Shown: piece by piece, positions 1 to 64,000 of the stretch | Numbering within the stretch: the first letter of the stretch is position 1 | How the letters are laid out: each line of letters starts with the position of its first letter | NCBI GenBank assembly: GCA_913058265.1 | Contig: CAJXPQ010000010.1 | Span: 1-64,000 of the forward strand | Direction: 5' to 3' | DNA length: 64,000 nt | DNA from: an uncultured Oligoflexia bacterium | Lineage (GTDB): Bacteria; Bdellovibrionota; Bacteriovoracia; Bacteriovoracales; Bacteriovoracaceae | Made by a program: the position numbers and the translations under genes | Notes under the pieces: generated by a model | What the model saw: only the letters and a program-made list of their open reading frames with translations | Told to the model about the DNA's origin: nothing | Databases searched by the model: none

Positions 1-261
1 ATATCGAACTTTTTTCCTCACGATTCAGCGCGCACACCATCAAATTTGGAGACCCTTTAAAGGGATATACTTGCTATATATGTTTAAAAATCAGTTAAAG
101 AGATATAGTTAATATTTTGAGTTTTGTTTCAAAACAAATTCTTAAGTTAAAATTCATACGAATAATATAAATTCTGAGAAGAACAATTTTTGATATTGAA
201 TAAATATTCTGGATAGAATACTGGAAATAATTTAACTAACAATTATACAAGGATTTGAAAA
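1..261. other. Non-coding leader before the peroxidase gene
   Basis: AT-rich stretch with no convincing reading frame on either strand. It ends in the ribosome binding site AAGGA upstream of the cytochrome c peroxidase gene. I see no clear promoter, tRNA or repeat in it. The upstream neighbour lies outside the window. Confidence 0.4.
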
Positions 262-1527
262 ATGATTTTCAAATATTTCTTTTCAGTATTTTTAATACTG
301 TCTGCGAATTCTTATGCCCAAAGTTCAAAGTTTGAACTTGGGCGGTCTCTTTTTTTCGATAAATTACTTAGTGGAAATAGAAACATTTCATGTGCAACAT
401 GCCATCATCCCCTTACAGCAAATGGTGATGGCCTGTCATTAGGCTTTGGCGAAGGTGGTGTTGGACTTGGGATTACAAGAAATTTCAATGATAAGGTTCA
501 TGGAAGAGTTCCTCGAAATGCTCCCGCACTATTTAATGTTGGGCAAAGCTTTGTTACTAAGTACTTTTTTGATGGAAGAGTCGAATTCGATATAGAATAT
601 CCTGGTGGAATAAAATCTCCTGCAGATAATAATTTACCCGAAGGATTGGAGTCCTTGCTTGCAGCTCAGTCAATTTTTCCACTAACCTCTGGTATTGAAA
701 TGGCAGGAGATAAAGGTGAGAATGATATAGCTGATTTTGCATCGACTGGAGACCACAGGGGAGTTTGGGGCGTAGTCGTCGGGCGTGTAAAGTCGATTGA
801 AGAGTATGTTGAGCTATTTGTGAACTCATTTCCGAATCAAATAAAAACCTCTGCTGACATTCAAATTCATCATGTTGGTAATGCATTAGCGGATTTCCAG
901 AAGAAAGCATTTATTGCTGATGATTCTCCATTTGATAGGTATCTTGAAGGAGACAAGTCTTCATTGTCAGCTAGTCAAATTAGTGGAATGAATATTTTTT
1001 ACGGAAAAGGAAAATGTTCTCAATGTCACACTGGAAAATATCAGACTGATATGAAATTTCATTCAATCGCATTACCTCCAATAGGTCCAGGTAAAGGTGT
1101 TGGGTTTAACTTACAAGATGATTGGGGAAGATACCTTGTAACAAAAAAGAAGAGTGATAAGTATAAGTTTAGAACTCCGAGTTTAAGAAATGTAAGTGTC
1201 ACTGCACCTTATGGCCATAATGGTGCTTATAATAGTTTAGAAGATATTTTGATACATCACATGAATCCAAAACAAAGCTTGAGTCGATATAAAAAAAGTA
1301 AAGCTGCCTTGCCTGAGCTCAAAGGCGCAAACGACTTTACAGTATTAAGTAATAATAATGTTATGAATGATATTTTATTGTCTTCAAATTTACCAGAAAT
1401 TAATATATCTAAAAATGAAACTAGTGACTTGTTAAGTTTTTTAACAGCATTAACTGATTTTAGATGTCTTGATATGAGAAAATTTGTTCCTCAGAAAGTT
1501 CCAAGTGGTTTACCAATAAATGATTAA
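262..1527 (+). CDS. Exported di-haem cytochrome c peroxidase (MauG/CcpA family)
   Basis: Likely periplasmic di-haem peroxidase that reduces H2O2 with electrons from a c-type cytochrome. Residues 1-20 form a Sec signal peptide ending Ser-Tyr-Ala-Gln. Two haem-binding motifs are visible: CATCH at residues 44-48 and CSQCH at residues 252-256, the spacing expected for the two cytochrome c domains of this family. The segment RTPSLRNVSVTAPYGHNGAY (about residues 307-326) is the typical second-domain motif. The start is set by AAGGA eight bases upstream of ATG. Length fits the family. An exported PKD-like gene follows after 9 bases, so the two were probably one transcript before that gene was damaged. 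The exact electron donor and substrate cannot be read from sequence. Confidence 0.88.
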   Translation: MIFKYFFSVFLILSANSYAQSSKFELGRSLFFDKLLSGNRNISCATCHHPLTANGDGLSLGFGEGGVGLGITRNFNDKVHGRVPRNAPALFNVGQSFVTKYFFDGRVEFDIEYPGGIKSPADNNLPEGLESLLAAQSIFPLTSGIEMAGDKGENDIADFASTGDHRGVWGVVVGRVKSIEEYVELFVNSFPNQIKTSADIQIHHVGNALADFQKKAFIADDSPFDRYLEGDKSSLSASQISGMNIFYGKGKCSQCHTGKYQTDMKFHSIALPPIGPGKGVGFNLQDDWGRYLVTKKKSDKYKFRTPSLRNVSVTAPYGHNGAYNSLEDILIHHMNPKQSLSRYKKSKAALPELKGANDFTVLSNNNVMNDILLSSNLPEINISKNETSDLLSFLTALTDFRCLDMRKFVPQKVPSGLPIND

Positions 1528-1536
1528 AGGAAAAAT

Positions 1537-2079
1537 ATGAAAATTTTATTTGTTTTGGCATTCTATTCTGCCAATTTATTTGCGTCACCAGTTATTGATA
1601 TCAATTATCAAGAACATAATATTACAGGCACCAAGGTTTTAATTGATGGTTCTGGGAGTATTGATAACGCTAATTTGAATTTTAACTATTTTTGGGAACT
1701 CGTTGATGTTCCTGAGGGGTCTCAATCTCAAATTTTTGTAGAAAGTTCTGACAAAGTTCATATAAATACTGATAGGGATGGTATTTATACTGCCAAGTTA
1801 GAACTTATCAACGAAATCGGAGAGTCTAAAATTGAATATTTTTCTATTTATAGTACTCAATCTGTTGGAGATGTCATTTTCGGACCTGAGACTCATCAGA
1901 CTAGTATTTTGTGTAAATTAACCTTCAAGCTTTCCATTATATGTAGCAATAAATCTATGAGTAGGGCGATGGGGCATCTTCCCGAGCCATTCATGGCGTT
2001 CGATAAACTCTTTAATTCTTTTACACGTGATTTGATCAGATTTATCAATATACTTAAATTGAAAGTCTGGAACTCTTAA
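1537..2079 (+). pseudogene. Exported PKD-like protein, 3' end replaced (chimeric frame)
   Basis: The first ~115 codons look genuine. There is a good RBS (AAGGA), a signal peptide ending FASP near residue 18, then a PKD/Ig-like beta domain with GTKVLIDGSGSIDN, FNYFWELV and DGIYTAKLELINEIG. From about residue 120 the character changes. The remaining codons read antisense through a different gene remnant (1918-2280, minus strand), so the C-terminus is an accident of fusion. The original protein was probably a larger repeat-containing surface or periplasmic protein cotranscribed with the peroxidase. The breakpoint lies around 1885-1917. The truncated product could still be made and exported, but I treat the gene as broken. 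Confidence 0.6.
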
Positions 2080-2280
2080 ACTATCAATGTTTTCGACAGT
2101 TAAGTTTGCTACCTCAGCATCATGCTCTAGGTTTTGAAGTCTAATCTCATACTGATAACAATGGTCTTTGGTGTAATTAGTAACTGTCTGTTTTTCCTTC
2201 TCTGAGTTGTTTTCACTTAGTTTTTTTTGAAACTGTTCATCGCGAATCTCCTTTGTTGCGATTTTTATTTGAGGAGTATT
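1918..2280 (-). pseudogene. Headless gene remnant with GNAT/Mom-like motif
   Basis: Reading the minus strand from 2280 gives about 120 open codons ending at a TAA (1918-1920), preceded by an in-frame TGA and with no start codon before the motif. The C-terminal part reads RIKEFIERHEWLGKMPHRPT, then HRFIATYNGKLEG and stop. This block recalls the opening strand of phage-associated GNAT-like (Mom-type) proteins, where a longer domain would follow. The gene therefore appears cut at both ends. Family assignment is from memory of the motif and is uncertain; that it is coding remnant is better supported, by its length and composition. It overlaps antisense the 3' end of the PKD-like frame and marks the left edge of the accessory island. 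Confidence 0.5.
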
Positions 2281-2528
2281 TCAAACGCATAAAAAACAGA
2301 CAAATATTTTATACAATTCAAAAAATTGGGCCGTCTTTTACGAAGTTACACTTCAATTTGACGCTATTCAAGTGGCCAACATCTTACACTTTTAGAGACA
2401 TCGCCGTAATTCTATGTTAAGTTATTTATAAGAGGCGACTCACAAATTCTCCGTAATTCTGAGCACTTAGAAACTAAGGCTATGTGCTATATTGTAATAA
2501 GATATTAATAAGTAACCTGGAGAAAACA
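2281..2528. other. Non-coding junction region left of the toxin-antitoxin pair
   Basis: No gene seen. The stretch contains a 15-bp sequence at 2315-2329 that recurs at 3556-3570 beyond the toxin gene. It also contains two copies of TTACACTT and two copies of CCGTAATTCT (near 2404 and 2451). It ends with the antitoxin ribosome binding site (GGAG before 2529). It looks like scar DNA from insertions rather than a functional intergenic region. Confidence 0.4.
2315..2329 (+). repeat. 15-bp direct repeat, left copy
   Basis: AATTCAAAAAATTGG occurs here and identically at 3556-3570. GTTACACTT follows each copy, 11-16 bases further on. The two copies bracket the antitoxin/toxin genes and nothing else. 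AT-rich composition means chance is possible. Confidence 0.5.
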
Positions 2529-2720
2529 ATGGAAAAAGTCATAAAAAAAACACCATTTAAAGACTTAGCTAAAACTCTAAAAGAGATTAAGATAAAGCCT
2601 CTTTCAGAAGAAAAAGTAAGTAGAATAAACTCTATTGTAAATATTGAGAATGATGAATTCGAAAACATTGAGCCTCTGAAGAAGATTGCAAAGCTACCTG
2701 ATGAGATGAGGAATAATTAA
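2529..2720 (+). CDS. Small antitoxin-like protein of a PIN toxin pair
   Basis: A 63-residue charged protein, rich in Lys and Glu, with no recognisable DNA-binding fold. I start it at the ATG at 2529, which has GGAG seven bases upstream, rather than at an upstream in-frame codon without an RBS. It ends three bases before a PIN-domain gene, the normal order antitoxin then toxin. Its short length, mostly helical appearance and acidic C-terminal half fit an antitoxin that wraps a toxin. The assignment rests on position more than on sequence. It belongs to the island between the 15-bp repeats. Confidence 0.6.
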   Translation: MEKVIKKTPFKDLAKTLKEIKIKPLSEEKVSRINSIVNIENDEFENIEPLKKIAKLPDEMRNN

Positions 2721-2723
2721 TAA

Positions 2724-3503
2724 ATGGGAAGACTAGTTGCATTTTCTGAATTTAATGAATACTACAATGAAATTTCAAATAATGATTCTTTTGTAAAAGG
2801 AACGGTCTTAGATACAAACATTCTGGTGTCTTTGATGTACGAAGTTAAATCAACTCATGATGAAGTCGTTAAGTTCTTAGATGAGCAAATTGTCGGTAAT
2901 GGTATTACTTGTTACACCAACGTAATAACAACAGCTGAATTTATTAATATATTTAGACGTATTTTGTTAACAGAACATCTTTGTGATTCGATAGATGAGT
3001 TCTCTAAACTTAAGTTTCCAAAAAAAGCACAGTATTTAATTAAAAGACTGTATGGTGAGTACAAGCATAGATTTATGCATGAAAAGAAAGATATAATCTT
3101 TTCAGAAACTCACTTAAAGCAAATTCGAGATACATTTAGCGGTGGATCTCACTCAGGGCTTAAACCATGGCCTGAGTTAACAAAAGAATTACTAGATGAT
3201 GATCTTCTACGTGCATATAAGGCGTATGAGTTAGCAGGTATTAAATACATAAGTCCGAATGAAGAAGTTCAAAAACATTACTTCCATAAAAAAATGATTT
3301 GGGAAGAGACAATAAAAGTTAGTTCATCATCAGGTTTAGCAATTTTTGATTCTATGATTTTAACAGCACTGGATTGTAGTCATTTTTCTTTTGCCATATC
3401 AGCTGACTCAGATATTGCCTATGCTACTCTTGCAGATCCTAATATAAAGGACATTATTGCACCTGACTCTTTAGTTAAAGAGATGAAAAAGTACAAGTTT
3501 TAA
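2724..3503 (+). CDS. PIN-domain ribonuclease, probable toxin
   Basis: Predicted Mg-dependent RNase of the PIN family acting in the cytoplasm. The N-terminal strand VLDTNILVSLMYE (from about residue 28) carries the first catalytic Asp. An internal AEF (about residue 73) and the C-terminal IFDSMILTAL and ISADSDIA segments supply the other acidic residues in the family order. At 259 residues it is larger than typical VapC toxins (about 130-150), with an inserted middle region. The start overlaps the upstream stop region, and GAGG lies in the upstream gene's tail. The gene is followed by two self-complementary TGGCCA hexamers at 3517-3533 that could fold into a hairpin. It could also be a stand-alone PIN nuclease, but the tight pairing favours a toxin. 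Confidence 0.75.
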   Translation: MGRLVAFSEFNEYYNEISNNDSFVKGTVLDTNILVSLMYEVKSTHDEVVKFLDEQIVGNGITCYTNVITTAEFINIFRRILLTEHLCDSIDEFSKLKFPKKAQYLIKRLYGEYKHRFMHEKKDIIFSETHLKQIRDTFSGGSHSGLKPWPELTKELLDDDLLRAYKAYELAGIKYISPNEEVQKHYFHKKMIWEETIKVSSSSGLAIFDSMILTALDCSHFSFAISADSDIAYATLADPNIKDIIAPDSLVKEMKKYKF

Positions 3504-3555
3504 AATCACAAAAAAATGGCCAGAATATGGCCAAAAATTAAAAAAAGCTCAATAA

Positions 3556-3570
3556 AATTCAAAAAATTGG
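3556..3570 (+). repeat. 15-bp direct repeat, right copy
   Basis: Second copy of AATTCAAAAAATTGG (first at 2315-2329), about 50 bases after the PIN gene stop. GTTACACTT again follows. Together the copies suggest that the toxin-antitoxin pair entered as a unit, or that a repeated sequence was split by it. Confidence 0.5.
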
Positions 3571-3624
3571 AAGGCTACATGTTACACTTTTATTAGGAAT
3601 CTATTTTAATATCAGAAGGTTAGT

Positions 3625-4065
3625 ATGAGTGTTGCAGTTGCATTAAAAGTTCCCAATAGTCATTATAACCCGAACTCAGGACGATTTCTTACAGCTGACC
3701 CTATTGGCCTAGCAGCGGGTGATACAAACTTTTACAGGTATGTTTTTAACAATCCTATTAAATATACTGACCCAACAGGTGAGATCGTACCTGTTGTGCT
3801 TTTGACTTATGCTGCGTATGAAGCAGGCTTTTTTGCAGGTGCTTTGTATAATAAAGTTGCTCAGAATACAGATATATCATCAACATATCGTGATGCAAAT
3901 ATCACTTTAAATCTAGCAGATAAAATACTTCCAACGACAAGTTTGTTATCTAGCCCAGATACATATAAACTAATTAAGGACAAAGTGAATAATCAGCGAA
4001 TTAAAGATATTGATTCGCAAATAAATGACAATTCAAATAGTAATGGCGGAACCTGTGGTAAGTAA
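3625..4065 (+). CDS. Orphan Rhs tip with variable C-terminal domain (copy 1)
   Basis: The first ~55 residues are the end of an Rhs/YD-repeat core: HYNPNSGRFLTADPIGLAAG, then FYRYVFNNPIKYTDPTGE. After the DPTGE boundary comes a ~90-residue unique C-terminal domain with a hydrophobic, Gly/Ala-rich start (about residues 54-75) and a Lys/Asp-rich end. Full Rhs proteins exceed 1,000 residues, so the shell-forming repeats and export region are missing. A good RBS (AGAAGG) precedes the ATG, so the fragment may still be translated. Unique domains at this position are usually toxins with an immunity gene next door; the following small membrane-protein genes fit that place. No toxin fold is recognisable. 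Confidence 0.75.
   Translation: MSVAVALKVPNSHYNPNSGRFLTADPIGLAAGDTNFYRYVFNNPIKYTDPTGEIVPVVLLTYAAYEAGFFAGALYNKVAQNTDISSTYRDANITLNLADKILPTTSLLSSPDTYKLIKDKVNNQRIKDIDSQINDNSNSNGGTCGK
3661..3680 (+). repeat. 20-bp repeat at Rhs tip start, copy 1
   Basis: CATTATAACCCGAACTCAGG is identical to 6665-6684. It encodes HYNPNSGR, the last conserved block of the Rhs core. Identity drops immediately on the left side in both copies. Confidence 0.7.
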
Positions 4066-4360
4066 TAATCGACTTTTAGTAATTATAATAATTTTAGCAA
4101 TTGTCTCATTAGTGTTTGGGGCAATGATATTTACTGTCAAAGAACAAAGTATGGGGATTTATAACTTGGGAAGGGCAATAGTATTTTCGTGGCTCAGTTT
4201 ATATTTAATATTCAAACCATATAAAGTGGATTTTATAGGGAAATTAAAAATTAGCTCAACTGGTAATGACAGCGGTTCAAATATTAGGATTGCAAAAATT
4301 GTTGCATTTATCTTAGCAACTGTTAATGCATCAATTTCAATTGCGTTGTATTTTGATTAA
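4043..4360 (+). CDS. Small membrane protein, possible Rhs immunity protein
   Basis: Unrecognised protein of about 105 residues with three hydrophobic segments: near residues 6-28, 38-55 and 85-103. I prefer the ATG at 4043 over one 18 bases upstream; neither has a clear RBS. It overlaps the Rhs tip by 23 bases in another frame, implying translational coupling. In Rhs loci the gene right after the variable tip usually protects against it, and immunity to membrane-active toxins is often a membrane protein. That role is inferred from position only. Confidence 0.5.
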   Translation: MAEPVVSNNRLLVIIIILAIVSLVFGAMIFTVKEQSMGIYNLGRAIVFSWLSLYLIFKPYKVDFIGKLKISSTGNDSGSNIRIAKIVAFILATVNASISIALYFD

Positions 4361-4391
4361 TTCTTATTTTATTCGATGTTGAGGTCTAATA

Positions 4392-4649
4392 ATGATTAAG
4401 TCAAAACTAATGTTCTTTTTTTCTTTAGGACTAATTATAAGTTGTAGTATTAGAATACATACTCTGTGGACAACATGTATTAAAACTAATCCTTTGGAGA
4501 AGTGTTCTTATAACCCAAATGCTTTTGCTTCTCCAAAAAGTGTGATGATAGTTTGTGGGATAGTTATTTTGCTAGGTATTGTTGGAATATTTTTTTCATT
4601 TAAGACTAAAGGTGGCCCAGACCTTGAAGATTTTTTTAAGAAAAAATAA
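4392..4649 (+). CDS. Small two-helix membrane protein
   Basis: Unrecognised 85-residue protein with hydrophobic helices at about residues 7-19 and 50-69 and a charged C-terminus ending LEDFFKKK. The loop between them holds two Cys (about residues 29 and 38). The N-terminal region ends LIISCS, so it could instead be a lipoprotein with lipidated Cys18, although Ile-Ser before Cys is not the best lipobox. A GAGG sequence lies ten bases before the ATG. It follows the possible immunity gene by 31 bases and belongs to the same Rhs-tip cassette. Confidence 0.5.
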   Translation: MIKSKLMFFFSLGLIISCSIRIHTLWTTCIKTNPLEKCSYNPNAFASPKSVMIVCGIVILLGIVGIFFSFKTKGGPDLEDFFKKK

Positions 4650-4789
4650 ATTTCTTACATCTTGATGTTAATAAAATCCTTACTCTTTACCATTTTTGGC
4701 CATAAAACCTGGAAAATTTCAACGTTTTCCAGGTCATGATCCTTGCTCGATTCTGTTCCTTGCTCTTTGACGGTCAGCCAACTTTCTAC
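4650..4789. other. Intergenic stretch with perfect 10-bp hairpin
   Basis: Between the small membrane gene and the integrase remnant. The only structure is a perfect inverted repeat at 4707-4734: ACCTGGAAAA, loop TTTCAACG, TTTTCCAGGT. No T-run follows on either strand, so it is not a classical terminator. Next to an integrase end it might be part of an old attachment or recombination site, which is speculation. Confidence 0.45.
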
Positions 4790-5029
4790 TTAAAACTTGT
4801 AAGGACTTGCATCAACAACATCTTCACTTAACAGCTTTCCGTATTGATCAATAGTTTGTTGAATCGACTTATGGCCTAAAACAGCTTGTAGTTCATACAT
4901 CTGGCCACCGTTCTTTAAGAAGTTGTAAGCGAAGCTATGTCTGAAAGCATGACAGTTACAGTTCCAGTTTTTACCATTTGTTGAATGTAAGTATGATCCG
5001 TAACTATATTTCTTTTGTTTTTGAGATTG
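4790..5029 (-). pseudogene. Tyrosine recombinase C-terminal remnant
   Basis: Minus-strand reading of about 80 codons ending at TAA (4790-4792). It contains HAFRHSFAYNFLKNGGQ, then ELQAVLGHKSIQQTIDQYG. These are the HxxR box, the downstream His (GHKS) and the nucleophilic Tyr of phage-type integrases. An in-frame TAA lies just upstream (5030-5032), and the N-terminal DNA-binding domains and the first catalytic Arg are absent. The gene is therefore dead. It dates an integration event in this island; the recombinase probably moved the neighbouring Rhs/TA material. Assignment to the family is firm; which element it served is unknown. Confidence 0.8.
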
Positions 5030-5243
5030 TTACATTCTCCCTTTATTACTTTTGAGTACTTTTTATTCGCCGCTCTGTTAAGGAGTTCATATCACTTCTT
5101 TCTACATTGATTGGAGCAGCACTTGGTTTATTTTAGTTTGATTTGTTTTGACTAAGTACCCGATATTACGTGGTCCTTTGACATGTGTGTTATATTATTA
5201 TAATATAATTCCATGATCTACCGAAAGGTTACTGGAGGTGTAT
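5030..5243. other. Intergenic region upstream of the 226-residue gene
   Basis: No gene seen. It contains the upstream stop of the integrase remnant and, near its right end, an AT-only run (TATTATTATAATATAATT near 5193-5211) that could hold a -10 element for the gene starting at 5244. The RBS GGAGG is at 5234-5238. Confidence 0.35.
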
Positions 5244-5924
5244 ATGAACTTAACTCAGCAGGAAGTAGAACATTTTGGATCAAAACTCAGTTCTCTTGGT
5301 GGAAGAGTTTCTTATGATAAAGTCTTCTCAGACAGATATATTGATATTGAGCAATTCTTTTTAGATGCAACAAAGTTTGTATTTGCAGGGCCTAGACTGG
5401 CCATATGTATTGAAAATTGGATACATGCATTTGGCTTTATTATTTCACCTTCAAAGGTTAAAAGGCTTATTGAAAAAGAAGGGTATTTGTATGATCCTGC
5501 CGTTTTAGGGGTCTTTTTGGATATAATTGAGAAAACAAATAAGAAGCAATTAAATCTAGAACCTCTAAGGAAATTTATTCATAAGAAAAAAAAATTACAT
5601 CAAAGGTCTAGTGGTAAAACAAAAGTCAATCCAAGTTATCATGATAAAATATGGAAAAAATATAATATTGCCACACCAACTTTTCACGAAGAATATAAAA
5701 AAAACTTATTAAACTTTAATTATATAATTGAAAATATTCCTGAAATTGGAAATAGAATTAAAGGACTTGATATTCTAGATGCTGATTATCAAGCTTTTAA
5801 GGCCAAAGAAAAAGATGATGGACTAAGTCTAAATGAAATATCAAAGAGAATTCATGCTCATTACTCAAATCTGCACAAAGTACATAAGCGGCTGGAGTTT
5901 TTTAAATTGATCAATCAGTACTAG
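5244..5924 (+). CDS. Unknown protein convergent with a nucleotidyltransferase gene
   Basis: I do not recognise this 226-residue, basic, mostly helical protein. The ATG at 5244 is preferred over a GTG six bases upstream because GGAGG (5234-5238) then has normal spacing. The C-terminal 35 residues (LSLNEISKRIHAHYSNLHKV, then HKRLEFFKLI) resemble a helix-turn-helix with a recognition-like second helix, and a lysine cluster lies at about residues 110-125. It overlaps by 14 bases, tail to tail, the DUF6036-like nucleotidyltransferase gene. The latter family includes AbiEii/MNT toxins whose partners are DNA-binding or HEPN proteins. A paired function is possible but a convergent layout is unusual for toxin-antitoxin genes. 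Confidence 0.7.
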   Translation: MNLTQQEVEHFGSKLSSLGGRVSYDKVFSDRYIDIEQFFLDATKFVFAGPRLAICIENWIHAFGFIISPSKVKRLIEKEGYLYDPAVLGVFLDIIEKTNKKQLNLEPLRKFIHKKKKLHQRSSGKTKVNPSYHDKIWKKYNIATPTFHEEYKKNLLNFNYIIENIPEIGNRIKGLDILDADYQAFKAKEKDDGLSLNEISKRIHAHYSNLHKVHKRLEFFKLINQY

Positions 5925-6489
5925 TAAGTAAGCTATTTAAATCCTTCTGAACTTGAGTCATTCGATCTTCATCTAGGGGATATTTTCTTGTTTTTCGAAT
6001 AAAGTCCATTCCTGCCTGAATTAACTGTGTCGTGAGAGTTTCTCCGGATTTAATCATACTTTCAATATCATCAACATCTGTAATCTGCCTGTGTAGTCTA
6101 TCGTAGTAAGCAGCAATCTTTGTTATGAAAAGTGATTCGATATCTAGGAACTTTCCACTAATATTTCTTAAAGGGTTAAAGAGTGAATGACTTTCGAAAT
6201 TAGCTTCTGTTGGAATCGCAACATCAGAAAACTCAATCCACGTCTCCTCTAAACCCTCTTTTCTTCCAATACGTGCTATTTGATCAAGGATTTCCTTGTC
6301 AGTGATGGCCGTAGCGATATCTATATCAGTTGTGGCCCTATCGATTTCAATATTATGTAGATGAAGCGCGCTGCCACCTATTATTTTTAAATCTAAGTAA
6401 AGACCCTCTTTCTCAAGCCACTTATCTAATTCAATTAAACCCTCGACCAATGTAATGTGTATTTCAGGTTTTTTAGTCGATTTATTCAT
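5911..6489 (-). CDS. Nucleotidyltransferase-fold protein (DUF6036/AbiEii-like)
   Basis: Member of the polymerase-beta-type nucleotidyltransferase superfamily. The active-site signature is visible: IIGGSALHLHNIEIDRATTD, with GGS at residues 38-40 and the metal-binding pair Asp55/Asp57 (DID). A later block, FLDIESLFITKIAAYYDRLH, then RQITDVDD (about residues 112-140), is typical of AbiEii/MNT-type proteins and sits where the third acidic or Lys residue lies. Such enzymes transfer nucleotides to tRNA or protein and act in abortive infection or toxin-antitoxin systems. Length (192) fits. It lies in the accessory island and overlaps the preceding gene tail to tail. The substrate cannot be told. 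Confidence 0.75.
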   Translation of the reverse strand: MNKSTKKPEIHITLVEGLIELDKWLEKEGLYLDLKIIGGSALHLHNIEIDRATTDIDIATAITDKEILDQIARIGRKEGLEETWIEFSDVAIPTEANFESHSLFNPLRNISGKFLDIESLFITKIAAYYDRLHRQITDVDDIESMIKSGETLTTQLIQAGMDFIRKTRKYPLDEDRMTQVQKDLNSLLTSTD

Positions 6490-6628
6490 ACTTAATATAT
6501 ACTCTAGATACGTTAGTATTTAAAGCAGCAATATTTTGAGACTATATGAGCTGGTGGCTGCTTCTTGGCTAAGAATTCATCACTACTTATAAAATACAAA
6601 ATATTATTTCTAAGTTATAATAAATATT

Positions 6629-6886
6629 ATGTACTTAAACACTGAGCCACTATTTTACGATAAACATTATAACCCGAACTCAGGTAGGTTTTTATCGGAA
6701 GATCCGATTGGGTTTGCTGGTAGAGATTTTAATTTGTATCGATATGTAGGGAATAATCCTAATTTTAAAATAGACCCGACAGGACAAAATGCTCTTGTTG
6801 GGGTGGTTGGTGCTTGTATTGCTGTTCAGTCAAAGTGCCAACAGAAGAAAAAAGATGATCCTTTCAAAAAACAAAATTTTTTATGA
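6629..6886 (+). CDS. Orphan Rhs tip (copy 2), short
   Basis: An 85-residue frame whose residues ~13-53 are an Rhs core end: HYNPNSGRFLSEDPIGFAGR, then LYRYVGNNPNFKIDPTGQ. After the DPTGQ boundary only ~30 residues remain: a short hydrophobic helix with two Cys, then a Lys-rich tail. There is no clear RBS, and the rest of the Rhs protein is absent. It begins at the same core position as copy 1 at 3625, with 20 identical bases. It is probably a displaced tip left by recombination and may be inactive. Confidence 0.6.
   Translation: MYLNTEPLFYDKHYNPNSGRFLSEDPIGFAGRDFNLYRYVGNNPNFKIDPTGQNALVGVVGACIAVQSKCQQKKKDDPFKKQNFL
6665..6684 (+). repeat. 20-bp repeat at Rhs tip start, copy 2
   Basis: Identical to 3661-3680 and in the same reading frame of the Rhs core. 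The left flanks differ, so both tips were joined to unrelated upstream DNA at nearly the same point. Confidence 0.7.
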
Positions 6887-6937
6887 AAAAAGAGAATCGA
6901 GAGAAACAGATTTTTTTAAAATACTTCTAAGTGAGGG

Positions 6938-7636
6938 CTATTTTGAGAAATAATATCCCATTGCCCTTTTACTTTTAAAGTGAATGGGCTTTTTAGGATT
7001 TGGCTCAAAGTATTTTCTAAGACGTACAACAAAATTATCTACAGTCCTTGAGTTTACATCAAGATTATAACCAAAGGCATTCTCAAGTAAGAACTTTCGA
7101 GAAAGAACGTTTTCTTCATTCTGATAGAGGACTTTTATGAGCTTTAATTCTTGTAAGGTCAGAGTGACTTCTCCTTCCTCAGCGAGCGCCAACTGTGACT
7201 CAAAATCTACCCAGTAGGTTCCAAACTCAATACGACTAGGGAAGGTATCAACTTGTTTTTCTTCCTTACTCCAACTGGACCTTTTTAAAATTCTCTCAAC
7301 TCTTAGAAGAAACTCATTGAGATCAAACGGTTTGGCCATATAATCATCTACACCTTTCTTAAGGCATCTAATCTTGTCTTCCACAGCATCTCTGGCCGAG
7401 AGAATAAGAATAGGTAGTCTCTCATCATAAAGGCGAATGTTTTCTAATACTTTAAAACCATCAAGGCCAGGTAACATAAGATCTAATATAATTAAGTCAG
7501 GCTTATAGGACTTCCAGACTTCGATTGCCTTTAGTCCATTATGACATATTTCGACCTCATAGCTCTCGCGAGTCAGAGTCATTCTTAAGCCTTCAGCAAT
7601 ATGTTTTTCATCCTCAATAACGAGTATCTTAGTCAT
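6938..7636 (-). CDS. OmpR-family response regulator
   Basis: Two-component transcription factor. Residues 1-120 are a receiver with the acidic pair in VIEDEKH, the phospho-acceptor in LIILDLMLPGLDG (Asp about 52) and the Lys of AKPF. Residues ~135-230 are a winged-helix DNA-binding domain ending RRAMGYYFSK-like (seen as SKRAMGYYFSK). Its start overlaps the end of the sensor kinase gene by four bases (ATGA type), so the pair is translated together. The nearest gene it might control is the fatty-acid desaturase upstream on the same strand, which would suggest a membrane or cold response, but nothing in the sequence shows the target. Confidence 0.93.
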   Translation of the reverse strand: MTKILVIEDEKHIAEGLRMTLTRESYEVEICHNGLKAIEVWKSYKPDLIILDLMLPGLDGFKVLENIRLYDERLPILILSARDAVEDKIRCLKKGVDDYMAKPFDLNEFLLRVERILKRSSWSKEEKQVDTFPSRIEFGTYWVDFESQLALAEEGEVTLTLQELKLIKVLYQNEENVLSRKFLLENAFGYNLDVNSRTVDNFVVRLRKYFEPNPKKPIHFKSKRAMGYYFSK

Positions 7637-8598
7637 TGCTCATCCTTTGGTAGAGGTAGGTAGAGACAAAATGCAGAGCCTTTTCCTAGACCGCTACTAC
7701 TTACTCTAAGCTTTCCTTTATGAATTTTTACAACATTATGAGAAAGGTAGAGCCCCAGGCCACTTCCCTTCGTAGACTTCCCAACTTGGTACATTTTTTT
7801 AAACACGTTTTTAAATTCAGTTTTATCCAAACCAATTCCATTATCTTTAAATGTTGTCACAATATATTTGTCACTTTTCTCGAATGAAATTTCTAGTTTC
7901 GGATCTTCGGATTCATTATAGTTGACAGCGTTTGTGATCAGATTCATGACAACAAGCTCTATTAAGTCAGGAACAATATCAACCTCATATTTCTCAGAGG
8001 TCTCTTTGAAGGAAATATCCAGCGTCTCAAAGTAGTGAGGATTTTTGATTGGAACACTTTTTACCAGCTCGATAATATCTGCTTTTTGAAAAGAGGGTTT
8101 AAAGTTTTTATCTTCAATCTTTGCAATCTGTAAGATTTGATTAACATTTTGGTTTAAGCGTTCTGTATCGTTTAGCATATAGGTTAAGTATTGAGTCTGT
8201 TCCTCTTTACTGAGGTCATACTTTAAGAACGTGTCCAAATATAGTCTTAGGGAGGCTATAGGAGTCTTGAGCTCGTGAGTAAAGCCATTAATGAAGTTCT
8301 GTTGGAAACGGTATAGGCGGAATAGTTTTTGGTAGTAGATAAAAATTAAGGCAACACCAAATAAGGTCAATGCAACAAGAACTGAGAGAAGAACTACCAT
8401 CACCCAGGTTTGAGTGTCTTGGAACTGATCTAAATCTAGTTTATATTTTTCGACAAATTGTAAAACAGTATCATTGACTTGTAGGTAGGATCTAATAAAG
8501 AGAAATAAAGCACTACTAATAGCAACTAGTGTCCCTACAAATATGGTAACAGGATGAAAAATCCACCAGTTCTTTATAACTCCCCCTGAGCTTACTTC
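7633..8598 (-). CDS. Membrane sensor histidine kinase, start codon unclear
   Basis: Kinase partner of the downstream regulator. From the ATG at 8403, 256 residues hold one membrane helix (about 3-24), the H-box FTHELKTPIASLRL, an N-box (NLITNAVNYNE), G1 (DNGIGL) and G2 (GSGLGLYLS). The same frame stays open upstream to 8598. That extension encodes a first membrane helix (WWIFHPVTIFVGTLVAISSA and on) and a short periplasmic loop, the normal layout of a sensor. No ATG, GTG or TTG occurs in the extension before the loop. A strong RBS-like GGGGGAG sits just before ATA-AAG-AAC-TGG-TGG. The true start is thus non-canonical, or the 5' end is damaged or misread. The kinase core itself is intact. Confidence 0.8.
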   Translation of the reverse strand, partial: EVSSGGVIKNWWIFHPVTIFVGTLVAISSALFLFIRSYLQVNDTVLQFVEKYKLDLDQFQDTQTWVMVVLLSVLVALTLFGVALIFIYYQKLFRLYRFQQNFINGFTHELKTPIASLRLYLDTFLKYDLSKEEQTQYLTYMLNDTERLNQNVNQILQIAKIEDKNFKPSFQKADIIELVKSVPIKNPHYFETLDISFKETSEKYEVDIVPDLIELVVMNLITNAVNYNESEDPKLEISFEKSDKYIVTTFKDNGIGLDKTEFKNVFKKMYQVGKSTKGSGLGLYLSHNVVKIHKGKLRVSSSGLGKGSAFCLYLPLPKDEQ

Positions 8599-8626
8599 TT
8601 AGAGAATTGTATCACCCTTTTTTAGA

Positions 8627-9709
8627 TTAGGCTTTCAGTAATTCTTCTTCAGGGATAATGTCAAATTTTGAATGATTTGTGTATGAAGATGAGGTGTTTT
8701 TAAACTTTTTATAGTCTTTAAAGCTTAACATTCTTCTATTTTCAAAGTCATAAATAGCGAGGTTAAAAGTTTTTACACAGTCCCAGAGCGTTAATGTCGT
8801 AGGGTTCTGAAAGTATTCATTTTCCTCGTATGCTTTCTCTAAAAAATAGTTAGGTATACTAGAGCTTAAGTGATGAATATGGTGAAAACCAATATTACCT
8901 GAGGCCCATTGAACTATTTTTGGTAATTTTAAATTCGAGCAACCTTCCATTGCTGCAGTCTCATAGTCCCAAGCTTCTTTCTTCTCCCAATAAACATCAT
9001 CGTATTGATGCTGAACATAAAAGAAAAAGACAGCTAAACAGCTTCCAAAGTATAAAAGGAAAAATTGATAAAATAAGAAAAATTCAAGACTTGTGACACT
9101 TGATATAATTGTACCCATAAGAATAATCGCGCCGTTTGTAATCCAAACACTTTGTTTTTCTTTTGTACCATCCTCTTTTGTATAAAATCTTTGTACAAAG
9201 AAATATGTATATAAACCACCAACGAAAAATACAAATGGGGGGAAGCGGCACACTCTATAAAATGCCTTACGGCCTAAACTTGCTTTCTCATATTCTTCAA
9301 TTGTAAGTGTCCATATATCACCGATACCTCTATGCTCTAGGTTCCCTGAATGCTTGTGGTGAGTTGCATGGGCCTTGGTCCATTGCTCATAAGGAGTAAA
9401 CCAAAGAATACCGGAGATATAACCCCAAAAAGTTCTCCATTTCTTAGACTTATAAAAAGATCCGTGTCCACAGTCATGCATAAAAATAAATATTCTTCCA
9501 TAAAAGACCTGTGCTGCACCAGCAACAAGCAAACAAAGCCAAGGAGAAATATCATAAGCTGCGTAGGCGATAAACCAAAATGCCACATAAAGGGACATGG
9601 TTGAAGCAATTTGCCAGTTACTTCTTTTAGTATCTGGTCTACTATATGGACGTATTATCTGACGCCAATTTATATGTTTCTTTTCATTTAATTCAGTTGT
9701 AGATTTCAT
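8627..9709 (-). CDS. Membrane fatty-acid desaturase (delta-12/omega-type)
   Basis: Integral membrane di-iron desaturase that puts a cis double bond into acyl chains of membrane lipids. All three histidine boxes are present: HDCGH (78-82), HATHH (114-118) and HHIHH (276-280). Four to five membrane segments lie between them (about 38-58, 60-77, 155-172, 192-232). Length (360) fits the acyl-lipid desaturase family. RBS AGGAGTGAG precedes the ATG. It has its own upstream region and lies just before the two-component genes on the same strand. Electron donor and regiospecificity are not visible. Confidence 0.9.
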   Translation of the reverse strand: MKSTTELNEKKHINWRQIIRPYSRPDTKRSNWQIASTMSLYVAFWFIAYAAYDISPWLCLLVAGAAQVFYGRIFIFMHDCGHGSFYKSKKWRTFWGYISGILWFTPYEQWTKAHATHHKHSGNLEHRGIGDIWTLTIEEYEKASLGRKAFYRVCRFPPFVFFVGGLYTYFFVQRFYTKEDGTKEKQSVWITNGAIILMGTIISSVTSLEFFLFYQFFLLYFGSCLAVFFFYVQHQYDDVYWEKKEAWDYETAAMEGCSNLKLPKIVQWASGNIGFHHIHHLSSSIPNYFLEKAYEENEYFQNPTTLTLWDCVKTFNLAIYDFENRRMLSFKDYKKFKNTSSSYTNHSKFDIIPEEELLKA

Positions 9710-10099
9710 CTCTCACTCCTACAGGGGACTGTTTATCTCTATAAATATTTTAGATTATCAGATGGAGAGTTTGGTAAATTCCCCTAAGTTTTACTTAAGT
9801 TTTACACTTGAAAGTCCTAAGTAGGTGAAATTGACAAATTGATGCAATTTATTTTACGTGCTCATTCTTGATCAAATCAGTATCTTTTTGACTCCAGAGA
9901 TGTAAGAAAAGCCATTTTTAAGACTTTTAGAACCAGTATCATTTTGTCTTTATTCTGGATTAGTTAAATGTTTAAAAACAAGTTTCTCCAATGAAAAAGT
10001 ACATTTATTCATCAAGATTCACCTCAATTTCTTAGGGCCAATCTGCCAAAATATTCATTAAAAATGTAATGTTATTTTTCTTGAGTGTTTCTGTTCGCT
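9710..10099. other. 390-bp intergenic region, no gene seen
   Basis: Between the divergently placed desaturase and the small frameshifted gene. AT-rich, with short repeats of the type AAGTTTTAC (two copies near 9786-9806). A TTGACA at about 9831 could be part of a promoter, but I find no convincing -10 at the right distance. No coding or RNA gene is supported. Confidence 0.35.
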
Positions 10100-10217
10100 A
10101 TGACAAAAAATAAGGGAAAAAGCAGCAAAGAACTTTAATACGACTCAAGATAATATGCGCGAAATTATTAAAACGTTGCATGGTAAAGCACTTAAAGAAA
10201 ATGGGATTCAACTTTAA
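10100..10217 (+). pseudogene. Tiny basic-protein gene with a one-base frameshift
   Basis: From the ATG at 10100 only 12 codons are open (MTKNKGKSSKEL). If one base is skipped within GGGAAAAAGC (10114-10123), the reading continues as KAAKNFNTTQDNMREIIKTL, then HGKALKENGIQL, to the TAA at 10215-10217. This gives 39 residues of plausible, Lys-rich, helical protein. A strong rho-independent terminator follows within 30 bases, so something is transcribed rightward here. Options: a gene broken by an indel, a sequencing error in an A-run, a +1 programmed shift, or a small RNA. I do not recognise the peptide. No clear RBS precedes the ATG. Confidence 0.4.
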
Positions 10218-10243
10218 TTGGAATTCTAAGACTTAATAAATTG

Positions 10244-10270
10244 GCCCGACTTATTGTCGGGCTTTTTTTT
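10244..10270 (+). terminator. Rho-independent terminator
   Basis: Perfect 7-bp stem GCCCGAC / GTCGGGC with loop TTATT, followed by eight to nine T. It ends rightward transcription from the small gene or an RNA at about 10100. It abuts the stop codon of the convergent gene at 10270. Confidence 0.85.
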
Positions 10271-10737
10271 TACTTTATTGTAAGTGTAACTCTTAAACGA
10301 TCATAGTTCAGTGTTTCTCTTAATACACATTTACCACTTAGATAAATCGTGGGTATTTTAAATATTCTTGAAGTACCAAGACGTCCACAATTTACTTCGC
10401 CATTTTCAGTCGTGTAAATCATTTCTTTGTTTTCAAGTCTAAGGTTTGCAATCATTACTTGTTCACTAAAAACTCTTCTTGTAATTTGAGTTGGTTGACG
10501 GTCTGGGTAACAGCCAAACTCATCACATCTAGATGGTCCTGGGAATACTTCCCTTTGAATCTCGTCAACTGAGACTTTTGCATAGCCTAGACCACTTTTA
10601 GTATCAACGTAGAATTTACTCGATGTAGTATGCATTTCATAACTTGGTTGAATTCTTGTATCCAAAATAGTGATAACTTCAGCTGCTACTGCTGTGAAGC
10701 TTGTTAGTAGTAATGATAATAGAATGAACTTTTTCAT
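10270..10737 (-). CDS. Exported protein of unknown function
   Basis: 155 residues with a clear signal peptide (MKKFILLSLLLTSFTAVAAE) and a mature beta-rich domain of ~135 residues. Four Cys are visible, two close together in RCDEFGCYPD and two near the C-terminus (about residues 119 and 137), so disulphides in the periplasm or outside are likely. Not recognised. RBS GAGGAA precedes the ATG. It lies 23 bases downstream of the glutaminase-like gene on the same strand, so the two are probably cotranscribed. By position it might be an inhibitor or partner of that enzyme, but nothing in the sequence shows this. Confidence 0.75.
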   Translation of the reverse strand: MKKFILLSLLLTSFTAVAAEVITILDTRIQPSYEMHTTSSKFYVDTKSGLGYAKVSVDEIQREVFPGPSRCDEFGCYPDRQPTQITRRVFSEQVMIANLRLENKEMIYTTENGEVNCGRLGTSRIFKIPTIYLSGKCVLRETLNYDRLRVTLTIK

Positions 10738-10760
10738 TTATTCCTCTTTTTGTTAAATGT

Positions 10761-11780
10761 TTAGTATTTATATTTTTTTATTCTTTCGCTATAACTACTT
10801 CCAGCTCGCCATTTAAATTCTTTTTTAGCATCTTTAAGCTCTGAGTAATTCCATTTGTTTTGAACATAGTTTGTTTTTCCAGATTCAAAGTTTTCTTCTG
10901 TATATGTATCTAGTCTCACTGGTGAAGAGTAATTTTGGTTTGTGTATCCAAAAGCAAGAGATCTTAGATCTAGTTCATTATAGTAATACATTGGAGCGAT
11001 AGTATAAAAGCAATACGCGGTTTTGTGATTAAGATCAACTTCCGCAATAGAATTCGCCTTGTGACATTTTATATCTATAGAGTCATGCTTATCCATTCCA
11101 AAACTTTTGTATTGAGTTTGGAGTCTATCATATTGTGCTCCTCCAGCTCTCCTCATATCTCTTTCGATCATAGCTTTTCTTGCTTTCCACAGAAGCTCTC
11201 CACGTACAGTAAGTCCTTCAAGCCATTCATCGATTGATGCTGGACGCTTAGTCAGGTTCCATGCTTCATTTGGTGAGTATGGGTATTGAGCATCGTAAGC
11301 TAAAATCAGTTCTTTATCTAGTACCTGATATTCACCATTAGTAAGTTTTACTAGGGGAGCTACATGGTAGTCCCATGTTTTATTGTAACCAAGCATTTTG
11401 TAGATTCGTCCATCAATTACACCTTTTAGGCCACGCTTATTCATTTTGGCAACACCATCAATTTGGCGGTTAAACTTATTTGTATAGTGTATGAAAACTT
11501 TCGCAGATTTCACGCGGTATAGATCGGCCATATCAAAGGTCCAGATTTGAGCTCTTCTGTAACAGTCTTTACCGTCCATACTGTCATTCATATTATTCCA
11601 CATAGTCATCATTTTTGACTCAGTGACCGGAGTCATGCTGTAGCCTTCCATTGGATTCGCTGGCTGTACCATTTTATCTGGAAGTAAGACCAAAGGACTT
11701 TCTGGTATATTTCCCCCGTTCGAGAGAGCTTGCGTACTAGCAAGACAGGCCATAGCGCTGACCATCAAAAGATGCTTCAT
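10761..11780 (-). CDS. Exported protein-glutaminase-like enzyme (paralogue A)
   Basis: 339 residues with a signal peptide (cleavage after about residue 18). The core matches the papain-like protein-glutamine deamidase fold. The block KDCYRRAQIW holds the candidate nucleophile Cys73, KTWDYHVAPL the candidate His139, and YQVLDKEL the candidate Asp155; order and spacing match the Cys-His-Asp triad of secreted glutaminases such as that of Chryseobacterium. These enzymes convert protein Gln to Glu. The C-terminal ~130 residues are shared with the paralogue at 29978-31009, including YCFYTIAPMYYYNELDLRSL. Likely secreted to modify prey or environmental protein. RBS GGGGA precedes ATG; the small exported gene follows. 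Activity is inferred from motifs only. Confidence 0.72.
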   Translation of the reverse strand: MKHLLMVSAMACLASTQALSNGGNIPESPLVLLPDKMVQPANPMEGYSMTPVTESKMMTMWNNMNDSMDGKDCYRRAQIWTFDMADLYRVKSAKVFIHYTNKFNRQIDGVAKMNKRGLKGVIDGRIYKMLGYNKTWDYHVAPLVKLTNGEYQVLDKELILAYDAQYPYSPNEAWNLTKRPASIDEWLEGLTVRGELLWKARKAMIERDMRRAGGAQYDRLQTQYKSFGMDKHDSIDIKCHKANSIAEVDLNHKTAYCFYTIAPMYYYNELDLRSLAFGYTNQNYSSPVRLDTYTEENFESGKTNYVQNKWNYSELKDAKKEFKWRAGSSYSERIKKYKY

Positions 11781-11935
11781 AATATTCCCCTATTTTTAGC
11801 AATTTATACTCTTTCATATATTGCTGGGATCACCACTTAGCAATATTGAAGGTTTATACTGTAATCTTTTTAGGTGCGCACTGCGTAGTATAGTTAGTTT
11901 TCGAGGGACATTTGAGCTGTTGATTGAAATAAAAT

Positions 11936-11965
11936 AAAAAGCATGACAAGAAAGTCGGGCTTTTT
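11936..11965 (-). terminator. Terminator after the zinc-ribbon gene
   Basis: Twelve-base arms (AAAAAGCATGAC / GTCGGGCTTTTT) with two mismatches and a six-base loop, ending in a T-run on either strand. It lies seven bases beyond the stop of the minus-strand gene at 11972 and could work in both directions. Confidence 0.55.
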
Positions 11966-11971
11966 ATATGT

Positions 11972-12376
11972 CTAGACCTTTAAAGAATAACCTTTTTTCT
12001 CTAAGTATTGGGTCGTTACTGATAATTTGTTTCCAAGTCCAAGTTTGACCAATTCATCTTTGACTGAACCAAGCTCACTCTTATCAAACCAAATACCATT
12101 ACAAGTTATACAAATATCAACTTTTGTTCCAGAGTCTTGAGTTATTTTAGTCTCTACCAGTCTATTGTTTACACATCTTGGACAGGCCATTTCTGTAAGT
12201 TTTGCCTGGGTAGGCTCGGGAATATTTTTTTGATGCTCAGATATATATGTTGCGAATTCACCCTCATCTGCCCATATTCCAAGACAGCTATCATTACAAA
12301 AGTCAAAATCTACACCTTCATGTGAAAAATGAGTAAGTTTTTTGTCTGTACAACGAGGGCAGTTTAATTGAGTCAT
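11972..12376 (-). CDS. Tandem TFIIB-type zinc-ribbon protein
   Basis: 134 residues made of two zf-TFIIB-like zinc ribbons. The first has CPRC (about 6-9) with CNDSC and GIWADEGEF (about 27-40). The second has CPRC (about 65-68) with CITC and GIWFDKSEL (about 90-104). Each ribbon binds one zinc through four Cys, followed by the WxDxxEL motif typical of this family. The family is common as small single-domain proteins of unknown role; a nucleic-acid or chaperone-like function is guessed. RBS AAGGA precedes ATG. It stands alone with a terminator behind it. Confidence 0.85.
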   Translation of the reverse strand: MTQLNCPRCTDKKLTHFSHEGVDFDFCNDSCLGIWADEGEFATYISEHQKNIPEPTQAKLTEMACPRCVNNRLVETKITQDSGTKVDICITCNGIWFDKSELGSVKDELVKLGLGNKLSVTTQYLEKKGYSLKV

Positions 12377-12417
12377 AAATATCCTTTAATAATTTATATA
12401 CAACTATTATAGGAAAA

Positions 12418-12436
12418 TTCTTGTTTTAAGCAAGAA
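12418..12436 (-). terminator. Weak terminator after the broken lipoprotein gene
   Basis: Six-base stem TTCTTG / CAAGAA with loop CTTAAAA, followed on the minus strand by TTTTCC. Ten bases beyond the stop at 12446. Short stem, so moderate confidence. Confidence 0.4.
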
Positions 12437-12445
12437 GGACTTTTT

Positions 12446-13117
12446 TTAAAGAGCAACACTGAATTTACCAGGTTTTTTATCTACATTTAATGTAAAAACG
12501 AAGTCTTTTATTCCCAGGCCATTTGGGTGTTGAATAAGAATCCATTTCTTACTAACTAGACCTGGTGGTACTTGGAAATTTGTGTACAGGTGATTTTTGG
12601 GAAATAGCTTCACTCTTTCTATGTCAGTAATTGTGTCAGAGATCTTATTGAAGTCATTAATTAAGAGGGCACCTGTAGCAACAGACAAATAGAGTTTTGA
12701 ATTTGCGATATTACCTGACTGATCATTACTGCCTGCTGCAACGACCGCACCTGCTGCAATTATGCCTAAGATCATTTCTGTATTTTGTTTATCAACAGCG
12801 ATTTTATCTTGAATAGACTCTGATCATTCATTATACTTATTTCCAAGTATAACCTTTATAATTTTCTCATCGGCCAAGAGGTTAAATTTACTGATATCAA
12901 TCCAGTTGTCGCTTTTATTGCCGAAATCAATCTGGATAAAAGAGAAGTGCTTTGTACTAAGCTCTCTATTAAGTTTTGCAGTCATTTTTATTTCTTGTTT
13001 TGTATTTAATCTTGTTTGTTGTTTGTTATCACTTAAATCTTTGACCTCTTTACCTGTTTGATAACTCGCACATGAAGTTAGAATTACAATTAGCGCTAAG
13101 CCTATAATTTTAGACAT
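12446..13117 (-). pseudogene. Lipoprotein gene split by a single in-frame UGA
   Basis: Two pieces lie in the same frame: 13117-12824 (97 residues) and a second piece to 12446. Only one TGA (codon at 12824-12826) separates them. Reading through gives 223 residues: a lipoprotein signal (IVILTSCAS, lipidated Cys about 16), a charged middle, then SESIQDKIAVDKQNTEMILG and a hydrophobic Gly/Ala stretch, then a C-terminal beta region. The first piece has RBS AAGGAG; the second has none of note. UGA is a normal stop elsewhere here. So this is a nonsense mutation, a sequencing error or leaky stop. Function unknown; the hydrophobic segment may contact the membrane. Confidence 0.7.
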
Positions 13118-13204
13118 AATATTCTCCTTATTAAAGTATTAACACCTTAGTTTCTTTCTTATGAATATAATGCTTTGGTCAATTTTTTGTCAATTTAAAG
13201 TCCA

Positions 13205-14233
13205 TTAAACTTCTTTTCTTCGAACTGACCAGATAAAGCCATCATACCAAAAGTGAAGTATTGAAGTTGTGAGCCAGAATGCTCCAAAAATAGGGAGATT
13301 ATTGGTTATGTCAAAAGTAATTGATTCTGTACTGAGTCTCAATAGTGCAAGCATAAAGATTGAAGTTCCGACGATAAAGATTCCGAAAATATAACTATAA
13401 TTTAACTTAGTGAGTTTTAATTTTTTAATTATATTTTTCTTTTCCATAAACCAAATAATTGCAAAGTATTGTATCGAGTGATAAAGATTTCCGATAATGA
13501 GAGCCTCAATAATTGAGTAATTGCAAACCGTAAATATGGTGACTCCGCCAGTAAGTGTATAGATTAACACCTTGTTTGAAGATATTTTATATCCTCCTTG
13601 AACTAATTTATAATACCTATAGGTGTAAAACAGAATATAGCATATTCCAATTAGGACCATGGGAGAAACAAGCTTTGGAGCTAGCTCATAGATAATTTGT
13701 GTATAACTACCAAAAACTTCTAACTCTTTTACAAATTCATCGTGCGGAAGAATCATCATCCTAGTTATGTGTGGATAGTATTCAATAAAGAAACAGAGTC
13801 CCATATCAAGTCTGCGTCCAACGAGAGGATTATTCCCTAGTTTTGAGTCGTATATACGACCAAGCCCAAATGTTTGAAGTGCGGAGTGCATTTCATCCCA
13901 GATATATGTAATCGGAATGACGAGAAGATATAAATTATTATTAAGTGCAAGTGCTAAAAAAATTACTATTGGGATCAAGGTGAATCGGATCGGATATTTA
14001 GAATAGACTGTTTGATTAAAATGGCTTCTGACAAATACTAAAGTTACATGCATGAAAATGATAAAACTTGCGCCGCTAATAAGCCATACTGGAGTGTTTG
14101 GCGGATTTAGAAAAGATTCTCCAGGATTTCTCATTGGGACAATTGCTGCTACAAAACAAAAAGCAATAAGAGGAATATATATAAGAAATAAACGATCATA
14201 TAATTTACTTCGAATATAGTATGAATCACTCAA
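13205..14233 (-). CDS. Polytopic membrane protein with conserved-looking His residues
   Basis: 342 residues with about eight membrane helices. His residues sit at helix ends in motif-like settings: MHVTLVF, WDEMHSALQTFGLGRIYD, LYHSIQYF and LHFWYDGFIW. This pattern recalls membrane di-iron or carotenoid-cleaving (Brp/Blh-type) enzymes but I cannot place it in a family. The start is TTG at 14233 with RBS AAGGA at good spacing; no nearby ATG fits. It is the third gene of a tight operon after a kinase-like and an inositol-phosphatase-like gene (10-base gap), so it may act on the same lipid or sugar substrate. That is inference. Confidence 0.7.
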   Translation of the reverse strand: MSDSYYIRSKLYDRLFLIYIPLIAFCFVAAIVPMRNPGESFLNPPNTPVWLISGASFIIFMHVTLVFVRSHFNQTVYSKYPIRFTLIPIVIFLALALNNNLYLLVIPITYIWDEMHSALQTFGLGRIYDSKLGNNPLVGRRLDMGLCFFIEYYPHITRMMILPHDEFVKELEVFGSYTQIIYELAPKLVSPMVLIGICYILFYTYRYYKLVQGGYKISSNKVLIYTLTGGVTIFTVCNYSIIEALIIGNLYHSIQYFAIIWFMEKKNIIKKLKLTKLNYSYIFGIFIVGTSIFMLALLRLSTESITFDITNNLPIFGAFWLTTSILHFWYDGFIWSVRRKEV

Positions 14234-14243
14234 GTTTATATCC

Positions 14244-15137
14244 TTAGTTTTTTTGATCGGATTTGAAGCAGGAACTCGGTGCTATTTTTTTTGCAAAAGA
14301 CTCAGAGCTGGAGTACATAGTACCCTTATGATTCATAAATGTGGAGTCGACCCTGTTAAGGTCAAGGGGGCGGTGGTGATAGTCACTATTATATCCACCG
14401 GCTTCTGATTGTATAATAGAACTAGCTGCGAAATCCCATATGCTGCCTCCACCGTCTGATTTTTTAGGGTGTTTATAGTAAATGGCAGGTGCAAATTCAA
14501 TTGTAGAAATACCATTCATAACAGCTCCACCTAGATGGAGTAGTTTAACTTCATTGAAGCCAAGTTCTAAAGCATTTCTCTTTAAGAGATCTATTTCTGA
14601 ATCATAATTTTGTAGTATAAGAAAGCTTTGATCGTAAAGTAGAGTTAAATGATTGTTTTCCGATTTGTTTAAGTGAAACTTTGAGTCATTTTTAAAAGCT
14701 CCATTTCCTTTGATAGCGTAGTAGAGGTCTCTTGTTCTTGGATTAAATACAACTCCAATAATAGGTTCTCCCTTTTTTGATACTAAAGCAATTGACGTGC
14801 TATAACCGTCTTCATTTTTACTAAAGGATAATGTTCCATCTAGTGGGTCAATACACCAGAAGTAGTCCTTCTCTAGTCTTGAATTATCGTCAGCGCATTC
14901 TTCTGTCAGTAATCCAAGATCATACTGTTTTAATGTAGGATAAAGTATCTCTAGTATTATTGATTGTGCATCATGATCTAATTGAGTGACCACAGAAGAT
15001 GCAATATTTTCTCCAGCAACTTTGTGTTTCAATTCTAAATTTGCTCCATTTGTGTTTGCTATTATTTTTCCGGCAGCTAAAGCAGCTTTCTTTGCCTTTT
15101 GAATAAGACTAGTTAAGTCTTCAATTGTTAGATGCAT
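14244..15137 (-). CDS. Inositol-monophosphatase-family phosphatase
   Basis: Mg-dependent, Li-sensitive phosphatase superfamily (IMPase, CysQ, FBPase-like). Motifs: TEECADD (first metal site), WCIDPLDGTLSFSKN (second, the family signature) and GGSIWDFAASSIIQSEAGG (third). The start is taken at the ATG at 15137, which overlaps the upstream kinase stop by ten bases; a longer frame to 15200 would lie inside that gene. About 297 residues, usual for the family. Substrate could be inositol phosphate, PAP or a sugar phosphate. Coupled to a choline/aminoglycoside-kinase-like gene upstream and a membrane protein downstream, suggesting a small phosphorylated metabolite pathway. Confidence 0.88.
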   Translation of the reverse strand: MHLTIEDLTSLIQKAKKAALAAGKIIANTNGANLELKHKVAGENIASSVVTQLDHDAQSIILEILYPTLKQYDLGLLTEECADDNSRLEKDYFWCIDPLDGTLSFSKNEDGYSTSIALVSKKGEPIIGVVFNPRTRDLYYAIKGNGAFKNDSKFHLNKSENNHLTLLYDQSFLILQNYDSEIDLLKRNALELGFNEVKLLHLGGAVMNGISTIEFAPAIYYKHPKKSDGGGSIWDFAASSIIQSEAGGYNSDYHHRPLDLNRVDSTFMNHKGTMYSSSESFAKKIAPSSCFKSDQKN

Positions 15138-16078
15138 TGGAGAACCTTTTTGATCACTTTCTGTGAGTAAGAGTTTAGTTTGTGATGTCCAGGAGACCAT
15201 CCTTCTAGGAAGCGATAGAAGTCACAGCAAGCATATTTATAAAGATCTCTCCACTCTTTCTCCAAGAGAGAACTGTTCACTTGTGGGTGATGTACTTTAA
15301 TTGAACCTATTAATTTATTAAAATAGTAATCAACACATAATTGTTCGCTATTTTGCAGTTCACTTTCATTATATATGCTACTTAGAAAGTAGGCTAAATC
15401 TTTTACACCGACTCCTCCGCCAACATACTGAAAATCAACAGCGCTAACTTCAGATGCATTAAAAAGGAAATTTGCTAATTTAGCATCTCCGTGAACTATG
15501 GTTTGGAATTGAGAGGCGTTCAATTTTTGATTTATCAGTGGCGCCGCTTTCTTTAAATCAGAGTTTTTTAAGGCCAGCAACTCATCCGGTCTTGTATCAA
15601 GGTGCCAATATGTTCCAACAGTCCAGAGCCCCTTGGGACTGATACCTAGGTATTTTGCGTGAAATAATGCCATCCACTTTATGCATAATTTTATTTGTTT
15701 CCAGTTAAGTGTAACTTTAGGTTCAAAGCCTTTTTCTTTTAAATCCTCTAGGATGAGGTAGATTGTATTATTGCAGGTTTGGCTTGAAATATATTTAGGT
15801 GAGTGCGCACCTTGAATAATATGATTATATTCTTTGTACCAATTCATTTCAACTTGGTAGGATTTTACTTTTCTTTCGTGAGAAAGGTCAGAGTTCCAGC
15901 CTTTTGGGTGATCTTTTTGGTTCGGAAAATTAATTTGTTTAACAATGAGTGATCCATTATCTAGCTTAACCCTAATAAGTTTTCCGTATTGACTCCAAAG
16001 ATCCTGAATCAACTCCTCATTTAGGACGAGATTAGAGTCAGTATGAGATAGGAGGCTAAGTTTAATTTTTTCATCCAT
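15128..16078 (-). CDS. APH/ecdysteroid-kinase-like small-molecule kinase
   Basis: Protein-kinase-fold phosphotransferase of 316 residues. The catalytic loop is TIVHGDAKLANFLFN (about 205-219: His-Gly-Asp with Asn four to five residues on) and the metal site is VDFQYVGGGVGVKDLAYFLS (DFQ in place of DFG). LILEDL is the hinge-like segment. This set matches the ecdysteroid kinase-like/aminoglycoside phosphotransferase group, which phosphorylates hydroxyls on small molecules such as choline, amino sugars or antibiotics. It heads a three-gene operon. The substrate is unknown; resistance is only one possibility. Confidence 0.82.
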   Translation of the reverse strand: MDEKIKLSLLSHTDSNLVLNEELIQDLWSQYGKLIRVKLDNGSLIVKQINFPNQKDHPKGWNSDLSHERKVKSYQVEMNWYKEYNHIIQGAHSPKYISSQTCNNTIYLILEDLKEKGFEPKVTLNWKQIKLCIKWMALFHAKYLGISPKGLWTVGTYWHLDTRPDELLALKNSDLKKAAPLINQKLNASQFQTIVHGDAKLANFLFNASEVSAVDFQYVGGGVGVKDLAYFLSSIYNESELQNSEQLCVDYYFNKLIGSIKVHHPQVNSSLLEKEWRDLYKYACCDFYRFLEGWSPGHHKLNSYSQKVIKKVLQCI

Positions 16079-16394
16079 ACAATACTTTATTGAATCTGAG
16101 GCTTAAGGACAAGTTCAAAGTCTTATCTGATGGCATTAAGGGGTCACCTTACAGTGACCAAAAGTCCCTAGGGCCATTTTACCCTCTTACATTAACTATC
16201 ATTATTTGATTTTCTTATGTTCATTTTTATAACTTCTTCTAACATCATCCACGTGTTTTATATGGCTTAGTTTTGTTTTCCACATTTTATATCATCACTT
16301 TTAATGGATTAGTTTTATTGGCATTTTAATTGCTCTATTAAGTTTTAAACTAGTATAAGAACAATGATTGTTCTGGAAACAAGGGGAATACAAA
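16079..16394. other. Divergent intergenic region with hairpin and promoter-like site
   Basis: Lies between the kinase operon (leftward) and the repeat protein (rightward). At 16142-16159 is an inverted repeat GGTCAC-CTTACA-GTGACC that could be an operator. No coding sequence seen. Confidence 0.4.
16330..16359 (+). promoter_or_regulatory. Possible sigma-70 promoter for the repeat protein
   Basis: TTGCTC, 18-base spacer, TATAAG, 36 bases before the ATG at 16395. Matches are partial (four or so of six in each box); no experiment supports it. Confidence 0.3.
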
Positions 16395-17540
16395 ATGGGT
16401 GTATCATTACGGCCAACGGCCAAATCATTACTACTAGGTACTGCACTTTCATTAATCGTGGCAGGTCCATTTGCGAACGCTAAGGCCAATGCAGGAGAAG
16501 TACAAGAAATTACTCAACAGGTTTCAACATATATTGAAAGGGGAGATAGCCTAAATATTGTTCAAGAACTAAATCTAAAACAAAGTCTTCGAAATGGAGA
16601 CAGTATCTTAAAAATTAGTGTTAAGGCACAGGCGACAGGTATGAAATCTGGTATGAAGCTTATGGTTAATGGGACAGTCCAGGAAAAGGTACAAATAAAT
16701 GGTCAGATGCAGGTAGTTTCTTTTAATATGCCTATGATTGCGAATGTTCAAAGTTTAGCACTTGCCGGAAAAGGGCTATTTGTTAAAAAAATTACCGCTC
16801 AAATCGAGAAATATCAAGCACCAAGAGGTGGGGGGAACGGTCAACAAGGTGTCATCAAGGTCCAGTTGAATCAACTTATCACTGGTGGTGATACTCTTAA
16901 AGTTAAACAACTTGTAAATATTCATACTGGTCAGAAACTTGCCGGAAAGCAAGTTGCTAAGATTGTCTTAAGAGGACAAATATTAACGAGAGGTATAAAA
17001 GTTCAATTGCTTGTGAAGGGAAATCCTGTGGGAATGCCTCAGAGACTTAGATCAATTGACGGAAATAAACTAGTTATTCAAGTTCCACAACACGTCTCAA
17101 CTAAAAAGGGAGCACTACAAATACAGGTCATTCGAGGACAAATGCATGTAAGTATGATGAAAGTAAAGCTATCTAAACAAGGATCAGCACAAAACTCGAC
17201 TGTTATTGCCAATGTTTTTCAAAGAACATTTCGAGGCGAATACTTAAGTTTGAAGCAACTACTAAGTAAGGCAAATGTGCATGTAAACTCAAACCAGCAA
17301 GTTGAAAGTATTAAGGTTATTGCAAGTGGTAGAGGTGCTCTAAAGGTCATTTCTAACTGGAATCAAGTCGGTACGCTTCAAATTACAGGTCCTGGGAGTG
17401 TGGATCAAGTACAACTTCATAGCTCTCTAAGTACAGTCGGAAATATCGAATTAAAAGTAGAAGGAAGAATGATTATTGAACAAGTAATTGTGAAATTGAA
17501 AAACGCAAGATCTAACAGATGGAGAGGATGGGACAACTAG
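16395..17540 (+). CDS. Exported protein with three ~115-residue beta repeats
   Basis: 381 residues. The ATG at 16395 has RBS AAGGGG; the frame is open further up but without an RBS. The signal peptide ends near residue 30 (FANAKANAG). The mature part holds three diverged repeats whose starts read ERGDSLNIVQELNLKQ, TGGDTLKVKQLVNI and FRGEYLSLKQLLSKA. Each goes on into alternating hydrophobic strands with many Gln, Lys and Val. It is almost free of aromatic residues and of Cys and strongly basic. Such composition suggests an extracellular or surface beta-rich protein, perhaps adhesive or fibre-forming. Not recognised. Own promoter and terminator, so monocistronic. Confidence 0.75.
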   Translation: MGVSLRPTAKSLLLGTALSLIVAGPFANAKANAGEVQEITQQVSTYIERGDSLNIVQELNLKQSLRNGDSILKISVKAQATGMKSGMKLMVNGTVQEKVQINGQMQVVSFNMPMIANVQSLALAGKGLFVKKITAQIEKYQAPRGGGNGQQGVIKVQLNQLITGGDTLKVKQLVNIHTGQKLAGKQVAKIVLRGQILTRGIKVQLLVKGNPVGMPQRLRSIDGNKLVIQVPQHVSTKKGALQIQVIRGQMHVSMMKVKLSKQGSAQNSTVIANVFQRTFRGEYLSLKQLLSKANVHVNSNQQVESIKVIASGRGALKVISNWNQVGTLQITGPGSVDQVQLHSSLSTVGNIELKVEGRMIIEQVIVKLKNARSNRWRGWDN

Positions 17541-17568
17541 TCTTTAACTAAAATCAATAATTAATAAA

Positions 17569-17595
17569 GCCCCTAGTCGTATAGGGGCTTTTTTT
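17569..17595 (+). terminator. Strong rho-independent terminator
   Basis: Perfect 7-bp stem GCCCCTA / TAGGGGC, loop GTCGTA, then seven T. It lies between two convergent genes and can also serve the minus-strand S37 peptidase gene (TTTATTAATT on that side). Confidence 0.9.
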
Positions 17596-17601
17596 ATATG
17601 A

Positions 17602-18972
17602 CTATAATCTAAGGCTTTTTCTAATATTATATTCAAGCTGATCTAAGCTTGGCGTAAAGCTTTTAACATTTTTAGTACTTACAGGATCTTTTCCAAGCCA
17701 CTGAGAAATAATCTTAATAGCTTTTGCTTTATCTTTAGCTTGTAGTTTTGTAAAGTTTGCGCTGTGGTTTCCAGCTGGTACAGAGAACTTATAAGTATTC
17801 TTACCGTTAACCCCTATAGGATACTCTGCTGCAGTCCAAGGATCAAACTCACCATACACATACATAATTTCATCAGCATCATTTAATGCCCATTCCTGTA
17901 TTGCTCTCATAGATGTATTTGAATAAGGAATCTCCACTCCGTGTGGGGTGTATTGTGATACCGAAAATTCAAACTGACGAAGTTCCTCAAGGTGATAAGA
18001 AATATTGTCTGGTCCTCCTAGCTCAGTTGCTGACTGGTAAAAGTAAGCAACAAAACGTTGAAGATCTGAATCTGCATAGCCTGTAACTTCAGCTAGCTTT
18101 TGAAAGAAATCATAAACTGCTTGAGTATCATTTAATGCAGGAAGGTTGTTACAAGTTTCCGGGTTTCCGTATTGCCAAAAGTAAAAATGAGCTTCAAGTA
18201 CTGAATGCTCATAAGCCACTTCTTTACCACCCAGTTGAGTATAAGTTCCTTCAATGCTTGGTAAGAATTGATCTCTATTTTTAAGTAAGATTTGTTGCAT
18301 TGTCTTTATACTCTCACGACATGACTTGTACTTGTCTCCGCCAACATTATCTAGAAACTTATTGTATCGTTGATCAGAGGTACTAAATGATAGTGGTGCA
18401 ACGTCTGCTACAGTACCAACAAGATCATTTGGGTAGAAATATCTATGGTATGTGGATGTCATTCCACCCTTACTTGCACCAGTATTTATCCAAGGTTTAG
18501 CGTAAATCTTCTTGAATGTTTCAGTGATTTTATGGAAGTCATCTGCAGATTGCTTTATATTCAAAAAGCTCCAGTCTGGATTCGATGGAATCGATTTCTC
18601 AAAGTACCTATGCTCAATTTGTAATTGATTTGTGCCAAAAACTCTTGCTATATGAGCGAGTCTAACTCTAAAAATACTATATCCACTTGTTTGAAGTAGC
18701 ATGGGCTCTTTTGTATTTAAGTGAGTAAGGACAATTCTCTGTTGAAACTGTTGACTAGTTGGATCTTTATGGTCCATTAGTTGATTGATGACCATGTCGA
18801 AGACTAGGTTCCCATCATTGTCAGTAGCTGTGTTTGTTATTGTTACTTCGCTTAAGCATTCTATTTTTTTAGTGATATTTGTTGTCGCGGCTATACATCC
18901 TTCTTCTGAGGCATATGCGAAAGTACTTGAAATGAGTAAGCTAACTACTAAAAAGCTTTTTAAGTTGACCAT
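17602..18972 (-). CDS. Exported peptidase of family S37 (PS-10-like)
   Basis: Serine peptidase of alpha/beta-hydrolase fold that removes short peptides from N-termini (tripeptidyl-aminopeptidase type). The signal peptide spans residues 1-21 (FAYAS). The nucleophile elbow is NTGASKGGMTS with Ser167, preceded by the family-typical QLQIEHRYFEKSIP. The acid and His are likely in EFDPWTAAEYP and PAGNHSANF near the C-terminus. Length 456 fits. Probably secreted to the periplasm or medium for protein breakdown, in line with a predatory or proteolytic life. Single gene with its own start region (RBS AGGAG before ATG). Confidence 0.87.
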   Translation of the reverse strand: MVNLKSFLVVSLLISSTFAYASEEGCIAATTNITKKIECLSEVTITNTATDNDGNLVFDMVINQLMDHKDPTSQQFQQRIVLTHLNTKEPMLLQTSGYSIFRVRLAHIARVFGTNQLQIEHRYFEKSIPSNPDWSFLNIKQSADDFHKITETFKKIYAKPWINTGASKGGMTSTYHRYFYPNDLVGTVADVAPLSFSTSDQRYNKFLDNVGGDKYKSCRESIKTMQQILLKNRDQFLPSIEGTYTQLGGKEVAYEHSVLEAHFYFWQYGNPETCNNLPALNDTQAVYDFFQKLAEVTGYADSDLQRFVAYFYQSATELGGPDNISYHLEELRQFEFSVSQYTPHGVEIPYSNTSMRAIQEWALNDADEIMYVYGEFDPWTAAEYPIGVNGKNTYKFSVPAGNHSANFTKLQAKDKAKAIKIISQWLGKDPVSTKNVKSFTPSLDQLEYNIRKSLRL

Positions 18973-19086
18973 TTAATTCTCCTCTTATTATTAATGACTT
19001 AAACCATATGGAGACTTAATTAGCAAAAATCATTGTAAATTATTCGTATTTTCAAAAAAATAAACAAACAATTCAAGGTACTTAGA

Positions 19087-21468
19087 GTGTTATCCGATAA
19101 ATTACTTATGACAAATTTGATCTTAATATTTACTATTTTGTTTTCGTTACAGGCGCAAGCTCAGCTTAAGTGCTCTGATATATTCAAACCAGCTGAACTG
19201 CTTACAAAGCAAAGCTCTTTGGATGATAGGTACCTATCAGGAATTGGTTTTTCTTACGGAAAGCGCTCAAATTATATCTCTTCAGAAAAAGAGTATAAGC
19301 AAAGACTTTTTAGTAAGCTGCACGATTATAATTATAGTGTTCGTGACAGAGCATTTAAGAAAGCACTCAAAAAAAATAAGTTATATGGTGATTATGAAAA
19401 CCTCACACTTACAGAGATTGAGCTCATTTCAAACTCTTATCTTTTTGTTGATCTGCCTCATGCTTTAGATGACTTATTAAAAGTAACCAAAGGGAAAGGC
19501 TCATACGTTGATTTTGCATTTACTTATGGTGATGATGCATTAAAGAATTTTCTTTCAACTAGAAAGTATCTAAAATCAAAGTCACCCGCTTATAATGTTA
19601 ATACCCTTAAAAATATTCATAAAAGATTAATGAAAGGTGGTATCGATGATATCGATAACACTGAGCTTGGAGTGTTCCGAGAGCAAACAGTATACTTTCA
19701 AATGTATGCTGAGGACGCTATACCTCCTGAACAATTAAAAAAATTATTGTCAGGAAATCCCTATCTAACATTTAGTAATCAAAAATCCACTTCTAAGGGA
19801 CTCGTTTACGGTGAAATGCTATATCCGTCTGTGGAAAATCTTACTGATGGAGTTATTCAAAAAGTAAAAAATGTTAATTCTGGGCTTGCTAAAGAGTTAG
19901 TCGACTATCGTACTATTGAAGATAAGATAGCGACGGTTAAATCAAAGTTAAGACAAAACCAAACGAAAGCAGAAAAAGAAAAACTTCAAAAGTCTCTCGA
20001 TAAACTGAAAGAACGTCATGATGAGCTTGTAGATAATACATATGTTCTAAATAAAAAAATGATCACATCATTAGTTGATGAGAACATGGAATGGTTTACT
20101 CGTGCTCGCTCGCAGTTGGGAGAATTAGATTCATATGAAAAAATTCGAGCCTTTTCCGATTTAGCTGCTGAAGCTCATCGAAATATGATTTCTATTCATC
20201 CTTTTGTAGATGGCAATGGTAGGACAATGAGAGAATTCTCAATCTACTTTGCCTTTGAAAAGGATGGAATCACTGCTCCAAGAGTTCTTTTTCCTGATGG
20301 CGATATTATGCTGCCACTTGAAAAATACCAGGATATGATTTGGAGTGGAGTTGTTGCTAACGTAAGGTTTAAAGATGATATGCTTTATCGTCTAAGACAT
20401 GGATTAAGTTTTAATAATTCAGGTCATATTTTTTTACCACCTCCATCTAGGCCACTGTCAGTTTCTCTTAAAAAGTCTTCAAGTACTGTAAGGAAAAGTT
20501 CAGGAAAGTATACTTATCTCCCATCGGATTATTACAGAGAATTTGTTGCTCATGCACTTAGCAAGGATAAATCATTACTAAAACGTCTCAAGAATGATTT
20601 TTATAATGTTAGTGAAGAATTAAAGTTAAAAGCAAAAGGACTCTTTTCACAAGATCATATTATGTATAATCATACTAAGAGAGGGATGGAGAAAGTTGCT
20701 TTAGAGCCAGTCACAGATACATTTGTAGAGTTTTATAAAAGAACAAGTTATAGCGATCCAACCTTTTATAAAGAAAAAGTCAGAAGGTTTTATGATAAAG
20801 ATCAGGTCATTTGGCGTGGTCTGGCCGATACCGAGAATATTCCGACTCAATCCGAAATCCTAGATAATTTCAGGGTTTTTAATTTTCATATGGCCTCAAA
20901 TGAAGTCTTAGGAACTGCAAACAATAATCAAAAATCTATCATCAGAGCGGCAGAAAAAGACTTCAAAAGATATAATGATGATCTTTTTGCAAATGATGAT
21001 TCTCTTATTACCATGGCCAAAGATCATTCTGAAACTGGGTCTTTGTATGGAAGAAGCTACGGCTACTCAACCTCTAAAGATAGGAAGGTAGGTAAAGCTT
21101 TTGCTATGGGAGCGATGGTTGTTGCTGACTATGGTAAGCATATGGACTTTCAACACCTACTTCAGAGTAGAGTTCTAGTAGGTCAGATGAAATCTGTAAA
21201 AGATGTTGATTTAACAACTCTGAGACAAGTTCGTAAAAAATTCTCTTATAAATACGGCCGTCAGCAAGAAGTTATGGGGATTGGCGTTGCTGATCCTGAT
21301 GCCATTATGATTGTTCAGACGCTTGACGAAAAAGGTAAGGCGATTAAGACCTATTTAAGGGACTCAGATAAGCCTAATCTCATTCGTGTAATTGAGGGAG
21401 AGGTCACTGTTGGTAAAGCGGTAGATGAATCAAAGGTATTAAAAATAATTGATTTAAATAAAGTCTAA
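19087..21468 (+). CDS. Exported Fic protein with ADP-ribosyltransferase-like C-terminus
   Basis: 793 residues. A signal-peptide-like N-terminus (hydrophobic residues 8-23, QAQAQ) implies export. A helical region precedes the Fic domain (about 170-440), whose active site is HPFVDGNGRTMRE with His371 to Arg379, the complete motif of AMPylating Fic enzymes. A long coiled segment lies at about 280-315. The C-terminal ~220 residues carry a second set of motifs in R-S-E order: VIWRGL (Arg577), YGYSTSKDRKVGKAFAMG (Ser661-Thr-Ser) and GRQQEVMG (Gln726, Glu728). These look like an ADP-ribosyltransferase. If so, one protein has two NMP/ADP-ribose transferring heads. It leads an operon with a radical SAM gene 19 bases on. 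No obvious Fic-inhibitory helix motif seen. Confidence 0.8.
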   Translation: MLSDKLLMTNLILIFTILFSLQAQAQLKCSDIFKPAELLTKQSSLDDRYLSGIGFSYGKRSNYISSEKEYKQRLFSKLHDYNYSVRDRAFKKALKKNKLYGDYENLTLTEIELISNSYLFVDLPHALDDLLKVTKGKGSYVDFAFTYGDDALKNFLSTRKYLKSKSPAYNVNTLKNIHKRLMKGGIDDIDNTELGVFREQTVYFQMYAEDAIPPEQLKKLLSGNPYLTFSNQKSTSKGLVYGEMLYPSVENLTDGVIQKVKNVNSGLAKELVDYRTIEDKIATVKSKLRQNQTKAEKEKLQKSLDKLKERHDELVDNTYVLNKKMITSLVDENMEWFTRARSQLGELDSYEKIRAFSDLAAEAHRNMISIHPFVDGNGRTMREFSIYFAFEKDGITAPRVLFPDGDIMLPLEKYQDMIWSGVVANVRFKDDMLYRLRHGLSFNNSGHIFLPPPSRPLSVSLKKSSSTVRKSSGKYTYLPSDYYREFVAHALSKDKSLLKRLKNDFYNVSEELKLKAKGLFSQDHIMYNHTKRGMEKVALEPVTDTFVEFYKRTSYSDPTFYKEKVRRFYDKDQVIWRGLADTENIPTQSEILDNFRVFNFHMASNEVLGTANNNQKSIIRAAEKDFKRYNDDLFANDDSLITMAKDHSETGSLYGRSYGYSTSKDRKVGKAFAMGAMVVADYGKHMDFQHLLQSRVLVGQMKSVKDVDLTTLRQVRKKFSYKYGRQQEVMGIGVADPDAIMIVQTLDEKGKAIKTYLRDSDKPNLIRVIEGEVTVGKAVDESKVLKIIDLNKV

Positions 21469-21487
21469 TTCTGTGGTTTAATTACAT

Positions 21488-22552
21488 ATGAAAAACTTTC
21501 TTCAAAAATCACTTAATATTGGAGTTTCTAAGAACAAGCCTGTTAGTTTGATTCACTTTCTAACGAATCAATGTAATGCCAGGTGCCCTCATTGTTTTAT
21601 TGATTTTGATGATGAAACGGCGCAATCAGATAAATTATCTCTTGAAAGTATTAACAAGATGACCAAGTCCATGGGCCCTCAACTTATGAACGTTAACTTC
21701 ACTGGTGGCGAGCCATTTCTTGATACTGATATTGAGACTATATGTGAATACTATCTCAAAAATACTTCGATTGATTCGATGTTCTTTTCAACTAACGGTG
21801 CAATGACTTCAAAAATCATTAAAATAGCAAATCGATTATCAAAAGCTTACCCTAAGGTGATTTTTACTTATTCCATTTCTATTGACCATATTGGTGATAA
21901 ACATTCAGATTATCGACGTGTAAAAAAACTATATGAAAAAGCGATTGATTCTTATCGAAAACTAATTGAAATAGGAAAAAATGTACAAGCCAATGTAACA
22001 GTAACGGTTTGTGATTTTAATGTGGATGATATTGAGGAAATATTTAATGAGTTATATATAAATGAAAAAGTACATTCTATTACTGCTAATGTTGTAAGAA
22101 ATGAAGGTGTTTATCTTATTAATAAAGATAAGGCCTCTGCCATAAATCATGCTTATAAAAAATTAGTTGATCTGATTCTAAGTAATGATCTTCAGTATAA
22201 AAATGATAATTTCTTAGCCAAAATGATGAATGAAAAAGAAAAAGTTATGTATAATTATTTGTTAGATAACTTTTTAAATCCACACTATGTACTACCATGC
22301 CATGCTGGGGCAGGGCTATTAGGAGTCATTTATCCTAATGGAGATGTATACCCTTGTGAAGTACTTGATAAGAAGATGGGTAACCTTAATGACTTTGATT
22401 TTAATATCCTAGAACTATGGGCGAAAAATCAAGAATTAAGAAATTGGATAAAAGATACGAAGTGTCACTGCACATATGAGTGTGCTTGGAGCTATAATAT
22501 TCTTTCTTCACCAAAACATATGGGTAAACTTGCTTTAAAGGGTATTCTTTAA
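21488..22552 (+). CDS. Radical SAM protein with SPASM-type C-terminus
   Basis: 354 residues. CNARCPHC (Cys29, 33, 36) binds the radical SAM 4Fe-4S cluster; FTGGEPFLD is the SAM-contacting GGE motif. The C-terminal third has CHAGAGLLGVIYPNGDVYPC and CHCTYECAWS, a SPASM/twitch pattern with auxiliary iron-sulphur clusters. Such enzymes modify peptides or small substrates in RiPP and cofactor pathways. It lies 19 bases after the Fic/ART gene and overlaps the next gene by one base (TAATG), so all three are likely cotranscribed. No short precursor-peptide gene is visible nearby. Substrate unknown. Confidence 0.88.
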   Translation: MKNFLQKSLNIGVSKNKPVSLIHFLTNQCNARCPHCFIDFDDETAQSDKLSLESINKMTKSMGPQLMNVNFTGGEPFLDTDIETICEYYLKNTSIDSMFFSTNGAMTSKIIKIANRLSKAYPKVIFTYSISIDHIGDKHSDYRRVKKLYEKAIDSYRKLIEIGKNVQANVTVTVCDFNVDDIEEIFNELYINEKVHSITANVVRNEGVYLINKDKASAINHAYKKLVDLILSNDLQYKNDNFLAKMMNEKEKVMYNYLLDNFLNPHYVLPCHAGAGLLGVIYPNGDVYPCEVLDKKMGNLNDFDFNILELWAKNQELRNWIKDTKCHCTYECAWSYNILSSPKHMGKLALKGIL

Positions 22553-23523
22553 TGAATATTGCTGAGCAGGTTAGCGTTGTTATCCCTGTTAGATTCATTG
22601 ATGCGTTTACTAGGGTAGCTATCTCGGAGCTTCATCGTATTTATCCCGGTATTAGTATCTATATTATTTCCGACGAAGTAATTGATTATACTGATTATGA
22701 GATTATACAGATTCTTTCTCCCTCAAATAACCTTAGTGATAAGCGTAACCTTGGTGTGGAAAGTGCCTCTACTAAATATATAGCCTTTCTTGACTCCGAT
22801 GCTTATCCCCATGAGGGATGGTTAGAGACTGCGGTTACGTTTATGAACTTACGTGATGACGTTGGAGGTGTTGGAGGTCCAAATTTAGAATATAAAAAAT
22901 TAAACTTAGATCAATCAATACCAATTCTTGCCTATAGAAGCATACTTCTAAACGCTGAGCCTACACTTCCAATGAAAGAGAAAACTATGGAAGTCAATTT
23001 TATTATTTCATGTAATTTTCTTTTCAGAAAAGACGAGTATCTAGAACTTGGAGGGATGAATCCAAATATTTATACTGGTGAAGATATTGAGCTATGTTTT
23101 AAATATAAAAATAATAATTTAAAGCTGTATTTTCTTGAAGATATGAAGGTTAGTCATAAGCAAAGAATGTTTGTAGGTTTTCTTAAGCAACGTTTTGTTT
23201 GGGGACAAAGTGTTTTTACCGTTTTAAAATATGTTTATCCAACCTATTTAATTTCAGTCCTTCCTTTTATCGGCGTCCTTATAAACTTGGGACTCATAAC
23301 ATATGATATTTTTAATAGTAGTTTTTATTTTTTTAGCGCCATCATAGTCTATTGTCTTATTATCTTTCTTGAATGTATGAGACTTACATTTAACCCAAAA
23401 AAAATATTGTTGATTTATCCATACCTGTTTTGTTCACTCTACGCTTTGGGATGGGGAACTTTATATGCATTATTCTTTGGTGATATAAATAATAACTATA
23501 AAATGTATCAAAATAAAGAATAA
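22552..23523 (+). CDS. Family-2-like glycosyltransferase with membrane anchor
   Basis: 323 residues. The N-terminal GT-A fold has VSVVIPVRF, then KRNLGVESASTKYIAFLDSD (the DSD is the metal/nucleotide site) and a later GEDIELCFKYK (acidic catalytic region). Two or three membrane helices at about 230-315 anchor it. Likely transfers sugar from a nucleotide donor to a lipid or protein at the inner membrane. Translationally coupled to the radical SAM gene. Role in this operon is unclear; it could decorate a surface polymer or the product of the radical SAM enzyme. Confidence 0.82.
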   Translation: MNIAEQVSVVIPVRFIDAFTRVAISELHRIYPGISIYIISDEVIDYTDYEIIQILSPSNNLSDKRNLGVESASTKYIAFLDSDAYPHEGWLETAVTFMNLRDDVGGVGGPNLEYKKLNLDQSIPILAYRSILLNAEPTLPMKEKTMEVNFIISCNFLFRKDEYLELGGMNPNIYTGEDIELCFKYKNNNLKLYFLEDMKVSHKQRMFVGFLKQRFVWGQSVFTVLKYVYPTYLISVLPFIGVLINLGLITYDIFNSSFYFFSAIIVYCLIIFLECMRLTFNPKKILLIYPYLFCSLYALGWGTLYALFFGDINNNYKMYQNKE

Positions 23524-23525
23524 GC

Positions 23526-24485
23526 TTATTTATAAAAGGGCATGGACTTACCCTTTCTGATTGTTGCGAAACTTTTGAATGCAGATGGGTTGTAGGCCCC
23601 GAAGACTAAGAAACACATTAGCATTGATGATTTCAAACTTGAATAAATATTAAGCCATCTCAAACCAATCGTTATTGACTCAGATTGATAATCAATATAA
23701 TGCCAGAAAAAACTGGGGTTGAATAAGATATCACCGTCAGATAAATTAGCTTCATATAGATCGAGGTACTTTACGATCTTGTCATTTTTTATCGCATCAT
23801 CGCTTAAGTTTAATTCACTTGTTAGAAGTGGACCACCGTTAGCTATGGGTTTAACTACAGGGTTTAGTGATGTTGGTAATATCCTCCATCTTTTCTTTCC
23901 AAGTAGTTGTATTGAGAAATTATTAGTCATGCCGGCATGTAGTGGTGTGAAGTTAGAATTACCACCAATAAAAAACTGATAAGAGGTTGTGAATGAAGGC
24001 CATGGAATATATTCTTTTAAAAAATTAAAATCAGCTTCTTCTCTTAGTTCTGGATAGTTTTGTAAGATATTGGCAACTCTCGCATTTTTAACTGAACCTG
24101 TTCGAATCTCTTCAATTGTTGTCGATAGCGTTTGAGCTTTCATATCTCCATGAGCTGTAATGACAGTTTCATCATTTCCAAAACGTTCAGAGAGAGTGTC
24201 AAGTGTCCAACTAGAGCATTGCCAATCCTTCGTAGCATCTTTGATGATAAGTGGTTTATTTCGAAGGTAGTACTTGAAAAAGAAATCTCTAGGAGTAATT
24301 TCTGTTACCTCATCAATTGGATAGATTTTTCCGGGACCAGTTTTCTGGAGGTATCTTAATAAGTAAGAGTTATAGTTAGTTTGTAAATTAAGAAAAAAGG
24401 TATTAAAAACAGATTTTGGCAGATAATTATCTAGCAGCCAGAATATATTTGCTATTTGTCTTTGGAGTATATGAAATCTTTTCAT
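23526..24485 (-). CDS. Cupin_8/JmjC-like oxygenase-fold protein
   Basis: About 319 residues, with the ATG at 24485 preferred over TTG at 24500. The fold signature of Cupin_8 proteins is clear: KPLIIKDATKDW (about 82-93), then TPLHAGMTNNFSIQLLGKKR (186-205) and NPSFFWHYID (261-270). In this family the iron site is HxD...H; here the first part reads H-A-G (188-190), so the carboxylate ligand is missing from its usual place, while His267 is kept. The protein may be a binding or structural relative, or use another ligand. Converges on the glycosyltransferase gene with a two-base gap. A hydrophobic C-terminal segment (about 290-305) is present. Confidence 0.78.
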   Translation of the reverse strand: MKRFHILQRQIANIFWLLDNYLPKSVFNTFFLNLQTNYNSYLLRYLQKTGPGKIYPIDEVTEITPRDFFFKYYLRNKPLIIKDATKDWQCSSWTLDTLSERFGNDETVITAHGDMKAQTLSTTIEEIRTGSVKNARVANILQNYPELREEADFNFLKEYIPWPSFTTSYQFFIGGNSNFTPLHAGMTNNFSIQLLGKKRWRILPTSLNPVVKPIANGGPLLTSELNLSDDAIKNDKIVKYLDLYEANLSDGDILFNPSFFWHYIDYQSESITIGLRWLNIYSSLKSSMLMCFLVFGAYNPSAFKSFATIRKGKSMPFYK

Positions 24486-24571
24486 AACCCATTCTACCAA
24501 GGAGTTGGTCTATTTCAAGTATCAAGTATCAAATGTTGACTTTGTGTGTTATTTGATGATACTTACCAGGA

Positions 24572-25087
24572 ATGAATGAAACATACGATTTAATCTGTGA
24601 GAGGATTCCATTTACTCGTAAAGACGAATTTATGAAGCTTATTACAAGAACTATCTATACAAGTAGCGATACCTCTAAGAGTACATATGCTATTCACGAT
24701 AACGTCCTATTTAAACTCTCAGAGTTCTTAAAAGGATTTTCTCCTTTCAATAATGAACTTGGTAAAGGGAACTCCTATGAAGCTGCAGTTCAAGCTTTAA
24801 TGATTGTTTTTGAGGAGTTAGGGGTCGATATTGAGAAAGAGGAATGTTTTATACTTTTCCATATAAAAGATTTAGGTAAGTTTCGCATGCGCGAAGAGAA
24901 GTTATATAAAGAACTGACTGAACTTTGGCATAAGCATAAAGATTATAAATTAACTGATAATGAATTCTCCAGGGCATTAAAAAATATGATGAGAATTGGA
25001 GTTATCGATTATAGAAGAGCGAACCTTCAAATTAAGCCATCATTCTTAATTCGATATAGAACAAGAAAGTTAAATGAGCGATTTTAA
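24572..25087 (+). CDS. Unknown cytoplasmic protein coupled to an RNA helicase gene
   Basis: 171 residues, no signal peptide, mostly helical and charged. The C-terminal ~60 residues (LTDNEFSRALKNMMRIGVID, then YRRANLQIKPSFLIRYRTR) look like a winged-helix with a basic wing, which could bind nucleic acid. Not recognised. It overlaps the DEAD-box helicase gene by 14 bases, so the two are translated together. A role in RNA metabolism is a fair guess from that partner. The first ATG at 24572 has a weak upstream RBS (CAGGA). Confidence 0.7.
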   Translation: MNETYDLICERIPFTRKDEFMKLITRTIYTSSDTSKSTYAIHDNVLFKLSEFLKGFSPFNNELGKGNSYEAAVQALMIVFEELGVDIEKEECFILFHIKDLGKFRMREEKLYKELTELWHKHKDYKLTDNEFSRALKNMMRIGVIDYRRANLQIKPSFLIRYRTRKLNERF

Positions 25088-26303
25088 TTCTTTTGGGTTC
25101 AGTTCCCAACTAAAAGCACAAATTCGGCTAAAAGGTTATGAAACTCCAACGCCTATTCAATCCCAGTCCATCCCCCATCTATTAAAGGGAAGAGACTTGC
25201 TTGGTATTGCTCAGACTGGCTCAGGTAAAACGGCAGCCTTTTCTTTACCGATCCTTCAAAGAATATTAGATAGTAAAATCACGATCGAATCAAACTGTGT
25301 TCGTTGCTTAATATTGGCTCCTACAAGAGAGCTTGCTTCTCAGATTGAAGGGAATATTAAGTTTTATGGCGAAAAAATGAACTTCACTTCAACAACAATT
25401 TTTGGTGGTGTTAGTAAATCAAAACAATTGGAAGCTCTTTCCGAGGGAGTCGATATACTTGTTGCGACACCAGGCAGACTTCTTGACCTTATAGAGGATG
25501 GCCGTGTTGATTTCTCTCAGCTAGATACTTTTGTTTTAGATGAAGCCGATACCATGCTTGATATGGGCTTTTTGAAAGATGTTAAAACAATAATTAGTAA
25601 GCTTCCAAAAAGTAAACATACACTATTGTTCTCAGCAACTATGCCACAGGCGATTGGAGAGCTTGCAGAGAGTTTATTAGATGATCCTCTCAAAATTTCT
25701 GTGGCGCCTGAAGCGACTACTGTTGAGACCATCAAACAGGAAGTTTATTTTATTGATAAAAAAGATAAGATGTATCTTCTATTAAATATTCTTGCTAAAC
25801 CAGAAGTTAAAAGTGTTCTTATATTTTGTAAGACAAAATTTGGCGCAAATCGAGTAGTTGAGCAACTAGATATCTCAATGATTAAATCTGCTGCAATTCA
25901 CTCTAGCAAATCTCAAAATGCTCGAGATAAGGCATTAGATTCTTTTAGAGCAGGAGAGATAAAGGTTCTAGTCGCAAGTGATATCGCTGCGAGAGGAATA
26001 GACGTTGATCATGTAACTCATGTCATTAATTATAATCTACCTGAAGACCCAAGTAACTATATTCACCGTATTGGCCGAACCGCTAGGGCCGGTCGAAATG
26101 GGCATGCTATCACTCTCTGTGTTATTGGTGAGCTGTCATTACTGAAAAATGTTGAAACAAAAATTGGTATATCTATACCAGTCATTCTGGATCAACCTTT
26201 CCATAAGGAATTTAGTCAGGACGCGCTTAATGAATTTAAAAAATCAAAGCCTGCTAAGAAGATTAAGAAAAATAATTCACATTCCAGACGTAGAAAGCGT
26301 TAG
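25074..26303 (+). CDS. DEAD-box RNA helicase (RhlE-like)
   Basis: ATP-dependent RNA helicase of 409 residues for RNA unwinding in ribosome assembly or mRNA decay. Motifs in order: Q-motif FSSQLKAQIRLKGYETPTPIQ, AQTGSGKT (I), PTREL (Ia), TPGR (Ib), DEAD (II), SATM (III), the ARGIDV region (V) and HRIGRTARAG (VI). The short basic C-terminal tail (KKIKKNNSHSRRRKR) resembles those of RhlE/SrmB relatives. The start lies within the upstream gene. No sign of truncation. Confidence 0.95.
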   Translation: MSDFNSFGFSSQLKAQIRLKGYETPTPIQSQSIPHLLKGRDLLGIAQTGSGKTAAFSLPILQRILDSKITIESNCVRCLILAPTRELASQIEGNIKFYGEKMNFTSTTIFGGVSKSKQLEALSEGVDILVATPGRLLDLIEDGRVDFSQLDTFVLDEADTMLDMGFLKDVKTIISKLPKSKHTLLFSATMPQAIGELAESLLDDPLKISVAPEATTVETIKQEVYFIDKKDKMYLLLNILAKPEVKSVLIFCKTKFGANRVVEQLDISMIKSAAIHSSKSQNARDKALDSFRAGEIKVLVASDIAARGIDVDHVTHVINYNLPEDPSNYIHRIGRTARAGRNGHAITLCVIGELSLLKNVETKIGISIPVILDQPFHKEFSQDALNEFKKSKPAKKIKKNNSHSRRRKR

Positions 26304-26366
26304 AGGATTAGATAAGATTGATCATGAAATGATCGCTCTATTAAAAGATTCCCGAGATAAGTCTTC

Positions 26367-26690
26367 CTAACATTCAATGTCACTAAAAAGATTATGAGTC
26401 GAACTCATTACTCCACCACTAACGGAATGTTGATATTCATCATTTAATAAAATCATAAAATCCAGCATTGTAGTAGTACAGTCTATAAGTAGGCCAAAGT
26501 CGTCACGCTCAGCTAAACAATTATATTCATATCTTGTTGAATTCTGAAGAACAACTTCAGCTCTTTGTCCTCTAACCGAAATGTTAATATTACTTGTTGA
26601 ATCATCTTTAATATCACATTCATAACTTCTTGCAGATGCCAGAGGTGATGTCAGTAATGATAGCAATGTCAGTATTAATAGTATTTTCAT
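26367..26690 (-). CDS. Small exported protein
   Basis: 107 residues with a clear signal peptide (MKILLILTLLSLLTSPLASA) and a mature domain of ~87 residues with four Cys, probably two disulphides. Similar in build to the small exported proteins at 10270 and 31169: short beta-rich mature part, N-terminal YECDIKDD. Function unknown. It stands alone between two unrelated genes. A short T-rich region follows but no clear terminator. Confidence 0.7.
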   Translation of the reverse strand: MKILLILTLLSLLTSPLASARSYECDIKDDSTSNINISVRGQRAEVVLQNSTRYEYNCLAERDDFGLLIDCTTTMLDFMILLNDEYQHSVSGGVMSSTHNLFSDIEC

Positions 26691-26791
26691 ATAGACTCCA
26701 TTTCCTCTATTTTATAGTTATAATAAAATAAGGATAGATGGGGAATTAACCTCCATAAACATCGAATATTATTAAGGTTGTCTTAATAGCC

Positions 26792-28828
<2,037 letters not shown>

Positions 28829-28867
28829 TTAACTATACCGAATCTATTAGATGGCATCAATATGATT

Positions 28868-29086
28868 TTAAGCTATATCTTGATAGTTTGCGATTATTAT
28901 TATTTTGCGACACCCTGTGTGTGAACAGAGAACAATTTCTTTTTTATAGTTTTTGGCAGATACATTCAATGTTCCGCAGTGTGGACAGTCAAACTGATAG
29001 AATAAGAGCATTTCTCCAGTCTGTGCATTAACTCTCATATTGTCTTCAATACTTAGAATGGATCTTTCAAGATTTTTTTTTGTCAA
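28868..29086 (-). CDS. Small zinc-ribbon protein
   Basis: Up to 72 residues. CPHC (about 34-37) and CSHTGC (about 53-58) can bind one zinc. The rest is a short beta hairpin plus tail. The long form starts with TTG at 29086; an ATG at 29038 gives 56 residues and keeps the ribbon. Neither has a strong RBS. Likely a nucleic-acid or protein-binding domain. Function unknown; no operon partner. Confidence 0.6.
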   Translation of the reverse strand: MTKKNLERSILSIEDNMRVNAQTGEMLLFYQFDCPHCGTLNVSAKNYKKEIVLCSHTGCRKIIIIANYQDIA

Positions 29087-29235
29087 TTAGACCTCAATGC
29101 ACAAATGTGACACATTAATTTCGGCTAGAATTTTGATTTACTAAAGAGTTAATTAAAAATATTCTTATAGACATATTTTAATCCAAAAACAGAATTTATT
29201 GTCTAAAGGTGACTAAAGAAATATAGTCGTTATCT

Positions 29236-29913
29236 ATGACAAGAAATAAATCAAATTTAGTTACGACAAATCAAGTTGGTATTAATGAAGGCTTAAGTTT
29301 ACTGAATGTTAGGTATACACTAGATAATTTTAAGAAACCCATACCTGACTTTTCAATTAAAATATTTGAGGAGATTTGGGAATGGATCAAATCTAATAAT
29401 AATAAATCACTTGTTATTGATGTTGGGTGTGGAGTAGGAGAGAGTTCATATCATCTTGCAAATAAATATAAAAATGACCTTGTCATTGGTATTGATAAAT
29501 CTCTAGTCCGTATTTCTAAAAACAATACATTTAAAAAGAATCCCCCGGCCAACTTAAAGATTGTGCGAGGTGATATTATTGATATCTGGAGATTATTCTA
29601 TAAGTATAGAGCAGAGTTTAGTATAAAGAAACAATACATTCTCTATCCTAATCCTTGGCCGCTTAAACATCATTTTAAAAAGCGTTGGCATGGTCATCCT
29701 GTATTCCCATTTATTCTCGCTTTAGAGACTCCAATAGAACTCCGGACAAACTGGAAACTATATCTAGAAGAATTTTCTTTTTGTTTGAATTTAAGGAATA
29801 AGTCCTTAGCAAGTATTGAAGGCTATAGTCCTAAGGTTATTGTTACACCTTTTGAAAGAAAGTTTTGTGAGTCAGAGCATGAACTCTTTAGACTAAACTA
29901 TAAGCCCCTATAA
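29236..29913 (+). CDS. trmB: tRNA (guanine-N7-)-methyltransferase-like (TrmB family)
   Basis: 225 residues. SAM-binding VIDVGCGVGESSYHLANKYK and the acidic IGIDKS are followed by ILYPNPWPLKHHFKKRW, the conserved YPNPWPK-H-KRR block of TrmB that holds the catalytic Asp/Pro region. The late ETPIELRTNWKLYLEEF is also family-typical (T-N/D-xx-Y). Makes m7G46 in the variable loop of tRNA. Differences from the usual sequence (Leu for Lys after PNPWP, a shorter N-terminus) make a family relative with another substrate possible. A strong bidirectional terminator follows. Confidence 0.78.
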   Translation: MTRNKSNLVTTNQVGINEGLSLLNVRYTLDNFKKPIPDFSIKIFEEIWEWIKSNNNKSLVIDVGCGVGESSYHLANKYKNDLVIGIDKSLVRISKNNTFKKNPPANLKIVRGDIIDIWRLFYKYRAEFSIKKQYILYPNPWPLKHHFKKRWHGHPVFPFILALETPIELRTNWKLYLEEFSFCLNLRNKSLASIEGYSPKVIVTPFERKFCESEHELFRLNYKPL

Positions 29914-29927
29914 ATTTTTTTAAATAA

Positions 29928-29954
29928 AATAAGGGCGCATTAAGCGCCCTTATT
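29928..29954. terminator. Bidirectional rho-independent terminator
   Basis: Perfect 11-bp stem AATAAGGGCGC / GCGCCCTTATT, loop ATTAA. Shared by two convergent genes (TrmB-like and glutaminase-like paralogue B). Confidence 0.85.
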
Positions 29955-29977
29955 ATTTATGATATATATTTTTAATT

Positions 29978-31009
29978 CTACTCAGTTCTTTTTTCCTTGA
30001 TTTCACCCTTAGCATCTTTTAGCTCTTTAGGATTAAAAGAGTTTTGAACATAGTTTCTACCATTTTGATAATTTTCTTCAGTGTGTACTGATAGCGCCGG
30101 AGGTGCAGCGTAGTTACTTCCTGTTTCTCCGTAGGCTAAATAACGTAAGTCCATTTCATTGTAATAGTACATAGGTGCAACTGAGTAAAAACACCATGCT
30201 GTATCGTGGTTTTTATCCACTTCGGCAATAGAGTCAACTTGCTTACATGTAATGTCGATACTGTCATTACCAACCATCTCTAGTTTACTCATAGTACTGT
30301 TAATTTCATTAACTTCTGTTTGGTATTTTGCTATTTTTTTCTTGTACTTCTTAATGCTCGATTTAGATGAAGTATTACGTAGTTTACTTTTGTTTTTTGC
30401 TAGTTTTTCTTCAGCTTCAGCTTTATCATTAAGAAGTTCTTGTTTTCTAATCTTCCAAAGAATTTCACCTCTGACTGTAAGAGCTTCAACCCACTCTGAA
30501 GGTGACGCAGGTCTCGTGTATAAGTTCCAGGACTCTTGATCCGTGTACGGGTATGATGCATCGTAAGCAAGGTCAAGGTAGCGGTCTACAACAACATCTT
30601 CATTCTCAATTGATAGCATTGGGGCCACATGGTAATCCCAAGTAATATTCGATCTAAACATGCCAATATCTCTTTTACTAACACCATCAACAGAAAAGAA
30701 TTTTCTTTCGAACCAACCCATTTTTCCGCGTCCCATATTATCTAGTTCACGGTTAAATTTATTTGTGTAATGAATGAAGATCTTTGAAGAATCTACATTT
30801 CTTTTTTGCTTCATGCTGTAGGCCCATAGATGTGCCCGTCTATAACAGTCCTTACCTTTAAGATCAGTACGCATTTCACTCCAAATACGAGTTAACTCAT
30901 TTTCAGAATGATCAGATGGCGTGTAATTTGTCATCGGTGAGTAAGGTGCGGCCATAACCGCGGAGGATAAGCTTAAAGTAGCTATTGTTCCCAATAAAAA
31001 TGCTTTCAT
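29978..31009 (-). CDS. Exported protein-glutaminase-like enzyme (paralogue B)
   Basis: 343 residues, signal peptide 1-20. Same triad pattern as paralogue A: KDCYRRAHLW (Cys55), ITWDYHVAPM (His127) and VVVDRYL (Asp142). An insertion of lysine-rich coiled coil (about 205-245) is unique to this copy. The C-terminal part ends YYYNEMDLRYLAYGETGSNY, AAPPALSVHTEENYQNGRNY and VQNSF, also shared with paralogue A at 10761-11780. The two are diverged but clearly related, separated by 18 kb, and each sits near a small exported-protein gene on the same strand. Probable deamidation of protein Gln outside the cell; catalytic role inferred. Confidence 0.72.
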   Translation of the reverse strand: MKAFLLGTIATLSLSSAVMAAPYSPMTNYTPSDHSENELTRIWSEMRTDLKGKDCYRRAHLWAYSMKQKRNVDSSKIFIHYTNKFNRELDNMGRGKMGWFERKFFSVDGVSKRDIGMFRSNITWDYHVAPMLSIENEDVVVDRYLDLAYDASYPYTDQESWNLYTRPASPSEWVEALTVRGEILWKIRKQELLNDKAEAEEKLAKNKSKLRNTSSKSSIKKYKKKIAKYQTEVNEINSTMSKLEMVGNDSIDITCKQVDSIAEVDKNHDTAWCFYSVAPMYYYNEMDLRYLAYGETGSNYAAPPALSVHTEENYQNGRNYVQNSFNPKELKDAKGEIKEKRTE

Positions 31010-31168
31010 ATCTAGACCCCTTATATGAAAAATATAATTTAAATTTAACTGTGGGGGTTATAGCATAGGTAGAATTTTTGAGGAGTTAAAATGACTAGTT
31101 GTGTAAAAAATATAATGCGGCGAGTACTTTTTCGAATTTAACTCTGACGGCCTTGTGATAATAGGATG

Positions 31169-31549
31169 TTAGACCCTTTTCATGTCAATGCAGATTTTAT
31201 CATCAGTGCTATCATTATTACCATTATTAATCTCTATTTCCTTGATGAAGTTATCACTTACTCCATAGAGCTGAAGGTAACTGTCGCCGCTCTCAAGGGT
31301 ACCAGAACCACAGTTTTCAAACTGAATACCATCAAAGTTTTCACATTGAATAAAAGGACCTGGTCTAAGAACTGTTATTCTATAGCTAGAGCCTCTTACA
31401 GTTATATAGTCTCCGTCAAAAGAGACCTTAACGCTACAATTCCTATCTGTTGCTATATTCTTACCAGTATATGTTCCATTTTCAAGAGTATATGCATAAG
31501 AAGATAGTGAACCAACTAGTAATAGAGTAAACAAGATAAAACTTTTCAT
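31169..31549 (-). CDS. Small exported protein upstream of glutaminase paralogue B
   Basis: 126 residues with signal peptide (MKSFILFTLLLVGSLSSYAY). The mature part is beta-rich with four Cys (CSVKV, CENFDGIQFENC, CIDMK). In size and Cys content it resembles the small exported proteins at 26367 and 10270, but I cannot show homology by eye. Encoded upstream of paralogue B on the same strand, with a 160-base gap, so cotranscription is uncertain. Function unknown. Confidence 0.7.
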   Translation of the reverse strand: MKSFILFTLLLVGSLSSYAYTLENGTYTGKNIATDRNCSVKVSFDGDYITVRGSSYRITVLRPGPFIQCENFDGIQFENCGSGTLESGDSYLQLYGVSDNFIKEIEINNGNNDSTDDKICIDMKRV

Positions 31550-31660
31550 ATACTTCTCCAGTAAGAATTAAACTGTCTGTATTGTGTCAGTTTAAACGCC
31601 ATAATACAGTTCGTTTGAACATTTTTTAGAGATGTATAGAACTTATACAAATATTAAATT

Positions 31661-32887
31661 TTAGGAGTTTAGGCCGTGCTTTTTAGCTATTTTATCGAAG
31701 TACTGCATATTAACTTTTGCAAAATGCCTCTTCTGTACATAGCTTCCTGGATAAAAGCTTTTCTTGTAACCGTAAGCAACTATATCTTTTAGACGCTTAA
31801 GCGGAATATCAAAATTATCAACCGCAAGTCTATATTCTTTTGAGACAGTTGTATTTGAAACTAATCTATTATCGGTACATATAGTTGTCGCCATTCTGTT
31901 ATCGAGCATGTCTTTGAACTTGTGATCCCTAAGGCTTTTTATTTCAGGGTTTGTTTGCATATTGGAAGTAAGACAAACTTCAATCACAGTTCTTCTATCT
32001 GCTATATATGAAGATAGGTTTTTTATATACTTATGTTTATCCTTAATTGTTGGATCCAGAATTCTCTCAGGCATAAATAGTGAGTAACCATGGCCAATCC
32101 TATCAGCATAACATTCTGTTATCGCCTCAAAAATACTTTCTGCACCATATGCCTCACCAGCATGAACAGTTTTATGCATAAAGTGTTTATGAGCATACTC
32201 GTATACTTCTTTAAACTTACCTGCAGGATAACCTTCTTCTTGACCGGCCAGATCAATTCCAACTATTGGCAAGGCTTTGTCATCACGGAGCTTTATAGAG
32301 GCCCTAACCATCTCCATAGCACCCATTGTGATCACTTTCATTGGTTTGGCGTAATTCATAACAGAGAAGAGATCTTTATAGTATGGAGAAAAATTTTCAG
32401 TAAACATTCTCATTGCACAATTTATAATCCCGTAATGAAACTCCGGCTTACCTTCTATCTTAACTTGATCTGAATTATTGAATTCTGTTTGTGCTCTTTT
32501 TAATCCTTTATCTGTTGCTGTTAGGATAGATTCAAATGTTAAACCTTTACTGTGGTCTATTAAAAGTTGAGGTGCAAATCTTACCTCAATATAGTTCACA
32601 TTATCTGCAAGGCTATCGACTCCTAGCTCGTATGAAGTTTGCTCAATATTTTCCAAATCACGAAGAATAGAGCATGTGTATTGAAAGCCGTGAAGATATT
32701 CACCAAGATTGGCGTAATTATCTTTGAAAACTAATTCTCTTAGACCGTCTTCTTCAAAAGAAGGAAGATCAATTTTCATTCTTTTGGCCATATCTATTAA
32801 ACTACTTAATCTATTGGAACCATCTAGGTGAAGATGTATATCATTTTTCGGCATTTCTTTTAGGAATTCATCTGTATATTTCATCAT
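31661..32887 (-). CDS. Adenosine-deaminase-family metal-dependent deaminase
   Basis: 408 residues, amidohydrolase barrel. KNDIHLHLDGS has the first metal-binding His pair. GIDLAGQEEG is the substrate region, TVHAGEAYGAESIFEAI the third His and the catalytic Glu. DRIGHGYSL and ICTDNRLVS give the catalytic His and metal-binding Asp. Deaminates adenosine or a related purine (possibly adenine or a modified nucleoside) in purine salvage. Somewhat longer than E. coli Add (333), with extra loops. It lies 43 bases after the DUF1415 gene at the end of the lysine operon, so it may ride on the same transcript though unrelated in function. Confidence 0.85.
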   Translation of the reverse strand: MMKYTDEFLKEMPKNDIHLHLDGSNRLSSLIDMAKRMKIDLPSFEEDGLRELVFKDNYANLGEYLHGFQYTCSILRDLENIEQTSYELGVDSLADNVNYIEVRFAPQLLIDHSKGLTFESILTATDKGLKRAQTEFNNSDQVKIEGKPEFHYGIINCAMRMFTENFSPYYKDLFSVMNYAKPMKVITMGAMEMVRASIKLRDDKALPIVGIDLAGQEEGYPAGKFKEVYEYAHKHFMHKTVHAGEAYGAESIFEAITECYADRIGHGYSLFMPERILDPTIKDKHKYIKNLSSYIADRRTVIEVCLTSNMQTNPEIKSLRDHKFKDMLDNRMATTICTDNRLVSNTTVSKEYRLAVDNFDIPLKRLKDIVAYGYKKSFYPGSYVQKRHFAKVNMQYFDKIAKKHGLNS

Positions 32888-32930
32888 TGTATATTAAAGG
32901 TGCCAGGACCTTTTTGGTACTTACGGTGCG

Positions 32931-33461
32931 TTAGAATTTAAAAAGTTCTTTACACCTTTCTAAAGAAAGTTCATTTAATGTTTCTTCATTTCGCGTATTT
33001 ATCATTTTAGCCTCTTCTATGTTTTGGAGCGCTAGTTCTACTTCTTCAAAACGTAGTATATGAATAATAGGATATGGGGAGCGATTGACAAGATTTATAC
33101 GATCCGTCGGATCTGTTTTATCAAAGCAAAAATTTGGATGAAAACAGACCAGTTGAAATATGGTTTCCAGTTTTAATTCTTCAAGAATGGCCTCGCAACT
33201 TCCTACAAAGTCATTAAAATCTAGAAAATCACCGTTAAAATCTGTGTATGCAATGATTGAGTTTGAAATGTCTGTTTTACTTGAATCCTGAATCTCAGAT
33301 AATTCATCTAGAAAGAAGCTGAATTGATCATCAAAGTTTTTTGCATTGCTAACCTCAATGCGAATAAGACCCTTTTCAAAAGGTACCTTAGCAAAAGGGC
33401 AAAGGTTGAGGGCAATGATTGTATCTGAAATCCATTGATTAATATTCTCTTTAGATTTCAC
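32931..33461 (-). CDS. DUF1415 family protein
   Basis: 176 residues. The N-terminal INQWISDTIIALNLCPFAKV, then PFEKGLIRIEV, is the DUF1415 hallmark, with one conserved Cys in NLCPFA. A later block FQLVCFHPNFCF, then DPTDRINLVNRSPYPIIHIL, is also typical. The family is widespread in proteobacteria with no assigned role. Here it overlaps by eleven bases the aminotransferase gene at the end of the lysine operon, so a side role in amino-acid metabolism is possible. Confidence 0.85.
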   Translation of the reverse strand: MKSKENINQWISDTIIALNLCPFAKVPFEKGLIRIEVSNAKNFDDQFSFFLDELSEIQDSSKTDISNSIIAYTDFNGDFLDFNDFVGSCEAILEELKLETIFQLVCFHPNFCFDKTDPTDRINLVNRSPYPIIHILRFEEVELALQNIEEAKMINTRNEETLNELSLERCKELFKF

Positions 33462-34668
33462 GTGGGTGAAACCTTTTCATACGAACAAGAAACTCTAGTA
33501 CATCTTCTTTGTTCTTAGCATAGCAAATTCGAAAGAATCCAGGAGTCGTAAGTCCAAGTTCTTTTCCTGGTGTCATATTAATCTTTAGCTTATTAATAAA
33601 GTGGCTGAAAAGTTTAGTTTCATCTTCAAAGCTTTCACAGTGATCAGATAGATCCATCATCATAAATAGACCGGATTCGCATGGGTTAAGCTTTATATTA
33701 GGTAAGCTTTTTTTAAACATTTTGTCTAAAGCCGCAAGTCTTGTATTGTTAATCTTAATAAAGTTTTTCAAAAATGGGTCATCTGAAAGCAGACTTTTCA
33801 CTAGCAACTGAGTATGAGTTGATATGGGATGAAAATAGGATAGCTCCTGCATGACTTTTAAAAGTTCAGTATCCTCAGTGTAAAACATTCCAACTTTTAA
33901 GCCTGCTAGAGCAAAGTCTTTTGCAAGTCCATAGAGGAGATGGGCCTTGGCACCTGCAGCAAAAGCATCTTGATAAAGTGAGTGGTGAGGTCTACGGTCG
34001 TGATTAGACAGGGCATATATTTCATCGGATATAAGCTCGAGGTCGTATTTTTTTGCAAAATTGATGATATCAACGATAAATTGTTTAGATAGGATTTCAC
34101 CTGTTGGATTATTTGGCTGAGTGATTAGTATTGCTTTAATCTTAGATTTATCTGGAGCCTCGTTATAAATTTTTTCAAAGTTTCTGATGCTTAATGAAAA
34201 ATCCGTACAATGAGATTGCTGCACTTTCAAGAATTTACAACCAAACCTTTTAGTAAAGTCATATTCAAAACCGGTATAATATGGTGATGGTATCATGATA
34301 ATATCGCCTTGATCAAACATGGCAAAACTGAGGCTTTCACATATTGCAGAGACACCAGTTTGCATGACTAGGTTTGTTTGCTTTATGTGATTTATTCTTA
34401 AGTACCTTTCAAGAAAGTCTGCACATGTAATTCGTACATCCTCCATTCCATAGAGGGTGTTATACTGAATATGATTTGAATCGAGTTTTAAGGCTTGATT
34501 TAGCTTTGGCAAAAGTATTTCATCCATAAGATGATTCTCTGCAGTTCCAAAGTTTAAATATCCCCGTGGATTCTTAAGTGAATATGGATCTTCTGCACAC
34601 AATCCATGGCCTATAATAATGGCAGATGGCGTTGATTGTAACTTTTTCGCTCGTTTTGATATCGTCAC
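33451..34668 (-). CDS. ACC-synthase-like aminotransferase, candidate DapC
   Basis: PLP enzyme of fold type I, 405 residues, starting with GTG that overlaps the upstream stop (GTGA). Sequence blocks GYLNFGTAENHL, MIPSPYYTGFEYDF, ITQPNNPTGEILS, LISDEIYAL and YGLAKDFALAGLKVG (Schiff-base Lys in AKD) match the 1-aminocyclopropane-1-carboxylate-synthase-like branch rather than common aspartate or acetylornithine aminotransferases. The operon has dapD and a deacylase but no other aminotransferase. The likely reaction is therefore N-succinyl-2-amino-6-ketopimelate to N-succinyl-diaminopimelate. That role is inference from context; family placement is read from sequence. Confidence 0.8.
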   Translation of the reverse strand: MTISKRAKKLQSTPSAIIIGHGLCAEDPYSLKNPRGYLNFGTAENHLMDEILLPKLNQALKLDSNHIQYNTLYGMEDVRITCADFLERYLRINHIKQTNLVMQTGVSAICESLSFAMFDQGDIIMIPSPYYTGFEYDFTKRFGCKFLKVQQSHCTDFSLSIRNFEKIYNEAPDKSKIKAILITQPNNPTGEILSKQFIVDIINFAKKYDLELISDEIYALSNHDRRPHHSLYQDAFAAGAKAHLLYGLAKDFALAGLKVGMFYTEDTELLKVMQELSYFHPISTHTQLLVKSLLSDDPFLKNFIKINNTRLAALDKMFKKSLPNIKLNPCESGLFMMMDLSDHCESFEDETKLFSHFINKLKINMTPGKELGLTTPGFFRICYAKNKEDVLEFLVRMKRFHPREI

Positions 34669-35804
34669 TTTATTGCACCATGCTCTTCAAGCTTGGTCAT
34701 AACTTGAAAGAGTTCCATACCTTGATGAACCGAGCTTGATGGACATCTATTGATTACGATTCCATCTTCTTCTGCCATAACCTTTGATCTACATGATACT
34801 ATTGGGTCTTTAGGATCAATTGATTTTAAATTATAGAAAGAGGCGAGGGTATCACCTTTTAAATATCTTTGGCCTGGTTCAAAGTGATAGTCTACAAGTC
34901 CACCTTTGGGAGAGTAAATGGTTCTGAAATTTTTAAGTCTACAGGCATGGCTATCTATTTGGTCTGGTGTACCTTCAAGTAGACCCTTGTATTTCATATA
35001 GTTTAAAATACTTTCAACATCTTTTGACGCATTTTGCATGCAAAATGTCTCTTCACTACCAAACTCAAGCGTGAACGATTCGATATCGATACTTATATTC
35101 TTTTTATATTTTTTAAGTGCATCTCTAAGGTGAATCCAAGGCATAAAACACGCCTCATCCATTGCCCCTCCAAACTCGTTAGGTATGACAACAACGTGTC
35201 TGAACTTAAGGTAGTAGGCGACTTGCTCTTGGTACTCGGCCGAGTAAAGATACCTTGTTGCGACTGGACCTGTGTGGAGGTCAAGAATGCCATCTGCTTT
35301 TGAGGCCAATTGTTGAAGTAAAAGATTGAGTTTATTATTTTCCGCAAGTTTTTTAGATTGGATTAAATCTTCTACATATTTTTCAAAAACGATTTCTAAT
35401 TTGGCTTTAAACTTACTACGTATCTCACCCCATGAATAATCTTTGTTCTCTTTTGCAAACTCATCTATGTTAAAATTAGATTCCTTGATGATATCCACAT
35501 AGTTTCGATTCCAATTATGCCCTGTTACAGGATTAAATCTTCCATAAGTATATGTCCCGATTTTATTATTTGTGGCGTAAGGGTTTGCTAGAGGGATAAA
35601 TGTAATACTTCCCTTCATCTTCTGGGAATTTAACAAATCCATTAAGTGAAGGATGACAGCGTTACCTTGAAGCTCGGCACCATGAACAGATGCTTGTATG
35701 TGAATATGTGGTCCTGGACTACCGTGAACTGTATAGGTTTTTAAATTAAGTACTTCACCTGTGGCCAGCTCTTTTATCGGATACTCATTTATGATCCATT
35801 TCAT
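34665..35804 (-). CDS. M14-type deacylase (AstE/AspA-like), candidate succinyl-DAP desuccinylase
   Basis: 379 residues. Zinc ligands of the succinylglutamate desuccinylase/aspartoacylase group are visible: ASVHGAELQGN (His and Glu) and ILDLHTGP (second His). IPLANPYATNNKIG, then RFNPVTGHNWNRNY, is the substrate-binding region. The C-terminal ~110 residues form a beta domain as in AstE-like proteins. It lies in the lysine operon between lysA and the aminotransferase. No DapE (M20 family) gene is here, so this protein may remove succinate from N-succinyl-LL-diaminopimelate. That is inference; other acylated substrates are possible. Confidence 0.8.
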   Translation of the reverse strand: MKWIINEYPIKELATGEVLNLKTYTVHGSPGPHIHIQASVHGAELQGNAVILHLMDLLNSQKMKGSITFIPLANPYATNNKIGTYTYGRFNPVTGHNWNRNYVDIIKESNFNIDEFAKENKDYSWGEIRSKFKAKLEIVFEKYVEDLIQSKKLAENNKLNLLLQQLASKADGILDLHTGPVATRYLYSAEYQEQVAYYLKFRHVVVIPNEFGGAMDEACFMPWIHLRDALKKYKKNISIDIESFTLEFGSEETFCMQNASKDVESILNYMKYKGLLEGTPDQIDSHACRLKNFRTIYSPKGGLVDYHFEPGQRYLKGDTLASFYNLKSIDPKDPIVSCRSKVMAEEDGIVINRCPSSSVHQGMELFQVMTKLEEHGAIK

Positions 35805-37007
35805 TTATATCATCCAGTCGTAAGAAGTTTTTGGAGGTCTAGGTATCATAAGATCGCCATTATAATAGACAACTTCACCCGCAAGACTATGGCAGAGGAA
35901 ATATGGCATCGATTCAGTAAAGCCATAGGCGCCAGTTTTATGAAAACACAGCCAATCTCCAATTTCTATGTTTTTAGGTAAATCAAAATTTCCTAAGTGA
36001 TCTAGGGCAGTACATAAGGGCCCGTGAACTTGGTAATTATTAGTTTGTGAGTTGTTATTGTTAAATGCTTTTGCTGGGAATGCCTGATTTACTAATGCGA
36101 CTCTTGCAATATGATTTATTCCACCTTCACATACTAAGATATCTTGCCCTCGAGCCTTTTTCTTGTCGATTATTTTCGTAAGATAAATACCGCATTCTGC
36201 AACAGTATATCTTCCTAGTTCCATCCAAATTTTGTTAAGCTTATATTTGTTTTTAAGATCTACAAGTATTTTTTGAATATCTTTAAAATCTATGTTTACA
36301 CCTTCAAAGTCATAGTGAACTCCAAGTCCGCCACCAAGATCTAGCACTTCACACTCAATACCGATATCTATTGATAGTTCTAAAACTTTTTCAATTGTTT
36401 TTGTCCAAATACTTTCAAGTTGCCTAAGCTCAAGGATATTACCCCATTGAAAAACATGATAACCACGAATATTTAAATTCGTTAGGTCTTCGAATTGTAA
36501 TTCCTTCCATTCATCAGATGAAATTCCAAAGGGAGTAATATCATCTCCACCCAGAACTGACTTTCCTTTGTCCCATTCAAGCTGCACCCGTAAAAGGCAG
36601 TCAACTTTTTGGTTTAATTCAACTGCAACTTCATTTAGCCAAATAGCTTGACTCTGACTTTCTAGTACAATTGTTTGGACACCACTTTTAACTAAGTGTC
36701 GTAAATAGTCTTTTGATTTTGCTGGGCCTGTGGCCAATACATTTTGCGAGTCAATTCCATTATTAAGAACTTGATGAAGCTCTCCCGTACTTGCCACATC
36801 AATACCAAAACCAAGATTTCTTAAGACTTTTAATATTGCACTTGCAGGGTTTGCTTTACAGGCGTACCAAAGCTTAATGTCTGGATGGAGTCCATCAGAC
36901 ATATATTCTAGATGTGATTTAAGTTTATCTAAATTGTAAAAAAAGAAAGGAGCATCAAAACGCTCTATAACACTTTGAATTTTCTCTAATGTTTTATCTT
37001 CGCTCAT
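35805..37007 (-). CDS. lysA: Diaminopimelate decarboxylase (fold type III)
   Basis: 400 residues. PLP-binding Lys in WYACKANP, then GIDVASTGEL, and the phosphate-binding Gly loop LDLGGGLG. CEGGINHIARVAL and GAYGFTESMPYF are C-terminal active-site blocks. Catalyses meso-diaminopimelate to lysine, last step of the pathway. The sequence is somewhat distant from standard LysA and resembles decarboxylases of the same fold such as BtrK and the exosortase-linked group. Context with lysC, dapB, dapA and dapD decides the call. One base separates it from the next gene. Confidence 0.82.
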   Translation of the reverse strand: MSEDKTLEKIQSVIERFDAPFFFYNLDKLKSHLEYMSDGLHPDIKLWYACKANPASAILKVLRNLGFGIDVASTGELHQVLNNGIDSQNVLATGPAKSKDYLRHLVKSGVQTIVLESQSQAIWLNEVAVELNQKVDCLLRVQLEWDKGKSVLGGDDITPFGISSDEWKELQFEDLTNLNIRGYHVFQWGNILELRQLESIWTKTIEKVLELSIDIGIECEVLDLGGGLGVHYDFEGVNIDFKDIQKILVDLKNKYKLNKIWMELGRYTVAECGIYLTKIIDKKKARGQDILVCEGGINHIARVALVNQAFPAKAFNNNNSQTNNYQVHGPLCTALDHLGNFDLPKNIEIGDWLCFHKTGAYGFTESMPYFLCHSLAGEVVYYNGDLMIPRPPKTSYDWMI

Positions 37008-37008
37008 A

Positions 37009-37761
37009 TTATCTCAAGAAGTCTTCAAGCTGTAGTGATTCATCAGTTTTTGAGTCACGATACTTTACTATGATGGCACAATTTAAACTTAAACCTAGCT
37101 CTTTTGCCCATGGAAGTTTTTCGCTTACTGGTCTTGAGCCAGGGACTACTACGGCACCAGCTGGAATAATACCATCCTTAATAACTGTTTCATTTACAGC
37201 ATCATAAATTGGTGTCCCTTTCGATAAGATCACTCCTGGAGCAACTACAGCGCCCTCGAGTACTTGTATGCCCTCAACAATGGAAGTTCCCGCACCTATG
37301 AAGCAATTATCTTCAATCACGACCGGACTTGCACCAATAGGCTCAAGTACACCACCAATTTGTACGGCAGCTGAGAGATGAACGTTTTTTCCAATTTGTG
37401 CGCATGAGCCAACAAGTGCATGTGAATCAACCATTGAACCAGCATCTACAAATGCACCAACATTTATGTATGCAGGCGGCATAATAATAACACCTTCTGA
37501 AACATACGACCCGCGCCTTACAGATGATCCGCCTGGTACCATTCTTACCCTATCTTCTGGTTTGAACATTCTTGCGGCAAGATTATGCTTATCAACAAAG
37601 CCCTTATGTCCTGTATCTGAAAATTCTTTAAGCTCACCAGCTTTAAATGAGTCAAGTATTGCTTTTTTAACATCTGTATTAGCAACCCATTTACCATCGA
37701 CTTTATTCGCTGCTCTTAGTTCACCAGTTTCTAGTTTATTTAATACTGTTTCCCAATCCAT
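37009..37761 (-). CDS. dapD: Tetrahydrodipicolinate N-succinyltransferase
   Basis: 250 residues with a left-handed beta-helix of hexapeptide repeats (about 85-210): PPAYINVGAFVDAGSMVDSH, then ALVGSCAQIGKNVHLSAAVQ and IGGVLEP, the classical DapD core. The N-terminal helical domain carries FKPEDRVRMVPGGSSVRRG. Transfers succinyl from succinyl-CoA to tetrahydrodipicolinate, which shows that this organism uses the succinylase branch. Fourth gene of the lysine operon. Shorter than E. coli DapD (274), mainly at the N-terminus. Confidence 0.93.
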   Translation of the reverse strand: MDWETVLNKLETGELRAANKVDGKWVANTDVKKAILDSFKAGELKEFSDTGHKGFVDKHNLAARMFKPEDRVRMVPGGSSVRRGSYVSEGVIIMPPAYINVGAFVDAGSMVDSHALVGSCAQIGKNVHLSAAVQIGGVLEPIGASPVVIEDNCFIGAGTSIVEGIQVLEGAVVAPGVILSKGTPIYDAVNETVIKDGIIPAGAVVVPGSRPVSEKLPWAKELGLSLNCAIIVKYRDSKTDESLQLEDFLR

Positions 37762-37772
37762 TTTATATATCC

Positions 37773-38654
37773 TTATTTTTGGTCTTCAAACCATGTTCTT
37801 ATATTGTTACTTGATTGTACTAAAAGATTTAGATCTTTCAAATCAGTTGCATCCAGGGGAGGCATCATTGTTCCGTGAGTAATTCTGCCTTCATTACATA
37901 GCAATGCTTTGGCAGGTATCGGATTTGAGGCAATAAATAGTGAGTTGGCCGCATTCGTCCACACCATTTTTGCATCAAAGGTTTTGTTTAGGCATTGTTT
38001 AACATAGAGATATGTTTCAGCTGGCCATGTATTTGATGCTACAGAAATAAGTCCGCAGGCACCTTTCGCTGTAAATTCTGGAAGTAGGCCGTCATCACCG
38101 CAATAAACAGGTTTGTCTCCAGAAGCATCAATATATTTCTTCATTGTATTAGCACTTCCGCTGGCCTCTTTAATTCCCCAATAGTTTTTATGATTTGAAA
38201 GTTTTTTTACCGCAGAAAAGCTTAGGTCTTTGCCGGCCCTGCCAGGAACATTATAAAGCATGACTGGTTTTGTGACTGAATCCATAAGAGATTCAAACCA
38301 AGTAATTTGACCGTTATCATTTGGCTTTGCGTAGATTGGTGTCACCATTAAATAGGCATTAATATTCATACTCTCTAGCCAGCGAGTCCACTCAAGTTGA
38401 GCCGATAAAAGATGTCCACCAACTCCTACCATTATGGGGGACTTGGGTTGCATATTTATAACGAACTCAACGATGCTTTTTCTGGTATCTAAATCAAGAT
38501 TTAATGCTTCACCCGTACTTCCTAGTATAAGAAGAGCATTACCAGCATCATCTTGCTCTTTAACAATTTTTTCAAGAGAGTTGAAGTCTACTTGAAGACC
38601 TGGAGTCAGTGGAGTGATAAGTGCTGTCCATAAAGAGTAGTCATTTAAGTTCAT
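37773..38654 (-). CDS. dapA: 4-hydroxy-tetrahydrodipicolinate synthase
   Basis: 293 residues, (beta/alpha)8 aldolase of the DapA/NAL family. ILGSTGEALNLD is the pyruvate/carboxylate site, VMLYNVPGRAG carries the catalytic Tyr and YWGIKEASGS the Schiff-base Lys. Condenses pyruvate with aspartate semialdehyde. Gap of 9 bases to dapB upstream and 11 to dapD downstream. Length usual. Confidence 0.94.
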   Translation of the reverse strand: MNLNDYSLWTALITPLTPGLQVDFNSLEKIVKEQDDAGNALLILGSTGEALNLDLDTRKSIVEFVINMQPKSPIMVGVGGHLLSAQLEWTRWLESMNINAYLMVTPIYAKPNDNGQITWFESLMDSVTKPVMLYNVPGRAGKDLSFSAVKKLSNHKNYWGIKEASGSANTMKKYIDASGDKPVYCGDDGLLPEFTAKGACGLISVASNTWPAETYLYVKQCLNKTFDAKMVWTNAANSLFIASNPIPAKALLCNEGRITHGTMMPPLDATDLKDLNLLVQSSNNIRTWFEDQK

Positions 38655-38663
38655 CTTTTGCCT

Positions 38664-39326
38664 TTATATTTTTAAGTGATTATTTACAATGGTACTGAAG
38701 TCATTAAGTCCACTCGGGACCATATTTTTAAAAGCTTTCTCTGCTGCCCATAAAGCACCTTTTGCAAATATGGCGCGATCAATTGCTTCATGTGTGATTT
38801 TTATTTTTTCCACAGGTGATTCCATTAGAAGGTGATGGTACCCAACAACGTCCCCAGTTCTTTCAGCTGTGATTTCTGCATTGGTACCTAGCCACTTCTC
38901 CCAAGAGAGTGCTGTACCGCTCGGAGAATCAACTTTCATAGTATGATGAATATCGTGTATTGAGAACTGAGCGTCAGGGTAAAGATCTCTTGCTTTTGAT
39001 AAAGTCTCAATCATGTTTTTTACAATATTCATGCCCAAGGAAAAATTATGCGCTCGGACCCAAACGAGCTTTTTGTCATTGATTTCTTTAATCCACTCAT
39101 CTTTCCACTCAAAACCAGTGGACCCAGTGATAACTGGAATTTTAGCTTCAATAAGCATAGGTATATAATCTACAAATATGTCACCAGGAAGAAAGGATAT
39201 GATTATGTCACAAGTCTTAAGTCCTTCAATTGTAGCTTGATTCGCACTATTAAAAATTGTCGTGTCGCGATGTAGTTCACTAACTTTAGCACCAGTTTTT
39301 CCAGCACCTATAAGAGCTATTTTCAT
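38664..39326 (-). CDS. dapB: 4-hydroxy-tetrahydrodipicolinate reductase (short form)
   Basis: 220 residues, shorter than the ~270 of E. coli. N-terminal Rossmann start KIALIGAGKTGAKV lacks part of the usual fold; then GSTGF, and the catalytic block HDIHHTMKVDSPSGTAL with HH-x2-K-x-DSPSGTA intact. Reduces the DapA product with NAD(P)H. Three bases separate it from lysC. The missing ~50 residues come from the nucleotide-binding half, similar to compact DapB seen in some other bacteria. Confidence 0.9.
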   Translation of the reverse strand: MKIALIGAGKTGAKVSELHRDTTIFNSANQATIEGLKTCDIIISFLPGDIFVDYIPMLIEAKIPVITGSTGFEWKDEWIKEINDKKLVWVRAHNFSLGMNIVKNMIETLSKARDLYPDAQFSIHDIHHTMKVDSPSGTALSWEKWLGTNAEITAERTGDVVGYHHLLMESPVEKIKITHEAIDRAIFAKGALWAAEKAFKNMVPSGLNDFSTIVNNHLKI

Positions 39327-39329
39327 TTT

Positions 39330-40673
39330 TTAACCTATGAACTCTGCATGCAGATTTGTTATGGCCTTTTCGCCGTCCTTGTCATTAACAAGTATATTAA
39401 AATTATATGCCGAGGCGCCGAGACAGAGCATGCGAACGTTTATATCTTCAATGTTTGCGAATATCTTTTTTGCCAAACCTGGCTTTTCTAGCATCTGATT
39501 TCCTATCAGCGAAATAAGAGTGAAACCAATCTCTGATTTCACATCACCAATTTTAGATAAATCTTTTAGAAGCTTTTTGTTCTCTAAGGTGTCCTTATCT
39601 ACAGTGACGGCAACTGATATCTCTGAGGTAGTTACACAGTCGACACTGACTTCATATCTTGTAAATGTATCAAATATTCTTCCCATAAACCCATAAGCGT
39701 TTAACATTTTTGGCGTGGATATAGTAAGAAGGGCCTGACCATCTCTTTTAGCTATCGCTCTAATTAAAGGTTTATCTTCTACAGACTCTTTGATCCAAGT
39801 ACCTTTCTCATCTTTGGCATAACTGGAGCCTACAAATACGGGGATCCCAGATCGCATCGCAGGGACAAGGGTAGTGGGGTGTAGAATCTTGGCACCATAT
39901 TGCGCCATCTCACTTGCTTCATCATAACTAATTTCATGAATTGGCTTTGCTGTTTTACAGATTCTTGGGTCAGTTGTAGCTATACCAGCGACATCGGTCC
40001 AAATTTGTAGAACATTTGCTCCTACACCTTCTGCAAATAATGCTGCTGAGTAATCAGAGCCGCCACGTCCTAGAGTTGTTGTTGACCCATGCTCATCAGA
40101 CCCAATATAGCCCTGTCCAACATAGGCTATTTTATCAGAAAAATTAAAATATTTACTACTTTCAATTTTTATTGATTCCAAATCAGGCTTGGCCTTACCA
40201 TGTGTTGAATCTGTTTTTAAAATATTTCGAGAATCAAACAGTTCGATTTGTCTTTCTGGCCACTCCATTTTCATCGCCTCAGTGAACAAGACTGATGAGA
40301 CTCTCTCTCCAAAACTAACAACACGATCTTTTGCTTTTTCAGAACATTCATTGAGAAGATAGATCCCACGGATAAGTGTTTCGAGATTATTTACAAGCTC
40401 TCTTAGTTTTTCACCAGCAAGATTATCTTTAGTTAAATTTTGTAGTATATCAAAGTGTTTTTCTCGAATGGTAAAAAGGCTCTTTTCACATTCATTCCAT
40501 TTACCTTCGACTGATTTTTCAATAAGTCCGTGTAGTAGGTCGGTCGTTCCATATGTTGCAGAAACTAATGTTATATCCGCTTTATGCTCTTTTGAGATTC
40601 GGGCAGATCTAAGCATCGCCTCATGATCTTTCATTGAGCTTCCGCCAAACTTCGATACTTTAATTTCAGACAT
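39330..40673 (-). CDS. lysC: Lysine-type aspartate kinase
   Basis: 447 residues, close to E. coli LysC (449). N-terminal kinase domain starts VSKFGGSSMKD; TTLGRGGSDYSAAL is the ATP/aspartate site. Two ACT domains follow (about 300-445), where lysine binds for feedback. First enzyme of the aspartate pathway, first gene of the lysine operon, directly behind the lysine riboswitch (57 bases between terminator hairpin and ATG). Control is thus double: riboswitch on expression and ACT domains on activity. Confidence 0.94.
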   Translation of the reverse strand: MSEIKVSKFGGSSMKDHEAMLRSARISKEHKADITLVSATYGTTDLLHGLIEKSVEGKWNECEKSLFTIREKHFDILQNLTKDNLAGEKLRELVNNLETLIRGIYLLNECSEKAKDRVVSFGERVSSVLFTEAMKMEWPERQIELFDSRNILKTDSTHGKAKPDLESIKIESSKYFNFSDKIAYVGQGYIGSDEHGSTTTLGRGGSDYSAALFAEGVGANVLQIWTDVAGIATTDPRICKTAKPIHEISYDEASEMAQYGAKILHPTTLVPAMRSGIPVFVGSSYAKDEKGTWIKESVEDKPLIRAIAKRDGQALLTISTPKMLNAYGFMGRIFDTFTRYEVSVDCVTTSEISVAVTVDKDTLENKKLLKDLSKIGDVKSEIGFTLISLIGNQMLEKPGLAKKIFANIEDINVRMLCLGASAYNFNILVNDKDGEKAITNLHAEFIG

Positions 40674-40730
40674 AGTAATCCCTTAAACATAACTTTTAGT
40701 AATAATATTAAATGCTAGAAAGAGTCTTTT

Positions 40731-40920
40731 GAAAAGCCAGGATTCTGACTTTGCATCAAAGCACCCCATAAAGTTTTACCTTTATGACAGTAAGCAGCGT
40801 CAAACTGACTTACCAGCTACAATATTCCCATTATTGTCGCTTCGGCGTTAACTTCCTGGTCCTAGTTCAAAGATTTGGGATCTCCCTAGACTTACTCAGT
40901 AACGCACCTCTTTTTGCACC
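40731..40920 (-). promoter_or_regulatory. Lysine riboswitch with transcription attenuator
   Basis: Minus-strand leader of lysC. Conserved lysine-aptamer blocks are visible in order: AGAGGTGCG, GAGTA, AACGCCGAAGC, GCTGG, and the closing GGGGTGCTTT. P1 can form between GCAAAAAG at the 5' end (about 40917) and CTTTGATGC at the 3' end (about 40750). Immediately after comes a terminator hairpin, AAAGTCAG-AATC-CTGGCTTTTC (40731-40752), whose 5' arm overlaps the P1 3' strand region. Lysine binding should favour this terminator and switch the operon off. Confidence 0.92.
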
Positions 40921-41009
40921 TAATTAGTCTATGGGAGTGACCCCGAATTTACAAGTTTACATTTCACTTATTTCAATAAAAGATATTCTAAATCTAAAAG
41001 GAATTAAGT
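40921..41009. promoter_or_regulatory. Divergent promoter region between lysC leader and asd
   Basis: Short AT-rich spacer that must hold promoters for both directions. On the minus strand TTGAAA, 17 bases, TGTAAA fits weakly as -35/-10. RBS AAGGAATT precedes asd. No repeat or operator is evident. Confidence 0.35.
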
Positions 41010-42116
41010 ATGAAAAAAGTTGGAATTATTGGTTGGCGCGGTATGGTAGGCTCTGTTCTTATGGAGAGAATGGAAAATGAAAAGGACTTTGATAAAGTTC
41101 AATCGTATCTTTTTTCTACGTCTTTAAAAGGTAATAAAGCACCTATTTATAATAATTGTCACGAACTTGTTCTTGATTCAAATTCAATTGATGAGCTTAC
41201 TGAGATGGATATTATTATCACTTGTCAGGGGGGAGATTTTACCAATGAGATGCACCCCGCTTTACGTACTTCTGGTTGGACAGGTATTTGGATTGATGCT
41301 GCTTCATCTTTAAGGATGAACGAAAAATCAATTATTGTTCTTGATCCTTTAAATAAAAATAAAATAACTGAAGGGCTTAATTCTGGAGTTAAAGATTATA
41401 TTGGTGGGAATTGTACAGTTTCTCTTATGTTAATGGGATTAGGTGGCTTATTTAAAGAAGGAATTGTGGAGTGGATGACAAGTATGACTTATCAGGCAGC
41501 TTCAGGTGCAGGTGCAAAAAATATGATCGAGCTCTTGGATCAGATGAATTATTTTGGGACTGAATTTGATACATATAGATTAAATAACCCAGGTACTACG
41601 GCGCTTGAATATGAAAAGCTTATGACAGAAAAAATGTCTGATCCTAAGTTTCCAAGAGATAACTTTGGTTATCCTTTAGGGCTTTCTTTGCTTCCTTGGA
41701 TTGATACAAAAGTTGAAAACGGTCAATCAAGAGAGGAGTGGAAGGCTCAAGTTGAGGCAAATAAAATTCTTGGTTCCGAGGAGATTATCCCCATTGATGG
41801 TACTTGCGTAAGGGTGGCAAGTTTAAGATGTCACTCTCAAGCCTTCACAATAAAACTTAAAAAATCAGTCGATATTGCTACGATTGAATCCTTAATAACA
41901 GAATCTAATGAATGGGTGGATTTTGTTCCCAATGATAAAGATTCTACTCTTGATCGCTTAACTCCTGCTAGTGTCAGCGGTACCCTGAAGATTCCTGTGG
42001 GTAGGGTAAGAAAGATGACTCTCGGTGATAACTACTTAAATGCCTTTAGTATTGGGGATCAGTTACTCTGGGGAGCTGCTGAGCCTTTGAGACGTACTTT
42101 ATTGATGGCCTTATAG
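41010..42116 (+). CDS. asd: Aspartate-semialdehyde dehydrogenase
   Basis: 368 residues, E. coli-type Asd. VGIIGWRGMVGSVL binds NADP; GGNCTVSLMLMGLGGLF carries the catalytic Cys; TYQAASGAGAKNM and RVASLRCHSQAFTIKL (catalytic His) follow. Makes aspartate semialdehyde for lysine, diaminopimelate, threonine and methionine. Transcribed away from the lysine operon, so it escapes the riboswitch, which makes sense as the product is shared with other pathways. Confidence 0.95.
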   Translation: MKKVGIIGWRGMVGSVLMERMENEKDFDKVQSYLFSTSLKGNKAPIYNNCHELVLDSNSIDELTEMDIIITCQGGDFTNEMHPALRTSGWTGIWIDAASSLRMNEKSIIVLDPLNKNKITEGLNSGVKDYIGGNCTVSLMLMGLGGLFKEGIVEWMTSMTYQAASGAGAKNMIELLDQMNYFGTEFDTYRLNNPGTTALEYEKLMTEKMSDPKFPRDNFGYPLGLSLLPWIDTKVENGQSREEWKAQVEANKILGSEEIIPIDGTCVRVASLRCHSQAFTIKLKKSVDIATIESLITESNEWVDFVPNDKDSTLDRLTPASVSGTLKIPVGRVRKMTLGDNYLNAFSIGDQLLWGAAEPLRRTLLMAL

Positions 42117-42209
42117 TTAATTCAAACAGATAGCAGTCTATATATATTTCATAACGCATTGAATTATTCGTAGTTTGGGGTAAGTTGTCCACTCTATAAG
42201 GGGATTTAT

Positions 42210-43325
42210 ATGAATTATGTTGTACTAATTGGCCTGCTATATTCAGTGACTGCTACTGCTACTGACATGGACACTAGAATTAAGGCCAAATATTCAGAGC
42301 TTCATAAAAATGCTAAAACCTTTTGTGACTTTACGGGAGATCCTGTTTCAAATCGTATTGAACATCTTTCATACAAAGTTAATCCCAAGAAATCCATTGT
42401 TACGCAATTACTAATTGATGGTATCCCCGCAACTATAACGATCCTTCCGAAGAGCAAAAAAGGCGAGGCCGTTCTCTCAATTGATGGTAAAAGTATTAGT
42501 GCAAGTATTAAAAGATCAAATAAATTAAAATTCAATTTAAGAGAGCTTAATGCTGATTTCATTGTCAAGCATGACCTGAGACGTTTGAATTGCTTCGTGG
42601 ATATTGCGGTGGCGGATACTTTTGAGCTTACTTATACTGAAACTCATATTAATGTTCACCCTCACGCAAACTATGACTACAGAGGTCTTACGTCAGTTAA
42701 TGTTCAAAATTTTATGGAGATTTTTCCCGAGAGATCTTTAGTTTTACTAGATGATAGTAATGGTAAAGCAGTAGGTTATAATTTACCAAATTTCATTAAT
42801 TTTGGTGGGGATCATTTTTCTGTAAAGAAATTTCCTAATCCTTCTTTTGAAATTCCTGAAAATATAAAAATGATTGTTGCACCCGCCGGTCACAATAGAT
42901 TTAAAGTCATTCATCCAGAAACAACAATCCATTATACCGGTGGAAACCATAATTACTGCATGCTTAATAATACGAGAAGAATTATGGACGGCTTTTTTCA
43001 TAATGATGATGCTAAGGTCTTAAGTTTTATTTTCTATACTGACTCTATAGTGGCGCAAAGAAAGGGCGTCATCTCTGGTAAGCCGGCCATTCCATTTAAT
43101 ATTTTCAAGATACAAAAAAAATATGTTCTCTCCGAAATATTTGAAGCTATGAGCTCAGAAGAAGTGGCAACCTACAAAAATTTCTTTAAAAACTTCTATG
43201 CGAGAGATTTGAAAGGCTTTAGGCACCAATACTTTAAAACTCTAACTATAAACTATGAGGGTGAGCGGATAGTACTTACCGGTTCTGGTGAGAGAGAGCT
43301 TACTATCAATTTTAAATACAAATAA
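42210..43325 (+). CDS. Exported protein of unknown function
   Basis: 371 residues with signal peptide (cleavage near residue 17, TATATD). The mature part has a beta-rich N-terminal half and a C-terminal half with several His/Asn-rich stretches (HINVHPHANYDYRGL, IHYTGGNHNYCML). RBS AAGGGG at good spacing. I do not recognise it. The His-rich block could be a metal site. Followed after 70 bases by a beta-barrel gene on the same strand, so the pair may act at the outer membrane. Confidence 0.7.
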   Translation: MNYVVLIGLLYSVTATATDMDTRIKAKYSELHKNAKTFCDFTGDPVSNRIEHLSYKVNPKKSIVTQLLIDGIPATITILPKSKKGEAVLSIDGKSISASIKRSNKLKFNLRELNADFIVKHDLRRLNCFVDIAVADTFELTYTETHINVHPHANYDYRGLTSVNVQNFMEIFPERSLVLLDDSNGKAVGYNLPNFINFGGDHFSVKKFPNPSFEIPENIKMIVAPAGHNRFKVIHPETTIHYTGGNHNYCMLNNTRRIMDGFFHNDDAKVLSFIFYTDSIVAQRKGVISGKPAIPFNIFKIQKKYVLSEIFEAMSSEEVATYKNFFKNFYARDLKGFRHQYFKTLTINYEGERIVLTGSGERELTINFKYK

Positions 43326-43395
43326 TGTAATTTACTCCAGTAATAAAACCTACAAATTTTCTAAAAACTTCATATAATATCATTGAGGTATATAT

Positions 43396-44460
43396 ATGAA
43401 GTTTTTGTTACCAATTGTTTTATTATTCACTTTTTCATTCTCAAGTTTTGCTAAGAACAATTCTATTCAAAATTTGAATCTCTCATCTGGAGTGAATTTT
43501 AACTTTGTTGATGGGCAAAAAGTGAAGACAAGGGTCTTTGGTTATCAATTCAACGTTGATTACAAGTATAAGTTTCATTCAGATTTAAGTTTCTTCTTCA
43601 ATGGATCGGCCGTTCTTCAAACTGGTTCAAATGAAGTGATAAGTGTTGTCGATGAATTTGCTCCACAAGAAGAAATCAATCTTAATGAAGGGGGACTTGT
43701 TTATAAACCTGCTGATTTCTTCATGGTAAAAGCCGGTGCTTTGAATCAAGGGGATTTAAAGTCACCTCTGTTTATAGGTAATAATGCATTTGCTGCACTA
43801 TCTGAAAAGATTATTCTAGGTCCATTCTACTTTTCGGCACTTCAAGGAATTCCCTCTAATAATCGACTCACCAAAAGACTTGGTCAGGTCGATAAGGGAA
43901 CACCCTTTGTGGAAATAGAGACGATCGGACTTGATATAGGAAAAAGAGATTCTCTTAAAATTGAGGTGAGTCGTTTTCTTTTCAAGGATCTATCTAATAA
44001 TATAGCTTTTAATTCAAAAATTCTTGGTAACTCTACAACTGGAAGTACTGAACTCAACTCTGAGTATTTGTATGCTTTTCAAGGATACAACGTGCATCTT
44101 GCTTCTCAACTTGATTTCAGAAGCTTTGGTTTTAGATTAAGTGGCCAGTATCTCTATAATGACAAGGCTCCATCAGATCGTAATCTCGGAACTCTTGGAA
44201 GGTTTGGAGTCTATATTGGGATTTTTGAACTCTACGGTGAAAGCTTTAGGAATGAATCTGATAGTTCACCTGCTTACTATAACTCAAAATACTACGGGCA
44301 TAATAATATGCAAGGTACCGGAGGTGGTTTACTTGTAAAGGCCAAGGATTACAACTTCAATATAAGAGCAGCAAGCCTTACTCCTATAGAAGAGACTAAC
44401 TTACAAACAAAAATGGAGATTGTGACCTTAAATCTGACTCATAAGCTCCCAAGCTTTTAG
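43396..44460 (+). CDS. Outer-membrane beta-barrel protein
   Basis: 354 residues, signal peptide 1-19 (SSFAK). The mature part consists of alternating strands with aromatic girdles: YQFNVDYKYKF, DLSFFFNGSAVL, YNVHLASQLDFRSFGFRLSG and others. It ends in LNLTHKLPSF with the C-terminal Phe needed for Bam-dependent insertion. About 14-16 strands are likely. Resembles porin-like or channel proteins without a nameable family. RBS is a plain GAGG seven to eight bases before ATG. Confidence 0.78.
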   Translation: MKFLLPIVLLFTFSFSSFAKNNSIQNLNLSSGVNFNFVDGQKVKTRVFGYQFNVDYKYKFHSDLSFFFNGSAVLQTGSNEVISVVDEFAPQEEINLNEGGLVYKPADFFMVKAGALNQGDLKSPLFIGNNAFAALSEKIILGPFYFSALQGIPSNNRLTKRLGQVDKGTPFVEIETIGLDIGKRDSLKIEVSRFLFKDLSNNIAFNSKILGNSTTGSTELNSEYLYAFQGYNVHLASQLDFRSFGFRLSGQYLYNDKAPSDRNLGTLGRFGVYIGIFELYGESFRNESDSSPAYYNSKYYGHNNMQGTGGGLLVKAKDYNFNIRAASLTPIEETNLQTKMEIVTLNLTHKLPSF

Positions 44461-44599
44461 TGTCTAATATTTTGACACTGTCTATTTATTAAACAGTTCG
44501 ACAACTCCTTTATAATTATAAAGCTCTGAATTCAATTGATCCAGTTGGAATAGATTTTGCATCTATACTTGTATATAGATTTATTCTTTTTGGAGGATT

Positions 44600-47500
44600 A
44601 TGGGGCAGTATTTTAACATTCTATTTTTATTGAGCTCGTTTATTATTACAAGTGCATGTAATAATGAAGTAGAGGACGTCAACCACAAGGCCGATCATTC
44701 AACCTTTGCGTATGATAAGGTATCAGTTGATTCTTTTGAAATAATTGCTACTGATTCAAATTGGCCTGATATAAAGGACAAAGCAATTGTAAACTTGTCT
44801 ACATGTATGGTTGATACCGCCTATCTAGATAAAATTGTTGGAGAGAAATTTTTAGTTTCTTCACAAATGACTAGAAGTTCAGATATGACTAATGCTTCTG
44901 GGTGTCTTCATTGGACTGAAGAATTTGAATTCAATTCTTTAAATGATGAGAATTACTATATTATCTCTGGAAAAATTATCGGAAATAATCATTATAAAGG
45001 CGAGAAAGACTATAGTATCGCTTTAAATCCTTGGATGAGAAAGGGTGTTGACCTTACAAATTCAAGAATCAACAAATCAATATCCATTAAGAGTCGAATG
45101 TTTAAGACTGTTACTAGTTCACTTCAAGTTCCAAGTGTTAATGTTAATATAGTGCAAAGAAAATATACTGAAGACTCAGCTCGTCTGATTCTTGAATTTC
45201 AAACAACGCCAGAGCTTACCAGAAAGAATCTTTCAGGTGGTATCGATAAAACTCCACTTACAGGCGGTACATTCACTTTGAATTCTTTTCTATTAAAGAA
45301 AAACTTAGACTCTCAAGATAGAGTTATAATCGCTAGAACTTCAAGCCGAGTTGTTGTTGGACAAGATGGTATCATTAAAAAGAGAATTGAATTTGATCTA
45401 AATAGTGGCATGGATACTAATGCAAGATTAGAGTTTGGCTTTGAGCTTATCGCTAAAGATGACTCCAAGAACGTTGGATCTGATAGTGGTGTTATCGGTG
45501 TGGCCGAACTTAAAGGGTCTACGAGTGCCCAAGTGAGTAGTCTTCCTTTATCTTTTACATCATTAAGTAAAAACCAAGAAAATCTTAACCTTAAGATAGA
45601 TTCAGATGATATCGGTTTTGCAATCGATAAGGGAATTATCTTCTCTAAAGGTTCTGAGACAGGACAAAATGCTAGAGGTATGGATAGAGAAGTTATAGCT
45701 GAAATTGAAATGAGAATTGTTGATGCTTTGATCTTCGATGATGTTCTTGATCATACCTTTGATATTGACGTCATTGACATGGACACAAATACAAATATTT
45801 ATTCAAAAAGAGAAGATACTGCAAAGTCTTCTGGTTCACTTATAATTAGAGTTAAAGTTCCATACTTAGCTTATTCTGAGAACTCTTGGAAGAAGTTAAA
45901 GATTAAAATTAAAAGTAATGATTCTCCTTATGATGGAATATCTAAAGAGCGCATAGTCTATATTAATCCTATCAAATCAGGTAAGGACTTTGGTATCGAC
46001 TCTGCTGTCGGAGAGCCAGAGTTAACACTTGCAGATAACACTCCTGAGATTTTCATTGATAGCTTTGATTACAAATTTGTTGATAAATCACAAAACACTT
46101 TTAAGTTAAATAAAAATCTTGACCTGGTATTCAAACATACTATGAGAATAACAATTAACCCAAAACTAAAAATAGCACATGATTACGATGGAAATACTGG
46201 TTATCCTGCTATCTTTTCTGGGAAGTACAAGTTAAGACTTCTTGTCATGGCACCTCTGGATCCAGTTGATGTTGATTACACTAAAGAAGTAAACCTAGAT
46301 GAGTATTATGTATTAACTGCAGATGAGTTAGATGTTGAGATAGAAGACGGACAAATTATAGCTTTTCCAAACCTTCCATTTAGTTTCAAAGAGTTAATGT
46401 ATTTTAATCTAAAGAACCTTGCTTTGATCGAACTTTCACCAATTGATAGTCGTATAAAGCTTAAGAGTGGATATTTCTTAGGGCCTATGATTGGCTCTAA
46501 AACCCATGATACTGTAGCTAAAAGTCAGATTTCTGGTCAAAAACTTAGTACTGGTAATATTGATATCGCTAAGTCTCTCATCGCTAAGATGGATACAGTT
46601 AATACTAAGCTCCGTGACGATAGATTTCTTCCTGATAGCTTTGAAATGTTCTTAAAACAAATGAAAAGTATTGAGCAGATTGCAACCGTATTTGACTATG
46701 AGAAATTATCTACAAAAGTTGCTCCTGTTGAAATTAAGGTGTTTAAGAATGAAAATGATTTCTTAAGAGAAAATAGACTTCATATAAATAAAAGATTTGT
46801 TACTAATCTTATTAACTCACCAGAGAATATGCACACATCACTTGTTAAACAAATTTGTCATATGCTCTACGATAAAAATAAAGTTTACAAGCAAACTATG
46901 ATTACCGGTGGTCAGTTTCCGATGATGCATAACCTTGAAAAAAAGGGTTTTGAATATGACGGCTGTATTAAAAATCCAGAAGGGCATATCACTGTAAAAA
47001 CTCTTGAGCATGTTCGTAGTATAGTAGAAAATCCTAAAAGGGTGATTGTCAGTACTGAAACTCTACAAAGATCTGTAGCTTACTTTATTTCGAAAGGTCA
47101 GATTTTCGCGGAAATAGAAGGAACGAGAAAAACGGACTTCTTCCAATATGGCTGGTCAGCACACTTAGGTATTGAAGGTCATCCTTTAAAAGCTTTACCT
47201 CTTTTTGGTGGGATTAGCTTTGGAGCTTCTGGTGGTAAAAGAACAGATATTTTTACTTCAAAACAAAAGTCTGAGCTCTTAAGTAATCAGAAAAGACTTA
47301 TCAATAGTTCGGGGCAGCAGCTTACTTTTGATCGATTTAATATGAGCTTTGTCTCTAAGGTAAAGAGATGTATTTTAATTACAGGTAAAAATCACGAAAT
47401 AGTTCAGCCAAAGAAAACCATTAGAGCTTTTGACTTTAGTGATGATAAAATGCTTATAACTAATTCAAATAAGCAATTTTATCTTTGTGCTGATGAAGAG

Positions 47501-47788
47501 AACGAAGTCGAAAGAAATGAAAGCTGGTACTTCGTCAAATTAAAGCGTCAAAGTGCAGTTGTTGATGATTCTTTAATGAGAAATACTCTTATGAATGTTG
47601 TTAGGGGTGATACAAACTTTGATGTCTACAGACAGACTCAGGTTGACTCTGACAGACAACTTCTCTTTATTGAGTCCGAAGATAAGGAATTTACTGTTGA
47701 TGCTTATAAGAAAGATTTAGATCGAAAAGGTCAGCCAATGGATTATAAATCAAGACTGGGAGTTGGTTTTCCTGGGTTGTTAGAATAG
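44600..47788 (+). CDS. Very large lipoprotein of unknown function
   Basis: 1,062 residues. Lipobox IITSAC with Cys20 marks it as a lipoprotein. The mature part is mixed beta: a first half of Ig-like strands (about 40-480), a middle of ~150 residues, then a compact C-terminal domain (about 670-1060) with IEGHPLKALPLFGGISFGAS near its middle. RBS GGAGG. Strong Asp/Lys/Ser content and few aromatic residues in the first half. No known family recognised. Size and surface location make it a candidate for cell contact or envelope structure. Stands alone; the next gene converges. Confidence 0.78.
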   Translation: MGQYFNILFLLSSFIITSACNNEVEDVNHKADHSTFAYDKVSVDSFEIIATDSNWPDIKDKAIVNLSTCMVDTAYLDKIVGEKFLVSSQMTRSSDMTNASGCLHWTEEFEFNSLNDENYYIISGKIIGNNHYKGEKDYSIALNPWMRKGVDLTNSRINKSISIKSRMFKTVTSSLQVPSVNVNIVQRKYTEDSARLILEFQTTPELTRKNLSGGIDKTPLTGGTFTLNSFLLKKNLDSQDRVIIARTSSRVVVGQDGIIKKRIEFDLNSGMDTNARLEFGFELIAKDDSKNVGSDSGVIGVAELKGSTSAQVSSLPLSFTSLSKNQENLNLKIDSDDIGFAIDKGIIFSKGSETGQNARGMDREVIAEIEMRIVDALIFDDVLDHTFDIDVIDMDTNTNIYSKREDTAKSSGSLIIRVKVPYLAYSENSWKKLKIKIKSNDSPYDGISKERIVYINPIKSGKDFGIDSAVGEPELTLADNTPEIFIDSFDYKFVDKSQNTFKLNKNLDLVFKHTMRITINPKLKIAHDYDGNTGYPAIFSGKYKLRLLVMAPLDPVDVDYTKEVNLDEYYVLTADELDVEIEDGQIIAFPNLPFSFKELMYFNLKNLALIELSPIDSRIKLKSGYFLGPMIGSKTHDTVAKSQISGQKLSTGNIDIAKSLIAKMDTVNTKLRDDRFLPDSFEMFLKQMKSIEQIATVFDYEKLSTKVAPVEIKVFKNENDFLRENRLHINKRFVTNLINSPENMHTSLVKQICHMLYDKNKVYKQTMITGGQFPMMHNLEKKGFEYDGCIKNPEGHITVKTLEHVRSIVENPKRVIVSTETLQRSVAYFISKGQIFAEIEGTRKTDFFQYGWSAHLGIEGHPLKALPLFGGISFGASGGKRTDIFTSKQKSELLSNQKRLINSSGQQLTFDRFNMSFVSKVKRCILITGKNHEIVQPKKTIRAFDFSDDKMLITNSNKQFYLCADEENEVERNESWYFVKLKRQSAVVDDSLMRNTLMNVVRGDTNFDVYRQTQVDSDRQLLFIESEDKEFTVDAYKKDLDRKGQPMDYKSRLGVGFPGLLE

Positions 47789-47794
47789 AAGGTG

Positions 47795-48721
47795 TTAGTA
47801 AACTCTATCAACAATAAGATCTAAAATATTACTAAACTCTTTAAGTGAGGCATGGTCACCAAGATCTAGCTTCACTCTAAGTGTCTCTAGAATCTCCTGA
47901 CATCTACTTAAATATTCTTTAATCGATTCTTTTGCACTCTCTATCGATTTTTTTAGAGCTTCGGCCTCTTTATCGTCTAGTTCATCTAGGCTTTCTTTAT
48001 GTAAAAAGCTTTTCGCATATTCAGGGTAATTGACACCGATAAACTGTAAAATAAAATTGATATTGTTATTCTTAAAGTCCAGGCCGTATGACTTCTTACT
48101 TTCTGGATTAAAATCAATTAAATCATCTGTCATTTGAAAAATTACACCAAGCTTTTGGCCAAATTCTGCAAACAAGTCGTAATTCTCGCTTTGTGGAGAG
48201 TGGGCAACTAGAGGAGCAACAAAGCACCATCTAAATAGTGATCCTGTCTTTTTTAATGCAAGAGTTTCATAGAGAGTTCTCGTGATATCATATGGATTTG
48301 TATTTTCGTACTGAATCCATTCCCCTTCTACTAGCTCTTTTAGTGTAAGCGTTAACTCACTTGTTAATTTTGGGTTAGAGAAATCACTTAATTCGTGAAG
48401 CGCTCTGGCCAGCATATAGTCACCAAGTAAAACACTTTTCTTATTATTTATTTGAGCTGGTATCGAAGGAACTCCACGCCTGGTATGAGAGTTATCAATA
48501 ACGTCATCATGAGTCAGTGTTGCATTGTGAACTAGTTCAACAATTCTTCCTAGGTTTACAAGTTTCTTATGGTCTTGGTTGAATAGTTCCCCAGCAAGAA
48601 AAAGTAGTTTTGATCTTAGTTGCTTACCTCCAGTAAGGGCCCCTAGATCAATCTCTTCCATGTCTTTTTTCATATACGAGTCTATTTCAAAGTAAAAATC
48701 ATCTAGGTTTAATGAGTCCAC
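47795..48721 (-). CDS. Polyprenyl diphosphate synthase
   Basis: 308 residues. First Asp-rich motif HNATLTHDDVIDNSHTRRG, second QMTDDLIDF; GGKQLRSK is the N-terminal substrate site. Builds the long isoprenoid diphosphate used as the menaquinone side chain. The first motif (DDVID) and Ala/Leu before it suggest a long-chain product. Its start overlaps the stop of the methyltransferase gene by one base, so the two are a unit: tail maker and quinone methylase. E. coli ispB is the closest named analogue. Confidence 0.88.
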   Translation of the reverse strand: MDSLNLDDFYFEIDSYMKKDMEEIDLGALTGGKQLRSKLLFLAGELFNQDHKKLVNLGRIVELVHNATLTHDDVIDNSHTRRGVPSIPAQINNKKSVLLGDYMLARALHELSDFSNPKLTSELTLTLKELVEGEWIQYENTNPYDITRTLYETLALKKTGSLFRWCFVAPLVAHSPQSENYDLFAEFGQKLGVIFQMTDDLIDFNPESKKSYGLDFKNNNINFILQFIGVNYPEYAKSFLHKESLDELDDKEAEALKKSIESAKESIKEYLSRCQEILETLRVKLDLGDHASLKEFSNILDLIVDRVY

Positions 48722-49395
48722 TAATCGTTACTCGCAGTGTAGAGGTAAGTAACTCCACCAAAGAATGATTTGTATTTTACATTTTTGAAATGAGAGTTCT
48801 TCTTGATAACTTCACAGAAGTCATCAGCACATGGAAACTTCATACTTGAATCAATTAGATACTTATAGGCACTTTCTTTTTTGAATAATTTTCCAATAAA
48901 AGGAATGAAATACATCATGACAGCAAAGTAGATACCTTTGAAGATAAAATTTTGTGGCTGACCAAATTCAAGTACGCAGATTTTATCTGATGAGACTCTT
49001 GCAAGCTCAGATATGGCCTTATTATAGTCTTCAACATTTCTAATGCCATAAGAGATAGATGAATTATTAAATTGGTTATCAGAATACGGAAGATTCATAA
49101 CATCTTGAACTTCCCATGTAATAGATTCTGTCTTCTTTATCGCCTCTGCAAGCATATTTTCTGAAAAATCAGTCCCGACTATATAGGCATTAGGGTTTGA
49201 TTTTTTCATCATGATTGCAATATCACCAGTACCAGTAGCACAATCTAAAATACTTATTGGATTGTTTAAGCTAATTTCTTTTACTAAGGCTTTCTTCCAC
49301 AAGCGATGAATACCTAGTGATAGTACATCGTTTAGTAGGTCGTAAGAGCCTGAGATATTATTAAACATTGATTTAATGGCCTGTGCTTGTGGCAT
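48721..49395 (-). CDS. menG: Demethylmenaquinone methyltransferase (UbiE/MenG)
   Basis: 224 residues. N-terminal YDLLNDVLSLGIHRLWKKAL (FxxxAxxYDxxNxxxSxGxxRxWr-like), then SAM motif ILDCATGTGDIA, then IVGTDFSENML and SSISYGIRNVEDY, the UbiE signature. Adds the last methyl group of menaquinone. No ubiquinone genes are in the window, so a menaquinone role fits. Lies between polyprenyl synthase and DAHP synthase. Confidence 0.93.
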   Translation of the reverse strand: MPQAQAIKSMFNNISGSYDLLNDVLSLGIHRLWKKALVKEISLNNPISILDCATGTGDIAIMMKKSNPNAYIVGTDFSENMLAEAIKKTESITWEVQDVMNLPYSDNQFNNSSISYGIRNVEDYNKAISELARVSSDKICVLEFGQPQNFIFKGIYFAVMMYFIPFIGKLFKKESAYKYLIDSSMKFPCADDFCEVIKKNSHFKNVKYKSFFGGVTYLYTASND

Positions 49396-49404
49396 CTTGA
49401 ACCT

Positions 49405-50172
49405 CTATAAAACGATTTTATCGTAAAAATTTGCTAACTTAGTAAGTTCTGCTTTGATCTCTAGAAGTTCAGCAGGGGTAATCTGTTGCTCTTTGTCTGA
49501 TAGTGCGCACTCAGGGTGCGGGTGACACTCGACTAGTATTCCGTCAGCACCTGCGGCCATGGCCACATGAGATAGAGGTTTAACCATTTGTCTTATCCCT
49601 GCCGCGTGAGAAGGATCAACTATGACTTTGAAGTTATGGTTCTGTTTAAGGTAAATTACTGAGTTTATATCTAGACAGTTTCTAGTTGTCGTCTCAAAAG
49701 TTCTTATCCCACGTTCACATAAGATAATCTTATCTTCTCCAAGGTCTGGCATATATCCACATGCGTTAATCCATTCTTTAACAGTTGCTGAGAATGCTCT
49801 TTTGAAAAGTACGGGCTTGCCCACCTTATTTAGTTCTCGTAAGAGATCATAATTGTACATATTACGGCTTCCAACCTGGTACATATCAACTGCTGGGTCT
49901 AGAGTCTCTATCTGTCTTGGGTCAGTGATCTCTGTAACAAATTTAAAGTCGTAGTCTTTTTTGAGTTCCATTACAATATCGATTCCGGCAGCTCCAAGCC
50001 CTTGAAAAGAATCAGGGTTTGTTCTCATTTTATAGATACCGGCCCTGATGACTTTAGTGTCAGGGGTAGCTTTGAGAATGGATTCAAGTTGCTCTTTTGA
50101 TTCCAAGGCGCAAGGTCCTGCTATAGTTAAAAAGCTACTATTGGACTGAAGGTATTGATCTAGATTAAACAT
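49405..50172 (-). CDS. aroF: DAHP synthase (KDOPS-like, type I-beta)
   Basis: 255 residues. IAGPCALESKEQL, RAGIYKMRTNPDSFQGLG, EITDPRQIE and VDPSHAAGIR, then GILVECHPHPECALSD, mark the type I-beta class common outside enterics. Condenses phosphoenolpyruvate with erythrose 4-phosphate, the first step to chorismate. No regulatory ACT or chorismate-mutase domain is attached. Placed back to back with menF, so it supplies chorismate for the menaquinone set. Gap of nine bases to menG. Confidence 0.92.
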   Translation of the reverse strand: MFNLDQYLQSNSSFLTIAGPCALESKEQLESILKATPDTKVIRAGIYKMRTNPDSFQGLGAAGIDIVMELKKDYDFKFVTEITDPRQIETLDPAVDMYQVGSRNMYNYDLLRELNKVGKPVLFKRAFSATVKEWINACGYMPDLGEDKIILCERGIRTFETTTRNCLDINSVIYLKQNHNFKVIVDPSHAAGIRQMVKPLSHVAMAAGADGILVECHPHPECALSDKEQQITPAELLEIKAELTKLANFYDKIVL

Positions 50173-50251
50173 GGTGCAATACTAGTAGATTTGACTTAAT
50201 TTATCAACAGATATTGAACATTTGTAGGGCATAAGTTATCGTGCAAAGCTT

Positions 50252-51301
50252 ATGTCAACGCATACTACCAGTATTTTAACAGATTCTCAGTTCCAATCTT
50301 TCTTGGACTGCGGTTTGATTATCCAGATACCGGAGCTAAGCCTGTTCTATATTGGTATTGGTGAGGCAGACCTGGATCTTGATAATTACTTTTTTACTCA
50401 GAACTTCTTTGGCAATAAATGCGAAAAAAGTACCCCAAAAGAGATACTTGTAGTTGAGAAATCACACTTATTGGACCTAGTTTTAAGAAATTTAAAAGAG
50501 AAGTGCATAATCTCTGAGGTTAGCAATGACGATGATTTATACCAAAGTGATACTGAGCAGGTTTTAAGTTTATTAAATGACGATAGTAGTTTTAGTAAAT
50601 TTGTAACTATATCTAAAGCAGACTTTAAATGGAACAAGGTTCATCCATTAAGCCAGCTCAAAAATCTATTGGAGCTTAATGGATCTCTTTATGGACGTTG
50701 GAATGACAAATGTGGACACTTAGGTGTATCTCCAGAGCCATTAATTGTTAAAAAAGATAAGTATTGGAAGACACGCTCATTGGCCGGAACTATTTCTATG
50801 AATAAGGAAGGGTATGAAGAGACCCTAATGAGTGACTCGAAAGAGATTTTTGAGCATCAGTTAGTGGTGAAAGATATTAAAGAAAAACTGGATATGTTAA
50901 ATTTCAAGACCGATGTTAAAGAACTAAGGACCATACCCTTTGGTGATATTGCACATCTATGCACAGATATCAATTGGCAAACAGATGATGATAACTTTTT
51001 AGATGTGGTGAAGGCGGTCTCACCAACTGCAGCATTAGGAGCATATCCAAGTTCAGCATTACATCATTTAAAAGAGCTTCAATACTATGAGAATCATAAG
51101 GATGAGAGAGTTTTTGGTGGGGTTTTCGGACTCGTAACTGGTAACAAAGGCATGAGTTTAGTCATTATACGAAATATTTTCTGGGATCAGAACTTTGTGC
51201 AAGTTCATTCAGGTACAGGTATCGTAAAAGATAGTATAGTGGAAAATGAATTAGATGAAGTTTTAATTAAACGAAGGTCAGTCGTCTCATGCTTCCAATA
51301 G
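50252..51301 (+). CDS. menF: Isochorismate synthase
   Basis: 349 residues, chorismate-binding fold. LNGSLYGRWNDKCGHLGVSP, then RSLAGTIS, HQLVVKDIKEKL, VSPTAALGAYP and FGGVFGL correspond to the catalytic blocks of the MenF/EntC/anthranilate-synthase family. Shorter than E. coli MenF (431) at the N-terminus. Converts chorismate to isochorismate. First of six overlapping men genes; the stop overlaps menD by 13 bases. Position before menD settles MenF over other family members. Confidence 0.88.
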   Translation: MSTHTTSILTDSQFQSFLDCGLIIQIPELSLFYIGIGEADLDLDNYFFTQNFFGNKCEKSTPKEILVVEKSHLLDLVLRNLKEKCIISEVSNDDDLYQSDTEQVLSLLNDDSSFSKFVTISKADFKWNKVHPLSQLKNLLELNGSLYGRWNDKCGHLGVSPEPLIVKKDKYWKTRSLAGTISMNKEGYEETLMSDSKEIFEHQLVVKDIKEKLDMLNFKTDVKELRTIPFGDIAHLCTDINWQTDDDNFLDVVKAVSPTAALGAYPSSALHHLKELQYYENHKDERVFGGVFGLVTGNKGMSLVIIRNIFWDQNFVQVHSGTGIVKDSIVENELDEVLIKRRSVVSCFQ

Positions 51302-52638
51302 ATAACATTACCTCATTACTTAAAGAGCTTGAGGTTGAGCAAATCTATTTTTGCTCTGGGGGTAGAAACGCTAGCTTTCTTCAAATTTTAAAAGAAAACT
51401 TCAAAGTAGAGATAGTTTTAAATGAGGCCTCTGCAGCTTTCATGGCCCTTGGTTATGGGAAGAGCTCTCAAAAGCCTGTTGTAGTCTGCACAACATCTGG
51501 CACCGCTGTTGCTGAGTGCTTTCCAGCGATGGTGGAAGCTTATTATTCAAATATACCTCTTATCATAATTTCTGCTGACAGGCCTGAACGACTCCGCTTT
51601 TCCCATGCTCCCCAAGCAATTAATCAAGTTGAAATCTTTGGCGAGTATGCAAGAAGTTTTGTAAACCTTAGTGATGATAAAATAAATATACCGAGTGATG
51701 TCTTATTTCCTCTTCATATAAATATTGAGGTTGATGATAGATCTCCTTCAGATGGTAAAGTTAATTTTCTAGCGGCTTATAAGGCTCCACTTATTATTAT
51801 ATCGGAGTGCGCTTTTATCACTGATACAGATATGGACATGCTGAAAGATCTTTCGGGCCATGTATATATTGAGTGCTTGTCTAATTATAAAAATCTAAAC
51901 TTAAGTAATATTATTCAACAAGAAAAAATAATGCTGAATAATTTTGCAAAAAATACCTATGATGTCATTATTAGAATAGGTCGCACTCCTATAAGTAAGC
52001 TTTGGAGAGTCTTGGATAGTTCTGATTCATTTGTTCCAGTTTATACTATAGGGGAGTTTGCCAGTGGCCTGTCTTATGAATCAAAAATTAATTCCCTCTC
52101 AGATCTTGATTTATCAGATTCTCAGCTAGTTGCTCCATTTCCAATTTCAATACAAACAACTATTGGAAAATATCCTTCTTCAGAGATTGCTATACTTACT
52201 GATATTATGAACTCTCTAAATAAGAAAGATATTGTATTCGTTGGTAATAGCATGCCTATTCGTTATTGGCAGATGATTGATACTACAGAAAATAAAATAC
52301 TTGCCTCTCGTGGTGCAAATGGTATCGATGGCCAAATTGCAACTGCTATTGGAATTGCCAGATCAACTCGAAGTAAAGTTCATTGTATTGTGGGAGACTT
52401 AACATTTCTTTATGACTTGGGTGTATTCGTTAACTCCATACCTAAGAATCTTATAATTCATGTTTTGAATAATAAAGGCGGTCGTATCTTTGAACAAATT
52501 AACCTTGATCAAGAAATAATTCTAGAGCACGATCTTGCCGTAAGAGATTTAATCCCTACAAGTTCTAAGCATGTATTCGAATATTTTGTAGATAATACTG
52601 AAACTGCTTTGTTCTGGGAGGATTGGAATAATGCCTAG
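51289..52638 (+). CDS. menD: SEPHCHC synthase
   Basis: 449 residues, thiamine-diphosphate enzyme. N-terminal YFCSGGRNASFLQ, catalytic-Glu region VLNEASAAFMALGYGKSSQK, STSGT-like TTSGTAVAEC, PRP-like ISADRPERLRFSHAPQAINQ. C-terminal ThDP motif FVGNSMPIRYWQM, GDLTFLYDLG and NNKGGRIF. About 100 residues shorter than E. coli MenD, mainly in the central domain. Joins isochorismate with 2-oxoglutarate. Overlaps the menH-like gene by 8 bases. Confidence 0.93.
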   Translation: MLPIDNITSLLKELEVEQIYFCSGGRNASFLQILKENFKVEIVLNEASAAFMALGYGKSSQKPVVVCTTSGTAVAECFPAMVEAYYSNIPLIIISADRPERLRFSHAPQAINQVEIFGEYARSFVNLSDDKINIPSDVLFPLHINIEVDDRSPSDGKVNFLAAYKAPLIIISECAFITDTDMDMLKDLSGHVYIECLSNYKNLNLSNIIQQEKIMLNNFAKNTYDVIIRIGRTPISKLWRVLDSSDSFVPVYTIGEFASGLSYESKINSLSDLDLSDSQLVAPFPISIQTTIGKYPSSEIAILTDIMNSLNKKDIVFVGNSMPIRYWQMIDTTENKILASRGANGIDGQIATAIGIARSTRSKVHCIVGDLTFLYDLGVFVNSIPKNLIIHVLNNKGGRIFEQINLDQEIILEHDLAVRDLIPTSSKHVFEYFVDNTETALFWEDWNNA

Positions 52639-53290
52639 GATTCTGTGCTTACATGGATTTTTAGGTTCACCTAAGGATTTTTCTTTTTTACAAGATGATT
52701 ATGATTATGATTGTGTCATTCCAGACTTAAATGATTATGTTTCTTTCGACATACACGAAATTTTTTCTATGCTTTGCAAAGAATACAATCTAGAGAATGA
52801 CACTATCCTACTTGGTTACTCATTTGGTTCTAGATTAGGTGCCCAGCTTTTTTCTCTATATCCTGAAAGGTTTAGTCGTATTATTCTTTTGGCAGGTCAC
52901 CTTGGGCTAGAGGATAAACTTAAGGACATGAGATATAAGATTGAACTTGATTTTCTAGATAAAATTACGAGTTTAAAAGCTACAGAGTTTAGTCGTTATT
53001 GGAACGGCTTAAAGCTTTTTGAAAATGATAAAGATCAAAAGTTACATATAACAGATAGGGCACCTGATTTTTTTAGAAATTATGGTCTTTCAAAACAACC
53101 AAGCTTAGCGCCCTTGCTTTTACCTCACAAAGAACGCGTCTCAATTAATTATGGAGAGCTAGATTTTAAATACTCCCAATATGCAAAAGAGAAGCTAGGT
53201 GAATTTTCTGTGAATTTTATTGAAGGTGTTGGACATAGGATATTACAACACCCAAATATAGTAAGAAAGATAGTGAGAGACTTTATATGA
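52631..53290 (+). CDS. menH: MenH-like alpha/beta hydrolase (SHCHC synthase)
   Basis: 219 residues. CLHGFLGSPKDFSFL oxyanion region, LGYSFGSRLGAQLF nucleophile elbow (Ser in GYSFG), and EGVGHRILQHP with the catalytic His. Compact for the fold. Eliminates pyruvate from SEPHCHC. Assigned by fold plus location between menD and menA; the MenH family is hard to tell from other hydrolases by sequence alone. Confidence 0.85.
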   Translation: MPRILCLHGFLGSPKDFSFLQDDYDYDCVIPDLNDYVSFDIHEIFSMLCKEYNLENDTILLGYSFGSRLGAQLFSLYPERFSRIILLAGHLGLEDKLKDMRYKIELDFLDKITSLKATEFSRYWNGLKLFENDKDQKLHITDRAPDFFRNYGLSKQPSLAPLLLPHKERVSINYGELDFKYSQYAKEKLGEFSVNFIEGVGHRILQHPNIVRKIVRDFI

Positions 53291-54162
53291 TGACAACCAA
53301 AGAATTCCTCAGTGGCATGAGACCCAAAACATTAGCGGCCGCTTTTATTCCGCCTATTGTGGCCTTTTCTCTTAGCTATGGCTCAAATTTTTCTCCAAGT
53401 TATTCTATGCTATTTTTTTGCTTAGGCCTCGCCATCTCTTTACAAATAGCCACAAATTTTTATAACGATGCGATAGATTTTCTCAAAGGTGCAGATGTTG
53501 ATAGAGTTGGGCCATCAAGAATCGTTTCTCAAGGAAATGTAAGTTATAAACACGCTTTATGGGTGGGGCATTTTTTTATATTACTAACCTTGACCTTTGC
53601 ATTACCTATTTTTATTAAGGGAGGAATCCTATTTGTGATCCTAGGTATTCTTTCAGTTCTACTTGCATACGGTTATACTGGTGGACCTTTTCCACTGGCC
53701 TATCTGGGATTGGGGGAACTTTTCGTCTTTCTTTTCTTTGGTCTTGTGGCCACGATTGGATCATACTATCTTCTAAATAGTTCTATCAGTCTGACTATAA
53801 TAATTCAGGCATGTGTTGTAGGAATTATGAGTACGCTTTTGATTGCAATTAATAATTTTAGAGATAGATTCACTGATATTAAAGTTAACAAAAGAACCCT
53901 GGCCACAAGAATGAAAACTGATAGCTATCTTTTGTTTTTGGATCTGCTCATCTTTTTACCCTATCTTATCGCTTTGTATCTATTTATTTTTGTTAAGTTG
54001 GAATATATCTTTGTTTTACTAGCTACTGGTATAGCTCACAAAATACATGGTGTTATTCATAACTATGAAGCTGAAGCGGAACTGAATCAAGCTTTAAGTT
54101 TAGCTGGCAAGCATCTTGTTGTTTTTTGTCTCTTAATGTCTCTGGCGAATGTATGGAATTAA
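53287..54162 (+). CDS. menA: 1,4-dihydroxy-2-naphthoate prenyltransferase
   Basis: 291 residues, eight to nine membrane helices. First Asp-rich motif NFYNDAIDFLKGADVDR, then GPSRIVSQG; second NNFRDRFTDIKVNKRTLATR. Both bind the Mg-prenyl diphosphate as in the UbiA superfamily. Attaches the isoprenoid tail, the membrane step of the pathway. Start overlaps menH by four bases. Confidence 0.94.
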   Translation: MMTTKEFLSGMRPKTLAAAFIPPIVAFSLSYGSNFSPSYSMLFFCLGLAISLQIATNFYNDAIDFLKGADVDRVGPSRIVSQGNVSYKHALWVGHFFILLTLTFALPIFIKGGILFVILGILSVLLAYGYTGGPFPLAYLGLGELFVFLFFGLVATIGSYYLLNSSISLTIIIQACVVGIMSTLLIAINNFRDRFTDIKVNKRTLATRMKTDSYLLFLDLLIFLPYLIALYLFIFVKLEYIFVLLATGIAHKIHGVIHNYEAEAELNQALSLAGKHLVVFCLLMSLANVWN

Positions 54163-54986
54163 GTTATTCTCGTTTCATATTAAGGCCAAAGCAAGATCTA
54201 AATCACTTTTCCAGGCTTGCCCATCGTGAAGGGGTCTTTTTCAAATATGACTCATATTACGCTGAGTATACCCCTTGGTTAGAGTTTGGTGATTTATCTG
54301 TTGATCATTACCTTAATCATATACGTTTAACGAAAAAAATACCCGATCTCATACTTAAAAAATTTGATTTGGATAAAGATAAAAAAAACATTCGTCATGA
54401 TCGTTTTTTCAATCATGGTCTTAATAATTTATCTCAGAAAACATGCAAACTGAAAATTAATGACTTCATATCTAAACTCAAAGATTCTGATCTCGAAGAA
54501 TACTCTGGATCACTTCGACTTGACTGTAATAATTTCTATACCCTTGAAGAATTCTTACAATTTTATAACTCCTTATCTAAGAAGCTAATTTCTAAAATAG
54601 AGTATTTTGAGGATCCTTGTCCGTATAATGATCTTAACTGGGGGCAACTTAGAGATCTATCGATTCCCTTAGCAATTGATAGAAACTCTTTCGATGATGA
54701 ACACTTTGACTTTGAGATTTATAAACCAAGCATTGATTTTAAGCCGCTTACTACCAAACCTGTTATTTACTCTTCTTATATGGGGAGTGATTTAGATCGT
54801 TATCATACTTACCTTGAGCTTATGTCCCATGGTGATCTTTCACTTTTTCATGGGGTTGATACACCGAACCTATTTCTCGATCAATCTGATCTGTTTCAAT
54901 ATCAAGGTTCTGACTGCTTTCTAAATACCCAATCTGTAGATGTTCTTTATGGCAAACTTAAGGGGATGATGTGGACGAAAATTTAA
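54153..54986 (+). CDS. menC: o-Succinylbenzoate synthase
   Basis: 277 residues from the ATG at 54153, which overlaps the menA stop by ten bases; an earlier ATG at 54126 lies inside menA. Enolase-superfamily barrel: SLRLDCNNFYTLEEFLQF (Asp metal ligand), KIEYFEDPC (Glu), LAIDRNS (Asp), and FKPLTTKP with the second Lys region. Dehydrates SHCHC to o-succinylbenzoate. A diverged member, but in the right slot in the operon. Confidence 0.87.
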   Translation: MELSYSRFILRPKQDLNHFSRLAHREGVFFKYDSYYAEYTPWLEFGDLSVDHYLNHIRLTKKIPDLILKKFDLDKDKKNIRHDRFFNHGLNNLSQKTCKLKINDFISKLKDSDLEEYSGSLRLDCNNFYTLEEFLQFYNSLSKKLISKIEYFEDPCPYNDLNWGQLRDLSIPLAIDRNSFDDEHFDFEIYKPSIDFKPLTTKPVIYSSYMGSDLDRYHTYLELMSHGDLSLFHGVDTPNLFLDQSDLFQYQGSDCFLNTQSVDVLYGKLKGMMWTKI

Positions 54987-56080
54987 ACTTCTTTAATCAT
55001 AGTGAGAATGTCTTTCTTTTTCCTAAATATATTGATGAATCTGAGAAAGTCCTACTTAAGGCCGCTTGGTCTTCTTTAGACCTTACAAATCATATTTTTC
55101 TCTGCAGTTCTGGAACTTCATCTAAGCAAGGCACATTCAAGTCTTATGCAATCTCTAAAAAGGCTATTTTGGCCAATGCTAAATGTGTAAATGCCTTAAT
55201 TAGTGCATCTGATTCCGATACATGGCTTGGCTCATTACCCACCTTTCATATTGGAGGAATTAGTATTTATGCCCGGGCGTATTTATCTGGTTCATCTATT
55301 TTACATTATGATCAAAAATGGGATCCGCAAAAGTTTTTTGATATTCTTGCAGAAGGATCTATTAACTTTTTCTCACTTGTCCCCACTCAGCTTTATGACT
55401 TAATTACTTTAAAGCGCAAGTGTCCAATATCGATTAAGGCGGTTTTCATAGGTGGAGACCATTTTCCAAGTAAACTAAAAGAGCAGGCCTTAAACTTAGG
55501 CTATCCTTTGATAGTAACTTATGGCATGACAGAAGTATCCTCTCAATTTGCATCAGCATACCAGACTGAAGACTCGGATGAATTTTTAGAAGTGTTTCCA
55601 ATTCACAATATTGAGAGAGAGTATCCCCATCATATAGAATCACCAGCTCTTGCCACCTATGAGATTTTAACTAATAAGAATGGAGACACTCATTTCAAAG
55701 ATTTAAAGGGTAATTTTTATATTCAAGATCATCTTGATTTTTCTGATAGGGAAGGGAAACTATTTATTCGTCCACTTGGAAGAGCAGATTCACAAATTAA
55801 AATTAAGGGAAGATTATATAATTTTCTTGAATTACAAAATACTGTACACAATTACTTCATTGAGAACGATCTTTTTGATAAGGCGGTTCTTCAGTACGTT
55901 AATCACGACAGAGATGGTAAGCGTCTTAGGATATTCATTGAAGAGAGCGTTGCTTTCGACTTATCAAAGCTTAAGTCTTTCTTAAGCTCCTCTCTTCCTT
56001 CTCCGGTTCTTCCAGTATCCATAACTACTATTAAGCTTATCCCTCGAAACTCACTTAATAAGGTCCAGTTACCTGATTAA
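54971..56080 (+). CDS. menE: o-Succinylbenzoate-CoA ligase
   Basis: 369 residues, starting with GTG within the end of menC. Adenylate-forming enzyme: phosphate loop LCSSGTSSKQGTFKSY, LPTFHIGGISIY, VTYGMTEVSSQF, and DLDF-type region (QDHLDFSDREGKLF, then GRADSQIKIKG). The late catalytic Lys is expected near NSLNKVQ at the C-terminus. Shorter than average (about 450), lacking an N-terminal portion. Last gene of the cluster; menB, the next step, is not in the window. Confidence 0.9.
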   Translation: MDENLNFFNHSENVFLFPKYIDESEKVLLKAAWSSLDLTNHIFLCSSGTSSKQGTFKSYAISKKAILANAKCVNALISASDSDTWLGSLPTFHIGGISIYARAYLSGSSILHYDQKWDPQKFFDILAEGSINFFSLVPTQLYDLITLKRKCPISIKAVFIGGDHFPSKLKEQALNLGYPLIVTYGMTEVSSQFASAYQTEDSDEFLEVFPIHNIEREYPHHIESPALATYEILTNKNGDTHFKDLKGNFYIQDHLDFSDREGKLFIRPLGRADSQIKIKGRLYNFLELQNTVHNYFIENDLFDKAVLQYVNHDRDGKRLRIFIEESVAFDLSKLKSFLSSSLPSPVLPVSITTIKLIPRNSLNKVQLPD

Positions 56081-56162
56081 TATCATTCTTATCTTCTTCA
56101 TAACTTGTTAAGTTATGAATATTAATTCCGATAAAGAGTCATAAAGAGCAATCTGGAGTTAT

Positions 56163-56540
56163 ATGCTTAACATTTTAGTCGTTGATGATGAAATTGATAT
56201 TTTAGAAACAATTGTGGATACTTTAGAGATCGAATTTGATCCAAGTAAGGTAACAATTGCCCAAGCGATAAATGGTGTTGAAGCTTTAGCATTATTCAAT
56301 AATGGAGAGCAGGTTTTTGATCTTGTTGTAACAGACTTAAATATGCCTGAAATGGATGGTATCGAACTTACTCAAAAGCTTAAAGAGATCAGAAGTGATC
56401 TTTCAGTAATCGTTTTTACTGGTCATGGAGACCTGGAAGAAAATCATAAACTAGAGGAACTTGGTGTTCTAGCAATGATTAAAAAACCTTATGTGGAAGA
56501 GTTAGTTCAAACAGTTATAAAATCAATACCTCAGACATAA
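56163..56540 (+). CDS. Single-domain response regulator
   Basis: 125 residues, receiver only. LVVDDEID acidic pair, LVVTDLNMPEMDGIELT (phospho-acceptor Asp about 59), VFTGHGD (Thr) and IKKPY (Lys). No output domain, so it signals by protein contact, as in chemotaxis or phosphorelays. A soluble histidine kinase gene lies 1.3 kb away at 57874-58593. It converges with the PilZ gene, overlapping by ten bases. Pairing is inference. Confidence 0.9.
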   Translation: MLNILVVDDEIDILETIVDTLEIEFDPSKVTIAQAINGVEALALFNNGEQVFDLVVTDLNMPEMDGIELTQKLKEIRSDLSVIVFTGHGDLEENHKLEELGVLAMIKKPYVEELVQTVIKSIPQT

Positions 56541-57628
56541 GTAACAAAGGCTTTTGGATCTAACATTATCTCGCCTGTTGCCTCTTTATCCCTTATAATT
56601 TTAATGATTTCATCTTGTGCTTTGCAAACAGCTGACGCTGGTCTTTGCTGATTAAGCTTATCTAGAAATTCCTCTTGCATCGTATCTGTCAATTCAGAAA
56701 ACAGCTCATAGATTAACTCCTTACTTGATAATCTTAGGGCAACGGCCAGTACATCTTGGTTGACTGTTTTCAAAAACCCTACTTTCATCTGTACTGTCAT
56801 GTAGCGAAGACGATCTAGGTACTCGATATTATCTTTAATATTTACTGCAAGAACTTTATTTTTAACTTCTATATTATTTAGTGTGTTTATTTGGCCTTCC
56901 TCATCAAGTCCGCAATACTGATCAGGTCTAAGTCCTTGTGTTTTAATTTGTTTAATTTCTATTAGACTTGTAATTGATTTGTAGCTAATAGAGTCTAGCT
57001 GATCATTAAAGGCAATGCCAATCTTATACATGTCAATCTCGTTGGATTGGTATGGCCGGATATATGAGATTTTCACTTTGAAGGGAGTTGGAAGTTTCTG
57101 ATCTGTTATATCTTCTAACAATAAATCGTCACCTGCTTTAATTTTATCAATATGTTCTTTGCCAAGAACGAGTCCAGCTCCGGAAGTGGAAATGTCTACA
57201 ATAAAACTAGAAATTTTAAATTCGGGTTCATTGTTGGAGTCTTTAATCGTGGAGCAAAATGTTATATTTTTGTGATCTTGATACTTATAATAGAAGCGTT
57301 TGGTTTGTCTTTTCTCGAAAACTTGTAAGTCTGAGGGGAGAGAGAAATCTAAATACGTACCAACTAAATTATAGTTCTCTCTTTTGAAGATTATATCTAG
57401 GCTTTCTATATGTGCATAAAAGGGTTCACCTTTTACGAACTCAAGTTTTTCATCATCTATAATCTTTATTCTACAGTTTTGTTGAGATGCTTCAATTAAT
57501 TCTGCGGGGAAGGTAACCCTAGTACCTCCGGCCTTAATTTGCCATATTGTGAACCGAATTTTTTGTTCACAGGCCATATTTAAACAAGTGCTGATTATAT
57601 CTTTTTGATATGTTTTCCAGTATTGCAT
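56531..57628 (-). CDS. PilZ protein with FliG C-terminal-like domain
   Basis: 365 residues. An N-terminal ~95-residue beta domain resembles the YcgR-N type. PilZ follows (about 105-220) with the c-di-GMP motifs intact: KRQTKRFYYK (Arg107 and Arg111, RxxxR) and DISTSGAGL (145-153, DxSxxG). After a linker, residues ~288-354 (QDVLAVALRLSSKELIYELF, then SELTDTMQEEFLDKLNQQ, then AQDEIIKIIRDKEATGEIM) match the pattern of the FliG C-terminal domain that meets the motor stator. This suggests a c-di-GMP-controlled protein acting at the flagellar rotor. The FliG likeness is read by eye and needs a profile search. Confidence 0.8.
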   Translation of the reverse strand: MQYWKTYQKDIISTCLNMACEQKIRFTIWQIKAGGTRVTFPAELIEASQQNCRIKIIDDEKLEFVKGEPFYAHIESLDIIFKRENYNLVGTYLDFSLPSDLQVFEKRQTKRFYYKYQDHKNITFCSTIKDSNNEPEFKISSFIVDISTSGAGLVLGKEHIDKIKAGDDLLLEDITDQKLPTPFKVKISYIRPYQSNEIDMYKIGIAFNDQLDSISYKSITSLIEIKQIKTQGLRPDQYCGLDEEGQINTLNNIEVKNKVLAVNIKDNIEYLDRLRYMTVQMKVGFLKTVNQDVLAVALRLSSKELIYELFSELTDTMQEEFLDKLNQQRPASAVCKAQDEIIKIIRDKEATGEIMLDPKAFVTYV

Positions 57629-57663
57629 AAGACTATTATATAGTGAGTTGAGAATTTTAATAT

Positions 57664-57693
57664 AAAAAAAGGGAACTAATGTTCCCTTTTTTT
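57664..57693 (-). terminator. Bidirectional rho-independent terminator
   Basis: Thirteen-base arms AAAAAAAGGGAAC / GTTCCCTTTTTTT with loop TAAT; T-run on both strands. It closes the 35-residue basic-protein gene, whose stop codon lies in its edge. Confidence 0.88.
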
Positions 57694-57799
57694 ATTTAGA
57701 ATTAGAAGCTGTTATTTTTGCTTTTAATTTTGCCTTTAGTTTCGCTTGAGCTCTTTTTCTTTTCATCTTAAGAACACATTTTCTTCTACCCATACCCAT
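57692..57799 (-). CDS. 35-residue highly basic protein
   Basis: ATG at 57799 with RBS GGAG nine bases upstream and a strong terminator right at the stop: a complete little gene. The product starts MGMGRRKCVLKMKRKRAQAK and goes on with LKAKLKAKITASNSK. About 15 of 35 residues are Lys or Arg. It is helical and amphipathic in the middle. It could bind rRNA or DNA like very small ribosome-associated proteins; I do not recognise it. A second ATG two codons later is possible. Confidence 0.75.
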   Translation of the reverse strand: MGMGRRKCVLKMKRKRAQAKLKAKLKAKITASNSK

Positions 57800-57873
57800 A
57801 GTGTTACTCCTTAGTGGTAATAAAAGATAAATTTAGTTTAAGTCACAAAGATTGTAAATAGTGAGTCGCGTTA

Positions 57874-58593
57874 TTATGACTGTCTATTAATTATAAAGCC
57901 AAAGCTTTTCTTCTCTGTGTCCTCATAATCATAAATGACCTGTGATTGATGCTTTTTTAGTATTTCTTCTGCAATAGAAAGTCCAAGTCCTTGCTTCGGT
58001 GACTTCCAGAAAGAATCACCTGGTGCAACTAATCTTGATAGACTCTCAGATGGGGCAGGGCCTTCATCAATAACTTTAAAGTGAATGGTCTCTTCATTTG
58101 TCTCTACTGTAAGATAAATATCCTTCTTTTCATTTTCACTGCTGGATTCTATAGCATTCTGAATAAGATGCTTGAGTACAAGAAAGAACTCTGAAGGACT
58201 TAATACAGTTCTTATTTCAGTGCCAAGCTCAGGTAAATGAAGTTTAATACTATTTTTGTAGAGGATATTTTCGAAGTAGTAGCTGATAGATGTTAATAGT
58301 TGGTCCATCGTGTCAAAACTAGGGTCATCATCAGGTACTTTGTAGAAATTTCTTAGGTCTTTTAGTCTTTCTGAGAAACCATTGGAAGATGATTTGAATT
58401 TTGTGGATACCTTTCGAATTATTTCCATATCCACAGGGTCACGTCCTAGTAAAATCTCTAAGATACTTAATTGCCCAATAAAGACTGCAAGAGGATTATT
58501 TATATCATGAACAGTTTTAGATAACATGTAAGAGTATCTCTTAAATTCATCTTGATCGTGTTTAATAATTTTTTGTATATCTTCGCTGTTCAA
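57874..58593 (-). CDS. Soluble histidine kinase
   Basis: 239 residues without membrane helices or input domain. H-box SKTVHDINNPLAVFIGQL (phospho-His about 29), N-box HLIQNAIESSSENE, D-box KVIDEGPAP and G-box KQGLGLSIAEEIL. A minimal HisKA plus HATPase protein; partners must bring the signal. The lone receiver at 56163 is a possible target. RBS AAGGA before ATG. Confidence 0.9.
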   Translation of the reverse strand: MNSEDIQKIIKHDQDEFKRYSYMLSKTVHDINNPLAVFIGQLSILEILLGRDPVDMEIIRKVSTKFKSSSNGFSERLKDLRNFYKVPDDDPSFDTMDQLLTSISYYFENILYKNSIKLHLPELGTEIRTVLSPSEFFLVLKHLIQNAIESSSENEKKDIYLTVETNEETIHFKVIDEGPAPSESLSRLVAPGDSFWKSPKQGLGLSIAEEILKKHQSQVIYDYEDTEKKSFGFIINRQS

Positions 58594-58672
58594 AATATTC
58601 CTTTTTATATATTTTGCCTCAACTCTGAATATTTATCTACTGATAATTTGTTGATAAAAATATAAAGTCTAT

Positions 58673-59320
58673 CTAACGATGGAGAAAGTCTTGGAAGTTC
58701 TGGGTGGTAATCATATTTAAGCGGTTATTATTCATACTCAATAGCTGAGTTGCTTTGTTATATACTTTTGAGATGCATAGATCTTTATCATCATCTGTTT
58801 CTAGTATGATTTTATTTTTATTAATCTTGGGAAAGAGTTTCTCACTTTTTGTTGAATTTATCAGTGACTTGCCAAATGAAAGATATGTATTCCAGTTCTT
58901 TTGGTATTGGTCATAAGTTTCTATGTTTGATCTATAGTCATGTATGAGTAAGCTTCCCGTATAATTTTCTTTCTTCAAAATATTCATAATATCACTATGC
59001 GCTCTTACCGAGTGAATGGTTAGACATTGTATACCTATCTCCTTTGCAAGTTTGACTTGGGAGGTGAAATACTCAATTTGCTTTAATAGTGGAGATTTAA
59101 TCGAGCGGTCAATACCAATTTCACCGATTCCTGCAAAGTTCTGGTGATCCTTATATTTTTTTATGAGTGAAGTTAACAGGTTTAAATCATGATCTTCAAT
59201 ATGCCAAGGGTGGATACCTAGTATAAAATAGGAAAGGTTAGGATCAAACTTTTCTGTTAGATTAACAACAAAGCAACTATTTGCAGTCTGGTGATGTATA
59301 TGTCCGTTAAAGTAGATCAC
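58673..59320 (-). CDS. TatD-family metal-dependent hydrolase
   Basis: 215 residues, beginning with GTG at 59320 that has AAGGAG upstream at 9 bases; longer starts lie in the previous gene. FNGHIHHQT gives the first metal His pair, GIGEIGIDRS the bridging Glu, CLTIHSVRAHSDIM and LIHDYRSN further His ligands, LETDDDKD the last Asp. Family members are DNases or other phosphoesterases. Smaller than E. coli TatD (260). Overlaps tcdA by 14 bases: genes of a tight four-gene operon. Confidence 0.85.
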   Translation of the reverse strand: MIYFNGHIHHQTANSCFVVNLTEKFDPNLSYFILGIHPWHIEDHDLNLLTSLIKKYKDHQNFAGIGEIGIDRSIKSPLLKQIEYFTSQVKLAKEIGIQCLTIHSVRAHSDIMNILKKENYTGSLLIHDYRSNIETYDQYQKNWNTYLSFGKSLINSTKSEKLFPKINKNKIILETDDDKDLCISKVYNKATQLLSMNNNRLNMITTQNFQDFLHR

Positions 59321-60086
59321 TTGCTGTAATCTCCTTAAGAACATGTGCAGCAGTCATAAATCCCATAGTTGCTGTCACTATAGAAGAACTACCATAATAG
59401 CCGCTGTTACAGTTTTTAGTTGTGATATCAGGTGTGTTCTCTTTATTGTCTGCGTTGATTTCATGTAATGAACGAGCTTTTTCTGTGGAATAAACAGAAG
59501 GGATTTTATAGGTTCTATCGTGGAGTCTTCTAAACTCATGATGATTTCTTCTTAGGTGTCGTCTTACTTTGAATAATAATTTGTCTTGCTCTGTGCGATT
59601 AAGATCGTTGACTATTATTTTGGAAGGGTCTTGCTTCCCGCCTGCAGCTCCTACCGTAATTACGGGACAGTTATTTTTAAAGCACCAGTAAATAATATTG
59701 ACCTTATCCTGAACATTATCAATTGCGTCAATTACGAAATCATAAGGAGTAGACAATATTTCAGCTGAAGACTTTTCATTGAAGAAAGTTTGTTTTGTTG
59801 TGATGTTTAGTTTTGGGTTTATACTTAATAACCGCTCAGACATAATATCAACTTTGAACTTACCTACGGTGAGGTCAGTACTGTGGATTTGCCTATTTAT
59901 ATTACTGACGCATATATCGTCAAGATCAACTATGGTTAAATTACTAATACCACTTCTGACTAGCGCCTCGCAAATCCATGAACCTACGCCGCCAATTCCC
60001 AGAACAAGTACATGTGCTTTCACTAGTTTTGTAAAACCAGCTTCGCCGTACAAGTTAATAATTCCTTCAAATCTTCTGTCATCCAT
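59307..60086 (-). CDS. tcdA: tRNA threonylcarbamoyladenosine dehydratase
   Basis: 259 residues from the ATG at 60086 that overlaps the upstream stop by eight bases. E1-like ThiF fold: FTKLVKAHVLVLGIGGVGSW (ATP loop), VDLDDICVSNINRQIH, then VIDAIDNVQDKV and PVITVGAAGGKQDPS. TcdA-specific late part DRTYKIPSVYSTEKARSL. Cyclises t6A at position 37 of tRNA to ct6A. No zinc Cys pairs expected in this type, and none seen. Confidence 0.9.
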   Translation of the reverse strand: MDDRRFEGIINLYGEAGFTKLVKAHVLVLGIGGVGSWICEALVRSGISNLTIVDLDDICVSNINRQIHSTDLTVGKFKVDIMSERLLSINPKLNITTKQTFFNEKSSAEILSTPYDFVIDAIDNVQDKVNIIYWCFKNNCPVITVGAAGGKQDPSKIIVNDLNRTEQDKLLFKVRRHLRRNHHEFRRLHDRTYKIPSVYSTEKARSLHEINADNKENTPDITTKNCNSGYYGSSSIVTATMGFMTAAHVLKEITASDLL

Positions 60087-60765
60087 GAAGCTCAATATAG
60101 TCTGGAATTGTGAAGTTTTCAAGTAGTTCTGAGTTCATTAATTCAAGTGTTGAAGATAAGTCAGCAGGAAGGGGACAATTTATGACTATATGCTCATTTG
60201 TGTATGGATGAATACATTCAAATCGATGAGCATGTAGAAAAACTCTCTCTAGGCCAAATTGGTCTCGGTAATAATCATTATATTTCTTTTTACCGTAGGT
60301 TCTATCTCCTAGAAGATGCCTTACGGATCTGGCAAAATGTCTGCGAATTTGGTGATGTCTTCCGGTAAAAATTTCTATCTCGAGCAGTGTCGAAGTTTCA
60401 TACAACTTAAGTGGTGTATATTTTGTCAGTGCCTCTTGCAAAATTTTTTTTTCACTATTGAGTGGAAAGTCAAAGCTTCCCGCCTCTGTAAAGCGAGTAC
60501 GAACTAGACCCAAGTATTTTTTCTGTATATTTGGTCCATGCCATTGCTCTTTTAATAATTTGACACTCTCTGTTGTTTTTCCAAATAAGACAATGCCTGA
60601 GACGGGGCGATCAATCCTGTTTATAATGTTTACGGGTTGGTTAATAAGGTCTCTAACCCGGGCCATAAGGTTGTCTTTTTCGTTAGAGAGTTTCTTATTT
60701 GGGTGAACTAATAAAAGGGGAGGTTTGTTAACGATAATATAGTAATCATCCTCAAAAAGAACCAT
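60079..60765 (-). CDS. RluA-family pseudouridine synthase (TruC-like)
   Basis: 228 residues without S4 domain. NIINRIDRPVSGIVLFGKT holds the catalytic Asp52; the usual His of HRxD is Asn here, which is also met in some family members. IEIFTGRHHQIRRHFA (TGRxHQIR) and LHAHRFECIHPYT are the other family blocks. Target could be tRNA U65 (TruC) or another RNA site. Adjacent to the outer-membrane gene at one side and tcdA at the other; with tcdA it forms a tRNA-modification pair. Confidence 0.88.
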   Translation of the reverse strand: MVLFEDDYYIIVNKPPLLLVHPNKKLSNEKDNLMARVRDLINQPVNIINRIDRPVSGIVLFGKTTESVKLLKEQWHGPNIQKKYLGLVRTRFTEAGSFDFPLNSEKKILQEALTKYTPLKLYETSTLLEIEIFTGRHHQIRRHFARSVRHLLGDRTYGKKKYNDYYRDQFGLERVFLHAHRFECIHPYTNEHIVINCPLPADLSSTLELMNSELLENFTIPDYIELHG

Positions 60766-61685
60766 TAAAGCTTTCCAAAAACAGCATCAAGACCAATAAT
60801 AAGCCCTGGAGTTCTATGAAAATTTTCTGCTCTAGGAAAGTGCAAGAAGGGTGTTACATTCATAAATACCCAGTTACTATAAATAATCTGTCTGTAAGTT
60901 AGTTGTAATAAGTAGTTATCAACCACAAGTGAAGGCTTATTAACCGAAACAATATAGGCATGATATGATAGGGCCCGCTTTTCATCAATCTTTTGAAACA
61001 ATGAAGGTCCATTCTCAAAACGGACAATATAATCTTGATCATTCCAAAATGTGTTATTAACCATTCTAAAAAGAAATGTTTTACTTAGTCTTCTGTCAAA
61101 ATCTAAGTCAAGATCAGAGGTTATTCCGCGTGAATTAACCCATTTTAGTTGCTCATTAATTTTAAAGACCCACTTTTTAAATTTTATAGATTTTTTTGCT
61201 CTGAACTTTGAGAAGATTACTATCGGAATATTCACGATAACACCAGTATCAGCAGAAAACTCAATTCCAGACTTCTCAACCATATATCTTAATGCTGCGG
61301 TAGTTGAGTTTTGTTCTGTTTGTTGGGAGCCTTGTCTTCCTTCGGTTGTTTTTCTTGTCTCTCTGTCATTATCGTCGTTGTCACTCTGAAATATTAAACG
61401 AAGACTTTTCTCCGTTCTTGGTAGAATCAACCGATAGTCTATGTCGGGTACTGCGTATGGGCCTCTGTCTTCCCTAAAATAACTATCTAATGAAATAGTT
61501 AGTTTTGATTTGTTGACTACTCCCACATGCTTTTTATTTGCAAAAAATGAGTCAATATCATCTGAGAATTTCGTTATACTTTCGCTAAAGGAAGCATGAG
61601 CCTTGTCTAGGGCATTCTTTTTAGTTGATGCATTTGTATTGCTTATGAGCAAGGAGCTTATAAGAATGAAGCTTAGTTTAAACAT
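60765..61685 (-). CDS. Exported beta-rich protein, probably outer membrane
   Basis: 306 residues, signal peptide 1-19 (NTNAS). Mature part has a short helical start, then alternating strands (LTISLDSYF, DYRLILPRTEKSLRLIF, FKINEQLKWVNSRGI, LLQLTYRQIIY, FMNVTPFLHF), with a low-complexity loop of Asp/Arg/Gln at about 98-125. Looks like a small barrel or barrel-associated protein. Not recognised. Its stop shares one base with the start of the pseudouridine synthase gene, so it is the first gene of that operon. Confidence 0.75.
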   Translation of the reverse strand: MFKLSFILISSLLISNTNASTKKNALDKAHASFSESITKFSDDIDSFFANKKHVGVVNKSKLTISLDSYFREDRGPYAVPDIDYRLILPRTEKSLRLIFQSDNDDNDRETRKTTEGRQGSQQTEQNSTTAALRYMVEKSGIEFSADTGVIVNIPIVIFSKFRAKKSIKFKKWVFKINEQLKWVNSRGITSDLDLDFDRRLSKTFLFRMVNNTFWNDQDYIVRFENGPSLFQKIDEKRALSYHAYIVSVNKPSLVVDNYLLQLTYRQIIYSNWVFMNVTPFLHFPRAENFHRTPGLIIGLDAVFGKL

Positions 61686-61773
61686 GACTAATACTCTACA
61701 CTTTATTAAAAATTATGTCTAAATTTTTCATTTCGAGAACTATTGGTTAGCATATAATGAAAAGGAGTTTTAT

Positions 61774-62325
61774 ATGAAGGTTTTAACCGTTTTAATGCTT
61801 ATTGCTGCAAGTTTCTCAGCACACTCTCAAACAATTTCCCTTGAGCGAGGTAATACTATTCGTACTGACGAAATTTCAGGTTATGTTTATGTAAGTTGTA
61901 GACAAGAGAAAAAAATCAAAGAGTTTGGTTCATATTGTTATGACTTGGCCCTAGTTGGTGGAAGTTATGGGAAAGTTGTCGTTACTGATGGTGCCATCGA
62001 TGCAGACTGGGTCACATTACAAAGAGAAGGAACTAGACATATTAAAGGTGCTCGCTTTAATCCAGAGACACAAGCTACTGGGAAGAAGTATAATCTTTGG
62101 ATTCGTACACTGTTACAGAGAGCTTTGCTTAAGAAAGGTCTAAATGAAATTAACTATACATTCAAAAAAAATAAAGTCGAAGTCGCATCAGGCGTTATGA
62201 ATATTGATGTTGTTGAAGGTGACTCAAGAGCTTGTTCTACTCGAACACTTTACTATGGAAACTCTTGTCCTTCAATTTCACAAGCATGTTCAGACTATTT
62301 CTACCGACAGAATTATTGTAGATAA
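61774..62325 (+). CDS. Exported Cys-containing protein
   Basis: 183 residues, signal peptide 1-18 (SAHSQ). The mature domain starts ISLERGNTIRTDEISG and contains several Cys (CRQEKK, then SYCYDL), with four more in the last 32 residues (CSTRT, CPSISQACSDYF, QNYCR), so several disulphides. RBS AAGGAG. It is 18 bases upstream of the papain-like gene and likely cotranscribed. Not recognised; a Cys-knot-like tail suggests stability outside the cell. Confidence 0.72.
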   Translation: MKVLTVLMLIAASFSAHSQTISLERGNTIRTDEISGYVYVSCRQEKKIKEFGSYCYDLALVGGSYGKVVVTDGAIDADWVTLQREGTRHIKGARFNPETQATGKKYNLWIRTLLQRALLKKGLNEINYTFKKNKVEVASGVMNIDVVEGDSRACSTRTLYYGNSCPSISQACSDYFYRQNYCR

Positions 62326-62343
62326 TCATTATAAGGATTTAAA

Positions 62344-63933
62344 ATGAAGTTTTTACTAGTACTCACTCTCATCATCTTGAATTTTGCAAATACTGCTAAG
62401 GCAAGTCCTGTACATGAAGATGTAAAGATTATGCACGATGCAATTTATAAAATGGATATCCTTGTAAATTATTATCGCACTGATATTCACCCATTGCTTG
62501 AGAGACTAGTTAAAAATCCAAGAGCTATTTATAATCAAGAGGAAATTAAGGAGATTCAATCTTTTTGGACTCAATTTGTTGATTATAAAATTGTTTTAAA
62601 CTCCCTCTATAATTCCTACGATGGGGTTGATGGTGAACTTGCAAACCTCGTAAAGTACACTGTTAACCTCCACCTTAATACACGTGCTGCTGAATTGTCC
62701 TCTAAACTTTGGAATAATAAGAATGCGCGTAAAAAACTAGATGAAAAGAATGAGGAGCAAATACCACGGGGATCATTTATCTCTATGGAGAATAGTCTTT
62801 TTAGACAATTTAATCCAAGTCTTTCTCTAGTTGATCTACCGACTTTCTTTCCTGTCTATTCTCTTGAAGCAGATCGCAGAAAATTTTCAGGTTATTACTC
62901 ACTTAATTCAGATATCTATGCTGAAATTGATGTCCTGAATCGTGATGCTGAAAAAAGTATTTCAACTTATGTAAGCTTTTTGACTGATAACTCAAATGTT
63001 AAAGAAGTTAAAAAGCGATTTTTTATCTATAAGTTTAAAAATCTTTTTTTTAAAATCATGAAAAAGATTAGTACATGGTTAGGTAGCACTAAGGTTAATA
63101 ATAGAGATCCCAGTGAATATAACGGTCAAACCTATATTGATCTAAGAATGGCTTATGAAATGGAATCAAAAGTTCTCCCTGGTGATATCATGCTGTCAAA
63201 GACTGAGTGGTTTTTATCTAATATATTTCTACCAGGCTTTTGGCCCCATTCCTTTTTATATATTGGAAACCTTCAAAAGCTTAAGTTGTATTTCACTGAT
63301 AGAGAAGTGACAGAGTACTTTTACTCTCAGTGTGTGAATGAGAGCCTATATTGTGTTGATTTTATCTCTTATTTAGAGATGTCGGAAAATACAAAATCTC
63401 AGTGGTCAGAATATAGAAAACATGATCAACATGGCTTTGAAAACTCACTAATTGAAGCAACTAAAGATGGTGTTCATTTTTCAAGTATTCGTCATACATT
63501 TTTTAATGATCATCTTGCAGCACTTCGCCCTCGACTCTCAAAGAAAGAGAAGGCAATTGCCATTGTTGAGGCCATGAGTAAAGTTGGTCTTCCTTACGAT
63601 TATGACTTTGACTTCCAAACAGATGATCGCCTTGTTTGTAGTGAACTGGTGGCAAAGTCTTATATGAAGGACTCTAGGAGAGTTGGAATTAACTTTAATT
63701 TTGATTTGGATAAGGAGAAGTATCTAGAACTTATCATGGGGAGAATTAATCTTCCTGTCATCAATATTGTGCACAAAGTTTATGATGAAGAGGTTTTATC
63801 ACTTCGCAAATCAGAGCTAGATTTTGTGGCCTTTCTCAAGGGAAATGCAAAAACAAAAACCGCTATTTTTACGACTAAAGATGATTTTATTTCTACCAAA
63901 GATTGGAAGAAGTGGTCATTTATGAATAACTAA
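62344..63933 (+). CDS. Exported permuted-papain hydrolase (YiiX/C92-like)
   Basis: 529 residues, signal peptide 1-20 (TAKAS). A helical N-terminal half (about 25-260) is followed by a permuted NlpC/P60-type domain: VLPGDIMLSKTEW, PHSFLYIGN with catalytic His302, and DRLVCSELVAKSY with catalytic Cys432. In the permuted order His comes before Cys, as in YiiX/YebB-like peptidases (family C92). May cut peptidoglycan peptides, lipids or amide bonds. RBS AAGGA. Cotranscribed with the small Cys-rich exported protein just upstream. Substrate unknown. Confidence 0.8.
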   Translation: MKFLLVLTLIILNFANTAKASPVHEDVKIMHDAIYKMDILVNYYRTDIHPLLERLVKNPRAIYNQEEIKEIQSFWTQFVDYKIVLNSLYNSYDGVDGELANLVKYTVNLHLNTRAAELSSKLWNNKNARKKLDEKNEEQIPRGSFISMENSLFRQFNPSLSLVDLPTFFPVYSLEADRRKFSGYYSLNSDIYAEIDVLNRDAEKSISTYVSFLTDNSNVKEVKKRFFIYKFKNLFFKIMKKISTWLGSTKVNNRDPSEYNGQTYIDLRMAYEMESKVLPGDIMLSKTEWFLSNIFLPGFWPHSFLYIGNLQKLKLYFTDREVTEYFYSQCVNESLYCVDFISYLEMSENTKSQWSEYRKHDQHGFENSLIEATKDGVHFSSIRHTFFNDHLAALRPRLSKKEKAIAIVEAMSKVGLPYDYDFDFQTDDRLVCSELVAKSYMKDSRRVGINFNFDLDKEKYLELIMGRINLPVINIVHKVYDEEVLSLRKSELDFVAFLKGNAKTKTAIFTTKDDFISTKDWKKWSFMNN

Positions 63934-63935
63934 TA

Positions 63936-64000
63936 ATGTATTTATTTGCAAAGGCACTTCATTTAATTTCTATGGTTGCTTGGTTTGCAGGTCTATTTTA
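63936..64000 (+). CDS. hemJ: HemJ-like membrane protein, 5' end only
   Basis: The window ends 65 bases into this frame. The first residues, MYLFAKALHLISMVAWFAGL, match the strongly conserved start of HemJ (protoporphyrinogen IX oxidase): a His in the first helix and the AWFAGLF block. It follows the papain-like gene by two bases. The rest lies outside the window, so the call rests on 21 residues. Confidence 0.7.
   Translation, partial: MYLFAKALHLISMVAWFAGLF

What the first reader, a model, noticed from the sequence alone, without database searches (positions are those of the whole stretch)
19087..21468. One exported protein with Fic and ADP-ribosyltransferase-like heads
HPFVDGNGR is a complete AMPylation site; 200 residues further the R-S-E motifs WRG, YGYSTS and QQE appear in the right order. 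A secreted enzyme combining two host-modifying activities would be a striking effector for a predatory bacterium. QxE in place of ExE would point to a C3-like rather than arginine target.
Basis: partly seen in the sequence, partly recalled or inferred. Interest (0 to 1): 0.8.

Follow-up and report, generated by a model that had tools for sequence, protein, structure and literature searches.

The report
Exported Fic–ADP-ribosyltransferase fusion of predatory bacteria
A protein that a predatory-lineage bacterium exports from its cell carries two different protein-tagging enzyme folds, Fic and ADP-ribosyltransferase, and the same unusual fusion is conserved across its phylum, which makes it a good but unproven candidate for a prey-modifying weapon.

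Summary
ORF 19087–21468 (GTG, 793 aa) has a Sec signal peptide, a Fic domain (Pfam E=3e-12; HPFVDGNGRTMR) and a C-terminal domain that no sequence library recognises. I collected 58 relatives, all from Bdellovibrionota. R577 is kept in 55 of 57 that can be scored, S661 in 55/57, Q726 in 54/55, E728 in 54/56. An AlphaFold model of the C-terminal part (pLDDT 94) finds only ADP-ribosyltransferases among its 50 best PDB matches. R577 lies on a strand, STS ends a strand followed by a helix, and E728 starts a strand. The loop before it fits the published ARTT consensus aromatic-x-x-Q-x-E. The full-length model (pTM 0.88) matches Fic structures (AnkX, FICD) and then ADP-ribosyltransferases. The fusion occurs in 52 of 369 genomes (24 of 182 genera), including Bdellovibrio, and is absent from the plasmid and phage collections. 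Qualifications: delivery into prey and both activities are untested; 32 of 49 relatives with a Fic motif have Asn at the Mg-binding Asp; QxE suits asparagine or guanine targets, so 'C3-like' is too narrow. Best reading: an exported dual-fold transferase that acts outside the producing cell, probably on prey. I found no published description.

The parts
19087..19158 (+). Sec-type signal peptide (residues 1-24, predicted cut AQA|Q)
   Evidence: Read by eye from the translation: charged start, hydrophobic core, AQA site; relatives start with signal peptides, several with a lipobox. No signal-peptide program was available.
19534..20406 (+). Fic domain (about residues 150-440), with a flap region G195-x-x-R198...IPP and an inserted coiled-coil (about 250-320)
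   Evidence: Pfam Fic E=3.1e-12; full-length AlphaFold model pLDDT 92, pTM 0.88, best PDB matches AnkX and FICD
20197..20232 (+). Fic active-site motif H371-PFVDGNGRTMR
   Evidence: A Fic motif with its His is present in 49 of 58 relatives; at the D375 position 17 have D and 32 have N
20407..20781 (+). Connecting hairpin and helices (residues 441-565) between Fic and ART
   Evidence: AlphaFold model; less conserved than either flank
20782..21465 (+). ADP-ribosyltransferase-fold domain (residues 566-793), R-S-QxE type
   Evidence: AlphaFold model pLDDT 94.2, pTM 0.91; all 50 best PDB matches are ADP-ribosyltransferases; most conserved region, 51% mean pairwise identity
20812..20820 (+). ART motif 1: W576-R577-G578, on a strand
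   Evidence: R577 kept in 55 of 57 relatives; model strand 129-141 = residues 569-581
21067..21075 (+). ART motif 2: S661-T662-S663 at the end of a strand, followed by a helix with V668-G-x-x-F672-A
   Evidence: S661 55/57, S663 52/57; hhalign aligns it with STS plus helix of canonical PF03496 ARTs of the phylum in register, although the whole-profile score is weak
21247..21270 (+). ART motif 3, ARTT loop Y721-K-Y723-G-R-Q726-Q-E728 (x-x-aromatic-x-x-Q-x-E)
   Evidence: Q726 54/55, E728 54/56, aromatic at 723 in 53/54; consensus from PMC7827354; E728 is the first residue of a model strand

Best explanation
The gene encodes an exported two-headed modifying enzyme. Shown or strongly supported by sequence and model: Sec export; a Fic domain with a complete AMP-transfer motif; a rigidly joined C-terminal R-S-E-class ADP-ribosyltransferase domain of the QxE type; and conservation of this fusion in the predatory phylum Bdellovibrionota. 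Inferred: the protein does nothing in the producer's own periplasm, which lacks ATP and NAD. It becomes active where it meets prey cytosol or leaked prey contents, there uses NAD (and ATP or another nucleotide for the Fic head), and modifies prey molecules. The ART head is the more constrained part and probably the main activity. Its Gln726 favours an amide (Asn/Gln) or guanine acceptor over arginine. The Fic head modifies the same or a neighbouring target, or tunes the ART head.
For: Fic: and fold matches. ART: (TreX E=1.1e-3, probability 1.00, target TM up to 0.64; pertussis S1, cholera A1, Scabin and pierisin follow). Motif conservation. ARTT-loop match. STS-helix register. Family in 52/369 genomes and 24/182 genera; 35 loci in the genome-contig scan, nearly all with titles naming Bdellovibrionota groups. 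Fic and ART co-inherited: pairwise-distance correlation 0.82. Signal peptides or lipoboxes throughout. No conserved Fic inhibitory [ST]xxxE[GN] motif, and no gene is consistently next to the short forms across the family, as expected if the enzyme is kept harmless by export.
Against: No activity, target or delivery has been shown. Foldseek E-values for the ART part are moderate (1e-3 to 1e-2), and no Pfam or PDB sequence profile recognises it. Most relatives have Asn where Fic enzymes carry the Mg-binding Asp/Glu, and two relatives with an intact ART motif have lost the Fic motif (L045, L046). The genome lacks a T6SS sheath protein, so the route into a prey cytosol is unknown. Lipobox forms may never leave the predator's envelope.
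Confidence: 0.6

Rival explanations
1. The ART head is the only working enzyme; the Fic domain is a scaffold, a target-binding module or a regulator with weak or altered activity.
For: ART region is the most conserved (51% against 37% mean pairwise identity). The Fic acidic residue switches between D and N at least 4 times on the tree, and 32 of 49 have N. L045 and L046 have lost HPFxxGNGR but keep R, S and QxE.
Against: The catalytic His and the GNGR loop are kept in 49 of 58 relatives, some very distant (L128, L129, L133), and the window protein has the complete motif with Asp.
Confidence: 0.25
2. The protein is a periplasmic or surface enzyme of the predator itself, acting on its own envelope or on extracellular nucleotides, not an effector.
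For: Several family members have lipoboxes; one group lies in a conserved run with pyruvate phosphate dikinase, a beta-lactamase-fold enzyme and a Mur-ligase-like gene.
Against: ATP and NAD are not normally available in a periplasm; both heads need them. The fusion is patchy (24 of 182 genera), unlike a housekeeping gene.
Confidence: 0.15
3. The Fic head transfers something other than AMP, for example phosphocholine as in AnkX, or UMP.
For: The closest solved structures of the full-length model are AnkX-CMP complexes.
Against: AnkX is only slightly ahead of FICD, with low TM-scores (about 0.35), so the ranking does not assign a substrate. The window motif is the standard AMP-transfer one.
Confidence: 0.1
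4. The C-terminal domain is not an ADP-ribosyltransferase; the R-S-E order is chance.
For: No Pfam match; the loose motif order occurs in about 6% of shuffles.
Against: Fold matches are exclusively ARTs; motif residues are conserved in 57-58 relatives and sit on the expected elements.
Confidence: 0.05

Closest known systems
R-S-E-class ADP-ribosyltransferases with QxE (C3 exoenzymes; ScARP, Scabin, pierisin)
   Same: R on a strand, STS at the end of a strand plus helix, aromatic-x-x-Q-x-E loop; Foldseek matches to Scabin, ScARP-type and pierisin chains
   Different: No detectable sequence similarity; larger helical insert between R and STS; fused behind a Fic domain; target unknown
Tre/TreX/TreTu Rhs toxins (interbacterial ARTs)
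   Same: Best PDB fold matches; ARTs used between bacteria
   Different: Those are C-terminal tips of Rhs proteins with immunity partners; this one is Sec-exported and has no Rhs part and no recognised immunity gene
Fic AMP-transferases (FICD, SoFic, Bartonella Beps) and AnkX
   Same: Fic domain with HPFxDGNGRxxR; best structural matches of the N-terminal half
   Different: No conserved inhibitory motif, signal peptide, inserted coiled-coil, fused ART; Asn for Asp in most relatives
Polymorphic toxins with Tox-Doc or Tox-ART-RSE domains
   Same: Both domain types are known toxin heads there (PMC3482391)
   Different: There the paper lists them as separate toxin domains; here both are in one conserved, non-polymorphic protein without a nearby immunity cassette

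Membership tests
Fic/Doc family | Profile match above the curated cut-off | tested here: met
   PF02661 47.6 bits, cut-off 24
Fic/Doc family | HxFx[D/E]GN[G/K]RxxR active-site motif | tested here: met
   HPFVDGNGRTMR in the window protein; relatives often have N for D
Fic/Doc family | Fic fold | tested here: met
   Full-length model matches AnkX, FICD, BT_2513 and Bep1 with probability about 1
Fic/Doc family | AMP (or other NMP) transfer activity | not testable with these tools
   Needs an assay
R-S-E-class ADP-ribosyltransferase | ART fold | tested here: met
   All 50 listed PDB matches of the C-terminal model are ARTs; E-values moderate
R-S-E-class ADP-ribosyltransferase | Arg on the first core strand, ST[S/T/Q] on the next, [E/Q]xE at a strand start | tested here: met
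   Positions in the model; conservation
R-S-E-class ADP-ribosyltransferase | Match to a known ART sequence profile (usual, not defining) | tested here: not met
   No Pfam, NCBIfam or PDB-sequence match for the C-terminal part. hhalign against PF03496 members aligns only STS plus helix, P=0.003, probability 10%. The class is defined by fold and motif, so I still place it there
R-S-E-class ADP-ribosyltransferase | NAD binding and ADP-ribosyl transfer | not testable with these tools
   Needs an assay
C3-like ARTs | ARTT loop aromatic-x-x-Q-x-E | tested here: met
   Y723-G-R-Q726-Q-E728; consensus in PMC7827354
C3-like ARTs | Single-domain enzyme | tested here: not met
   Fused to a Fic domain. 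Not filed as C3-like
C3-like ARTs | Asparagine of Rho GTPases as target | not testable with these tools
   Needs an assay
Polymorphic toxin system | Variable toxin tip, immunity gene next door | tested here: not met
   Fixed architecture and no common adjacent gene for the short forms

The most novel reading that the evidence does not exclude
A phylum-wide family of predator effectors in which one exported polypeptide carries out both AMP transfer and ADP-ribosylation in the prey, possibly on the same target, as a built-in double lock on a prey process.
Probability: 0.25. Interest if true: 0.85.

Novelty: new variant of a known kind. Interest (0 to 1): 0.58.

Why it matters
How Bdellovibrio-like predators disable prey from outside the cytosol is largely unknown; known secreted tools are mostly wall and envelope enzymes. 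A conserved exported Fic-ART fusion, whose ART half no family library recognises, gives a specific, testable candidate for covalent modification of prey components. It also adds a new ART subfamily. Fusing a Fic head to an ART head is not something I found described in the library searched, though that library omits most subscription papers.

Tried and rejected
Plasmid and phage collections: no match. PDB sequence search with the C-terminal domain or its profile: only chance matches. Viral fold library: best matches weak. Fic autoinhibition: [ST]xxxE[GN] occurs as SLVDEN 43 residues before the Fic motif but is not conserved, so rejected. A 'Fic lost' reading for L070 was my regex's mistake (it has HGFSDGNGR); corrected. 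Neighbouring radical-SAM/SPASM, glycosyltransferase and S37-peptidase genes do not recur beside relatives, so they are not treated as parts. Defence function: PADLOC hits cover only the Fic motif stretch; export makes a defence role unlikely. Papers on Bdellovibrio with Fic or ART effectors: none found.

Full report
What is there. The ORF at 19087-21468 (+, GTG) encodes 793 residues. AAGG lies eight bases before the GTG. The first 24 residues read as a Sec signal peptide ending AQA|Q (by eye). The only Pfam match above its cut-off is Fic, PF02661, E=3.1e-12, residues 304-388. The C-terminal 321 residues match nothing in Pfam or the PDB by sequence, and a 35-member profile of the C-terminal part also finds nothing credible.

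Is it more than chance? The stricter form, with an aromatic residue before R and at the loop position, appears in 17. The case therefore rests on relatives and on the fold.

Relatives. The C-terminal domain is found in 35 of 129 genomes of the order and, with a profile, in 52 of 369 genomes and 24 of 182 genera of the phylum. A scan of about 85,000 species genomes gave 35 loci. Their record titles name Bdellovibrio, Bacteriovorax, Halobacteriovorax, Bacteriovoracaceae or Oligoflexia, with one title saying only Proteobacteria. Plasmid and phage collections have none. Of 58 distinct proteins collected (a few are contig-edge fragments), R577 is kept in 55 of 57 with a residue there, S661 in 55/57, S663 in 52/57, Q726 in 54/55, E728 in 54/56, and an aromatic residue at 723 in 53/54. 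Among 44 aligned full-length members R, the first S, Q and E are invariant (clearly degenerate members such as L047 were left out of that set). L047 and L134 look like pseudo-enzymes.

Fold. The C-terminal model from 35 sequences has pLDDT 94.2 and pTM 0.91. R577 falls on a strand, STS ends a strand followed by a helix, and E728 is the first residue of a strand. Foldseek against the PDB lists only ADP-ribosyltransferases in the top 50: TreX and TreTu first (E about 1e-3, probability 1.00, target TM up to 0.64), then pertussis S1, EcPltA, cholera A1, Scabin, ScARP-type and pierisin. E-values are moderate, so this is a remote relative. The full-length model (760 residues, pLDDT 92.1, pTM 0.88) suggests the two domains are packed in a fixed way. 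Its matches are Fic structures (AnkX, FICD, BT_2513, Bep1, BepA) and then ARTs.

ART type. The published loop consensus of R-S-E ARTs is x-x-aromatic-x-x-[E/Q]-x-E, the sixth residue choosing the acceptor: Glu for arginine, Gln for asparagine in C3 and for guanine in ScARP (PMC7827354). In canonical PF03496 ARTs of the same phylum the STS is followed by V-A-x-x-F-A; here it is V-G-K-A-F-A in the same register. hhalign aligns exactly this stretch, though the overall score is weak.

Fic type. The window motif is complete with Asp375. Of 49 relatives with a Fic motif, 17 have D and 32 have N. On a tree the state changes about 7 times, at least 4 forced by well-supported branches; L040 (N) and L041 (D) are close sisters. 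His and GNGR are retained, so catalysis is probably kept but metal binding may differ. No inhibitory motif is conserved. Two relatives with an intact ART motif have lost the Fic motif (L045, L046). The ART region is the more conserved (51% against 37% mean pairwise identity) and the two regions co-evolve in distance (r=0.82).

How it likely works. Export is inferred from signal peptides in the family; several relatives are lipoproteins by lipobox. ATP and NAD are cytosolic, so both heads should be silent until the protein meets prey cytosol or leaked prey contents. That would explain why no conserved immunity gene accompanies the short forms. The genome has secretins but no T6SS sheath, so the route is open. 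I commit to an exported transferase acting on prey, ART head dominant, at 0.6 overall. The two-domain architecture itself I hold at above 0.9.

Verdict. The effector claim is plausible and untested. I found no published description in the library searched.

Noticed in passing
L053, L055-L058, L060-L063, L065, L068, L074, L079, L081, L082 (for example L056:4140-4673): Relatives of 1450-2235 aa carry a long unannotated N-terminal extension. In 15 of 16 complete long forms a small exported protein (about 175 aa, no Pfam match) lies immediately upstream, overlapping or abutting; none of the short forms has it. It may be a chaperone or partner.
   Followed up: partly
L120:4141-6609 and 6588-8921: One Bdellovibrio-genus genome (G136) has two copies of the Fic-ART gene in tandem.
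   Followed up: no
L138-L157: Canonical ADPrib_exo_Tox (PF03496) ARTs are common in Bdellovibrionota: 47 of 291 genomes, none in the window's own genome. The phylum seems rich in ART enzymes.
   Followed up: partly
L040 and L041: Close sister proteins differ at the Fic metal-binding position (N against D), a natural pair for testing what that switch does.
   Followed up: no
G000:C12:3444-3731 (L116, L137): The genome has a second Fic protein (516-aa frame), at another place and not part of the fusion family.
   Followed up: no
window 21488-23523: A radical-SAM/SPASM gene and a glycosyltransferase-like gene follow closely on the same strand; not conserved beside relatives.
   Followed up: partly

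Follow-up and report, generated by a model that had tools for sequence, protein, structure and literature searches.

What does a bacterium do with a single protein that joins a c-di-GMP sensor to a piece of the flagellar rotor? The question is raised by one gene of the window, the 64,000-nucleotide stretch of DNA analyzed here, which comes from an uncultured member of the Bacteriovoracaceae. The gene (56531..57628, minus strand) opens with an ATG at 57628 and runs for 365 codons plus a stop; the frame is upheld by 28 full-length orthologues. The original prediction described its product as a PilZ protein fused to a FliG C-terminal-like domain, and this is borne out by two Pfam hmmscan matches above their cut-offs, as well as by the folds discussed below. 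PilZ (PF07238) matches residues 106-223 with 27.0 bits (cut-off 22.5), and FliG_C (PF01706) matches residues 252-356 with 50.9 bits (E 2.1e-13, cut-off 23.3), spanning positions 2-108 of the 108 in the profile. FliG_C is the only FliG domain found by hmmscan, with no match to FliG_N or FliG_M, and the NCBIfam fliG model gives just 26.1 bits where its cut-off is 226.7. When PDB sequences were searched with phmmer, FliG chains alone matched the fusion, with weak scores. Pfam matches to PT-HINT and MgtE_N fall under their cut-offs and were set aside; the MgtE_N match overlies the FliG_C region and is taken as an echo of its fold.

An AlphaFold2 model built from the 29 orthologues has a mean pLDDT of 86.6 but a pTM of 0.45, so the single domains are well predicted while their relative placement is uncertain. 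Residues 1-104 (57317..57628, minus strand) form a YcgR-N-like split barrel, a domain that was overlooked at first, the PilZ and FliG_C parts having been named correctly. Residues 1-106 of the model superimpose on the E. coli YcgR-N structure 5y6h with Z 13.9 and an rmsd of 2.2 over 101 residues. The PilZ domain follows (residues 105-224, 56957..57316, minus strand), and residues 105-227 align with 5y6g, the YcgR PilZ domain with c-di-GMP, at Z 11.2. In the model's secondary structure, the joint between sensor and FliG_C is made of the C-terminal PilZ helix and a short linker (residues 219-242, 56903..56974, minus strand), in which G240 is invariant. The FliG_C domain then occupies residues 243-357 (56558..56902, minus strand), including the tail end of ARM_C. 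Residues 269-357 fit FliG C-terminal domains with Z 10-11.7 and rmsd 1.7-2.5 over 86-96 residues, the best being 3usy (Z 11.7, rmsd 1.7 over 89) and 1lkv (Z 11.5), and MotAB-bound FliG (8ucs_H) is matched at Z 10.1. The likeness to FliG thus goes beyond generic helices, since the full profile and FliG folds are both matched. As modeled, the fusion is a complete YcgR with an added FliG C-terminal domain. It shares the YcgR-N and PilZ order and the RxxxR and (D/N)xSxxG motifs with the YcgR brake of E. coli and with VCA0042/PlzD, PP4397/FlgZ and MotI, and it resembles YcgR-type structures (3kyf, Z 14.7; 5y6f, Z 14.3; 3kyg, Z 12.5). However, its C-terminus is a FliG_C domain of about 115 residues, where YcgR has a short tail.

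The three-part architecture is present at full length in 29 of the 129 genomes of the class, from 12 genera by genome labels; the order-level and class-level searches cover these same 129 genomes. The orthologues in the 28 other genomes share 27-60% identity over their full length. Named relatives are metagenome-assembled genomes of Halobacteriovoraceae and Bacteriovoracaceae, and four close relatives came from the contig scan. When the family profile was run against 368 genomes from across the phylum, no further full-length fusion came up, the in-depth distribution search being confined to Bdellovibrionota. Chance, an assembly artefact or a misread frame were considered and ruled out by the recurrence in 29 genomes, some of them assemblies of 2-10 contigs. 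In line with what had been supposed, no described family with this order came to light: the PilZ plus FliG_C architecture is found neither in NCBIfam nor in the literature searched, which includes few subscription journals, and within the same coverage it is not described in work on FliG paralogues of Bdellovibrio-like bacteria. The fusion is apparently undescribed. The natural joining of the YcgR module to FliG_C, shared by 12 genera, provides evolutionary evidence of an independent kind that both belong at one site.

Both the motifs and the fold give good support to the sensor step. In the RxxxR motif (R107-R111, 57296..57310, minus strand) both arginines are found in 29/29 orthologues, and in the (D/N)xSxxG motif (D145-G150, 57179..57196, minus strand) so are S147 and G150, while position 145 is Asp in 28 and Asn in one. 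The c-di-GMP motifs are therefore intact, as first claimed, and their invariance makes c-di-GMP binding likely. Conservation is uneven along the chain. Among the 29 orthologues, mean pairwise identity is 30% in YcgR-N, 37% in PilZ, 47% in the linker region (residues 209-242) and 54% in FliG_C. In 13 shared genomes the FliG_C identity of the fusion (61%) exceeds that of a stand-alone FliG_C family, here called type A (44%), and that of FliG itself is 81%. FliG_C is thus the most constrained part of the fusion, more so than type A, and judging by this constraint it probably has a specific partner. Its conserved surface consists of R275, Y276, R299, K303, E304 and K324. This bears on a plainer reading of the protein, as an ordinary brake that works through its YcgR half, with FliG_C merely a tail for localization or oligomerization. 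E. coli YcgR does brake the motor without any FliG_C (PMC10140304), and in genome G029 the fusion is followed directly, in tandem, by a 238-aa YcgR-N and PilZ paralogue that lacks FliG_C (L068:8718-9434, minus strand). But a mere tail is hard to reconcile with a FliG_C conserved far above the YcgR half, and we consider this reading quite improbable.

The residues through which FliG meets the stator tell a different story from the fold. Three residues of E. coli FliG, R281, D288 and D289, matter most, and two others, K264 and R297, come second; the MotA partner of D289 is R90, and that of R281 is E98 (PMC6079164, PMC7564593). The 29 fusions were compared at these positions, in E. coli numbering, with 21 FliG of the same genome group plus that of T. 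maritima. The FliG set keeps its charge at all five, with K264, R281, E/D288, D/E289 and K/R297 each in 22/22. In the fusions, position 264 is Arg throughout (29/29). Position 281 is occupied by N (10), T (9), S (5), R (4) or G (1), so that R281 is kept in 4/29, and position 288 is Asp or Glu in 16 of 29. Position 289 holds K (24), R (1), E (2), Q (1) or S (1), that is, Lys or Arg in 25/29. At position 297, which falls in a loop that is shorter here, the residue is P, S or A, and R297 is found in 0/29. By alignment with the 22 FliG sequences, the counterpart of the FliG torque helix is formed by residues 315-325 (56654..56686, minus strand), with K324 at the D289 position, and the switch to a positive charge there is conserved across the fusions. 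Judged from these alignments, the fusion FliG_C retains the fold but not the stator-facing electrostatics. The stator-contacting FliG-C pattern that had been predicted therefore holds for the fold and mostly fails for the contact charges. A MotA of the window's genome (L100) has R90/E98-like residues, as read by eye from its sequence. Stators were found with the broad profile PF01618, the MotA_N profile (PF20560) having found none. A second, divergent MotA-like protein (L101, G000:C7:34955) is without an obvious R90/E98 pair. On the sensor side, the fusion differs from the YcgR brake in lacking the MotA-contacting F117, which directly precedes the second Arg of RxxxR: at its counterpart, position 110, the orthologues have E, K, Q, D or other residues, and none has Phe, although F117 has been mapped in E. 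coli alone and may not define all brakes.

The fusion is not a rotor subunit. The original prediction had allowed that it might act as a brake or replace FliG. Replacement by an alternative, c-di-GMP-responsive rotor subunit could appeal to the FliG_C fold, yet the protein is without FliG_N and FliG_M and so cannot be anchored to FliF or FliM in the canonical way. Moreover, a complete FliG is present in the genome together with FliF, and the MotA-meeting residues R281 and D289 are not retained. This reading is disfavored, and we give it very little credence. A direct action as brake is possible. E. coli YcgR binds both MotA and FliG (PMC10140304, PMC12713396), which makes the rotor-stator interface the natural guess for the site of the fusion. 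Once c-di-GMP is bound, the C-tail helix of YcgR becomes exposed and touches MotA at residues with which the FliG torque helix also makes contact (PMC12713396). Given that YcgR binds FliG and that the two have a common site on MotA, a shared site would lead one to expect a fusion of both partners.

We tentatively favor a YcgR-type c-di-GMP effector whose FliG_C-derived domain serves for docking, acting as a brake or curb on the motor. In this model, c-di-GMP would bind between YcgR-N and PilZ and, by analogy with E. coli YcgR, would move or free the C-terminal part of the fusion. The FliG_C-like domain could then dock at the rotor-stator interface, on MotA, FliG or FliM. Once docked, and without the charges by which the stator could drive it, it would slow or uncouple the motor. 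Such an action would be YcgR-like, with a built-in relative of the very rotor surface for which the YcgR C-tail competes. We infer that the target lies at the motor. The folds, the c-di-GMP motifs, the constraint on FliG_C, the presence of FliG_M in 29/29 fusion-bearing genomes and, in the fusion's own genome, a canonical FliG and a MotA with R90/E98-like residues all count for this. Counting against it are the lost or reversed torque charges, the missing F117 counterpart, the grouping with type A, the lack of flagellar neighbors or promoter and the uncertain placement of the domains in the model. An unlikely variant is a decoy: c-di-GMP would expose a FliG_C look-alike whose key charge is reversed, which would occupy the stator and leave the true rotor undriven. 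It is similarly doubtful that the fusion belongs, as the decoy view would have it, to a whole group of recombined rotor pieces that includes FliG_C types A and B and a FliM/FliG_M composite. Where YcgR acts is still debated, the rotor, the stator or both having been proposed (PMC12713396), and the fusion offers a single chain for structural study of this contact.

The origin of the FliG_C part complicates the choice of partner. In a tree of FliG_C domains, which are short and make it moderate evidence, the fusions form one clade (0.893) grouped with type A (0.906), separate from FliG (0.947) and from a second stand-alone family, type B (0.999). Types A and B (L052:8641-9102 and L053:3874-4299) are families of FliG_C proteins of about 140 aa, both without the torque charges of FliG. 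Type A is the closest relative of the fusion FliG_C, sharing a YLT-x-x-M motif and the loss of R281 and D289, but it has no sensor domain, is less conserved and occurs in most genomes of the class. FliG and both stand-alone types are found in most of these genomes, the fusion being an additional copy, and the window's genome has all four. In the Bacteriovoracales, which include predators that swim to their prey and then attach to it, FliG_C has thus become a module open to reuse.

With the stator-facing charges gone and this relation to a stand-alone family, a non-flagellar partner is almost as likely as one at the motor. FliG_C would then have been repurposed, and the fusion might be a c-di-GMP-controlled adaptor for, for example, surface attachment, gliding or prey entry; on the same tentative footing, types A and B would belong to the same repurposed set. 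The grouping with type A rather than FliG fits such a role, and so do the genes near the stand-alone types. Type A usually comes directly after the gene of an HldD-like heptose epimerase; type B, in the window's genome, follows a coiled-coil gene. Neither lies beside flagellar genes. Against repurposing, the sensor half has the architecture of the YcgR brake, and the four genomes that lack any FliG_C, stand-alone types included, lack FliG_M as well, which is suggestive of a flagellar tie. That their genus, g27, has no FliG_C was dropped as proof of that tie, as weak FliF-like matches remain there. FliG_M in the fusion-bearing genomes marks the flagellar FliG, but it is found in 118/129 genomes of the class, so its co-occurrence with the fusion is weak evidence.

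The surroundings of the gene, which are scattered, also fit repurposing better than the motor. The fusion gene converges with a gene for a single-domain response regulator (56163-56540), overlapping it by 10 bases, and a small histidine kinase gene lies upstream on the same strand after a 245-base gap. Of the 15 neighborhoods read, that of G028 alone has these two neighbors in the same position. Neighbors vary by genus; no flagellar gene was seen beside the fusion in any of the 15, and a conserved flagellar operon was rejected on that basis. Nor is there enrichment of a sigma-28-like promoter, the mean score being 8.45 observed and 8.27 in shuffled sequence. No link to a flagellar regulon was thus detected, which is a further difference from the YcgR brake.

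Other unusual proteins were met in these genomes. A 296-aa protein carries FliM (PF02154, 36.6 bits) followed by FliG_M (PF14841, 27.6 bits), and is encoded on the minus strand at G000:C8:71611-72501 (L093:3612-4502); this chain is another recombined rotor protein. Open frames of about 447 aa with a similarly weak FliG_M match occur in many genomes of the class. At L090:4173-5543, at L092:5620-6999 and in genomes of another family, f22, there are YcgR-N/PilZ-like proteins that are 454-490 aa long and have about 250 extra C-terminal residues; in L090, the one that was scanned, this extension has no Pfam match. Finally, a perfect -10 box, TATAAT, missed by the promoter scan, lies at 57635-57640 of the window (minus strand) and ends 6 bases before the ATG of the fusion gene. 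TATAATA-like boxes stand at the equivalent place in several orthologues (L006-L009, L016), which suggests that the fusion transcript is leaderless.
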